The notes beneath the pieces are model-generated. The model saw only the letters and a program-made list of their open reading frames with translations. It was not told where the DNA came from and ran no database searches. From Peribolospora baueri (lineage: Eukaryota > Basidiomycota > Peribolosporomycetes > Peribolosporales > Peribolosporaceae), in the NCBI GenBank assembly GCA_029717555.1, contig JAMDHS010000120.1:1-51616 (forward strand): DNA of 51,616 bases, written 5' to 3'. Shown piece by piece: positions 1 to 51,616 of this stretch (positions are counted from its first letter, which is position 1; each line of letters opens with the position of its first letter). The translations under genes were made by a program, and so were the position numbers.

Positions 1-7
1 TGCTTCT

Positions 8-23
8 CCCCCCCCCCCCCCCC
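8..23. repeat. Poly-C tract in an intron
   Basis: A run of about 15 C residues precedes the cag acceptor of the first visible DUF2985 exon. A C-only tract is an unusual polypyrimidine tract and is error-prone to sequence, so exact length is unreliable. Confidence 0.8.
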
Positions 24-50
24 GGCGGCCTCCATCATCTCTGTCCGCAG

Positions 51-1449
51 CGATGGGGATCATCACAGTCATCTATGGCATCTGCGTTGTCTTCTGGGGA
101 AGCGCCATCGTGCTTTTTCTGCTCAGATGGATCAACCTGCACAATAAGCACGAACAGGATGTAAGGGCGCGCTTTCTGCAGTCTCGTTTCGTCTCCATTC
201 GATTCGGCGCTGCCTCTTCCGTTTCATTGCCTCTTCGTCGATCGACTCGGCCCTTTCTCTCCCTTTTCTGCCGTGCGCCCGGCATCTCTGGCTCGACAGT
301 GGATCGAAATCTCTTGCCAAGTTGTCAACGGCCTGTTCACCGTCACTGGCGTCGGTTTGATCCCTTGGCGAGCCATGGATACATACTGTGAGCGGACGGA
401 CTAGCATCCCGTCGTGCGTTGTCTTACCTTCTCCGCTCATTGCAAACTCTGTTTCTTTGCTCGCTTTCCTCTTGCCCATCCTCTACATCAGACATCATCC
501 GCATAGTACACTATCAACACTTATCCTGGCGACTTCGTCGCGAGCGCCAGCTCCCTAAACTCGAGGACCCTAACGACCTCCCGAGGACGGAAGAGGACAT
601 GATGGACGAGTAGTACAAGAAGGTGGAGGTGCTTAGCCCAAGGCAGCAGGCGACGCTGTTGGACATTCAAAAGAAGTTTAAGAACAGTCAAAGTTGGTAT
701 CGGGCGATGAGACTAGTACGCATAGAGTGAGTCGAACCTTTCATGATTAGATCGCCGGAGCGTCGGAGAGTGAATACATTGCGCGGATATATTGAGCTCT
801 GTCCGTCCATTTTGCGTGCCTTGTTGGAACCTGTTCGCTTGTCTATCGCCTCCCTTCACTCACGACGCTGTGTCTGCTGTCTTGCCTGCTCATCTACTCC
901 CTCTAATCGCTTTTGTAGGCCTTCCCCATCTCATACGCTCTCGCCATTCGCCTTCTCACCGATGGAAACTCATTCTTCCAGTGAGTGTTTGTTCATCGTA
1001 TCCAAGATAGCGATCCAAACCTGCATACGGGACTTCGGCTCCGTTAACATTTCTTCTTGCACCCATTTTTGCAACCTGGTTCTGCCCTCAACCCCCTATT
1101 ATCTGATTTTCCTCTTGCCTCAACCACCATCAGGTGCATTCTCTGTGGAGTGATGTGGGGCCTTCGCTACTATAATCGGCCTGCCTGGACGACAGGCAGC
1201 CTCATCCCTCTCTCCTTCCTCTGCGGGATCGGAGCGGCCGTGCTTATTTGGAAGGGAGGGGAGAAGACTAAGAAAAAGGAGGAGGTTGAGCAGATGTTGC
1301 TCGACGCGTTCGATGCTGATCAGATGGAGCAGCAGCACCGACGGCAACAAGAGCAGGAGGGAGAAGGCGCGAGTTCGAACGGGACTGAAGGACGCGATTG
1401 CGGCGACAAAGCGGCCGACGATGGTCGACAAGAGAAGGGTAAACGATGA
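51..1449 (+). pseudogene. DUF2985 membrane protein gene, 5'-partial, apparently broken
   Basis: Exons read as 51-160, 300-387, 492-726, 919-980 and 1134-1449. The first exon follows a cag acceptor at 48-50, so the gene probably starts upstream of the window. Family hallmarks are WIEISCQVVNGLFTVTGVGL, the DETSTHRAFPIS stretch and CILCGVMWG followed by PAWTTGSLIPLSFLCGI, which matches fungal DUF2985 multi-pass membrane proteins of unknown role. The C-terminus is a charged, Gln/Glu-rich tail. Two things disturb exon 3: an in-frame TAG at 611-613 in the middle of a conserved charged segment, and a one-base frame slip near 703 between WYR and DETSTHR. Flanking exons are otherwise intact and splice sites are clean, so this is either a young pseudogene or assembly error. 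No intron I can propose removes both problems. Confidence 0.7.
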
Positions 1450-1971
1450 ATGAATGCGTATTGTGGGAGCCACCCACCCTTCTCCCGCGCTGCGCGACGC
1501 ACGGACGAGCGACTGCTTTCTGCTTAGCCGTCTTCCATCTTTTCACCACCTTCGCATCGTCCTCACCCCTTACGTTCCTTGCCCGCGCGCTTTCTTTCCA
1601 AACCGCTCACTGCCGGCGTCTACATGGTGTCGCGTAGCTGCAGATTATAGAGGGACATTTCCTGCTAGCTTCTGTTCTGGATGTAGGGCTTTTTCTCGTG
1701 TTTCGTTCTTGCCTTTTGTATGCTTATAGTAGTCGGACGCTTCTTGGATGTCTATGGAATAGACAATGGCTCACGTCGGGCCCCCGCTCGTCACACCTCC
1801 ATCTTATCTGCCGCAGCGAGAAGGTACGATCGAAATGAATTACCTGTTCGCGCTGGGTTGCGCATGGCCGGCGACGCCGACGACTGAACATTCCATCTCC
1901 TCGTCCTGACGCCAGCCGTCATCCTCGCTCCTCTCCTCGCTCTTGCGTGCCCTCGCCCGCCGAATCTCATC
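1450..1971. other. Intergenic, DUF2985 to BST1
   Basis: About 520 bp between two plus-strand genes. It should hold the 3' end of the first gene and the promoter and 5' UTR of the next. I see no gene, repeat or clear TATA box in it. Confidence 0.6.
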
Positions 1972-4900
1972 ATGGCGGGCGAAGCACACCCGGCCCCGCT
2001 CCGGCACCTCCCTCTGCTTCTCAATACGCTCGTCTCTCTCCTCCTCCTGCGGGCTATCTCTCGTTCTTTTCTCGAGACCCAGTCACTTTTGTCACAAGAG
2101 AAAGGATGTAGGATGAGTTGGATGAGCCCCAGCTACGTGAGGCAGGTGTACTTTGATCACAGGTGGACGAGATTGAGCGGAAAGTATAGCCTCTGGCTGT
2201 ACAGGGAGGTGGGATACGATAGAGGGCAGGAGGTGAGTGGAGACGTCGGACGGAGCTCGACGCTCCATTCGGCTTCTTCGTCGACCACACTGAACGACTC
2301 CGATTTGTATTTTGGGTCACAGCCCACAGGAACACCGGCCCTCTTCATCCCCGGCAACGCGGGCTCGTATGCCCAAGTACGATCCATTGCCTCGTCCTCT
2401 GCGCGGCAATTCTACAGCTTACATGACGGCAGGCAAGAGATCGCCAACCCAGCTATCGTAGCGAAAGGAGTCAAGAATGTTGATTGGTTTACCGGTTCGT
2501 GACGGGTCCCTTTCTCGTGGAGTACAGTCCGTGGTCAAGAGCGTGGATCCGACCTTTCCTCCGTCGTCTTTCTGATCGTCGCTCTTTCTTCTCTTGCGAA
2601 CGAACGATCAGTTGACTTCAATGAGGACTTCTCCGCTTTTCATGGCCCAACGCTTCAGGAGCAAGCCGAGTACCTGAACGATGCTATACGCTATGTCCGT
2701 TCGCTCTACCCGTCCTCATCGAACCTCACCGTCCCATTGGTGGGCCACTCCATGGGCGGACTTGTGGCGAGGCTCATGCCCCTTTCGACCAATTACGAGC
2801 CAGGGAGCGTGAGTTCAATTGTCACGCTCAGCACGCCGCACGTCGTGCCCCCAGTGCCGTTCGATAGGCGCATAGAGCGCATCTATTCCACTGTCAACCG
2901 TGCTTGGCAGAGTTTGGCCAAATCCGACCCCGCCGAAGAGCAGGGAGCGGCACCGCATCCCTTGAAGAACACGTTGCTAGTGAGCATTGCTGGCGGAGCG
3001 TCTGACACGCAAATCAACTCAGATCCTACGACGCTCTACACGATTGCGCCGGCGTCGCACTCGCTCAGCTTGTTCACAACCAACATTCCGAGGCTATGGA
3101 GCTGCGTGGATCACCTTGCGATGGCGTGGTGCGATCAGCTCAGGGAGAGGGTCGCGAGAGGCGTTTTGGAGGGACAGGCTTGGGGGCCCGGTGGGGTCGG
3201 CGTCAGTGGAAGGACGGGAGAGGAATTGCTGCGGAGGCGAAGAGAAGGATGGCGGAGACTATTGCTCGCAGGCGTGGGGGACAAGCTGGAAGACTCGGAC
3301 AGGGATCGGAAACACGAAGGCATTCAAACCGTCCACGTCGACGGGGACACGGTGACGGTACCATTCAAAAGTCAGTTCTCTTGGCCTTCTCCTTCGCATG
3401 CCGCTCCAGACCCCTCAAAGTCGTATGTCTTCCCGTTTGACGCGAGTCGGCCCGCCCACTTCACCCTGTTGACCAACGTTAACATTGAAGAGCCGAGCGA
3501 CTTGCTCGTTCAACTTTGCGCGTCGGTGCACAAGCCGACCGCTTCACCTTCAGTCGATGGCCCGCAGCTGACCAACAATCAAGAAGTGCTCGAGTGTCAA
3601 CGCGTTTCTCCACACACTTTCACTGTCCTCCCACCCACTCGCTCAGACGCTAGCAGAATGCGGCCTTTTCCATCGCCCGATGAACACTACATTGGACGCG
3701 AGGTGGACCGATGGCTGGACCTATCATTGGAGGACGTGCTTCGCGGCCGCACAGATAAGAACGCCACAACCTTTGTACGCGTCAAGTTCCTGCAGGGGAT
3801 TGAAGGAATGATCGGTTCCTTTGTTAGGGCTGGTTGGACGCTGGAGGAGGAGAGGAGGACAGTCGTATCTGCAAGCAAGCTCGGTGAGTCTCTCGGCCCA
3901 TCGAAAATTTTCCGCCTGGAGCCAATGATTGTAACCATCCTTCTGGAATCGCCTTGCGTTTGCTACTCTGTCCACCAAAGGTATGGCCATACGTGGAGTG
4001 AGTCTCACGCCAACAATGGCAGGCAAGTCTTCCGTCTTCACGGAATTCGAGGTACCAGCGATGGACAGCTCTCTCTTGGCGTACAACCTCCACATCGAGC
4101 GGTCCTCCTGCGGTCTCGACCACAGAGCCTTCCGTTCCCTCCTGCGCCACTTCACCCCTTCGACGAACGACGCACGCTACTTCCCGCTCTTCGACAACAC
4201 CGACGTCGAGGACATCCCCATCGGCTTTCACGCTTCCTCGCCTTTCTTGCCTCGTCGCTCGTCCATGTGGTCAGACAACGCCCTCCGGTTACAGGTGTGG
4301 AGGCACCCAGACGCAGATCCTTTATGCGTCCCAGAATTCGATAAGGCGGAAATCCGAATAAATTGGTTCGCTACTGCAGGGAGGATGGTAATGCGTTATA
4401 GGATCGCGGGCGTGGCGCTGCCTATCGCCATAGTCGGTTTGACGGCGAGGAAGCAGTGGGCGGAGTTTGGAAGTACCGGTACGTGTGTGTCTCCCTCGTC
4501 TCATCAGTCCTTCGAGCTAGAGCACTCCGAATGGTTTAGAGGTAGGCGCGATTGATCTTCCTGATATCTGTTGCACTGGTGGACCTCGTCGCTCCCCACA
4601 GGCCATTTTCCTCCCTTTTTCGGAGCCTTGTCGGCCGTCGCACGCGAGACGCTACCGCTCTTCCTTGCAGCGAGCTCCGTGCTCCCCATCCTGCAAGCCT
4701 GGCTTCTCTCCGGACCCCTTTCGGACCGATCCTCCACTTCGCTCACTTCAAGTATATTTGAAGACATGCTGCTTGGCAACGACGACGCCTTCTTCTGGTG
4801 GCTCGTCCCACTTGGCGTTCTCCTCGCCGTCGGCATCGTCGCATGCGTGGGAGCGGCGTTGGAGGCCTTGGTGTGGTGCGCAGCGCGGTTAATGAGGCTC

Positions 4901-5851
4901 GTTCGCGCTGTCGGATGGTGAGATGTGTTCGCTCAATTGTCCGCTCGTCCCCTGACGTTGTTATCGTCGTCCTTCGCTCACTACCTCACCTATCCCCTCA
5001 TTACTCAGGCCAAGAGATAGCGTCGACCTCCGCCGCCCGCAGCAGTGGGCATCGATGGCGCTGCTCTTCCTCCTCGTAGCCACGTATCTCCCCTATCAAT
5101 TTGCCTTCCTCTCCGCATTCCTCCTCCACCTCGTCACCTGCGCCCGCTCGAGCCCTGCCAAATATTCTCTCTCCCCATCGCCTTCCTCCACTCCTGCACA
5201 TCCTTGTTCACCCTTCGCCGTCCGCCAAGCGACGAACCGCGCGCATTACCACGCCTCTCTCCTTCATCTCATGCTCTGGCTTCTTCCAATTGTGGCACCA
5301 GTATTAGTGGTCTGGGTCCGAAACCTCATGGTCAACTGGAGAGAGCCATTCTCATCGGATCACAACGTGCTGCAGATTGCTCCCGTGCTTTTGCTCATTC
5401 ACTTGACTGGCGCCGGGAGAGGACCCGTGCGGCTCTCTGGACTGTGAGTATCCCTCTAGTCTCCCACGTCTTCTTTCCGTCAGTTCGTATGCCCTTCTGG
5501 ACGTACGATGGACGTGAGCATACCGTGTGCGAGACCCCAGAGTTGACCACAACTTCTGTGCGCCCCAACTTCACCTTCTCTCTTGGCAGACGAACGATGA
5601 ATTTGGCCCTGACTGGCCTTCTCTTGGCCATCTCCCTCTTTGCCCTCCTCTTTGGCGTCCGGCACACTTACCTCCTTTACTACCTTGTCAACCTCTTCTT
5701 TTCGCTCCTCATCTTCTCCCATTGGAGAGGTTCGCCTTCTTCGTCCTCGACCTTCTCATATGCGGGCCTGGCGGGTGAGGAAGACGACGACTCAGAAGGG
5801 CCAGCGGCAGGTGCGGCTGGGGATGGGGTTGTGGACGAGGAGCTGAAATGA
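1972..5851 (+). CDS. BST1: GPI inositol deacylase, BST1/PGAP1 type
   Basis: Six exons: 1972-2494, 2612-3883, 4023-4478, 4602-4917, 5009-5443, 5590-5851, giving 1,087 aa. In the family this ER membrane enzyme removes the acyl chain from the inositol of freshly attached GPI anchors, which is needed for ER exit and quality control. Residues about 13-27 form an N-terminal membrane anchor. The lipase part contains a LFIPGNAGSYAQVRS oxyanion/GxxG region and the nucleophile elbow GHSMGG with Ser about 221, followed by VTLSTPHVVPP. The C-terminal third has several hydrophobic membrane segments, including VVWVRNL and FSSDHNVLQIAPVLLLIH, which match the conserved C-terminal region of BST1. Length fits the family. 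For exon 3 the acceptor could instead lie at 3980, adding about 14 residues in the same frame; the cag at 4020-4022 is more usual. Confidence 0.95.
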
Positions 5852-6394
5852 GGATGGACTCGAGATTATGGACGGCGTGACATTAGAAGATGCGCTATCG
5901 TTTTTGTTTGGTCCGAGTGCAAATTCAAGGTCGCTGATAGTGCCCCCGGATATGCCTTGTCGTCCCCGCCCTATCTATCTCGCTTCTTTTGACCGAACGC
6001 CATCGTCGTCGAGCCGTCTTCGGAAGGGATTCCTGTCAAGAGTTTCCAGTCCCAGAGACCACATCCCGGCTTCATGCGCCTGCGATTTCTTGAGAAGATC
6101 TTATTATTGTCTCTCAAGGTCTCTCATGAAAATGAAGGCACCGCTTGCTCGCCACGTGGCCTCCCACCCTCCGCCGCGTGGCTTCGATCGCAGCGCGACG
6201 TTGCGCGACTGCGTCGACAGCGGAGAAGAACGTCGTCGTTAACTCCACCACGCTCGACGACCGCTTCATACCCTCGGCTGGTTTGATCACCTTCCGATAC
6301 CCAACGAAGCCATCGTCTACTCCAGTCTTCCGGCCAACTCATATAACCATCGCAGCCGGCACGTAATCCCAGAGCACTCGCGCACGAGGATACC
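5852..6394. other. Intergenic, BST1 to F-box gene
   Basis: About 540 bp between two plus-strand genes. Pyrimidine-rich, with no recognisable gene. It presumably carries the BST1 3' UTR and the promoter of the F-box/WD40 gene. Confidence 0.6.
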
Positions 6395-9300
6395 ATGTCC
6401 TCAACGGCCGTTGGCGGGCCTCGCCATCCGCCCTCCCCCTCGGCCTCCGTCGGCAGCGTCAAAAGCCGCGCCGCCTTCTTTGAGAATGTGGCCGTCTCTA
6501 CCTCTCCCTCCTCCTCCGCGTCTCCTGCCGTCGTTGCTGGCCCTGGTCCGGCGGGCTTTGCGTCGTCGAGGTCCATGTCTAATGCTAGTATTCGGAGCAG
6601 CGAGTCAGGCCAACCCGGAGGCGAAGGTGGAGAGCGAGGTGACGGAGGAGAGCAGGAACCATACCAGCGCACTCGCGCCGATCACCGACTGTCGCTCAAC
6701 AGTGTAGGCAGTAACGTTTCCGGATCTGGCAGCTCTCGCGTGCCGCCGACGGCGGTCACTCCTGTCTTTCCTCGTCGGTCCAGCATCCCTACGGGGCCCA
6801 CTCATCGGCAGAGCTTTATACCCATGCCTACCTCGTCTGGAACGGTCTTCTCCGCGAGGAGAGACAGCGTCGACTCGCCTACGACGCCCAAGCCTGCTGG
6901 TAACGGCAAGGCCACCGGAATCACGGAAAGGCAGCCGCAAGTGCCGCGCTCCGCTTCTCCTTCCGGCTCGACGGGCACCGAGAAGGATCTCAACTTGGCC
7001 GAAATGAAAAACATGAGTGGGACTTCTCATCCCAGTGGCGGTGCGCACGTCGCCCGTTCGGTTTCCGTCGGCGGCGGAAGGGTGAACAGTATGGTAGGCG
7101 CCTTGAACCGTCGTGTCACATCGGACTCGGTCTCTGTAGCCCTCTCTGCCTCTTCAAAGGAAAGAGAAGGCAAAGGAAAACCCCTTTCGATGGACTTTGG
7201 GAGCAACAAGGGCGGGAGGGGATCGGGTTCCGTAGTGGGGATCGGATTGCCAGGTATTCAGGATGAGGGGATGGGAGACGATGATGATGTCTTTGATGAA
7301 ATGACGGAGATTGAGGCAGAGGACGTGGATGAGGATGTGAGTGTCTTCTGCCTTGCTTGGCCCTGTGCTTTCTCGGCCATTTCTGCGGACCGAGCTGAGC
7401 ATTCATCTTTCCTCCCCTTTCCCTGTCCGTTCGGCTGGCGCCTCCGCACACTCCTTCTCGCCGTAGGTCCAAGCGGCCTTGACGACGGTCCGCTCAACCT
7501 ACTCCTCCCGCCTAACGAAATACAAGCGCCTCTTAGAGGCCACTCAAGTCAACTACGCAAGCCAGCTTCATGCGCTCCAGGCTGAGAACAGGGAACTCAA
7601 GGCTGCGAGGGGCAAGGAGAGACGGGAGTGGGAGGAGAGAATGGCGAGGATGACTGGGTTGGAGGGCGTGGAGAAGGGGAGAGTCGGGAGGAGGGTGGTG
7701 AGTTCTCGTCCATGTTTAGACGAAGGAGGACGCGCAAGTGTGTGTACATGCGTGACATCCCTGCCGACCGTTCTTCCTTTTTATCTGGCCCCGGTAGTCC
7801 CTCCTTTCCAGCTCAAGTTCAGGAGACGTTTCAAGCGCTGTGCCCCTCTTTGATGCCTCCGTGCTTACGCTCCGCAATGGTACTTTCGACGAGGCAGCCA
7901 TAAAAACCCAGGTGCGCAAGCTCGGTCCGGGAGCGAGATTGAAACTGTGAGTGGAAGGACCCACTTTCTTCTGTGAATGCGGTGTCCTCCCCTTCCATCT
8001 TCGAACCGTTCCTCTACGCTTCGCCCCAAATTCGCTCACCTCAGTAAATTCCTTCTCTCTTCCTGATTAGCGTCCACATCATCCTGGATGCCTGCATGCC
8101 CGGCGACATCCCTGCCATGCAAGCCCTCCTCTCTCGCTATGTCCGCTCCACTTTCGATATCATCGGAAACATGCCCGACGATGTGGCCGCAAAGGTGCTC
8201 GAGAGGCTCGAGGTTCGAGAGTTGCTCAAATGTCGGCTGGTGAGCTAGCGAAGTATTTTGGTTTCGTCGTCGGTAGTTCGGATTTACGCTCCTTCCGAAA
8301 GTTGGCCGACCATCCCTCCTGTCTCACGCGGTCTCCCTTTCAGGTCTCCCAAAAGTGGAAGGTTTTAACGCAAAATCCCTCGATCTGGCGCTCATACTGC
8401 CTCTCCCTCACCGCTACTGACCCAGTGCCCTGCCCCTCGCCAGCCTCGCCACAAGGCTGGGAACCACTGTACCGAGGTCTGTACTACCGCGAGAGAAACT
8501 GGTCCCGCGGCCTTGCTCAGCGCATAGACCTTCTCAACGGCCATACCAACTTCGTCACGAGCATGCAGCTCAAAGATAATCACACACTCGTAACCGGCAG
8601 CTATGACGAGAGCATCAGGCTGTGGGACTTGAGGACGTTGGAGTGCAGGAAAGTGCTCAAAGCGAAAGCTATTTCTTGCCTTGATTTCTTACCCGAAGGT
8701 GAGCGAACGATGCGGTCCTGCTTTACGGCTTGCTTCGTTTCTTTTTCCTTCCGCACTCGTCTGAGTCCTGGCTCAATGACATTGTATTCGGCCACGTGTC
8801 TGCCTACGGCGGCGATTCCTGCTTCCTTGCAGCTGGCGTCCTCTGTGCCGGGTTATATGACAGCGGCCGGGTGATGGTCTGGTCCAGCAAGAACTGGCAG
8901 CTGCTTAATACGCTTTCAGGACATAATCGTGGCATCCGATCTGTCGCCATTAACAGACATTACCTTGTTTCTGTTGGGCAGGTGAGTGAATCGTCGTGGG
9001 AACAAAGACCTTTTGCGTGTGGCGTCAGCCTTGACTTGAACTCACGCGTCCAACTTCCCGCCCCCCCCCCTCCCATTTGTTTACTGGCTGCCACTGATCG
9101 TACAGGACAAAGCCATCGTCGCGTGGGATTGGCAGCGTGGAACCAAAGTCGTACGTTTCGGCCAGCAAACCAATCTGAGCTTGGGCGTCAGCATCGTGGA
9201 CCGGGATAAGATCGTGGCCGTCACCGTCGATGGCGTCATTCGTACCTTTAGCATCGCCAAACGGGCCATGATTGGCGAGTATCGACTCACGAAGTTTGGG

Positions 9301-11107
9301 GGCGACGATCGATTCCTGTCGTCGAAGCTCGAGGGCATAGGGACCAGCTCGACGATGCTGCAGTGAGTCGCGTTACGTGGCCACGTAATCATGGATCGCA
9401 TCGATACTCATGAGGAGCTCTGTACCTGCTCAGATGGTTCGCTGCACACTCGAACACGATGACCGTTGCGTCCAAGAACCTCGTCGTCCACCTCGAATGG
9501 CAGGAAACTGTCGTGCCTGAAGACGAAGGCGCTCCGACGGCCGGGAGGGAGAAATCGGGAACGAAGGGCCTGGCGGAGAGGCAGGCATCGCGTTCCGGGA
9601 CGCCTGTCGGTCGTCGTACGTCCACGGGCCGACCGACGTCGATGGTCGCTCCTTCCAGTACTCCCCCTGCTCGGAGTCGTACCCTCAGCACGGCCTCGTC
9701 GGCGTCAGCACGCTCGAGTATCGTCCGGTCTACCACTATGACCCGCGAAGGCAGCATCAAGGGCAGCACCGGTAGTCCTCGCGTATCCAGCTTTGCTGAG
9801 TCGCCTGGCGGTCCTCTGAATCAAGGCCAGCAGCAGCGGAGCGATGTTGGCGGTGGGGACGCACCGCTGAGCCCCTCAGCCTCCATATCCGCTCTGCCGA
9901 GTCCGGGCCTTCCGCGGACGCGTATCGCGCCAAACCTGGCGCAGCCTCCTAAGCTCGTGAGCCTTCTCCAAACGCCGGACATGGCCACGGGTTGCACTGA
10001 TTCGGGTAAGCGAAGGGTGGTAAGCGCTACGAGATTCTCCAGTAGGACGGGCGCCGATCGGAGGCTGTTTTGCAGCACGTTCGATATCGAGGTTGAATCG
10101 AGGAGAAGAAGTGGTGGTGGTGCCAACTCGAGTGGTCATGGAGACGGTGCGGAGGCTGGCGAGGATGAGAGTGGCACCGGAGAAGGAGGCGCGGAGCGAA
10201 CCGGTGACGAAAATGATAACCATGAGAGCGTCGTTCCCGTTCGTGGTGCATGGAGGGCCATGGCGGGCCAGCTGGCGGTGCCCACGAAAAACCCGATGGC
10301 AATGGTTTTGGATCATGAGAAGGTGAGCTTCTTCGAGGTGGTGCGGATGAGCGGACAAAAGCGCGAACCACTCGATCTAATCCGCTATTCCATGCGCTCT
10401 TTGCCCATTATGATTGTTCGTAGGTCATCGTCGGCTGCGCCGATGGAACGGTGTACAGCATGAACTTTGTTGGCGATACGTACGGCCCCAAAGACGACTT
10501 TTCGGAATCGGAGGAGGGGGACGAGGCGGTGGGGGACGTGTCCCTGGATCCGAACGAGGTATCGCGCGACCTGCCTCCGCCGGCTTCGGTCACGGGCTCT
10601 GATGAAGAAGATGTTGACGAAGAGGAGGCGGCAGAAGACGCTGACTACCTCGACGACCTGCCCGAAGGCTACAGCGCGGACGGCAACGATGCCGTGATCG
10701 AAGCGCTAATGCTCGCAAAGCGGGCCGAGGAGCATTCCGCGGCTGACGACGGCTCGAGCGTTCAAGGCTCGCCGAGGAGCGTGACGGGGGCGGCGAGGCG
10801 CAAGAAGTCGGCGGCGACGTCTGGCCTTCTAACGCCCACCAAGTCGACCCTGCGACGTTCGTCCACGCCCAGCGGCACCGGCGGTTTAACCTTGCCGACG
10901 AGCCCCAGTCCGAGCTCCGCTGGCTCTCGACCGGGTGGTGAAAGATCGGATTTGACATCCAGCGTCGGCACCCGTTCGTCCGTCTCTCCTTCGCTGTCGC
11001 CCAACGCGGCTCGGTCGCCTAACGCGCGCACGATCCGGGGGGCTAGTCCAAGCGTAAAGGTGACCGCGTCAACGCCGCTACGGACTAGGAAACAGAGTGG
11101 CGCCTGA
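6395..11107 (+). CDS. F-box/WD40 repeat protein with coiled coil
   Basis: Nine exons: 6395-7336, 7467-7697, 7798-7946, 8071-8239, 8344-8698, 8833-8981, 9106-9362, 9434-10322, 10424-11107, giving 1,274 aa. Order: a Ser/Pro-rich disordered head (1-300); a coiled coil around 315-385 (STYSSRLTKYKRLLEATQ onward); an F-box near 475-515 (NMPDDVAAKVLERLEVREL then VSQKWKVL); then WD40 blades from about 555 (LNGHTNFVTSM, GSYDESIRLWDL, LSGHNRGIRSVAI, DKAIVAWDW). The last about 450 residues are Ser/Thr/Pro-rich and acidic, with one more blade-like strand (VIVGCADGTVYSMNF). F-box proteins load substrates onto SCF ubiquitin ligases through Skp1, with the WD40 propeller binding the substrate. Which orthologue this is (Met30, Cdc4 or Pof types) I cannot tell; the long head with coiled coil is not typical of those. 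Confidence 0.88.
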
Positions 11108-11640
11108 GCCCCCGGGGGGGGATAGTTTTTTCGTTCGTTTTCTCGTTCATCCTTCCAGGCAGGCAAGGCAGGTCCCAGTTTCCCACCTCGTCCGTCCTCA
11201 TTCAACTCTTTTCTTTTCCCTGTCGCATATCTTTCCCTCGGCGGACCGGAGTTATATCCCTCCCCTTCCCTCCCCTTCTCTGAGCAATGCAATTCTTCCG
11301 TCCCCTTTGCGAAAAATCCATGTGGAACCGAAAAGAAGCGAGCGAGGACGAGTGGGGTAAGCTAAGGGTCGAAAAGCGGAAATCCAGCCGAAGAAAGCTG
11401 CCCGGCTGGGCCGACATCACGTCACATCACATCATATCGCGCGCGCGCGCCAAGGAGGAAGAAAAGGAGGAGGAGGCGGAGGGGGGATCGGTTCGGATCG
11501 GTTCGGTTCGGATGGATGGATGGACGGTCCGGCTTGCCCTTCCTCGCCCTCGCCCTCGCCCCGCCCTGCCGGCCGGCCATACCTATATAGACGCCGCCGC
11601 TCGCTCTTGGCCCGCCTACGAGGAGCCAGCCATCCAGCCA

Positions 11641-11669
11641 GCAAGCAAGCAAGCAAGCAAGCAAGCAAG
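11641..11669. repeat. (GCAA)n microsatellite
   Basis: Seven head-to-tail GCAA units, preceded by a CCAGCCA-type run. Confidence 0.95.
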
Positions 11670-12370
11670 GCGGGCGGGGCGAGCCTCTTCCGTTCCGAGC
11701 CGAGGCGATACGAGTAAAGCCAGTGGGAACTTTGATATGGATAGATGGGAAGGGATGGGATGAACAGCTCGGCTCGTTCGGCAGTCGTGATTTGCATTCG
11801 TTCGTTCGTTGCGGAAAGAAAAAAGAAAACGCTTCCTCTCCGCCTCCGCTGGATGTACGAGGACGAGGGGTGGAGAGGAACAAGGCGTAGGCAGGGGGGA
11901 AAGCAAAGGAAGCGACGGAGCTGGAGACTGAGAACTGACCAAGACGAAAGAGAAGAAAAGATGATATGCGTACAGGGATGGAGAGAAGAGAGAAGGAGAC
12001 GGACGGAACGGTGCCGGTGACGAGGTGACGGACGAACGAAGAGCGGTGAAGAAACCGTAACGCGAGAAGGGAGAGGGCTCGACCAAACAAGACACACAAA
12101 CCAACACCCAAACACGGCGGAGCAGGACGAAGAAAAAAAAAGGGGCGCAGAAAAATGACAAGACGGGGACAAAGATGCGACGTACGGCCGGCCGACAACC
12201 ACCCAACTCGCTGCCCGCGCGTTCGTGTTTGTTTGAACGGGCCGAGGGCCGTCTATGGTGGTGGCGAGGCGGGGCGAAGGGGTGTGTCCGGTCGTCATTC
12301 GAGTGGCGCGGCGCGGCGGTGGGAAGGACGAATGCGCACAGGCGAACGATGCGATGGAGATGTGCGGGGA

Positions 12371-12392
12371 ACGGACGGACGGACGGACGGGC
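12371..12392. repeat. (ACGG)n microsatellite
   Basis: Tandem ACGG/GGAC units just downstream of the CBM21 gene stop codon, likely inside its 3' UTR. Confidence 0.9.
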
Positions 12393-12417
12393 GGACGGCG
12401 ATGCTGTGCAACTCGAA

Positions 12418-15400
12418 TCAGTGCGAATTGACGTAGACGCCGGCCGGCGTCGGCGTCGGCGTCGGCGTCGACCGTCCGCTAGCTGGCGGAGTCACGCTGA
12501 ACGCCGCAGCGGCGGCGGCGGCGGCGGTGGCGGTGGCGCCCGCGCTGGTGAAGAACGAGTTCGAGTCGAGCTCCCCGCCGCCGAAAGGGGAGTAGACGTG
12601 TTGAGGGGCGCCGCCGGTGGCGAGGACGGGAGAGGGCACGCCAAACGCGCCCGCGCCCCCTCCGGGCCCAGCAGCACCCTGGAAGAAGCAAAACCGGTCG
12701 ACAAAGTCGGCATAGCTCGTCGAACCGATCGACGCCCGCACCTCGTGCTCCTCGCCGGCGGCGGCGGCGGCGGCGAAAGCGGTGAAGGCTGCGGGGCTGA
12801 TCGAGGGCAAAAACGGCTGATGAGCGTTGTTGGGGCGCGGGGTGTGGGGCGATTCGGAGATGTTTCCTTCTGTGGAGTCGTCCTCGATCGACGTCGTCGG
12901 CGTGGTGATGACGCTCGAGTTGAGCGAGTCGAGAGAAGAGATGGAACCGGAGGGCGAGAATTGCGCACGGGGCGATGACTCGTCCGGCGAGGGCGTGCCA
13001 GCTTCGATCTCCGTCACCGTCGCCGGCGCACTTGACGTCGTCCCGGTCGTCGCCGCCTGGCCGGCACCCAAACCGTCATCTCGCAAGGCCACGGACGTCG
13101 CGGGCATACTCCCTCTGTCGGCTCTCTCCCCGTCTCCTCTCGCTGTGACGAGCCCTTCCGGAGCACCCTGGACAGGCGACTGGACAAAGCTGCCAGAGAT
13201 GCGATCAAACACCGCCTGCGACCAGGCCGCAGCGGCCGACTGGGTTGTCGAAGGGAGGCGATTGGGAGGGAAAGAGTTGAAACGCTGAGACGGAGACGAG
13301 TGTCTGGGGAGGGAAGGCGAGCTGGACGGGATGAAGAGGTCCGTAGCCGCGCCGGCGACTGCGCCCGCGGACCGGGGAGGAGGCAGCGACGGGAGTGGGG
13401 CAGCGACGACGGTCGGCGAACTGGACGCCGGCGAGCCGGTGGCGGGCGTGCCGCCGGATGAGGGGGAGGGCGAAAGGGAGGGCGATGGCTCTCCGGGTCT
13501 GTGGGCGACCACTTCGCCCAAGCCGGGACTGAGTGCGCCGCGAGCGAAGAAGCCGGGAGGGAGGGGGACGTCGGTCGACGACGGCGGGCCGGTGGGACCG
13601 CCGGCGTTGGCGTCGAACGTGGGACTGTCGAAAGCGGCACTGCCCTGGTAGCCTCGAGTGAAGGGTCCGGTGGAGGTGTTGGGATTCGGGGTAAAATACG
13701 AGTCGACGGTCTTGTGCAGCTGAAGCGGAGCGGTGCTAAAGTCGTACCGGGCGGACCAGATGCGGTTTTCCGCGCTCGACCCTGAGCCTGATGACTCTGT
13801 CGCGGTCGATGATCTTCCGGGCCGAACAGCACCCGATCCGGCAAGCTTGGCGGCGTCCTTGGCCAGACTGCGGAACCGAGGGAGCGGACGGCCGTCGTCA
13901 TCGTCGTCGTCGTCGTCATCGCGGGCGAGCCGATCCAGTTCTCTCCGTAGCTCGGCCATCGGGAAGCCTCGAGAGCCGCGATGGAGGCCAACGAAAGCCG
14001 AAGCGGGAACAGACTGGGCTCGACTGACGGCGGCGGCGGCGGAGGAAGAGGACGAGGACGAGAAGGGGGTCGCCGCGATCGGGCTGACCGATAGTGAAGT
14101 GGGCGTGGAGGGCCGCTTGATGAAGGGAACGCGACGGAATTCGACACGGTAGTTCTGGCCGTCGTTGTTGTCCCAGAACTCACGGCCGCTGGAGGTGTAG
14201 CGGACGCAGAGAGACATGGTCTTCACCTCGTCCCGTCCGAGTGCAGCGCTGCCCTTCCAGACGAGAAGCTCGTGGAGCTTGACGCTGAACTGGAACCGAT
14301 CCTCCTTTCCGCCCCTCAGGCTCTCGGCGTGCTCGGCGCTGACCTCGCTGACGGTGTTCCACCGATCAAAGGTGAACCGAACGGCGACCCACTTCTCGAA
14401 CGCCAGGTTGCGCACGCGTACGACGCCCTTGATGGCGCGCTTGTCGTCAGAGAAGCCGATCCTCTCCAGATAAACGTCCTTGTCCCCGTCGAGGTTGGGC
14501 CGAAGGGGAAAGTTGGGCAGGCTGAGCTGCAGCTCGTCTTCCTGGGCGACGACGGTGCTGGAGGAGGAGCCTTTGCCGCCACCGGCAGGTGAACCGAGGG
14601 AACGGCGTCTGCGGATATAGAAGGGAAACTCGTCATCCTCGGTCTCCGTCTCGTTGACGGGGCTGCCGGTCCGGCTGACGGCGGCGGGGCGTTGCTGAGC
14701 GAGGAAGAGCTTGACGTGTTCGAGCTGGGTGTCAAAGTGGACGGCCTTGGAGGAGAGGCAAGGCGTGGTGGGGGCGGACTTGCTCATGCCGTTGGCAAAG
14801 GCGAAGGGCTGCACAGCGTCGGCCGAGCCGAGGGCGGGGTGCCAGTCTCCGCGGCAGCTTCCGCGCCATGAACCGCTCTTGAGCGAGCTCTTGACGGGCT
14901 CGCCGGACTTTTTGCGAACGACGGGGCCGGCGTGCGTGGTGGGCGGGGGAGACTGGACGACGGAGGCGAGGTCAAGGTGAAGGGCGGAGATGGTGCCGTC
15001 GGCGGCCTTGATATGCATCGCCCTGCGAGAGCCGGCGTGCAGAGGCTGTGTGGAGTGAGCCGACGCGGCACCGGTGCCGGTAGGACAAGGGAACTCGACG
15101 GAAGACGTCTCCGAGGCGGGCGGCCCAGAAGCCGGGGAGGTGGGGAGGACATGTGCGGGCGACGGTGGGGAAGACGGAGGGGGAGACACCGTTCGTACCG
15201 TTCGCGGTGCGGTGGCGCTCGTGGTGGGCGGAGGCGACACGGACGCACTCTCCTTCCGCGCTCGGCGGTGGTGGTGGTCGGCCGCGTCCGCTTTCGACAG
15301 CAGCGGAGCGGTTAGCGGGGTGTGGTTCGAGGTCTTCTTGGGACGAACGCCGCCGTCGTTCCTCCGGGGGAGTTGGTGGGCGGGAGTGAAGCCCATGAGG

Positions 15401-15729
15401 CGGGGTCGGCGCATGAGCGGGAGGGGGGCGGACGCGGACGTTGACCCGTCGCGGCTGTTCCGGCGAGCGTTGAGGGACATGGCCTTGGCGGGGCTGATCT
15501 GGAGAGAGGAGCGAGCGGAGGCGTACATGCCGGCCGCGGACGGGACGTCATCAGAGGAATGGCTGCGGGAGTGATGGCGTAGGGGCCGGGGACCGTCCCT
15601 GTCGCGGGTCACGGTGGTGGCCGGGAGGGTGTAGGTGGTGGCGACGGCGGTGGGCATGGTGGCTTGGGAGACGGTGTGGGGGGGCGAAAGGGAAGCGGCG
15701 TTGGAGGGAGAGGCAGATGGCGAGGCCAT
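12418..15729 (-). CDS. CBM21 protein: PP1 glycogen-targeting regulatory subunit
   Basis: A single uninterrupted exon of 1,103 aa, unusual here where most genes have several introns. Residues about 400-535 form a CBM21 domain (LSLPNFPLRPNLDGDKDVYL, VYLERI, VRNLAFEKWVAVRFTFDRW, ending EFWDNNDGQNYRVEFRR). About 70 residues earlier, near residue 328, lies KAVHFD, a good RVxF-type PP1-docking motif. RVxF followed by CBM21 is the signature of Gac1/Pig-type and PPP1R3-type subunits that bring protein phosphatase 1 to glycogen to activate glycogen synthase. The rest is disordered, rich in Ser, Pro, Ala and Thr, with Asp, Ser and Ala runs. The start ATG at 15,729 was taken because low-complexity DNA with no continuing domain lies upstream. 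Confidence 0.88.
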   Translation of the reverse strand: MASPSASPSNAASLSPPHTVSQATMPTAVATTYTLPATTVTRDRDGPRPLRHHSRSHSSDDVPSAAGMYASARSSLQISPAKAMSLNARRNSRDGSTSASAPLPLMRRPRLMGFTPAHQLPRRNDGGVRPKKTSNHTPLTAPLLSKADAADHHHRRARKESASVSPPPTTSATAPRTVRTVSPPPSSPPSPAHVLPTSPASGPPASETSSVEFPCPTGTGAASAHSTQPLHAGSRRAMHIKAADGTISALHLDLASVVQSPPPTTHAGPVVRKKSGEPVKSSLKSGSWRGSCRGDWHPALGSADAVQPFAFANGMSKSAPTTPCLSSKAVHFDTQLEHVKLFLAQQRPAAVSRTGSPVNETETEDDEFPFYIRRRRSLGSPAGGGKGSSSSTVVAQEDELQLSLPNFPLRPNLDGDKDVYLERIGFSDDKRAIKGVVRVRNLAFEKWVAVRFTFDRWNTVSEVSAEHAESLRGGKEDRFQFSVKLHELLVWKGSAALGRDEVKTMSLCVRYTSSGREFWDNNDGQNYRVEFRRVPFIKRPSTPTSLSVSPIAATPFSSSSSSSAAAAVSRAQSVPASAFVGLHRGSRGFPMAELRRELDRLARDDDDDDDDDGRPLPRFRSLAKDAAKLAGSGAVRPGRSSTATESSGSGSSAENRIWSARYDFSTAPLQLHKTVDSYFTPNPNTSTGPFTRGYQGSAAFDSPTFDANAGGPTGPPSSTDVPLPPGFFARGALSPGLGEVVAHRPGEPSPSLSPSPSSGGTPATGSPASSSPTVVAAPLPSLPPPRSAGAVAGAATDLFIPSSSPSLPRHSSPSQRFNSFPPNRLPSTTQSAAAAWSQAVFDRISGSFVQSPVQGAPEGLVTARGDGERADRGSMPATSVALRDDGLGAGQAATTGTTSSAPATVTEIEAGTPSPDESSPRAQFSPSGSISSLDSLNSSVITTPTTSIEDDSTEGNISESPHTPRPNNAHQPFLPSISPAAFTAFAAAAAAGEEHEVRASIGSTSYADFVDRFCFFQGAAGPGGGAGAFGVPSPVLATGGAPQHVYSPFGGGELDSNSFFTSAGATATAAAAAAAAFSVTPPASGRSTPTPTPTPAGVYVNSH

Positions 15730-15956
15730 CGACTCGGAGAGGGGAGGCGACGTCGACGTCGATGTCGATGGGTACGATGGGCGAGGTCGCCGTCGTCGTG
15801 TCAGCCCGTCTCGTCGTTGTCGTTTCCTTACTCGATCGAATCGAGGTGGCGAGGGTGGGGAAGGGTCGACGTCGTCAGGTGGTCGTCATTCTAGCGGAGG
15901 AGATAAGAAAGCGGGGGGAGAATCGAGGGGAAGAGAATACAGAAGAGGGAGGAGGA

Positions 15957-16013
15957 GAGAAGAGAAGAGAAGAGAAGAGAAGAGAAGAGAAGAGAAGAGA
16001 AGAGAAGAGAGAA
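15957..16013. repeat. (AGAAG)n homopurine pentamer repeat
   Basis: About eleven AGAAG units within a longer all-purine block, about 230-285 bp upstream of the CBM21 start codon. Homopurine-homopyrimidine mirror tracts like this can form triplex DNA. Confidence 0.95.
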
Positions 16014-17903
16014 GAGGTGAGCAGAGAGAGGAGGAAGACCAGAAAGAAAAGAGATGAAACAAAAAAAGGTGGCGATGGTAGAGAAAGGGAAGAAAAGAGA
16101 TGAGGAGTAGAACGAGAGAAGGACATGGACGGGGCCCGTTCGCCGTTCGTTCGCGTGGCTGTTGCCGCAGCAGCCGTCTAAAAGCGGGCGATCGCGAAAT
16201 TTGGGCGCCGTCGACGATCGGGACGGACAACCGCGGAGGTGGCTTAGCTTGGCCTGGCTCGGAAGGGCAGGCCGACGCTGCATCGCCTCGCATCCCTCGG
16301 ACGGTATTTTCTTGGGGAAGCAGGAGCAGAACAAGCAGAAAGAAAGAAAGAAAGGAAAAAAACGAACAAGGGAGACAAGAGAGACAAGCGACAACAATCC
16401 CATTCGCCCATCCCCTTGCGCCCACCGTGCCCGTGCCCATCTGAGACCGGCGCGACTCGGCCGTGCCCATCCCATCCCATCCATCTTCCCCAGAGTGCCC
16501 GCCACCGCGGACGGGGGTGAGACAAGACGAGACGCATGCGTGGAGACGTTGACTGCCCGACGAGCCAGCAAAGGAACGAGAGAGAGGGCGGGCACGGATA
16601 ATAACTGGCACTCACCAGATTCGTTCGTTCGTACGCAGACAGACAGACGGGAGGGGCGTGTGTGAGAAGGGTATGTGCGGATGTGGCACGCAGAGAGAAA
16701 GCGGAGAGGGAGGAGAGGGATGAAAAGGAGGAGGGAGAGAGAGCGCCCGTCCGCTCGTCCCGGGCGGTCTGGTCTGGGTGGTGCGGGGGAGGGAAGGGCA
16801 AGGAAGAAGGGAAGCCGACGACGCGGGTTTATCAACCTCGTCCATCGTCCGTTCGCTGCACAACCGACAACCGACAACCGCCAACCGCGGGGCACGGAGG
16901 GAGACGGGGACGTGCGGGTGCGGGTGCGGATGCGGGGGCGGGGGCCGAGCGAGGCGGGGACCACAGACCTTAACTCTAGTGTGCTCTGTGCTCTGTGCTC
17001 TGTTCGCAGTCAAGCTTGCTTAACCAGCCTTGGCGGGCTGGTTGGCCTGGCCGGAGAGAGAGGAATGGGAACGTTGGGGAAGAGAAAGACGACGGAGGAG
17101 GAGACGAAGACGGCGAAGGAAAGGGCAGGAAGGGCAGGAAGGAGGTGCCGACCGAGCGAACGACGCTCGTCTGTGAATGTCTGACTGACTGTCTAGACGA
17201 CAGCCTGCCTTGCCGGTCTCAGTCAGTCAAGTCAGTCTCTCCCTGTCTGTCTGTCGTCCTTGACCGCCAGCCAGGCCGACAGGACAAGCGAAGGGGGCGC
17301 GTAGGTAGAGTTCGTTGGTGGGTCGGCGGCCGAGCGATGCCAGTTTTTTGGGGGCAGCCGCCGAAGGACACATAGACAGACAGAGAGAAGACGCGGTGTC
17401 GTCGACGATCCGACCTTGGTGCCCTGCTGGAGACAGACAGACACACACACCACGGGTACACCGACACATATGGGCGCACACATACACACCGCGGCACGAC
17501 TTGCCCGCCCCGAACCGCTTTTTTTATGTACTGTGCCTATCGTGTGTGTGTGTGTACCACCTGCCTTCCTAACCCCTTGCCTTCGTCCGCCTCCCGATCG
17601 CGACGACGACGTTAGCTTATTACACTAGCTTGCCTATTACACCAACTAACGCCCGAACACTGCTTCCTTCCGCCTTTCTTGTCACTTCCTGTCCACACAT
17701 ACGCATCCGTACCTCTACCGAGCCCTCGCCTCGCCTCGCCTCGCCGTCGGCCCCTCTCTTCGCCTCCACCCAAAAGAAGAAGAAGAAGGAGAAAAAGAAG
17801 AAAAAAAAAAAAAAGACGGTGGCGATCGATCGACGCGACGCGGATCCATCGACCCACTCGCATGTCACTCCACTCCACCCACCGCCTTGACCTCCTAGTC
17901 GTG

Positions 17904-17924
17904 TATCTATCTATCTATCTATCT
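17904..17924. repeat. (TATC)n microsatellite
   Basis: Five TATC units, with further imperfect copies out to about 17,940. Confidence 0.9.
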
Positions 17925-18068
17925 AATCATCTATCTATCCATCGATCCTTCCGCACAAAACACAAAAGCGGTACCCTCGGCCCGCCCGACCTGAGCGAGC
18001 GCGTGGCGAGCAGATGACCCTCGGCCCCATCCCTATCCATGCAAGGCACCCCACCCACCCAACTCACC

Positions 18069-18143
18069 TGCCTTCCTGCCTTCCTGCCTTCCTGCCTTCC
18101 TGCCTGCCTGCCTGCCTGCCCGCCTGCCTGTCTGTCTGTCTGC
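18069..18143. repeat. Compound CCTT/CCTG/TCTG tetranucleotide repeat
   Basis: About 75 bp of tetramers: alternating CTGC and CTTC units, passing into pure CCTG, then TCTG. CCTG is the unit that expands in human DM2, so length may be unstable. Confidence 0.95.
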
Positions 18144-18346
18144 GCATAAAAAAAAACTTCGAATCTCGCCTCGCCTCGTTTCGCTTCGCCGGTGTACCGA
18201 CCCAACCGACCGGCCGTATGTGCATACACCACCACCACACACTAAACTCATACCACACCTCCACGCTGCGCCACGCCACGCCACGCTACGCCGTGCCTGC
18301 TCTGTTCTGTTCTGTTCTGCTCGCTGGACGTGGACGTGGACGTCGC

Positions 18347-18384
18347 TATCGATCGATCGATCGATCCATCCATCCATCCATCCA
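18347..18384. repeat. (ATCG)n then (CATC)n repeats
   Basis: Five ATCG units run straight into five CATC units. ATCG is self-complementary, so the first block is palindromic. Confidence 0.92.
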
Positions 18385-19199
18385 GTCCGTCCTCGGACTC
18401 CACCCGGCCAAGGTGATGGGCGAAGGGCGATGGGCGACGGCCGCGTGATCCGTTCCTCCTCCTTCATCGCCCTCCCAAAACGCAAACGCCACGCCACACC
18501 CCGCCGCACACACCGGCCAAGATCCGAAGCGCCCCGGCGGCACACACACACTCTCTCTCGATCATCGATCTGCCAGACCTTCTTCCTTCTGCCTCACGTT
18601 CACGTTGACGTTGACGCACACGCAGACGTAGACGGCCGAACGCGCGAGATTGGATGGGGTGGTGGGGCGTGGCCGCCCCGTGGGGATCGATGGATGAATG
18701 GATGGAGGGGAAAGCGGGTCCTCCTTCCATCTCGTCTCGTCTCATCCGCCGAACCGTCAGAGAGAGAAAGCAAGGAACCAAACCGTCGAACCAACCCCAA
18801 CCGCATGTCGACCTATCTATTCCTTCCGCTCTCGGATCCCTTCCTCCCTCCCTTTCATCGGCACCACGTGGCCGATGCGACGCGGTGCCGCAGTTGTCCT
18901 GTCATGCGCTTATCGCGTACCCCCCATCTTCGACGATCGAAGGATGGCCACAGCGATGGCCATCGACGACGGACGGACGAGGTGTATAAAGAGACGGCCG
19001 AACTTGGAGCGAGCGTCGTCCCGCCTCGTCTCGTCTCCCTCGTCCGAGCTCGAGATCAAAGACGACCATACGTAAGGAAGTAAGCACGCGCACCACGCCC
19101 CATCTATTCTCCATGCCCGTCCCCGCTGCCCACACGCGTCGCCGGACGGACGTTCGTCCGATCGATCGACTCCCACGACACGACGAGACGAGATGAGAT

Positions 19200-19224
19200 G
19201 AATCAATCAATCAATCAATCAATC
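19200..19224. repeat. (AATC)n microsatellite
   Basis: Six AATC units about 500 bp beyond the dynactin gene stop codon. Confidence 0.9.
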
Positions 19225-19728
19225 CTTCCTTCTCTTTACCCACGCCTCCGTACGACGTCAACGTGAACGAACGAACGGCCGGCGCTCTGCGTGTGTGTGT
19301 CCCTGATTTGACGGACCGAGCGAGGCATACCACTCTCTTATCTCGTCCCCGTCCGTCCCCACCGTCGTCAACCGTCCGTCCGTCTCCCTCCGAGCCGGAC
19401 GGCCGCTGCGTGTGCCTCTCTCTCCTTTCCCACTCCCCGCTCCAATAATGGCCGTGACGATCCCCGCGGCCATTCGCCGACTCGTCTCCAATTCTACCCC
19501 TCCTCCCCACTCGCACCCCGCCTTCGACGACGCGCAACGACGTCCATCTGTCCTCCGCCCTGCCCTGCTTGGATAACCTAACCTGTATTATTACGAGCTC
19601 GCATGACCAGCGTCCCATCAGAGTGTCCCGACGGGACCGCAAAGCAAAGCAAACAGGAAGGAGAGACGTCTCTTGCGGTGCAGATCTGATCTGGTATACC
19701 TCCTTTCTCCTCCTCCGTCGCCGTCGTC

Positions 19729-20910
19729 TTAATAACCTTCAGCCTTGGCCTTTTCTAGACGCGTCACCTTGGCGTCTGCATCGGAGAGAAGCGAGTTCCA
19801 CGAGATGAAGACGCCCGACACCGTGTCGACCTGACGGCGGGGGGAGCGGCGAAAGGACGACATAACAAAGAGCGTGAGTAACACCAAACCGCACGGCCGG
19901 ATCGCGGCGACTCACGTAGTCGTTGTACCGCTGCAACAGGCCCTCCACGGCCTTTTCCAGTTTCTCGTACTCCTCCACGTTCTTTGCGTGGCGCTGCCAT
20001 TCCTCCTCCAGCTTTGGCACCAGCGGTTCGTACTCTGATGACCAGGCGAGCAAAGCGACAACGACGCGGGTCAGTCAAGTCAAGTCCGTGTCCTCGTCAT
20101 CCGCCGCACCGACGTCCCTCACCGCTCAGTTTCCCCGCGGCGGCAGCCCCCCTAACGTCCAGCCCATCCAGCTCTCTCAGATCCTTCTCCAGCTGCTTCA
20201 TCTCCCTCTCCGCCTCCAGCACGACGATCGCTTTTGCCTGCGGCGTGAGCGTGGAGGAAAGAAGGGACAGGTCGTCGTCTCCTGGCGTTGCCGACAAAGG
20301 CAGAGAAGACGAGCTCGGGAGAGCAAGAGGTTGATCGACGGAGATGGGGAACGGTAGCGAGGTGGATGAGAGGGCGAAGGAGGCGGAGAGGAGCGGTGCG
20401 TTGGCGTCGTCTACCGACCGACCGACCGACCGACCGGCGTATGGGCGTGCGAGACGAACACGAGTGAGGAAGCGAATCAAAACGTCGGCAACGTCCGCTA
20501 CAGGTCCACTCACAAGTGGCCACGAACCTCCTCAGCCCCTCGTTCCCCTCCACCGCCTTGTCCAACGCCGCCTTGACCAGCGCCGCCCTCCGGGAGATGC
20601 TCGCCCTGGCCAACTCGTCCGCCTTCCTGTCCTCCTCCTCGTCCTCTCTACTCGAGCCGTCCACAACGCCATCAGCAGCAGCGGCGGTCATACGCTTGCT
20701 TCTCCTTTCCCTCGCTCGCACCCTGTCCCGCTCCATGCGCTCCCGCTGCGAAGACGGTGTCTCGCCCGGGCCACACACCAGAGCCTCGACCCATCGCAGG
20801 CGGAGGCCATGCGCGAGGAGAGGATCGAGCGAGGCGGCCTTGGATTGAGAAGAAGAGGAGGAGGAATAGGAGAACGCGTACGTCGGCGCCGTGGGCTCTG
20901 TCGTCGTCAT
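19729..20910 (-). CDS. Dynactin subunit p22/p24 (DCTN3 family)
   Basis: Four exons from the right: 20910-20514, 20410-20123, 20034-19916, 19830-19729, giving 301 aa. The arm-side subunit p24 helps link the dynactin shoulder to the Arp1 filament in the dynein cofactor. It opens with LLAHGLRLRWVEALVCGPGE, matching the family's ARVEELERWVYGPGG-type start. A helical middle part (SLLSSTLTPQAKAIVVLEAE) and coiled segment (LVPKLEEEWQRHAKNVEEY) follow, ending FISWNSLLSDADAKVTRLEK, like the family's conserved VQWDELL C-terminus. It is longer than the about 186-aa animal protein because of Ser-rich inserts at 10-20 and 85-110 and around the exon 1/2 junction. Intron 1 contains a GACC tetramer run (20,414-20,435). 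Confidence 0.82.
20414..20435. repeat. (GACC)n repeat in a dynactin intron
   Basis: Five GACC units sit just inside the 3' end of intron 1 of the dynactin gene, directly against the acceptor. Read on the minus strand they form GGTC units, so this acceptor lacks a normal polypyrimidine tract. Confidence 0.9.
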
Positions 20911-21295
20911 CGCCGGTGCGTTGGTGGGTCCTGTTTGCGCCGCGTTCTCCTCGCCGCCCGCTCACGTCGGCTCCTCTTCGGCGATGGCTGACTAAGCACG
21001 CCGAGCTCGCGTGTGTAGGAAGGGACCAGAAGACGCGTCGATGCGGCGAACGTCGTCGGTCTCTTCACCAAGACCAAGTGCACACCCTCGTCAGCAACGC
21101 CCCGCTCTTTTCCGGGGCTGGAAAGTATGAAGACGCCGTTCGATGGAGAGGGGGTATATAATATATCCAGGACAAGCGGAGCGTGACTTTGTGTTTCTTC
21201 CTCCGACCTCGTTACCGCTCTCCGAATTCTACGCTCGCCGAGACTGCTCATCCACTGCGCTACCCGTCTACCTTGACGCTTGACCAGCTCGTCTC
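20911..21295. other. Intergenic, OPA3 3' end to dynactin promoter
   Basis: About 385 bp. An AT-rich TATATAATATAT element at 21,155-21,166 stands out in GC-rich surroundings, about 245 bp before the dynactin start, and could be its TATA region. Nothing else recognised. Confidence 0.5.
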
Positions 21296-22548
21296 TCACG
21301 GCAATCCGGCCGCCTGCTGTCCTTCTCGCAGCGCCGCCGTCACCGGTCCCGTCCCCGTTCCCGTCGCCGGAGCCTCGCCGCCATCAACCCGGCTAATCAC
21401 CTGCCCCTCGCCCATGATTCCCGCCAGGTCTATCCCCTCGCTCCCGGCCACCCAACCGTTCCGAACCGCTGTCTTGAGCAGCACCTGAGTGAGCGCCGCT
21501 AGCCTTCGCACCTCCTCCCACTCCTCCTCCGTCATCGCCCTCTTCACCTTTCCGCCGCCTCTGCCCGCCTCCGTCTCCTCGGCCGCATCCTGCGAAGCTC
21601 CACCCGAGCCGCTCTTCTCGAGCAGGCCTCGGAGCTCCTTGATCTGCTCTTCCAGATCCTGGAGGCTCTCCAGCGTGCCCGTACGTTCGTTCTTGCGTGA
21701 CCGGCTCGAGCGCCACGTCTCGCCCAGGATGAGAGCCGCGGCGACGGCAAAGAGGAAGCCTTCTGAGATGGCGTTCGCGCCGTTCGCTATGGCTCTGCCG
21801 ACGACAGGGACGACGGTGGGAGAAGGGATATGGGCAGATGGGACGAGGAGAGAATGAAGGGAGACAATTCCGGCGTAAGCAAGCGAACCGGCACGGAGCC
21901 TTAAAGCTGCATCACGCAGGCGACAACGAGATACCCACTTAGTATCGTTCAATGGCCTGATCTTCTGCGCCGGCTCTCCCAGAAGCCCGGTGCGCAACTT
22001 CATTTCGCTTCGGTGCATGTACTTGAAATTGAAGCGAGAAAGAAGACGGGATAGGTAGGCCGATGAAAGGATAAGGGTCAGTTGTTCTCCCTCTCGGTGG
22101 CTCTGGAGATCAAGATCAAGTGCTGGCCGTCGACCGCCGAAAAGGCCGACAGGCGAACCCCGGGCGAAACTCACCTGCGCCAGGTTGATGCATATCCGTC
22201 GAAACGAATCGTGCTCGCCCGCTTGTTTCTTGAGTGACGTCGCAATAGGTTTCGCTAGCGTCCTGTAGACCTCGGCAGGGGTGGTCGTTCGAAGAGAGGA
22301 GAGGGGAAATTGGAAGAAACGAGCAAGGTTAGCTGTGAGTGGGAGCTTCGGTGGTCTTGTTTCGAGCGGCGTCCCCTTCCTGTCAACGACCAGTGTCTGC
22401 CGGAGACCTTTCAAACACAGTCCACCCGTCTGGTCCGTTCGCCCTTCAACCGATGACGGCAGGCGGCAGAACGAGGGAGAAAGGGAGTGGTGCGCCGTCT
22501 CGTCTCATCTTACCTTATGGCCAGCGAGACGATCTTGGCCGTCGCCAT
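21296..22548 (-). CDS. OPA3-like mitochondrial protein
   Basis: Four exons from the right: 22548-22514, 22262-22175, 22021-21939, 21794-21296, giving 234 aa. The first exon is only 35 nt and encodes the typical start MATAKIVSLAIR. Then come TLAKPIATSLKKQAGEH, CINLAQ, the YMHRSEMKLRTGLLGEP segment with PLND, and the family core AIANGANAISEGFLFAVAAA. OPA3 proteins are mitochondrial (inner or outer membrane debated) and act in lipid and organelle-shape homeostasis; human OPA3 is mutated in optic atrophy and Costeff syndrome. After a coiled coil (LESLQDLEEQIKELRGLLEK) there is a Gly/Ala-rich C-terminal extension not needed in the family. Confidence 0.9.
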
Positions 22549-23000
22549 TCTCGTTTAGTTAAACGTGTCTCGTCCGACGGTCGTTCGTTCGCTCGCTCGA
22601 AGAAGGGGGCCTCTGCCTTTGTCACGATAACGAAGAAGGGATGGGAAGGAGGCCTGGCAAGCAGCGAAGATTTCAGTGATCGTCCCGACGCTCGCGAGAT
22701 GAAAGCCTGCCGGGCGCCAACGATCGTCCCGTCCCGGCTGCGGCCGACGGAAGTCGGTTTGTTCTTGGTCTTTGCAGTGGTCAAGCTCAAATTAAGGAAT
22801 TAGAGTGGCGGTGCGCCGCCGTCCTACTTCTCAAAGATTGTGCACTCTATCGATCCAACGGTCAGAGGAGCCTTCTTTCCTTCGTCCTCCAAGGCTTGTC
22901 AAAGACTCAGATCAACCCTCGTCCTTCGCTTCTTATCAGATTTGCATCGTCAGAGCTTTGATGTTGGAAACACGAGCCGCTCCGACCCTTCCCGAGAAGC
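22549..23000. other. Intergenic, DUF455 3' end to OPA3 promoter
   Basis: About 450 bp between two minus-strand genes. No gene, tRNA or repeat recognised. Confidence 0.55.
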
Positions 23001-25647
23001 TCAACCGCCACCCACAACTTGACCCCCTACCCCCGCATCTCGCCACCCCTTCTCACCCTTCAGCCCCTCATACCACTCCTTCTCCAACCCGGCTTTCCGT
23101 CGATCCGCAGCGTTGAAAGGCCCCTTGAGCGCGCCGCTAAAGTGGGTTCGCACTTCATCGCGGAACACTTTCACCGGATCCAAAGGGGGCACCGCGGACG
23201 AGCAGAGGTAGAGAAGCCAGCGGTGGCCTGTTGCAACGTGCTGAGGAGGGGGAAGAAGAGATCGCGCGAGTTTGTATTAGACCCTCGGAGAAACGCTGGT
23301 GAGCCAGCGTTTGACTTGCACGGAGTTCCGTCCTGCTCACCGTTACTTCGTCGTTGTGGACGATGTTTAGGATTCTGTCGAGAAGGAACAAAAAGTGGGC
23401 CGATCAGGCACATTATTCCGAACGTCCCAGGAAAAGAATGTCGTCGTACGCGAGCGGCGGAGACAGGGACGACCAATGCTGAATACCCATACATACCTAA
23501 CACTCTCCGCGTCCCCAGCCGCCTCGAACTTCTTGATCGTCACTGGGTTGACCTGCATAGCAAAAGGAAATGAAATGAACGGGAATGACCAAGTCGGTCA
23601 GTTCGAACGAAGCGGCGGAGCCTCCACAGCCACCTCTCACGAAAAGAAAGGGAGAAAAGGACGCACATCGAGGCCCCGAGCCTCGTGAACCAGATGTATT
23701 ATACACAGTCTAGACAGCAACGAGTGCGCCGTCGTTCTTGCAGACTCCCAGAGGCCATGATGAACGGGCAAGGCGCCAAAGTGGGAGCCCATCTCTTCTA
23801 GTCGCTTCGAGAGGAGGGAAAAGTGCTTCGCTTCGTCTTCCGCTACCTGGGTTTAGTCCGTTTCGTACGGTCAGAAGTGAGTGAAGAAGATCAGTCTGGG
23901 CGGCCGCTGTGCTCTTTTACCTCGGCACCCCTCCGTATCCCAACTCACCTTTGCAAAGTCGGCGAAGAATTGGACAGGCAGCGGCCGGCCCTGACCTTCT
24001 CCTCCCCACTCCTTGCCCCCGACGCGAACATGAGCGAACCGGGCTATGATGTCCCAGCTGTGAAAGGAAGGCCGTCGTTGTTCAGTGTAGGTGAAGGATT
24101 CCATTTTGTCTCCTCCTTCAAGCGCTCACCTGAGGTCGATGGCCCATTGTTCGATGTTCGCTAGTGAGTCTATGAACCAAACGGAGATGGTAGGACGTCA
24201 CCGAGTTAGCCAAACCAGAGTACGCGGCCGATCCCAACGAACACAGCGAGGAATGAGATGAAGAAGAAGTTTTCCTTCGATCCGACTCGACTCACGAAGC
24301 AAAGCGATCCGGCTTTTCTCGCTTCCTCCCTTCCCCCTCCTCCCCATTTTTCCGGGTTCGACCTTCACTTCGCTCTCATCCCTCTCCGGCACGTCCGGAG
24401 GTCTTTCTTCCTCCTTCTCCAGAAGACCTCGAACGCGTGTGATCCGCCCCGACCGGAATGCTGATACAGCTTGACGTGTCAGGGCAACTTTGGCAGCCGG
24501 AGAGGGTGTGCGGAGGATGAGCGAGGCGAAAGATGTGAGCGTGCGCGGGAGGGCATCGTCAGGTATTGGGGTTGGCCTTGGTACGTCGTTGGATGAGGTT
24601 AGGACTGATGGCGCAGACGACGTTTCAAAGTTTTCGGCTGAGTGCGCTGCAGGCTTTGATTTCGGTAAGGTGGGAAAGGCTGCAATACAGGAAGAGAGAA
24701 ATAAGAATGTACACGGGCTACCTAGGAGAAGCAGCGAGAGACGCCAGAGCCTCAAACAAGGCGCCAGCTCACCTTCGCTAACAGGCCGCACCTCCACCAC
24801 TTCCCAATCAGAGCCCATTCCTCTTGTCCCGCCCACACCATCACCATCCTCCTGCGTCACATCGTTTCCCGAGGAACCACCCTCAAGCTCCCTGCCCCCC
24901 AGCGACGGCGTCTCCACCCACACCATCCCGTCGATCTGACGGACCTCGTACACACATGTTCGCATGCCCGTCGAAGACTCGCCGGTGGAGAGAGAAAAGT
25001 CGCTAAATAACGCGAGAATGTCGAAAGAAACGGGTGAGGATACAAGACAGGGTCGGCCATGACAGTGAGGAAAGTGTGAGAGCTCACTATTCATGCCAAG
25101 GACATCTGTGGGCACGTACGTTTACAGCGCCAGAGGGTAAGCGGCAGGAAGTCAGTCGTTCAGGAGTGCGAGTGACGGCCGGCCGCGAGAGGCTCAGAGA
25201 AAGGAGAAGCAAGGCTCACACCGCTACGATGTCGTCCATGCCCTCCTCGATTTCCACCTCCTCCAACGAGGCGTTTTCCATCGGCCCTCCAGCGTGCGGA
25301 CATGTTGCTTCCATACAGTACCATCTCCCTCTATCGGCCTCGTCTGGGGTCTCGCGGGTGCCTTCTGCACCGTCAATCTCTCCGTCCTCGTGTCTCTCCT
25401 CTCCTGTTCGAACCTCCGGTGGGGGAGAGACGAAGCGGTAAAGGACGAGGGAATGATACGTCCGGCTGGCGTCCTTGGACCGTAAGGTAAGGACGTGGCG
25501 CGCGGAGCTGGAGAATGAAGTGCTCGCGATGGGCACGAATGCGGAGAGCGGTTTCTTCAAGCCGGCCTTGTACGAGGAGGACTGTCTTAGACCTGAGTGA
25601 CGCATATTGGGGAGCGATGCGCCCAGCGAGGCGACGTCGATGGCCAT
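23001..25647 (-). CDS. Rieske [2Fe-2S] domain fused to DUF455 ferritin-like domain
   Basis: Ten exons from the right: 25647-25220, 25105-25088, 25002-24773, 24679-24296, 24169-24130, 24057-23949, 23846-23667, 23552-23497, 23374-23341, 23240-23001, giving 572 aa. The N-terminal part is a Rieske domain: CPHAG (Cys116, His118) and CPWHEYDFSLSTG (Cys144, His147). The C-terminal half is DUF455 (PF04305), with likely diiron ligands in LANIEQWAIDL, VAEDEAKHFSLL, HLVHEARGLDVNP and NDEVTHV. DUF455 is structurally related to the tRNA hydroxylase MiaE, so an oxygenase supplied with electrons by its own Rieske cluster is a fair inference; substrate unknown. Exon 2 is only 18 nt and carries the whole CPWHE ligand motif. 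The start could also be 25,767, which adds 40 residues. Head-to-head with the iminopeptidase gene. Confidence 0.87.
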
Positions 25648-25955
25648 CTTGGTCTTTGTTTGTCGCCAGACGATGGCGAGTCGAGGCGATCGTATGAAAT
25701 GCTGCGGGCGTGATTGTGATGTGATAAACGACAGCGGCGACGACTCTTTCGTCTCATCTCCTCGCACACCTCTACGCCCTGTATGTTGTTATCTTCTACT
25801 TCCACGTCAACCTGACTCGCCCTATCCTCGCCCGTTCCTTCGCCCTAGCGTCCTCGCGAAGGCCCGCTCTCCTCGTTCCTCTTCAAACCGTCCATCCCCA
25901 CTGGCTGTCCGTCCCGCTCACACAGGCCACCTTCGCCCTTTCCCCGCGCCCAACC
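25648..25955. promoter_or_regulatory. Shared divergent promoter, Rieske-DUF455 / iminopeptidase
   Basis: 308 bp separate the two start codons. No TATA box seen; the plus side is strongly pyrimidine-rich just before the iminopeptidase start. Confidence 0.5.
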
Positions 25956-27933
<1,978 letters not shown>

Positions 27934-28203
27934 CTCTTCCCTTCCCTTTCTCTTTCGGACTGGAGCAACCTTGTCATCGCGACTGATCGAATCGATCTCC
28001 ATGGCCGTACGTGCGTACGTGCATGTGAACAAATATCACTTTCCTGCTTTGAAGTTGCGGAGTAGAGCAAGCGCAGATCCCGCATCGGATTCCTGGAGAG
28101 TATACGGGCAAGTACACTCGAAGAGCCATTGAGAGGAGGCACAGGTCCGCCATCAGTTCGACGGCCAGAACTGGTATCGAGGCGAACTCCCGGCGCGTCG
28201 CGT

Positions 28204-30382
28204 TCACTCGTTGATCACGAGCCTGACGTCGCAAGCACAGGAGCGCGCATCAGAGGATCGAACGTTAGTCAGCCTTTGTCCGCTCTCATTCTGCCGCCCA
28301 TCCTGTTCCTCGTCCACGTTCTGCTCCCCCGTACGACGGAGACGGGCAGACAGACAGCGGCAGCGTTGGGCGGAGCGATGGACTCACTCGAACGAGCTGA
28401 AGTAAACCTTCTGGTCAGTGGGTGTTTGATAGGTGGAATCGGAGCCTCCGAAAAAGGTGGAAAAGAAGATACCGGCGCTGCGCGGGGAGGGGTAGGGTTT
28501 GTTCGTGCGCAGAGAGCGACGTATTGTGAGCGTCAGTTGCGTTATGAACGACAGAGGGAAAGAGGATGTACGGGGACAGGGTGCGATAAGACATGACACT
28601 CACAAGCCTGCGCCAGAGGTATAATAGACTTGATCGAACGTGGCTACCATCTCGTTCTCGAACCACACTGTGGGGGCACGACAATGTTTGAAACCATCAG
28701 CCCTCTTCCTTCGCCGTCTCCTCTTATCGAGCTAAACAGAGATTGCCCGCATCGGGCGGCTCACGGTTGAATGCCCCATCAGCTTTATCGGGCGAGGAAT
28801 TGAGCTTGATGTCCTGCCTGACGCTGCTCCACGAACCGTTATTGAACGTCCACGAGCCGCGGGCGATGCTGTCGCCATAGGACGGGTCGCAGACCGTCTT
28901 GGGCTGGGAGGGGAGGAAAGCCAGACGGGAGGCCCGACAAGGGTGGAGAGAAAACGGACGGCGCTTGGGTGAGCGATATCCGAAAAGTTTTGGAAAAGTG
29001 GGAACGATCAATCTAATTCGTCCGCTCACCGGCACATCGCAAAGGGCCGGAACTTGCTTGCTTTGGTCTGCGAGCAGACATCGACCGTTCGAGAAGGGAA
29101 GACGATAAGACGAGGAACGACAGGATTCGATCAGTGAAGTGAGTGACCCCGAGTCGTTCGAGTCTATCACCAGCACGTAAGCTCTAAACTGGTCCTCGTT
29201 CAAAATATCAGGCTTACCAGCATACAAATAGAGCTCGCCGGCACCGTCTTGTCTCCACATCAGGCGCGTGCTGAAGCAGTCTGTGGCAGCGTTTCCGCCT
29301 GAGCAGCCCTGTTCCGGGTGAAAAAGCGAATTGAACGCACGTCAATCGAGGGAACTTTGCTGCGCAGACCCAAGGAGGGATCATGCCATAACTGACCTTA
29401 GCTCCACCGCTGTATGGAGAGAAGATGACCGGGGACATACAGTGTCATGTCAACAGTCTTACTTCTTAATGCTCACACGGCCTTCAAGGAAGTCCATGGA
29501 AGAGGCCAATCTCCTAAGAGTGGAAACGTTCGCTCACTAAAGTCCAGGCAGCTTTCCACCTTTGACCCTGTGTGATAGGAGATGGCATCCGATGGAATGG
29601 TAAGCACGGCATACGTTAAGGCTTGCGACGCCAGAGTCCTAGAGGGAATTGCCGACTCGCCAATTGAAGCCCTGATAGTAGCCATCGAGCCAAGGAGAGG
29701 AAAAAAAAAGTGAGTGATGGGTCGTCTACGTCAATCATACACCATGACACCCCCCAGCTGCGAATTCAACCCTATCACACACATTAGGGAAGAAGACGTC
29801 ATAGGAGAAGGTGACGTTCTTGGCCGTGCTGAGGTCGATGGGACTGGCGTAGAACTGGGAGCCTCCTATGGGAGAGTGTTGGGGATTACGGGAGCCTGTT
29901 AGAAAGAGAAAGATGGACTGTGTGAGCGAGCAGGAGAGTACGTTCATCCGCGGGGACGGGATCTTGCTTACTCACCGGCGGGGTAGTCAATCTAGACAGC
30001 GGCCACAGCCAACCAAAGGAAAGAAAGGAACGGGAGGAGTTAAGCAAAGATACAGCGACCAAGGCAGATGCGCATCCTTGCTAACCTGGATAACCGAGCC
30101 ATTCGTTTTATTCGAAGACGGACCGTAAGCGCTGTCGGGCACTCCGGACGTCAAGATCTGCACATTGTTCTTGCCAGAGGACCAAGACAGTGTGCTTCCC
30201 CAGGGCGACCAGTCTGTGAAATTGGCGGGGAGAGACCAACTGTTCGCGGCGGGCTTGGAGGACATGAGGTCGCGATAGCGGGGAAGGGAGCCATGCAGGC
30301 GGGCCTCTGCAGCGGGTGCTGGAGAGAAGAGAGGAAGAAGGGAAAAAGCCACGAAGGAAGGGACGGTCAGCTTGAGATGCAT
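28204..30382 (-). CDS. Secreted polysaccharide lyase, PL14-type
   Basis: Twelve exons from the right: 30382-30086, 30001-29986, 29895-29783, 29671-29661, 29567-29538, 29409-29397, 29308-29218, 29067-29030, 28903-28765, 28667-28604, 28477-28388, 28222-28204, giving 306 aa. It starts with a signal peptide (MHLKLTVPSFVAFSLLPLF, then APAAEA). After joining, the core reads VTFSYDVFFPN, GFNWVKGGKLPGLYGGAKG, CSGGNAATDCFSTRLMWR, GAGELYLYA, then CDPSYGDSIARGSWTF and AGIFFSTFFGGSD, which matches fungal glucuronan/alginate-lyase-like PL14 proteins. The family cleaves uronic-acid polysaccharides by beta-elimination. Exons 2, 4 and 6 are 16, 11 and 13 nt; intron 4 has a GC donor. The catalytic core is only readable with these micro-exons. 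Expected in the secretome; exact substrate unknown. Confidence 0.87.
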
Positions 30383-31071
30383 GGTGGGGCTAGGGAGCTG
30401 TGGATGGTGAAGAGAAGAGGCGGGTTACTGAGCGGGCGGGAGCGAGGCGAGAGGAGAAGACGAGAACGCCAGTCGGTCCCTTCTGTCTGATATGTACTCT
30501 ACAAGGTCAGAAAGCGGTTGCTCACCTACCCACCTACACGGCGAGACGGAGCGATCGCTCCGCCCTCGTGATTACCGGCGGCTCGCAAGCGCACGATCGG
30601 TCGCACATTCACCTTGTCGTTCACACTATCGTCACCGGCCCTGCAGCAAATGGATACGTGAGGTGAAAGCAAGGCGGATATTCTTGACCCAGTCGGAGGA
30701 GGACAGTTTGGGAAACGCCGGTCGCGCCTCCATCACGCGATTACTAAGTCGGCTAATGCACGCCGTCGATCAGCCGTCGGCCCGCAAATGACATTGCCAA
30801 TGTGGGCTAGCCCGGTCATCCCCGCTTTTCCATTTCCTCTTCCGTAGAGATTGCCCTAGACGTGGCGCCATCGCTCCACCGTTTTACCTCTCTTCCTTTT
30901 TACTCTCCCACCGTATAACCCTGCTCCACTTCTTCCTGTTTCTCTGACTCACTCACATGTTGAGTCATACTCGTGTGTCCTGTACTATAAAAGGGGTCAC
31001 TCATCGGGTTCCGAATGTGGGACAAGATCGTCCTCACGTACGCGGCTGAGACAGCACGTGAGCGCTCACAA
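30383..31071. other. Intergenic, lyase promoter and left flank of copia fossil
   Basis: About 690 bp. The right part has a plus-strand TATAAAAG at 30,987-30,994 about 80 bp before the fossil element. No gene seen. The left part is the likely lyase promoter. Confidence 0.55.
30987..30994 (+). promoter_or_regulatory. TATA-like box without an adjacent gene
   Basis: TATAAAAG on the plus strand; no plus-strand coding region follows until 33,537, beyond the fossil retroelement. It may be a remnant of the promoter now split by the element, or chance. Confidence 0.35.
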
Positions 31072-31179
31072 TGTTGGAACTAGCGGTGGATGGACGGAAG
31101 TCGATGCTATTGGTTCATAAGAGAAGAGAACATGCAAAAAGGAAAGCCGCAGAGGTAGAGGAAAGACGGCAGTACTAGG
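31072..31179 (-). repeat. Left LTR copy of the copia fossil
   Basis: Begins TGTTGGAACTAGCGG on the plus strand, i.e. ends in CCAACA in element orientation, as usual for copia LTRs. Matches 33,148-33,253. Confidence 0.85.
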
Positions 31180-33129
31180 GTTATACCAAGTATATCTCTG
31201 CGGCCCTCGCGGCTAGGGAGGCGATCTGGCTCAAGCGGCTTGACGCTGGCGCAGATAGGAAAGGGGAAAAGGAAGCGAATCGTTTTCGCCGGATGGCGTA
31301 GCCGACGAAGAAAAGGCCCTGTTACCAGTTGATACAGGAAAGATCGGGAAACGTGCTGGAAGCGATATGATGGTAGTAATTGTCTGTCTTTTCATCCAGC
31401 GTCAAGCCGCTTGAGCCAGATCGCCTCCCTAGCCGCGAGGGCGGAAAGATATACTCCGCCTCCACAGTGGAAGAAGCGACTGCGCTTTGGCGTCTGCTAC
31501 TCCAGCTCACCGAGCCGCCGTTGCCCAGACTGAACGTGAATATGAGCTGCCGTCTTCAACGTGTTGCTAGCGATGTGACCAAGGCGCCTATGCCACGCCT
31601 GAGATCGCTAAGGCCTGCCGTCACCGGGGATCGTTCGTTCGCGTCCCCGACGTTGGGGAGTTGCGTCTCCGCGTCGTCGTCGGAGCTAAAGTCGCTTGCA
31701 TCCGAGTCGCCGTCACCCTCCGCCACCACCGGCTCTGCCGTTTCCTGGGCGTTGAGTGCCTGTGCGGGTGGCCTTTTGTTGAGAGGCGCGAGGTTAAGAA
31801 CGTAGAGCCCATTCCGAACGCGTCCTTTGGTGACCTCTTCCCTTTTTTGCTCTTGATCCTGGCCTCCTCATCACGCGCCTCAACGATGAAGCCGCGCTTG
31901 GTCAGCTGAGGGACCGAGAGAAGGTTCGCGACCAGTCCTGGTGCATAGAGGACGTCCCTGATCGATTCAGAGCTGCCGTCAGGGAAGACGAGGCGAACGA
32001 CGCCAGAGCCTGGGGCGTTCAGAGTCGCGTTGTTGCCCATGGTGACGCGGTGAGGAGTGCTGAAGGCATTATACTCCCCAAACTACTTCTTGTCGTTGGT
32101 CATGTGCTTACTAGCACCGCTGTCGAGCACCCAGTCATTCTTCTGAGCGTCGGCGTTGAAGTGAGCTTGCGCGGCAACGGCGGAGAAGGTCCAAGCGAAG
32201 GCGGCCCAGTCGTTCTTTTCGCCTTCCTTTTTCTTCTTCTCTTCCTCCATCCTCAGCGTTCGGCATTCGACCTTCTTGTGCCCAACCTTCCCGCAGTGAT
32301 GGCACTTGCCCTTGAACTTGTATTTCTTGAGTCGCGGCCATAGCAGTCTCAGCAGACGACGTCGGAGCATTTTAGGCAACTGTCTGCATCATCTCCTTCT
32401 CGATCTGCTTGACCTCGTGCATCAACTCGTCGGATGGTAGAGTCTCCGTGTGAAAGCGCCAGACTGCTTTGTGAACTTCAAAGGAGGAGGGCAGTCGCTC
32501 GAGGAGCATATAGGTGAAGTCCTCGTCAGCCAACGTCTCTCCTGCCTCGCGGAAGTTGTCTCGCAGGTCCATCATGCGCGCGAAGAAGGCGTTCATAGAC
32601 TCTTTTGGCTCCGGGTGCGTCTTTTTGAGCTCCGAACGCAAATTGAACCTAGTCGCCTTAGACTCGCCCGCGTGAATGTGCTCCAGGTCTGCCCACAGTT
32701 GCTTAGCCGACCTTCTCTCATTGATCTGGCTCAACTGGGTCCTTTCGAGCGTATCGATGATCGCCAGCCTGGCAATAGCGAGAACCCGCCGAAGGGTTTC
32801 GTGCGCCTGGTCCAGTTCGATCCAGTTGGAGTGATAGCTTACTGCCTCCTCCATATCGATGTCGGGCCCATTGGGGTCGATGAAGAACCAGAGCCCCGTC
32901 GACTCTAGGATGTTCGTCATCCTCCTTCTCCATCCGATGTAGTTCGGAGAGCTCAACTTCTGAGCTCCCTGCCAAGAGACAGCAGCGTTGTCCTTGACGC
33001 CCTTGACCATGTTCGCAATCTTGGCCTGCCTTCGGGACGGCTCACTGACCCTAGCTTGGGTGCGTCTGGCTCAGGATCGCCTCTTTCCGACTGAGGCGTC
33101 CCGGCCCTTCTGCCACCTCTACGAAGTCG

Positions 33130-33147
33130 ATGCTGGGCTCATAACCT
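33130..33147 (-). other. Primer-binding site, half initiator tRNA-Met
   Basis: Plus strand reads ATGCTGGGCTCATAACC directly against the LTR end. This is the anticodon stem-loop of eukaryotic initiator tRNA-Met (CAT anticodon). Copia-type elements are known to prime from a cleaved half of this tRNA, so the site identifies both orientation and family. Confidence 0.8.
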
Positions 33148-33253
33148 GTTGGAACTAGCGGTGGATGGACGGAAGTCGATGCTATTGGCTCATAAGAGAA
33201 GAGTGCATACAAAAAGGAAGACCGCAGAGGTAGAGGAAGACGGCAGTACTAGG
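33148..33253 (-). repeat. Right LTR copy of the copia fossil
   Basis: Direct repeat of 31,072-31,179. The shared part ends near 33,253; the LTR may continue further right, toward the ATPase inhibitor promoter. Confidence 0.8.
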
Positions 33254-33536
33254 CCGCAGTAACACAGTTGCCTACATAATCAGCCGCGTAACCACGGTGC
33301 TCGTCGCCGATCTCCAACTCACCAATTGGAGCACGTGATCCGTCGACGGCTAGAATGACGCGGCTCCCGGCCAAAGGTTAGGGTTACGTCCACGCGTACC
33401 CCGCCGAGCCCGCTGATCGGGGTACACGTCACCACATTTCTATTTCTAGGCGGAGACCCTCGGTGTATGACCACGTAGACAGCCTTGCACCACCATCCCT
33501 TCCATCTCAGCGAACCTCCTAGCAGCCACAACCACA

Positions 33537-34140
33537 ATGTTCAACCTCGCTCGCAGCGTCCCTCGTGCCACCATCTCCCTCGCCCCGCGGGCATCGGCGG
33601 TCGCAGGCACCACCATCTTCTCGCGCGGCTACGCCCTCGGCGACGATCGGAGGGAGGGCAGCACCGCTACGTCTAAGGGTTGGAGCGAGAAGGAGAGGGT
33701 GAGTTCGTGGCGCGGGCCGGGGAGCGATGCTCCATCCCCCAGCATGTGGACGGAGTGTACTTCTCGGGTATGATCGGAGACGGCCGATCGAATTCAGCCA
33801 ACGCGACTTACCACCGCTCGTGTGTGTATCACGCCCATCCTCCCCGTTCTCTTCAAATCCCCCTCCCCGCACGTCTTTCCCCCATCCTCGTTCTCCCTTC
33901 ACAGGCCGACGAGACTCGTTACGCTCGCCAGCAGGAGGAGGAGAAGATCAAGAAGAGTGGGTCACTTTGGCCTGGCTTCGTTCTCATCACTCTTTCCACG
34001 CTCATCTGTTTCTCCTTGCCCTCCTCCCTTCCCGCCCGCCCGCAGTCAAGGAGAGCATCAAGAAGCAGCGCGAAAGCCTCGACAACCTCGAGAAGGACCT
34101 CAACGAGCTCGGCGGGGGCTCTTCGTCCCAGAAGAAGTGA
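33537..34140 (+). CDS. INH1: Mitochondrial F1F0-ATPase inhibitor (IF1/INH1)
   Basis: Three exons: 33537-33698, 33905-33956, 34046-34140, giving 102 aa. The N-terminus (MFNLARSVPRATISLAPRAS) is an Arg/Ser-rich mitochondrial presequence. Then GWSEKERADETRYARQQEEE is the family's inhibitory segment, followed by a coiled coil (IKESIKKQRESLDNLEKDLN). The protein binds the catalytic F1 part of ATP synthase at low pH and stops wasteful ATP hydrolysis. Length matches the family (about 85-110 aa). The fossil copia element ends only about 280 bp upstream, so it sits in or next to the promoter. Confidence 0.92.
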
Positions 34141-35062
34141 TCCCCCTTCCCCTGTCGCAAAGACGTCTAGAGCGTGATCGGTGGCCACGAGGCTCGCTCT
34201 TACCTCTCCTCGCCGGCATCCCGCAATCTCTACCTTTCCCTCCCTTCATCTGCATCTCACTGTTATGTAGCGTTGGCTGTAAGTCCAAACATTAATGTTC
34301 AAGTCATGTCAGGAAATCTGTGTTCGATCCTTTTGATCAGCGTTCGGTGTGGTATCGTGGCCTTTTACGTCCTGGACAGCGATCACTATCCGCGCTCGGC
34401 AGTATCCTGCGAGTCATGAAAGGATCGGCTGCTCTCACTCTGTTCATGCTCCTTTGCGCCGCCTTCGTGCTCTGCTCTGTCGCTCACGACTTCTACTCTA
34501 GCCATTGACCAGTCACAACCAGTCACAAGCTGTAATGGATCTGCGCCAGCCTTCGCCTCATCACTTCACATACCGGTACAGATCCGCTTCCACTTGAGAA
34601 ATGAGAACTTGAGGGCGATCTCTTTGCTCCGGTTTCCAAGGCGTTTGGGTCTCTTATTGGTACCCTGTCTCTATCCCACTCTTTAGTAAACTTCTGGTAG
34701 AATCGTGGGCGAAAAGGAGGCAGCGCCTGTCGGAGCAAGGTTCCCGATCAGATCGAGAGCATCGATGGGAACGAGTAAACGGGAAGGGTACATGTGCAGG
34801 CTGCTGTGGGGGAGCCTCCTAGTCCACGTGCGTGAAACTCTACTCACCAATTCCCATACCAACATGCAACGACCGCCCTCTAGGCCGCTCGTTGCCCTGC
34901 CTTCCCTAGTGACACGAAAAACGCAAGGTTGATGTGTTGCGACACCGAGAAAAAGCACAAGTACATTCAAAAAACATTCTGTTGTACAAAAGGGAACAGA
35001 CGTCCATCTAAGCCATCATCGTCTGTCTCCAACCGAATCATTGCGTGCAAGCGGAGCGATCG
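34141..35062. other. Intergenic, convergent ATPase inhibitor and UBC6 3' ends
   Basis: About 920 bp between converging genes, longer than both 3' UTRs should need. Open frames here (for example 34,683-34,970) show no family signal, signal peptide or credible splice partners. I see nothing I can name. Confidence 0.5.
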
Positions 35063-36327
35063 TCATGTAAACCGTCTGACCACGAGAACGGCCAAAAGGC
35101 CAGCGACAAGGATCATCGCTCGGTCTACCCAAGTGGCGAGCGGCGTAGACAGCATGGTTACAGAGTTTCCGCGCGGTCTATGGTCTGTAGGAGTGTCCGG
35201 GCCTGACGAGGAGTTCCGAGCCGGACGATGAGAATGTCCAGGACTGGGACCCTGCGCCGGTGGCAATGAGGGCGGCGAGGTGGCCGCTTCATCTGTCTCA
35301 GCCCGAGACGCAGGTTGAGCAGCGTCATGAGAAGTCTCGGAGCGCAGCCCGCCAGACATGTCCACAGTAAGCCCGTCTGGAAGGGTCGGCTTGACGGCAG
35401 GTGCAGAGGAGTGCGATGGATTGGGCAGCAGCTCGAGGTTGGTGCATTCGCAAACGGGACAGCGCCAGTGATGAGACCTGCAGGGGAAGCCGGTCGACAT
35501 ATGAAGAAAAGACTTCCTTTCAGCGTGCGCCTGACAGGAACGGAGTAACATGAGAACTGGTAAAACGACACAGAGCTGATGACTCACGCCTTTGCCAGCC
35601 TCCTTCTCTCCTCTTCCGGATAGTCCAAACTGCCCACGCCAACGCCCTTCTCGCCTTTCGCGCTCATGAACGCCTGCACGCCGAGCAATGCAGTCCTAAC
35701 TCCCCATGCAGGTTGCCACATCTCTTCGTGGAAGCCGGTGAACGTGAGACAGATCTGTCAAGGGGAAACATAGCTCTGTGAGCCCCAGAACGTAAAAGAA
35801 AGCATGCGTGCCAATACGTCATGCTAGAAACTATCCGCACTCGCCTTCTTATTCAACTCCCACCTTCCGTTGGGAGTAAGCATCATCACGTTCGGCGGTC
35901 GGAAAGGGTATTCAGCGGGGAGACTTATACGGCCATGGTAGAGACCGTTTTCAAACTCTGTCTTCTCGGGACCACCTATAATGCAGAAAGAAAGAAGGAC
36001 AACGGTGAAAAGGGCGAGAAGATGCTTGGCAAGGACGATTTCACGAACCCTCCTCTGTAGACTCACGGAAAGTGAAGTGCCACTCGAAGATGTTATCCTC
36101 CAATGGAGCCGCGTGGTATTCCGTGCTCTTGTCCTCCTCCATCTCCCTAGCTTCAGACAGAATGCGCTTGACGGCTACGTCGGGGAAACGACACATACGA
36201 ACATGGACCGAACTCGTTAGTCTATTCGCGCCCCTTGAGCCGTGCCGCCACTCCAAAGCGCCAGTATGGTTCGTGCAGCCGCTCACTCACAAGCGCTCTT
36301 CCGGTTGTAGGAGGTTTTGGTGGCCAT
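35063..36327 (-). CDS. UBC6: ER-anchored ubiquitin-conjugating enzyme, UBC6/UBE2J
   Basis: Five exons from the right: 36327-36291, 36174-36067, 35975-35845, 35754-35588, 35477-35063, giving 285 aa. It starts MATKTSYNRKSSVKRILSEA and has the UBE2J-type E2 fold: DNIFEWHFTFRGG, YHGRISLPAEYPFRPPNVMM, LTPNGRWE in place of the HPN motif, and the catalytic Cys94 in ICLTFTGFHEEMWQPAWGV. A CPVCEC pair follows in the tail, and the C-terminus ends in a single membrane segment (AMILVAGLLAVLVV) with RRFT facing the lumen. Family role: E2 for ER-associated degradation. Intron 3 (35,844-35,755) has a GC donor (aag|gcgagt), placed right before the catalytic Cys. The last exon begins at 35,477, not 35,530; only the former keeps frame. 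Confidence 0.93.
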
Positions 36328-36581
36328 ATTACTGGCGAGTTACCGGGTCCGCTCGTCGCCTCAGGCTCTGGAGCCGTTCAACAAGGTGGTGGTGAGAGAA
36401 GAACGTCACCAGTTGCGGTGGGACGATTCGAGCGTGCCAGCCTGGCCAGCCACGTGCGGCTACCCCACCCCTCGGTTGTTCGGCCGGCTTCTCGGATTGT
36501 GAGCGCCGCAGCAAGTTGGATTGCCTGGAAGTTCGCTACTCCCCTTTTTCTGACCAGCCCAGAACTGAACCCTTCACGACC
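36328..36581. promoter_or_regulatory. Shared divergent promoter, UBC6 / SRR1-like
   Basis: 254 bp between start codons of the two oppositely transcribed genes; no TATA box recognised. Confidence 0.45.
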
Positions 36582-38090
36582 ATGACCGACAATCCCGATG
36601 TTGCCCACAACGACGGCTTCACGACGGTGACCAAGTTTAAGTACAAGTCATCCTCGTCTAAAAAGCGCAAAGGCAAGCGTGGAGGCGCGTCGGGAACTCA
36701 GGGATGGGGTGAGAGGCCGGAAGGCGATGTCCAGACGGAGCCGGAAAGGACAGTGGACATCATTCGGGATAGGGAAAAGGTGATGCAGGAGACGGAGTGG
36801 TTTAAAGAATGGAAAGGTACTCCTTTATCTCTCAAGCACACCATGCTATAACGACTTCATTTACCCTTCTATCACGTCAACGCTTATCATCCCTGTGCTC
36901 AACATTCGTTCCAGACCTCTGCGAGCAAGTCCTCAAACACGCTGATTCTTCCTCATCACCTGAGATGAAGACGGAAGATGGCGGGAGACCACTCCCGCAA
37001 TATTCGATATCCCAAGTTGTCTCGTTTGGTCTTGGAAGTGTCAAGGACGCTCGGATACCTCAATTCCAACTGGTTTTGCTTCTTGATCTCATGCGCAGAT
37101 TAGGTGTGGGTATCGTTCGGAGTTCTGTTCGTTGATACAGAGTCTGCAAACAGTCTGTTTTGGCATACGCGTAGAGTTTGACTACAACCGGTGGTTGTTT
37201 TCAGTCGTCGGTCAAAGTCTCCTGCTACGATCCCGTCTTCACGGCGCGGGATGCCGAGCTGCTCCAGCGGTTTGGCATTGAGGTGATGGACCGGAACGAC
37301 GTGAGTGGTCCTTCTCCGGTTATAATAGTTTCTTTCGATTGCATTCGAATTTAGAGCTAGACGGCCGCATTATTGCCTTTACGCTTTGATGCGTTCCTCA
37401 CAGCAAGCACGGTTCACCATCCACGCCATGGACGAGCAGCCGCCGCCTTCTCCGACGCTCTCTTCATCCTCCTTTTACACGCCCCCAGCCTCCCCGTCAT
37501 CATCAGACATTGAAGAACCGCTCTCTCATCTGTCACTTTCCGATCGACCCGCTGCCTCCACCTCCACTTCTTCCCCTTTCCAGGACACGTCATCCAAGGC
37601 ACCTCCAGCATTAGACGAGGAACTCCCAGTCACTCTCTTCTACATGCCCCACTGCGGTCGAGGCATGTATGAAAACCTCCTTAGGTCGAACTGGGACCGG
37701 CATAGACTTGGCAAAATGATCTTGCTCTGCAACGACCTGGCCTCATACGGAGAACGGGTCAGCGATCGAAAGCTTGAGAAGGAGTCTCCTTGTATTTTTC
37801 GTCTGAGTGAGTGCGGTCCGTCGGCCTGTCGTAGCTCGTCTCCAGCCATCGTTTAAACCATATCGCCGAGCTCATGTCAGTCCTCGATCCGTATCCCTCA
37901 TTCAGTACCCCACCTTAGGAGTTTACCCTTACCGGCTGCTTTTCTGGCCAACGACATCTTCAACGACCTCGCCCTCCAGTGGGTACCCGCGGAGGCATTG
38001 GACCGGTTGTGCAAGGACGGTGATGAGGCTGCCGAATTTTGGCAGCTGCCAGCCGAAAGCAACGCTGGCCTTGATCCCGAGATGCGTTGA
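36582..38090 (+). CDS. SRR1-like domain protein
   Basis: Five exons: 36582-36816, 36915-37105, 37205-37300, 37404-37806, 37906-38090, giving 369 aa. The N-terminus is basic (SSSKKRKGKRGG), then the SRR1 domain (PF07985): ISQVVSFGLGSVKDARIPQF, SSVKVSCYDPVFT, LFYMPHCGRGMYENLLRSNW, LGKMILLCNDLASYGER and FNDLALQWV. SRR1 in Arabidopsis acts in light signalling and the clock; the yeast relative Ber1 is linked to microtubules. The biochemical role is unknown. A Ser/Pro-rich loop of about 60 residues interrupts the domain. In-frame upstream ATG at 36,516 would add 22 residues; the ATG at 36,582 has the better context. Confidence 0.88.
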
Positions 38091-38260
38091 ATGAAGTCCT
38101 TCATTGCAACGAACCCAAGCTCCGTCGGCGAGGAGGTGATTCGATAGATTGGCGAGAATGGTTAGTCTACAGTTAGCGTCGAGAAAGGGTCGGTTTTCCG
38201 GAAAGAGTCGGAAATAGGCATATACACAATTCCAGACAACAAAGAATACGACGACGAGGC

Positions 38261-39681
38261 TCAAAGGGCGGTACCGCGCTCGAAGTTTTCGCGGATCTCG
38301 GCGGTATACTTGTCGTAGAACTGCACGGAGAAAAAGGAGGAAACAAGTGAGTGTCAGATCGGAATGTCCAGAAATGGATAGGCAACAATTAGGAAGCCGT
38401 GCAAGCGAGAAGAATAAGCCGCGCTTACCCTTGCGATCTTCTTGTTGAAGTGCTTGTTGCGGTCATTGATATACGTGACATCTCCGTCCTCGTCGTCGCG
38501 CTTACGGGAGCGCTTTGCTCGGCGGTGAGCGCTGAGGTGCAGGGCGTGGGGAGGTTGGGGGAAGACATAGTGAGGAATTAGCATGGCTCATTCGTCTCCG
38601 CTGCAACACAGAGCGAGAAAACACGCACTCCAAGTTAAGGTGCTTAATGACCCGATCGATGCCTTCTTCGCTAGGTTTATGGTCCCCGTAGACCAATGTG
38701 TTCGCGTCCCGGTACAAGTCCTCTCTTCGCACTACCGCTGCATCCCCGCGAGCAGAGCCCGAAGCAATAAGAGCGCCGCTGCTACCGGCACTCTCGGCTG
38801 AGGAAGAGGAGAGACCGGCGATGGCGGAGCGTTGCATTTTGTAGGCGACAATATCCGGTTTCATATCTGAAACGAGGCGCTGGTACTTGCGCTCTGCCGC
38901 TTCGCTAAAGTCTGTTCATGTCAACAAGGTATAGCCGTCAGAGGTCAGATGCACAATTTCCCTGTGATATATGGAGTGAAGCCAAGGATGGGCAAAAGCA
39001 GCCAAACTTACCTCCGAGACCTTTGTCCTTCCTCGCTTCCTTCTCCTCCAATTTCTTCTCCCACCGCTCGTTATCCTCAATCGAGTACTCCCAGTTCTTC
39101 TTGCGCTCCCAGTCCTCTCCAGCTTCCCTAGCATCCCGCTCCTCCAGCAGTTCCTCCGCCTGTCGGAGCTTGCGTTCCAAGCGCGCGTTCTCCCTCGCCG
39201 ACGTCTTGTTCCGGTTGTGCTCTTCTACCAAGTCTTTTCGGTTAGCAATAGAGGACTGGTTCTATAAACGAACAAAAAGAGATTGATATATACCCTTATC
39301 AGTATGGAAAGACACGTTCTGTCCCATGATCAACGTAGTCAAGATAATGACACTCACCATCCGCAGCCTGAGCTGGCGAAGCCGTTCCGCGCGTTCATCC
39401 ATGGTCATCTTCACTGCCGGAGACTGGTCTCCTCCATTCTCCTCAGCTACAACCTCCTTCGCCTTCCCTTTGGAATTTCCGGCAGACGAAGTCTGGTCGC
39501 CTGATGCCTCGTCCACGTTCGCGGGGATTACATCCTTCTCGTCGCCGGAGGCTTCGCTGGACCGCTCTACAGGCTGCTGCACGTCCGAAGCCTCTAAAAC
39601 ATCCTCCTCCTTGGCCTCTACCTTCTCTTCTTCCTTCTTCGAGCCGCGCTTGGCGGCTGCCTTGGTCTTGCGAGGAGGCAT
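38261..39681 (-). CDS. SYF2: Pre-mRNA-splicing factor SYF2
   Basis: Five exons from the right: 39681-39358, 39261-39012, 38911-38629, 38531-38429, 38320-38261, giving 339 aa. The N-terminus is an acidic/basic low-complexity stretch. The SYF2 domain follows: ERLRQLRLRMNQSSIANRKD, EEHNRNKTSARENARLERKL, a charged helix with WEYSIEDNERWEKKL, RKYQRLVSDMKPDIVAY, VYGDHKPSEEGIDRVI, and the family's C-terminal signature DVTYINDRNKHFNKKIARFY with FERGTAL at the end. SYF2 belongs to the Prp19/NTC-associated part of the spliceosome, working after activation. Stop at 38,261-38,263. Confidence 0.94.
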
Positions 39682-39819
39682 GTTTGCGGCGGTGGCGGTG
39701 GTCGATAGGATAGGATGTGTTGCTTTTCGCCCGTCGACAGTGAGGCGATCACAGCCCTGCTGCGGCAAGTTGGCTCAACAGGTCAGCCATTCCTTTCGTT
39801 TTGCCTTCCCTCATCGCCG
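39682..39819. promoter_or_regulatory. Compact divergent promoter, SYF2 / UPF3
   Basis: Only 138 bp separate the start codons of two RNA-processing genes, so promoters and 5' UTRs must overlap or be very short. Confidence 0.55.
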
Positions 39820-41632
39820 ATGTCGACGAGAACGAGGACGAGGACGATGGCGCCCGATGGTACGCCTTCGGGGACCAGCAAGAAGAAGTCTAAGCCCGCC
39901 AAGTCCAAGACTCCTAAGGAGCCCAAGGAGCCCAAGGCGCCCAAGCTCCGCACCAAAGTCATCGTCCGGCGCCTGCCGCCGCATGTACCCGAAGACGTCT
40001 TCTGGAACAGCGTCTCACCCTGGGTGAACGAGGAGACTGCTGACTGGAAAAAGTTCATCCCGGGCAAGTTTCGAACGAGGTGAGAAAACGAGACAGGCGG
40101 CGCCTTGTTTATTTCTTTCTCTGTTCCCCTTGTTGATTTCACTCTTGCTTTCTGTCCAGCGTCAACAAGGAGAACGTCAGTTCCCGAGCATACGTGCATT
40201 TCAAGAAGCCCGAGAGCGTAGTCGAATTCCATCAAGGGTACGATGGCCACTTGCTTAGAGATAGCAAGGGTGAGAGAGCTATTGCGAGGAATGGGTGGGG
40301 GAATGCATGTGTGCGACTGTTCGCTAACTGTCTGGCTGAACTCTGACCTTTGCCCCTCCAAGGCCATGAAAGCGTCGCAGTCGTGGAGTTTGCGCCGTTC
40401 CAGAAGGTGCCTCAGGAGCGCAAGAAGTCCGATGCGCGGAAAGGTACCATAGACGATGGTGAGGGCTACGTACATATGTGTAGACCATGTTCCGTACTCG
40501 CTGTTCTCATGCTCCTGTGGTTTGTGTTTGCAGATCCGGATTTCATCGACTTTATCGAGAACCTGAACAAGCCTAAAGAGCCGGTTGGAGACGACAAGGA
40601 TGTTTTGGAGGCACAGAGCTTATTAGGTGCGTTCCGAATTCTTCTTTTACATTGTATATGTGAGTCGCTTGCTCATGCAATGCCAGATGCGTGGCATCTT
40701 GCATCCACTCAGGTGGCCTTAACACGAACCCTTCTGTCGAGCCAAAAAAGGTGTCGACACCTCTGCTGGATCACCTTCGCGCAGCCAAATCTGCCGCTGC
40801 GGAGAGCTCTGCCCTGGCCGCCGCAAGGCAATACCAAAATCCCTACTCTTACCGCTACCCTGCGCAGCCGGGTGTGCCAACCTCCGGACGTGGAGGTCGA
40901 GGTGGTAGTCGATCCGGCAGGGGAGGAGGTGGCGGTGGCAAGGCCACGACGTCATCTACCAAGAATAAAGTTAAGGAGGTGGCGAAGGCGGCTGCTTCTG
41001 GCCCCGCCTCCTCGGGCGAGGCGAGCTCGGAAAAGAAGAAGAAGAAGGGTCACTCGACGGCCACAACGGATCGAGTCGCACAGAACAGGCACTTCACTGC
41101 CGCCCTAGGGGCCGCGCTGGGAGCGCCTGGCAAGAAAGGTGGGAAGGAAGGAAGGGAGAAGGAGAAGGCTAAGGGGAAGGAGACGGACGGGCGCAACGCT
41201 ACGGTCCAGACTTCCGGCAAGGTACCGGAAGAGACTGAGAAGGATGGAGAAGTGAAGAAGAACAGGCGGAATAAGGGTGGCAAAGAGGCGCGCGACCCTT
41301 CAAGCCAAGAATCCCCCTTGAAGACTGACAAGAAGGATCGCGGACAGCCTTCGCGCCGCCAGCAGTCGCAACAACCGGCGCCAGCACGAGTGCCACCAAC
41401 TCAGAAGGTGGTCATTCTCCAGCGGGACAACGCAACCCCTACGGCCGACGCTTCTTCTTTGCCTTCGACCAAACCCGCGGATGCCAAAACCCCTGACGTT
41501 CAGACTGGCGAGCAGGGACCCGCGAGAGGTGGAGCCGCTAGAGGTGGTGGACGTGGACGAGGTCGCGCCGGAGGCGGTGGACACAAAGGTCGCGGCGGTC
41601 TTCCGAAAGGCGCTGCCGAAGGCGCCGGTTGA
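39820..41632 (+). CDS. UPF3: Nonsense-mediated decay factor UPF3
   Basis: Five exons: 39820-40079, 40160-40269, 40363-40458, 40534-40626, 40713-41632, giving 492 aa. After a Lys/Pro-rich head the Smg4/UPF3 domain runs about residues 45-185: LRTKVIVRRLPPHVPEDVFW, KFIPGKFRTSVNKENVSSRA, YVHFKKPESVVEFHQGYDGH, VAVVEFAPFQKVPQE and DPDFIDFIENLNKP. UPF3 links the exon-junction or ribosome side to UPF2 in nonsense-mediated mRNA decay and shuttles between nucleus and cytoplasm. The C-terminal half is disordered, very rich in Lys/Glu/Ser/Pro, and ends in an RGG-type box (ARGGGRGRGRAGGGGHKGRG) that may bind RNA. Reading continues through an in-frame ATG upstream, but the ATG at 39,820 is nearest the conserved part. 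Confidence 0.93.
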
Positions 41633-42361
41633 TCAAGCGCGTGCTTAGCCGGCTTTCCGAAATACGCTCCACCGCTGCCAGCGTTCGATTGCAACCGTCG
41701 ACGTCGCCCGGCGCTGCAAATGCCTGCATCATCTTTCCAGCCATATTCGCCTTTTGACTCGCTCCTTCCGGAAGTTGGCAGCGCAACTCTACAATCCTTC
41801 GCCCTAGCCCTAGGGAATGCTCTAATGCCCGCTTTTTGGCAGACCGCATTGGGACGTCGTGCACTCGGGGCCATTACACTGGGCGATTGTAACGCCTCGA
41901 TCGGCGCATGTTTATCCCATTGCTCCCTATTAGAGCACGGACGTGCGACGCGTCGACCGTTTCCGGTACGCGTTTTTCGCTTTCGCACAAGTGCAGGGCG
42001 CTTGCAATTATGCCGCCGAGTACGTGCAATGAATTTTCCCGCGCCGCAATTGGCGCGTGTGCTCTTCCGACTCCATATGTGCACATTTTAGATGTCTCAA
42101 GTTTTTCTTTCCCATTGCGAGCTCGCGCCGGATGTCCCCAGAAATCGACTTGAGAGCATTCCCAACATACGTGCCCATTTTATATGTCTCAAGTTCTTTC
42201 TCTCCCATTACGAGCACGCGCCGGATGACCCCAGAAATCGAGGGCATTCCCAACATATAATAGGAGAATCCACGGTCTGCTGCCCGCATAGCTCTTGAGC
42301 CGCTAACACAGCCTCCTTTTCGGCCACCTGACTGTACTCGTTCTCTTCACAGCATCAAATC
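41633..42361. other. Intergenic with tandem duplication upstream of secreted gene
   Basis: About 730 bp. It holds a two-copy 90-bp tandem repeat (listed separately) ending about 105 bp before the next start codon. No gene recognised in the remainder. Confidence 0.6.
42080..42256. repeat. Two-copy imperfect ~90-bp tandem repeat in promoter
   Basis: Unit 1 is 42,080-42,170 and unit 2 is 42,171-42,256. Shared landmarks are ATGTCTCAAGTT, GCGCCGGATG, CCCCAGAAATCGA and GCATTCCCAACATA. Unit 2 is a few bases shorter. It lies 105-280 bp before the start of the secreted protein gene. Confidence 0.9.
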
Positions 42362-43468
42362 ATGAAGATCGCCATCTTCTTGCCCTTCCTGGCCACTATC
42401 GGCGCCTCGGCCACGTCCACCTCGATCGACTGGCCTGAGCGGCGCGACGACCGGCGCATGTACAAGCTTGAGGCTCGACAACTCGTCACGGCACAGAACA
42501 ACCAAGTCCTATCGGGCCGTGCCCCTCTCGGCTCAATGGACATTCTGGGCGCGGCCCTCAAGCAAGCCGCGGCGGCAGAGAAAGAAGCGAAGAAGAACGG
42601 AAAGAAGAACGAGGGTCCCAAAGATGAGAAGGGACAGGCTGGCACTCAAGGTGGCGAGGCGAAGGACGTGGGTGATGGCGTTTCGGGAACTAAAGGCCTT
42701 AGCGCTCATACCGGCAACGGAGGCTCTGGCACAGGTGGCCAGGATGGTAATAGCGGGCCGGAGAACACCAACGGAAAGCCCAAGAAGAGTGACGTCAGTG
42801 CGTCGAACAAAGGTGGAGCAGTGCATAAGGCACACGGATACAAGGAGGGACCCAAGGGACATAAGTTTGGCAAGGGTGGCCATCATCGCCACCACGGTAT
42901 CTCCCGCCGCAAGTTCCGCCGTTCTTTCTTTGGCCGCCCTTTCTTGGGTCACGCCCACCGCCATGGCCATCACTACAAGGGGGGAAGAGACGGTGACAGG
43001 GATGATCTTGGGAGTGATATTGATGACGCAGAGAGCCAGCTTCAAGAGACACAGGACACTCTTGGCCAGTTCGGAAGCAAGAAGAACATGAAGAAGCTCT
43101 CGGCACTGATGACCAAGGCGGACGAGTTGAAAGAACAAGCTGCCAAGAAGTCAAGGGAAGATGACAAGAAAGACGACGACGACGGCGCTGCTCATCTTCA
43201 TCGTCCTCGCCATCTGTCGACTTCTCAAATGACAACGCGTTCGGAAGACATTCTCGGAGTTGCTCTGGACCAAGCCGAGGAGGCGCTGGAAAAGGCTGGC
43301 AAGTCGGTGGGCAACGGCAAAAAGGGCGAGCCCGGAGCTGCTGGCAAAGGCGGCAAGGACGGCGTGAACAGCGGCGAACGGGGCGGAAAGGGTGGGGAAG
43401 GCTGGGATGACTGGGATGACCACCACCGTCATTGGCATGGCCACCACCATGACTCTGGTTGGTTCTGA
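42362..43468 (+). CDS. Secreted His/Gly-rich low-complexity protein
   Basis: Single exon, 368 aa. Signal peptide MKIAIFLPFLATIGASATS. No known domain recognised. Visible parts: dibasic sites near the N-terminus (ERRDDRR); a module starting MDILGAALKQAAAAEKEAKK (about 58-80); a collagen-like Gly/Lys-rich stretch; a His-rich basic patch (GGHHRHHGISRRKFRRSFF, about 170-195); a coiled helix (DIDDAESQLQETQDTLGQF); then a second module EDILGVALDQAEEALEKAGK (about 298-317) that repeats the first, followed by another Gly-rich run (GKKGEPGAAGKGGKDG) and a Trp/His end. The internal repeat and general plan recall the gene at 49,735-48,277. The function is unknown; secretion is well supported, a surface or metal-binding role is only a guess from the His content. 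Confidence 0.85.
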   Translation: MKIAIFLPFLATIGASATSTSIDWPERRDDRRMYKLEARQLVTAQNNQVLSGRAPLGSMDILGAALKQAAAAEKEAKKNGKKNEGPKDEKGQAGTQGGEAKDVGDGVSGTKGLSAHTGNGGSGTGGQDGNSGPENTNGKPKKSDVSASNKGGAVHKAHGYKEGPKGHKFGKGGHHRHHGISRRKFRRSFFGRPFLGHAHRHGHHYKGGRDGDRDDLGSDIDDAESQLQETQDTLGQFGSKKNMKKLSALMTKADELKEQAAKKSREDDKKDDDDGAAHLHRPRHLSTSQMTTRSEDILGVALDQAEEALEKAGKSVGNGKKGEPGAAGKGGKDGVNSGERGGKGGEGWDDWDDHHRHWHGHHHDSGWF

Positions 43469-43720
43469 ACCAGGGACTGCGCGTAGAACGGTCAAGATGG
43501 CAATATAGCTCATGGAGAAGAAAGAGGAGGAAGGGAGAGAGGATGGAATGGGAAAATAGTCAAGGAATGATATTGCTAGTCTAGACGCAGTCCGAATGGA
43601 AATCATTTGCACAACGAGAAATACACCAAGGGTCATGGAAAAGCGTCCTACCGGCTTTAGCGCGTACCACTCGACCCTACAGACCACTGTCGTACTGCTA
43701 CTGACGCCGAATGAGAAATG

Positions 43721-45004
43721 CTACGCTTTCCTCGGGCCGCTACCGACGATGCCCTTCCCGGTCTTAAAGTGTGTCTCCTCCCGTATACCGCTGCCGCTAC
43801 TGCTCCTGTGACCGCCGCTCTTCTCGCTCTTCTTCTCTCCAAACGCGCCCAGGACGTAGCCCGCGCCAAAGAGGCCCGCAAGGAAGTAGAGACCGGCGCG
43901 CTCCTCGTCCGTCAGTGGCCGGTTCGCGCTCGCGACAGAACCGCCAGAAGAGGAATTCTGGTAACTGGGTCCGGAGCCGGCGCCAGAACCGGAAGATGCG
44001 GGCGAAAGACCGGCGGCGTCCAAAGCGGCACTCCTGATCTGCTGCCATGCTCCGACTGAAGCAGTCTTGCCCTTCTCCGCCACCTCGCGCCCTTGCTCAG
44101 CCGCCTTCTGAGTAGAAACACCTCCGATTCCGAAATTAGAGAGCAAATCAGAAAGGAAGTCGCCTTGTGAATGATGCGGGTCCTGGGCAAGATCCGGGTT
44201 CTCGAACACGTGCGGATCCGAAGTCCTCGAGATGTTGTGTGACGGTCCCCCGCCGGGGTGAGTGAGAGGGGAAGCGACCGTGACGACCTTGGGTCCCTCA
44301 CCGGAAGGCTGAGGGGCAGCTGGAGAATGGAAGGCATAGTTGTCCGGAACGACCGGCTGATTGCGACGTAAAGACGGAACAGAAAAACCGTACGACCGCG
44401 ACGAGAGCAAAACATGTGAGCAAAGCCGACAAATCCGCCTTTATGCAATACACATATGTGTGCGACGAGGACTCACGATCGGCGCTCCTTCCTCCGTCTC
44501 AGGAGGGAAGTCAGGGATCTCGGCGAGATACGTAGGGGGAACTTGACGCAGTTTGTGAGGAGGGATGCCAGGCGGACCACCCGCCGAGGGCTGCTTGAGC
44601 TGGGGACTGCCGACGTTGGGAGCGACGGTGGACGCAACATCACGGTCAGTCTGTTTGGTCACGCCAGCACTGGTGATCTTGTCTTGCGACTTGACGAGGT
44701 CCTCGACTTGCGCATCGTTCTTCGTCGAAGTGGAAAAGTTGTTGGTAGCAGAGGCGGGACGAGGGGAATCTGCGGCCACTTTCCTCTTGTCGTCCTCAAG
44801 GAGGCGGCCGATGAGGTCCTTCCTTTTTCCGGCAGTCGACAGGCCGCGTAGCCTCGCCTCCGCCTTGAGATCGTTGAGCTTGGACGCCTCGTACTTGGCC
44901 GCGTCGCGCGAGAGGAGGACGGTGGAAACGAGCGTCCTCTGCGAGAGCGGAAGGCTGGGGACGGACCGTGGTGGCAGAGCGCGAGCGAGGCCAGTTCGGA
45001 GCAT
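43721..45004 (-). CDS. Mitochondrial SAP-domain protein, AIM34-like
   Basis: Two exons from the right: 45004-44477 and 44356-43721, giving 387 aa. The N-terminus (MLRTGLARALPPRSVPSLPL then SQRTLV) looks like a mitochondrial presequence. A SAP helix-turn-helix lies about 42-76 (LNDLKAEARLRGLSTAGKRK, DLIGRLLEDD). A conserved-looking HKLRQVPPTYLAEIPDFPPE and PVVPDNYAFHSP follow, and a membrane segment near the end (AGLYFLAGLFGAGYVLGAFG). SAP plus C-terminal membrane anchor in a mitochondrial protein matches yeast Aim34, whose mutants lose mitochondrial DNA more often; the molecular role is unknown. In-frame upstream ATG codons exist (to 45,310), but the chosen one starts the presequence. Converges on the 42,362-43,468 gene. 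Confidence 0.75.
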
Positions 45005-45939
45005 GACGAAGGTGGTGGGTGAGGAAAGGACGATCGGCGAGAAGAAAGGTCGGTGAACATCGGCCGGGTCCTCGCACGAGGACCCGATTGGTGCCGTGGG
45101 AGTTTCATCCGCCATAGAATGCGCCTGACTGGGCGACGACTTCGAGCACACCATTCGTCTTGGATGACTTTCATGTTCATCCACCGCGGCCAAGATCACT
45201 GCATTCTGTGCCCTTATTCGACGCATGCGCTGCTTACGCGTCCGTCCGGCCCTCCATTGGCCGTTGATCCTTTTGACAGATACAGCGCCCAGCGAAAAAG
45301 GTGCGACCACGTCTCGCTCCGGTGTGATCCGCGACCTCGGGCGAGAGAGGGATCGGCAAGAGACCTTCTAAAGCTCGCCTCGACGCCTGTCATTACTCAA
45401 AGCTTGCCGCCATGCCAGCTCAACTGACGCGGCCTTTGGACTACTTCCTCAGGCCTCACCTTTCCATTCGTAGCGTCCAAAACTGACTCGCGCATCTGAA
45501 TGTCTTGCATACCGCGGCGTCGCTCTCGACACTGCAGTGGCCGGGGATGACCACCGTCGCTCTTTCTTTTCCAGGTAGCAGCGACCGTCAGCTCACGTGC
45601 AGAAGCTCCCACCGACCCCGCGTACTTGAGCTCGGTCGCTCGGTCAGCCTTACGAAGCGCCGTGCGGCATCTGAGATGCACCAATGCCTTCCGTCGATGG
45701 GGGAGAGTAAGCGAGCGCCAGCGGCTTGACTGTGGAGCAAAAAGGTGTGCTCGTGCTTTGCTCGCTCACTCAGCTGAATCGGTCTCTGAAACATCGACAT
45801 ACCGTCTTAACGTATGCCAACAGAGCAAAGCTATAAAGACGCTCCGCTGCAGACTTGACTTCGCTCGGTAACTCTCAGCTCGAGCTGGTGCGTCCTCTGT
45901 CTCCTCCTGTCCCTGCAGTTGAAATCCCCGTTCGCAATC
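45005..45939. other. Divergent intergenic region before Trp-rich precursor gene
   Basis: About 935 bp between divergent genes. Contains a CACGTG palindrome at about 45,593-45,598 and a TATA box at 45,832. Open frames here show no family signal. Confidence 0.55.
45832..45838 (+). promoter_or_regulatory. TATA box of the Trp-rich precursor gene
   Basis: TATAAAG lies about 100 bp before the start at 45,940, a normal spacing for a TATA-driven, regulated fungal gene. A cag at 45,916-45,918 could end a small 5' UTR intron. Confidence 0.55.
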
Positions 45940-48094
45940 ATGAAGGTTTCCATCACGGTCGCTACCGTCTGTCTGGCTCTCTCCGTGGCCAAGGCGGCGC
46001 CCGTCAATTACGACGAGTCTTCGCCAGAAGCGCTTGATAAGAGGCAGTGGTGGGGCGGCCCTTGGGGCTTTGGCTGGTGGGTACTTCGCTTCTATCTTCA
46101 CCGCCAATCCTGACGTCTCATTCCATTTCATCTTTGCTCTTTTAGGGGAGACTGGTGGAAGGATCACCAGCAGCACCAGCAGCGTGACATCTCCTTTGAG
46201 CGCGACGTCCCGCTTCCGCCTGGCCTCGACAAGAGGCAGTGGGGCTGGGGTGGTTGGGGAGGTTGGGGGGGCTGGGGGGGCTGGAGAGACTGGTTGGTCG
46301 AGATCTCGATCATGAAAGTTTTTGTTCGAAGCTGAAGCTGATGTCAACCTGTGCTCATCTGCGCCTATCTTTCAGGGACTGGTGGAAGGAGCACCAGAAG
46401 GAACTTGAGCAGCGTGACATCTCCGATGACGAAGATGATTTGCAGAAGCGCCTCTGGTGGGGTGGTTGGGGTCCGTGAGTAGCTCTCGCCGTCCTGTTCC
46501 TGCTCCACTTGTCATTAACCTGACTTCAATACATTTATTTTTTTCGTCCAGTGGTTGGGGCTGGGGTGACTGGTGGAAAGAGCACCAGCGTCGTGAAGAT
46601 TTCACGGAGAACGACATTTTGAACGCGCGTGGCTACTCGGATGAAGAGCTCGACCGCCTCTTTGGCGAGCGTGCTGATGAGGGTGAGGATCTTGACAAGA
46701 GGCAGTGGGGCGGGGGCGGCTGGGGCGGCGGGGGCTGGGGGGGCCAGGGCGGCTGGGGCGGCGGGGGCTGGGGGGGCCAGGGCGGCTGGGGCGGCCGGGG
46801 CGGCTGGGGCGGCGGGGGCTGGGGGGGCCGGGGCGGCTGGGGCGGCGGGGGCGGCGGGGGCTGGGGGGGCCGGGGCGGTGGATGGGGTGGTGGTCGGTGA
46901 GTATTTCAAAACGTCCACTATCTCTCCTTTGGTGCATGTTGTCGGGTTGACCGACTGAAATCTATCACTCTGTCTGGCAGCGGTGGTGGGGGGGGAGGTT
47001 GGTCGAAGAAGCGTGACATTTTGAGCGCGCGCGGCCTTTCGGATGAGGAAATTGATAACTTTGCCAAGCGCAGCGATGGCGGCGAGGTGGACCTTGACAA
47101 GCGCCTCTGGTGGTGGGGGTCGCCGTGGGGCTGGTGAGTGGCCTGTCATTCTGTGCTGTGAAGCTTCATTGTCGACGATAATTGAAGCGTGTGGCTATGT
47201 CATTCATCTCCCGCTGCACCAGGAACTGGTGGCAGGATCACAAGCAGCAGAGGGACGAGATCTTTAGGAGGGATGGGACCTTGGACGACGAGAAGTGGTA
47301 AGTCAGCTGTCCACCTAGCTGCACCTCACCCACCGCTCCTCAACTGACTTCTGCCGCCAACATTGCAGGGACGACTTTTGGAAGAAGGACGGTCAGGAGC
47401 TGGTGAAGAATGGCCTACTCGAACCCGATGAGGAGGTTGCCAAACGCCAGTTTGGGTTCGGCAGCGGTGAGTACATGTAGAACTCTGAACCGAAATGTGA
47501 TGTATTACGAACAATCTATTAACTGAGACCATTGATAATTTGCGGGGACAGGCAACGCGCTCGCCTTCCAGGTCAGCCGACGATGAGATCCGTCTATAGT
47601 CTTCGAGCAAAGAACAGCAACTGATGCGAACATATTTGTTTTGCTGCTTTCCAGAGCGCCAACGGAGGCTGGGGAGGCCCTGGTGGCTGGGGGTTCAACT
47701 TCGGGGGATGGAAGCGCCAGGTGCCCGCGATGGTCATCCCACACGAAGAAGAGCGGGGGATGAACGAGGACCGTGGCTCTGATGATGATCCCTGGGAGGA
47801 AAGGGAGAAGAGACAGTTCGGGTTTGGTGGTATCGCCATCGGTGGTAATGGTGGACCCGGAGGCTGGGGAGGACCTGGGTGAGTAGGATTGGGGTAGAGA
47901 AGATGTGATGCGTCGGACGACGTGGACACTGATGTTCGTTCTCGCGACATATTCTGCATCGTACCATCAGAGGGCTCAACATCAACGCTGGCGGGCTGTA
48001 AGTCGCCCTGTACGCCGCTCGGTATCGACCTGAGCTGCCAGCTGAAGCCTGTGACGCTTGTTTTGCTTTTTCCAGAAATGGCTGGTGGTGGTAA
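45940..48094 (+). CDS. Kexin-processed precursor of Trp/Gly-rich secreted peptides
   Basis: Eleven exons: 45940-46076, 46146-46292, 46376-46474, 46552-46896, 46981-47133, 47223-47297, 47369-47466, 47552-47571, 47655-47878, 47971-47997, 48076-48094, giving 447 aa. Signal peptide MKVSITVATVCLALSVAKA. Then a series of Lys-Arg sites, mostly after acidic spacers (ALDKR, GLDKR, LQKR, DLDKR, VDLDKR, VAKR, REKR), followed by Gln or Leu and Trp/Gly- or Phe/Gly-rich stretches: QWWGGPWGFGW, QWGWGGWGGW, LWWGGWGPGWGWGDWW, QWGGGGWGGG, LWWWGSPWGWNWW, QFGFGSGNAL, QFGFGGIAIGG. A core DWWKxHQ...RDI recurs four times. Introns 1-6 are all phase 2, and four of them split a Trp codon (TG|G), so exons 2-6 are symmetric modules. 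The layout matches fungal kexin-processed repeat precursors; products and role are unknown. Confidence 0.85.
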
Positions 48095-48276
48095 AAACGA
48101 GAACGATGGCGATTTCCTGTACCGTACAGACGTAACGCTCCACCGAACGTGGTCCAAAAGAGAATACGCCTCGTTTCTGTCGAAGGGAAGCTGACTAAGT
48201 ATGTCCCGTTGCTGCGGCTCGATCACCTTCGCCGATGACGGCGCATTCATCCATCCATCCACCGCATAGGTTTTGT

Positions 48277-49735
48277 TCAGATCGTCGAACGCATACGTCC
48301 GTTTGCGGAGAGCCTTCTCACTTTACCTTTGTCTTTGTCGACGCTTTCTGTTTGACCGACGTCAGGTGTAGGATCCAAGTCGACGCTTTCCGTCTGACCG
48401 ACGTCAGGTGTAGGATCCAAGTCGACGCTTTCCGTCTGACCGACGTCAGGTGTAGGATCCAAGTCGACGCTTTCCGTCTGACCGACGTCAGGCGTAGGAT
48501 CCAAGTCCGGCTCGCTCAACGCCGTCGTCGCACCGCCTTGGTTGAGATTCGTGCTGCCGTACCCTCCTCGTCCGCCGGAGCCTCCGTTCCCTCCGACTGC
48601 CGCCGCGGCGGCGGATCCCTGTCCCTGTCGCCCAGGTGCACTGCTCGTACCGCCCAAGTTGAGGGTACCGCCAGAACCCGAAGCGGTGTTATGGCCTAGT
48701 CCACCACCTCCGCCCGCGCCCCCGCTGTGCCAGGATGACACGGCGACGAAAAGGTCAGCCGACTGCTGTGGCCGTCGAGAGAAGGCCTCTGAACCCGGTA
48801 AAAAGGAGACGAGGGGGTATCAGGTCTCACCCTGCTGCTTGGTAGCCGTGCGCATTCCCGGAATCGTTTCCGCGATCGATCCCGTTGCCCTATTCGATCG
48901 TCGCGCCCAAAACAAAACGTTGAAGGTCACTTCAGCTGGGATCCGGATTCCCCAAAGCGAACAGCATACACCCAGCTTTAACGCCTTTTCCGAAAGCGAC
49001 GCAAAAGGGGCTCACATCGTTTATTGCCTGCTGGTTTCCGCTCCCTCCCAGGTCTCCTTGGTGAACCCGGTGCCGATGCCCGCCGCCACTGCCTTGGCGG
49101 CCTCGGCTCTTCCCGGACGAGTCGTGGAAGCCGAGCACGCCGAGCACGCCTTCGCTGGACAGGTCTCGCTTCGGGAGGTGCTTAAGCGGGTGGCTGAGTA
49201 CGTCGTCCAGCGAATGCGGCAAGACGGGAATGGACGGTAAAACAGGTTTGGGTCGCCGGTGAGTGTGGTGAGACCCGGGACGGGCAGCATGTCCACGATG
49301 GGATGCGAGGGCTTCGTGGTTTGAAACGGGCTGACGAATGCTAGGATAGTTTTCCGCTTTGGAGACAGGCGCCTTGGTATTATCCCCCGCTTGCGGCTTG
49401 CCGGCTTTGGCAACGCTCTCGGCGTTGTGGACGTTGGTACTGCTCACGCCAGGAGCGCCCGCCCTACCTGGCTGTCCGTCCAGACCAGACGGGAGCAGAG
49501 TGAGGTCTTGCCCGTTTTCGTACGACGTCAACTTGGTCCAAGCATCGTCGAGGGAGCTTTGAGCGTCTGCGATGTCGTCGGTGTAGGCCCGAGCTCGTAC
49601 GCTGTCGAATGAAGGTCTTGGCACGTTCTCGCGACGTTCGAGCGGATGGAGAGGGCAGGAAGCGCAAGCGAAAGCGGTGTGAAGGGCGAGAAGAGTGGAG
49701 ACTGAGAGCAGAGGAATCAACGCAAGCATCTTCAT
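48277..49735 (-). CDS. Secreted low-complexity protein with 14-residue tandem repeats
   Basis: Two exons from the right: 49735-49016 and 48762-48277, giving 401 aa. Signal peptide MKMLALIPLLSVSTLLALHT then AFA. No known domain. Features: ERR and PKR dibasic sites; a helix TDDIADAQSSLDDAWTKLTS; a collagen-like run (GLDGQPGRAGAPG); a His-rich basic patch (SHHTHRRPKP); after KR, DLSSEGVLGVLGFHDSSG; a Gly/Ser-rich block; then four copies of DLDPTPDVGQTESV (48,337-48,504) and a basic tail. The plan - signal, helix, GXX run, HHxH patch, DILG/VLG module, Gly-rich tail - parallels the gene at 42,362, so I suspect diverged paralogs. The acceptor at 48,763-48,765 is the one that keeps frame. Function unknown. 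Confidence 0.8.
48337..48504. repeat. Four perfect-to-near-perfect 42-bp tandem repeats
   Basis: Units start at 48,337, 48,379, 48,421 and 48,463 and encode the 14-residue repeat on the minus strand. The outer units differ slightly from the middle two, which are identical. Confidence 0.97.
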
Positions 49736-50323
49736 ATCTGGAAGTGTGTGGGGAGGGGAAGCAAGACGTCAAGACTGGCCGGAGTCCGCGAGGCGTGGAA
49801 TCAGGCTTCGAAGCGGATCGACGCGACTGGACTGACGCGATCGGCAGATGTGCTTTTCGTTTGCGATCCTCCTCCTACGCCCTCCTTCACCCCCCTACCC
49901 CGCGCCCTCCTCTTTCCGCATTCTCAGCCCACTTCGCAGCAAAACATAAAGTCCATTTTATTCATAAGAGGCACTCGAAAAGTGCCCATCCAAATGTCCA
50001 TCGATAACCGGGGGGAAAAAGGGAAGAGAAGACGTTATGACATGGTCCATAAAAGAACCAGAACAGAGTAAGGATGTGCAGGAGAGACGATGGGCAAGAG
50101 GAACGTGGAGGTGAGCCTGGTCCACCTGCGTCCGCGTCCATCCATCCGGTCCAGTCCTCCCAAGGGTGGTGAACAGAACGAACGAGGGACGGGGAACAAA
50201 GGGCGTAGTAGTGGTGGTGGTGGTAATGGGCAAGAGAAGGGACGCAAGTACAATAGGATGGACGGACAAGTGGATGAACAAGAAGGAGTGATGCTGAGTC
50301 AGGCAGGTCTGCTGTCGCCGCCT
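49736..50323. other. Intergenic between two minus-strand secreted genes
   Basis: About 590 bp: 3' UTR of the repeat precursor on the right and promoter of the 401-aa secreted gene on the left. A minus-strand AATAAA near 49,961-49,966 may be the poly(A) signal of the right-hand gene. A GGT/ACC trinucleotide run lies near 50,213-50,222. Confidence 0.5.
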
Positions 50324-51616
50324 TCACCAGCCGCCTTGCGCAACAGCGCCGCCGGCAGGAGAGAGGATAGGGACGTTAGCGCCGAGGCCAATCAGGTCAC
50401 CGCTGGCGCCGGCAGAGTTGGAGCCGCCGATGGCGGCGGCATTGCCGTTGTTGTGGTCGTCCTCGTGGTACCAGCGCTTGTACCCACGGAAAGGGAAACC
50501 GGCACCGTAGTTGCCGGGGGCGCCGTAAGCGCTAGCGCCACCGGCGGGCGAGGCGACAGGGACGTTGGCGGCAATGCCGATCAGGTCGTTGTTGGCCTGG
50601 GCAGAGTTGCAGCCACCCTTAGCGGCCGCGTTGCCATTGTCGTGGTTGTCGCGCTTCCGGCCACCCTGACCGACGGCGCCACCGGCGGGCGAGGCGATAG
50701 GGGCGTTGGCGGCAATGCCGATCAGGTCGTTGTTGGCCTGGGCAGAGTTGCAACCACCCACAGCGGCCGCGTTGCCGTCGTGGTGGCCGTCGTGGTGGTC
50801 GTCGTCCCAGCGCTTCCAGCCACCGTGAGCGACAGCGTTACCGGCGGGGGAGAGGATAGGGACGTTAGCGGCGAGGCCGATCAGGTCGCCGTTGGCGCTG
50901 GCAGAGTTGGAACCGCCAATAGCGGCGGCGTTGCCGTTGTCGTAGCCGTGGTCGTGGTCCCAGCGCTTCTTGAGGATGCCGCCGCCGTTGGCGTCAGCGC
51001 CGCCGGCAGGCGAGAGGATAGGAACGTTGAGTCCGAGGCCGACCAGGTCCCCATTGGCGCCCGCAGAGTTGGAGCCGCCGACAGCGCCGGCGTTACCGAC
51101 GCCGAGACCACCCCAGCGCTTCCAGCCTCCCTGAGCGCTAGCGCCACCCGCGGGCGAGGCGACAGGGACGTTGGCGGCAACACCGATCAAGTCGTTGTTC
51201 GCCTCGGCAGAGTTGGAGCCGCCAATCGCAGCGGCGTTGCCGTTGTTGTGGCCCTGGTAGTAGTCGTGATCATGGTGGTACCAGCGCTTCTTGAGGCCGC
51301 CGCCGTTGGCGACAGCGCTGCCGGCGGGGGAGAGGACGGGGACGTTGGCGGCAACGCCGATCAAGTCGCCGTTGGCCTGGGCAGAGTTGGAACCGCCAAT
51401 AGCGGCAGCGTTGCCGTTGTTGTGGCCCTGGTCGTAGTCGTGATCGTAGTGGTACCAGCGCTTCTTGAGGCCGCCGCCGTTGGCGACAGCGCTGCCGGCG
51501 GGGGAGAGGACGGGGACGTTGGCGGCAACGCCGATCAAGTCGCCGTTGGCCTGGGCAGAGTTGGAACCGCCAATAGCGGCAGCGTTGCCGTTGTTGTGGC
51601 CCTGGTCGTAGTCGTG
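50324..51616 (-). CDS. Kexin-processed tandem-repeat secreted precursor, 5'-partial
   Basis: Open from the window edge at 51,616 to a TGA at 50,324; 430 codons are visible, with no intron. It is an array of eight units (the first cut by the edge) of about 50-60 residues, separated by seven Lys-Arg sites (GLKKR, GWKR, ILKKR, GRKR, GYKR). Six of seven sites are followed by Trp. Each unit has a His/Asp-rich head (WYHHDHD type), then NGNAAAIGGSNSAxAN, then DLIGxAANVPVxSPAG, and a Gly-rich tail. Two units have Cys in place of Ser (GGCNSAQAN). Kexin should release the units as separate hydrophobic peptides after secretion, like Ustilago Rep1-type repellents in principle; no sequence homology is claimed. 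The signal peptide should lie beyond the window. Confidence 0.85.
   Translation of the reverse strand, partial: HDYDQGHNNGNAAAIGGSNSAQANGDLIGVAANVPVLSPAGSAVANGGGLKKRWYHYDHDYDQGHNNGNAAAIGGSNSAQANGDLIGVAANVPVLSPAGSAVANGGGLKKRWYHHDHDYYQGHNNGNAAAIGGSNSAEANNDLIGVAANVPVASPAGGASAQGGWKRWGGLGVGNAGAVGGSNSAGANGDLVGLGLNVPILSPAGGADANGGGILKKRWDHDHGYDNGNAAAIGGSNSASANGDLIGLAANVPILSPAGNAVAHGGWKRWDDDHHDGHHDGNAAAVGGCNSAQANNDLIGIAANAPIASPAGGAVGQGGRKRDNHDNGNAAAKGGCNSAQANNDLIGIAANVPVASPAGGASAYGAPGNYGAGFPFRGYKRWYHEDDHNNGNAAAIGGSNSAGASGDLIGLGANVPILSPAGGAVAQGGW
51251..51616. repeat. 174-bp tandem repeat units in the precursor gene
   Basis: Period 174 bp (58 codons): landmark GCCCTGGT occurs at 51,251, 51,425 and 51,599. 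Units 51,251-51,424 and 51,425-51,598 are nearly identical, pointing to recent duplication; the array continues past the edge. Confidence 0.93.

Follow-up and report, generated by a model that had tools for sequence, protein, structure and literature searches.

A tryptophan- and glycine-rich predicted kexin precursor with symmetric exons in Peribolospora baueri

A gene for a tryptophan- and glycine-rich precursor was identified on contig JAMDHS010000120.1 of Peribolospora baueri (GCA_029717555.1), within a 51,616-nt stretch (hereinafter referred to as the window; positions 1 to 51,616 of the forward strand). So far as can be checked from its sequence, assignment of the gene to the class of KEX2-processed repeat proteins (KEPs) by published criteria is well supported. 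As worded in passages of Le Marquer 2019 (PMC6339444), a KEP gives at least four fragments after KR/RR cleavage; cutting the precursor after Lys-Arg alone gives 11 fragments, including the first and the last. Passages of Umemura 2020 (PMC7329392) call for at least three similar repeats between dibasic sites, none longer than 100 aa, and four such units (p1, p2, p3, and p5) were found, as judged by shuffles and not by the authors' own pipelines. Support is good both for the gene and for the type of precursor, and we infer a surface role for the products: by analogy, there is about an even chance that the peptides released by kexin are for the most part anionic Trp/Gly amphiphiles that act at the surface of cells or between air and water, as the Rep1 peptides do.

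Gene model and predicted peptide segments

The gene was rebuilt from the sequence at 45940-48094 on the forward strand. It comprises 11 exons and 10 introns (69-92 nt, all GT-AG), and encodes a protein of 447 aa. Introns 1 to 10 are in phases 2, 2, 2, 2, 2, 2, 1, 0, 2, and 2, and exons 2 to 6 measure 147, 99, 345, 153, and 75 nt, all multiples of three. Introns 1, 2, 5, and 6 split a Trp codon as TG/G. The 11 exons, the phase 2 of introns 1-6 with exons 2-6 as multiples of three, and the four split Trp codons had all been proposed in the initial annotation, and each was recovered in the rebuilt gene. Introns 1, 4, and 10 have lengths divisible by three, and retention of any of them would break the protein because each contains an in-frame stop.

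Trp accounts for 51 of the 447 residues (11.4%) and Gly for 115 (25.7%), and a single Cys is present. Among the 99 stop-to-stop frames in the window that span 150 codons or more, median Trp content was 1.2%; the most Trp-rich of them (10.5%) corresponds to one of the exons described here, and the runner-up reached 4.7%. A Pfam search of the spliced protein returned no family. At the N-terminus, MKVSITVATVCLALSVAKA/AP shows, as judged by eye, the n-, h-, and c-regions typical of a signal peptide. The description as a secreted-looking, Trp/Gly-rich kexin precursor was supported by this start, by the Lys-Arg-bounded segments, and by a kexin gene encoded elsewhere in the genome, where Peptidase_S8 and P_proprotein domains were found on adjoining frames (C169, L025). 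A TATAAA motif at 45832..45837 (+), about 100 bp 5' of the ATG, is a possible core promoter by consensus match only; a promoter scan found nothing, its consensus being bacterial and the host a fungus. Upstream of the gene, a frame at 42362-43465 (+) encodes a secreted-looking Lys/Gly/His-rich protein (MKIAIFLPFLATIGASA...) with no Pfam family.

All exons lie on the forward strand. Exon 1 (46076 being its last position, from 45940) encodes the signal-peptide-like start, a pro-segment up to LDKR, and the head QWWGGPWGFG(W). The following five exons are all of the phase 2-2 type. Exon 2 (46146..46292) contains the tail (W)GDWWKDHQQHQQRDI, LDKR, and the head QWGWGGWGGWGGWGGW; exon 3 (46376..46474) contains the acidic tail DWWKEHQ...RDI, LQKR, and the head LWWGGWG(P). 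Exon 4 (46552..46896) encodes the acidic tail GWGWGDWWKEHQ...SDEELDRLF, LDKR, and then a Gly/Trp minisatellite. Exon 5 (46981..47133) encodes SKKRDILSARGLSDEEIDNFAKR, LDKR, and the head LWWWGSPWG(W), and exon 6 (47223..47297) encodes (W)NWWQDHKQQRDEIFRRDGTLDDEK without Lys-Arg. Exon 7 (47369..47466) begins with (W)DDFWKKDGQEL...DEEVAKR and runs into the onset of a QFGFGSG segment. The C-terminus is formed by exon 8 (47552..47571; 20 nt, GNALAFQ), exon 9 (47655..47878; SANGGWGGPGGWGFNFGGWKR, the acidic segment QVPAM...EKR, and QFGFGGIAIGGNGGPGG), exon 10 (47971..47997; GGLNINAGG), and exon 11 (48076..48094; LNGWWW and the stop). Tandem arrays were located within the gene at 46243-46293 and 46706-46878.

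Segments were defined by cutting the precursor after Lys-Arg. After the pro-segment, p1, p2, p3, and p4 measure 41, 44, 58, and 76 aa, followed by short acidic pieces of 19 and 11 aa, p5 (61 aa), and the C-terminal segments p6 (34 aa), p7 (an acidic piece of 32 aa), and p8 (36 aa). The segments QWWGGPWGFGW, LWWGGWGPGWGW, and LWWWGSPWGWNWW, quoted in the initial annotation, are each present after Lys-Arg. Extra KK and RR sites in some units could cut these further. The similarities p1-p2, p1-p3, p1-p5, p2-p3, and p3-p5 were reached by none of 1,000 shuffles and p2-p5 by nine; p6-p8 and p1-p6 were likewise reached by none of 1,000. The minisatellite segment p4 was indistinguishable from composition, since its scores with the seven other units were reached by 59 to 999 of 1,000 shuffles.

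Trp is the residue with the strongest preference for interfaces. With head and tail divided by our own rule and interface preference scored on a scale of our own choosing, p1, p2, p3, and p5 each consist of a neutral head and an acidic tail, with head charges of 0, +1, 0, and 0 and tail charges, after trimming, of -3, -8, -10, and -7. The head of p4 is cationic (+4), p6 and p8 carry no acidic tail, and p7 is acidic without a head; thus, not all products fit one amphiphile design.

Exon homology and growth of the gene

The proposal that peptide units and exons coincide did not hold. Introns 1, 2, 3, and 5 sit inside a predicted mature peptide, near the joint of the Trp/Gly head and the acidic DWWK...RDI tail, and Lys-Arg is internal to exons 2, 3, 4, 5, and 7. 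Intron 4 is located within a Gly run, and intron 6 lies at a tail-to-tail joint, exon 6 ending in DEKW. Relative to the peptide unit, the exon is circularly permuted. With introns inside the mature peptide and Lys-Arg inside the exons, the copied unit would consist of a tail, a kexin site, and the next head.

The DWWKxHQ...RDI core, reported to return in exons 2, 3, 4, and 6, was found in its strict form only in exons 2 and 3; exon 4 deviates (DWWKEHQ with NDI), as does exon 6 (NWWQDHK and RDEI, in the exon that has no Lys-Arg). Exon 5 has lost DWWK and kept RDIL.ARG.SDEE. Similarity among the spacers was assessed with hand-cut protein segments in 21 pairs, exon 9 serving as a control, with 2,000 shuffles for every pair. 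The scores of E2-E3, E2-E4, E2-E6, E3-E4, and E4-E5 were reached by none of the shuffles, those of E3-E7, E4-E6, E3-E5, E3-E6, and E2-E7 by 1, 5, 6, 46, and 80, respectively, and those of all remaining pairs by at least 118, including E2-E5 (480) and E5-E6 (1,005), both at chance level, as are most pairs with E7. When Trp was masked, E2-E3 and E4-E5 were still reached by none, E2-E6 by 6, and E2-E4 by 37; among the weaker pairs, E3-E7 was reached by 53, E3-E5 by 63, E3-E4 by 89, and E3-E6 by 522. Part of the signal therefore rests on the DWW motif. At the DNA level, E2-E3, E2-E4, E2-E5, E2-E6, E3-E4, and E4-E5 were reached by none of 1,000 shuffles, E3-E6 by 1, E3-E5 by 5, E4-E6 by 89, and E5-E6 by 218. 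For exon 7, all five DNA pairs were reached by at least 205 of 1,000 shuffles, against 1 of 2,000 for E3-E7 in the protein test. DNA and protein tests agree in the main. On these similarities, exons 2 to 6 can be regarded as connected through homologous pairs, some pairs being dissimilar.

Growth by exon duplication, as suggested in the initial annotation, is favoured by this homology and by the phase 2 symmetry; against it, introns 1-6 bear no clear mutual resemblance. No convincing shared sequence was detected among these six introns, the best of the 15 pairs (introns 2 and 5) being reached by 11 of 500 shuffles. The case for exon duplication thus draws on exon homology and phase alone, and any such duplications would be old. 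A clearer instance was found in a relative on another contig (C100b; contig C100, L023). Its three exons measure 264, 393, and 576 nt, and both of its introns are in phase 0 and interrupt the unit at the same position. These two introns flank the 393-nt exon and agree in 93 of the 120 columns of their alignment, a score reached by none of 1,000 shuffles; here, the intron was copied along with the repeat unit. The Trp-rich gene appears to have grown through duplication of exons, most of which hold a single kexin site flanked on both sides by part of a peptide, and it suggests a growth route for KEP precursors, namely by symmetric exons with an internal kexin site.

Since exons 2-6 are all of phase 2-2, skipping any set of them keeps the frame: all 32 combinations ran to the same stop, with products of 174-447 residues. 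Because introns 1, 2, 3, and 5 lie near the head/tail joint, skipping would pair heads with different tails. The frame thus permits the gene to act as a combinatorial peptide factory in which exon skipping produces such pairings, a reading that we consider improbable. If it were true, splicing within one cell, and exon gain and loss over time, could vary the amphiphiles made.

The C-terminal tail, its family, and the neighbouring genes

By profile similarity, the C-terminal exons can be recognized as a unit, now diverged, of a KEP family that is rich in Gly and Asn and has other members in this genome. The family profile was built from nine units of three other genes, two on contig C100 and one on C43, and seven of the nine units end in Lys-Arg. 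The family unit, GSGNQQSNFSGNGNDKGN.SGNA.A.Q.ANGG...GxAIGGNGG...N.NKGGLN, was matched by the tail (exons 7-11) in two pieces, GFGSGNALAFQSANGGWGGPGGWGFN and GIAIGGNGGPGGWGGPGGLNINAGGLN, whereas exons 1-6 gave no match beyond composition. Exon 8 contributes to this match together with exon 9, and the acidic segment of exon 9 lies inside the family unit. The tail scored 49.8 bits, the tail without its inner acidic segment 41.1 bits, and the whole protein 33.9 bits, with large composition-bias terms for the tail (15.5-25.9 bits); the best of 1,000 shuffles of the shortened tail scored 9.5 bits. It was the second half of the tail that had first led to the three profile genes (E 0.23-4.1), so the first piece, which alone scored 25.2 bits, is independent support. 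The first part of the family unit (GSGNQQSN.SGNGNDKGN) is missing from the tail, and the pattern GSGNA.A.Q.ANGG...AIGGNGG..GG..GG.N.N.GGLN was matched by the tail only.

Using a single protein unit from C100b as a query, the family was detected in at least 12 separate places on ten contigs with E below 1e-4, its own locus counted and three of the places being on C100; 29 matches were listed at E up to 10. Family members (L021, L022, and L023, in addition to those on the ten contigs) share GSGNQQSN.SGNGNDKGN.SGNA.A.Q.ANGG, and the N.A..Q pattern is one that we take to recall curlin repeats. The modelled introns of the family members C100a (three) and C100b (two) are in phase 0, in contrast to the phase 2 of introns 1-6 of the Trp-rich gene.

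No paralogue of the Trp-rich front (exons 1-6) was found in the genome beyond the gene itself, and a genome search with exons 5-11 gave only weak outside matches, to the tail. The first 178 residues had no relative among bacterial and archaeal genomes, viral contigs, solved structures, and NCBIfam, collections that are non-fungal except for some fungal proteins among the structures, so that this result says little; two pattern searches with these residues gave 216 and 4 stretches, of which none was confirmed. The pattern Lys-Arg-Gln-Trp-Trp gave five matches in the genome against eight for its reverse, which is noise apart from the gene itself.

Two more predicted, secreted-looking repeat genes lie directly downstream of the Trp-rich gene, both on the reverse strand. 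The first (~48280..49735), convergent with it, has a signal-peptide-like start, GSGNQQ, and GNGIDRGNDSGNAHGYQAAG and AVGGNGGSGGRGGYGSTNLNQGG in separate frames, and contains a split unit of the Gly/Asn-rich family, its two parts scoring 20.2 and 16.9 bits against the profile. A 42-bp tandem array at 48337-48507 (4.1 copies, 97% matches) is in frame in its 48280-48819 frame. The second (50327..51616) is a KEP with near-identical repeated GNAAAIGGSNSAQANGDLIGVAANVPVLSPAGG units, split by KKRW/KRW, and runs off the end of the contig; it had no Pfam match above the cut-off and no match in PHROGs. By eye, we take it to recall bacterial chaplins. The assembly seems to have broken inside its GNAAAIGGSNSAQANGDLIGVAANVPVLSPAGG array, and its missing start is probably on another contig (G000:C75:1-505), a join suggested by the repeats.

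The Pfam families identified in the window belong to ordinary genes such as PGAP1, OPA3, SRR1, and SAP, together with copia-type gag and pol matches; this partial scan covered 68 hand-picked frames, namely 63 of the 99 with at least 150 codons and five shorter ones, and revealed no enzyme of the kind that usually modifies fungal peptides. Elsewhere in the genome, hydrophobins gave seven matches in five places. One hydrophobin domain (G000:C99:780-1007, L040) has long repeats before it in one frame, nearly identical and containing RRQ and GRQL, an arrangement that resembles Hum3-type repeat-hydrophobin fusions. For 5.8S rRNA, a single match was listed (G000:C106:65728-65878, L039; 39 of 644 candidates in the genome scored), which we take to be unusually divergent from the common fungal sequence.

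Proposed function and comparison with known systems

In the proposed route, the signal peptide would be removed, kexin would cut after Lys-Arg, and a carboxypeptidase would trim the basic ends. The main products would be about 32-76 aa long and would include amphiphiles whose neutral Trp/Gly head favours interfaces; in p1, p2, p3, and p5, an acidic tail comes after this head. An N-terminal Gln, present on p1, p2, p4, p6, p7, and p8, may cyclise after release; passages of PMC9769878 describe pyro-Gln on KEP peptides of a basidiomycete mushroom, and a search of the genome for a glutaminyl cyclase gave eight M28-family matches, none resolved to a cyclase. The amphiphiles may then cover the cell wall or the boundary between air and water, where they would self-assemble like the Rep1 repellents. 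The presence of hydrophobins in the genome counts against this proposal, as it leaves no gap for which a repellent would be required, and so does the departure of p4, p6, p7, and p8 from the head-and-tail plan. If the peptides are surface-active, they would constitute a Trp/Gly amphiphile class that is simple to test.

An unlikely alternative is that the precursor stays uncut as a Gly/Trp-rich wall or matrix protein, its Lys-Arg sites being incidental. Gly-rich wall proteins are widespread, exon 6 has no Lys-Arg, and the additional KK/RR in some units would fit; against this, Lys-Arg stands just before each Trp/Gly or Phe/Gly segment, which begins with Gln or Leu, most of the nine profiled units of the related family also end in Lys-Arg, and the genome encodes a kexin.

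It is rather unlikely that kexin releases membrane-active antimicrobial Trp/Gly peptides. The high Trp density resembles that of Trp-rich antimicrobial peptides by composition, and p4 has its cationic Gly/Trp head, but classical Trp-rich antimicrobial peptides are cationic, and p1, p2, p3, and p5 are net negative, with acidic tails throughout. Among the roles listed in the initial annotation, these charges favour the surface-active one over cationic membrane killing.

It is quite improbable that the Trp richness stems mainly from in-frame reading of G-rich minisatellites, with TGG in GGCTGGGGC arrays: such arrays do occur in exons 2 and 4, but Trp is found outside them too, in the DWWK motifs, QWWGGPWGFGW, and LWWWGSPWGWNWW, and the exon homology lies in the spacers. 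Still less probable is that the peptides are intercellular signals, pheromone- or hormone-like. Repeat-containing kexin precursors do include pheromones, according to passages of PMC6339444, but the main units here differ strongly from each other over 32-76 aa, and low-complexity Gly/Trp heads would be poor receptor ligands. The least probable reading takes the segments as core peptides of a dikaritin-like modified ribosomal peptide with cross-linked Trp side chains, for which the kexin-bounded repeats with N-terminal Gln, and the DUF3328 (UstYa) gene that accompanies 22% of KEP genes in passages of PMC7329392, would speak, but the units are uneven and long, the Pfam scan of 68 frames in the window yielded neither UstYa nor P450 nor methyltransferase (the gene lies about 3.5 kb from the contig end), and a UstYa search of the genome gave no match, with 14 control genomes equally silent, so that absence is not implied.

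The interfacial role proposed above can be set beside known systems. The Trp-rich gene and dikaritin precursors of the ustiloxin type have in common kexin-bounded repeats in a secretory precursor; they differ in the long, diverse, Trp-rich units of the former, for which no UstYa gene was seen, with weak power. A surface role is proposed in common with hydrophobins; identity as a hydrophobin was rejected, as the protein has one Cys in place of the eight-Cys pattern and no Pfam match.

KEPs occur widely across fungi, with functions that are for the most part unknown, according to passages of PMC7329392 and PMC9769878. The Trp-rich gene shares with them a signal-peptide-like start, dibasic-bounded repeats, at least three similar units, and a kexin in the genome, and is unlike them in its uneven units, its extreme Trp/Gly content, and the four phase 2 introns that split peptide units. 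The word "exon" is absent from the main texts of PMC7329392, PMC6339444, and PMC9769878; "tryptophan" is absent from that of PMC7329392, occurs in that of PMC6339444 only in the abbreviation list, and occurs once in that of PMC9769878, for the C-terminal Trp of other KEPs. No report of Trp-rich kexin precursors, or of exon duplication in them, was found in this incomplete literature coverage, which gives weak evidence of novelty. The gene departs from known KEPs in Trp/Gly content, unit heterogeneity, and symmetric exon design, the last being the feature for which no earlier report was found.

A further likeness, by description, is to the Rep1 repellent of Ustilago maydis and to Hum3. Passages of PMC4617103 describe Rep1 as one precursor whose Kex2 sites yield ten amphipathic peptides of 35-53 aa and one of 228, the peptides forming surface-active fibrils, and give repeat lengths of 34-55 aa for Rep1 and 31-36 aa for Hum3. 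The Trp-rich gene has in common with Rep1 and Hum3 a single precursor, Kex2 sites, and imperfect, putatively amphipathic repeats of similar length, two of the four head-and-tail units (p3 and p5) being longer than the Rep1 repeats and p4, p6, p7, and p8 being off-plan. Its own feature relative to Rep1 is the combination of Trp/Gly heads with acidic tails.
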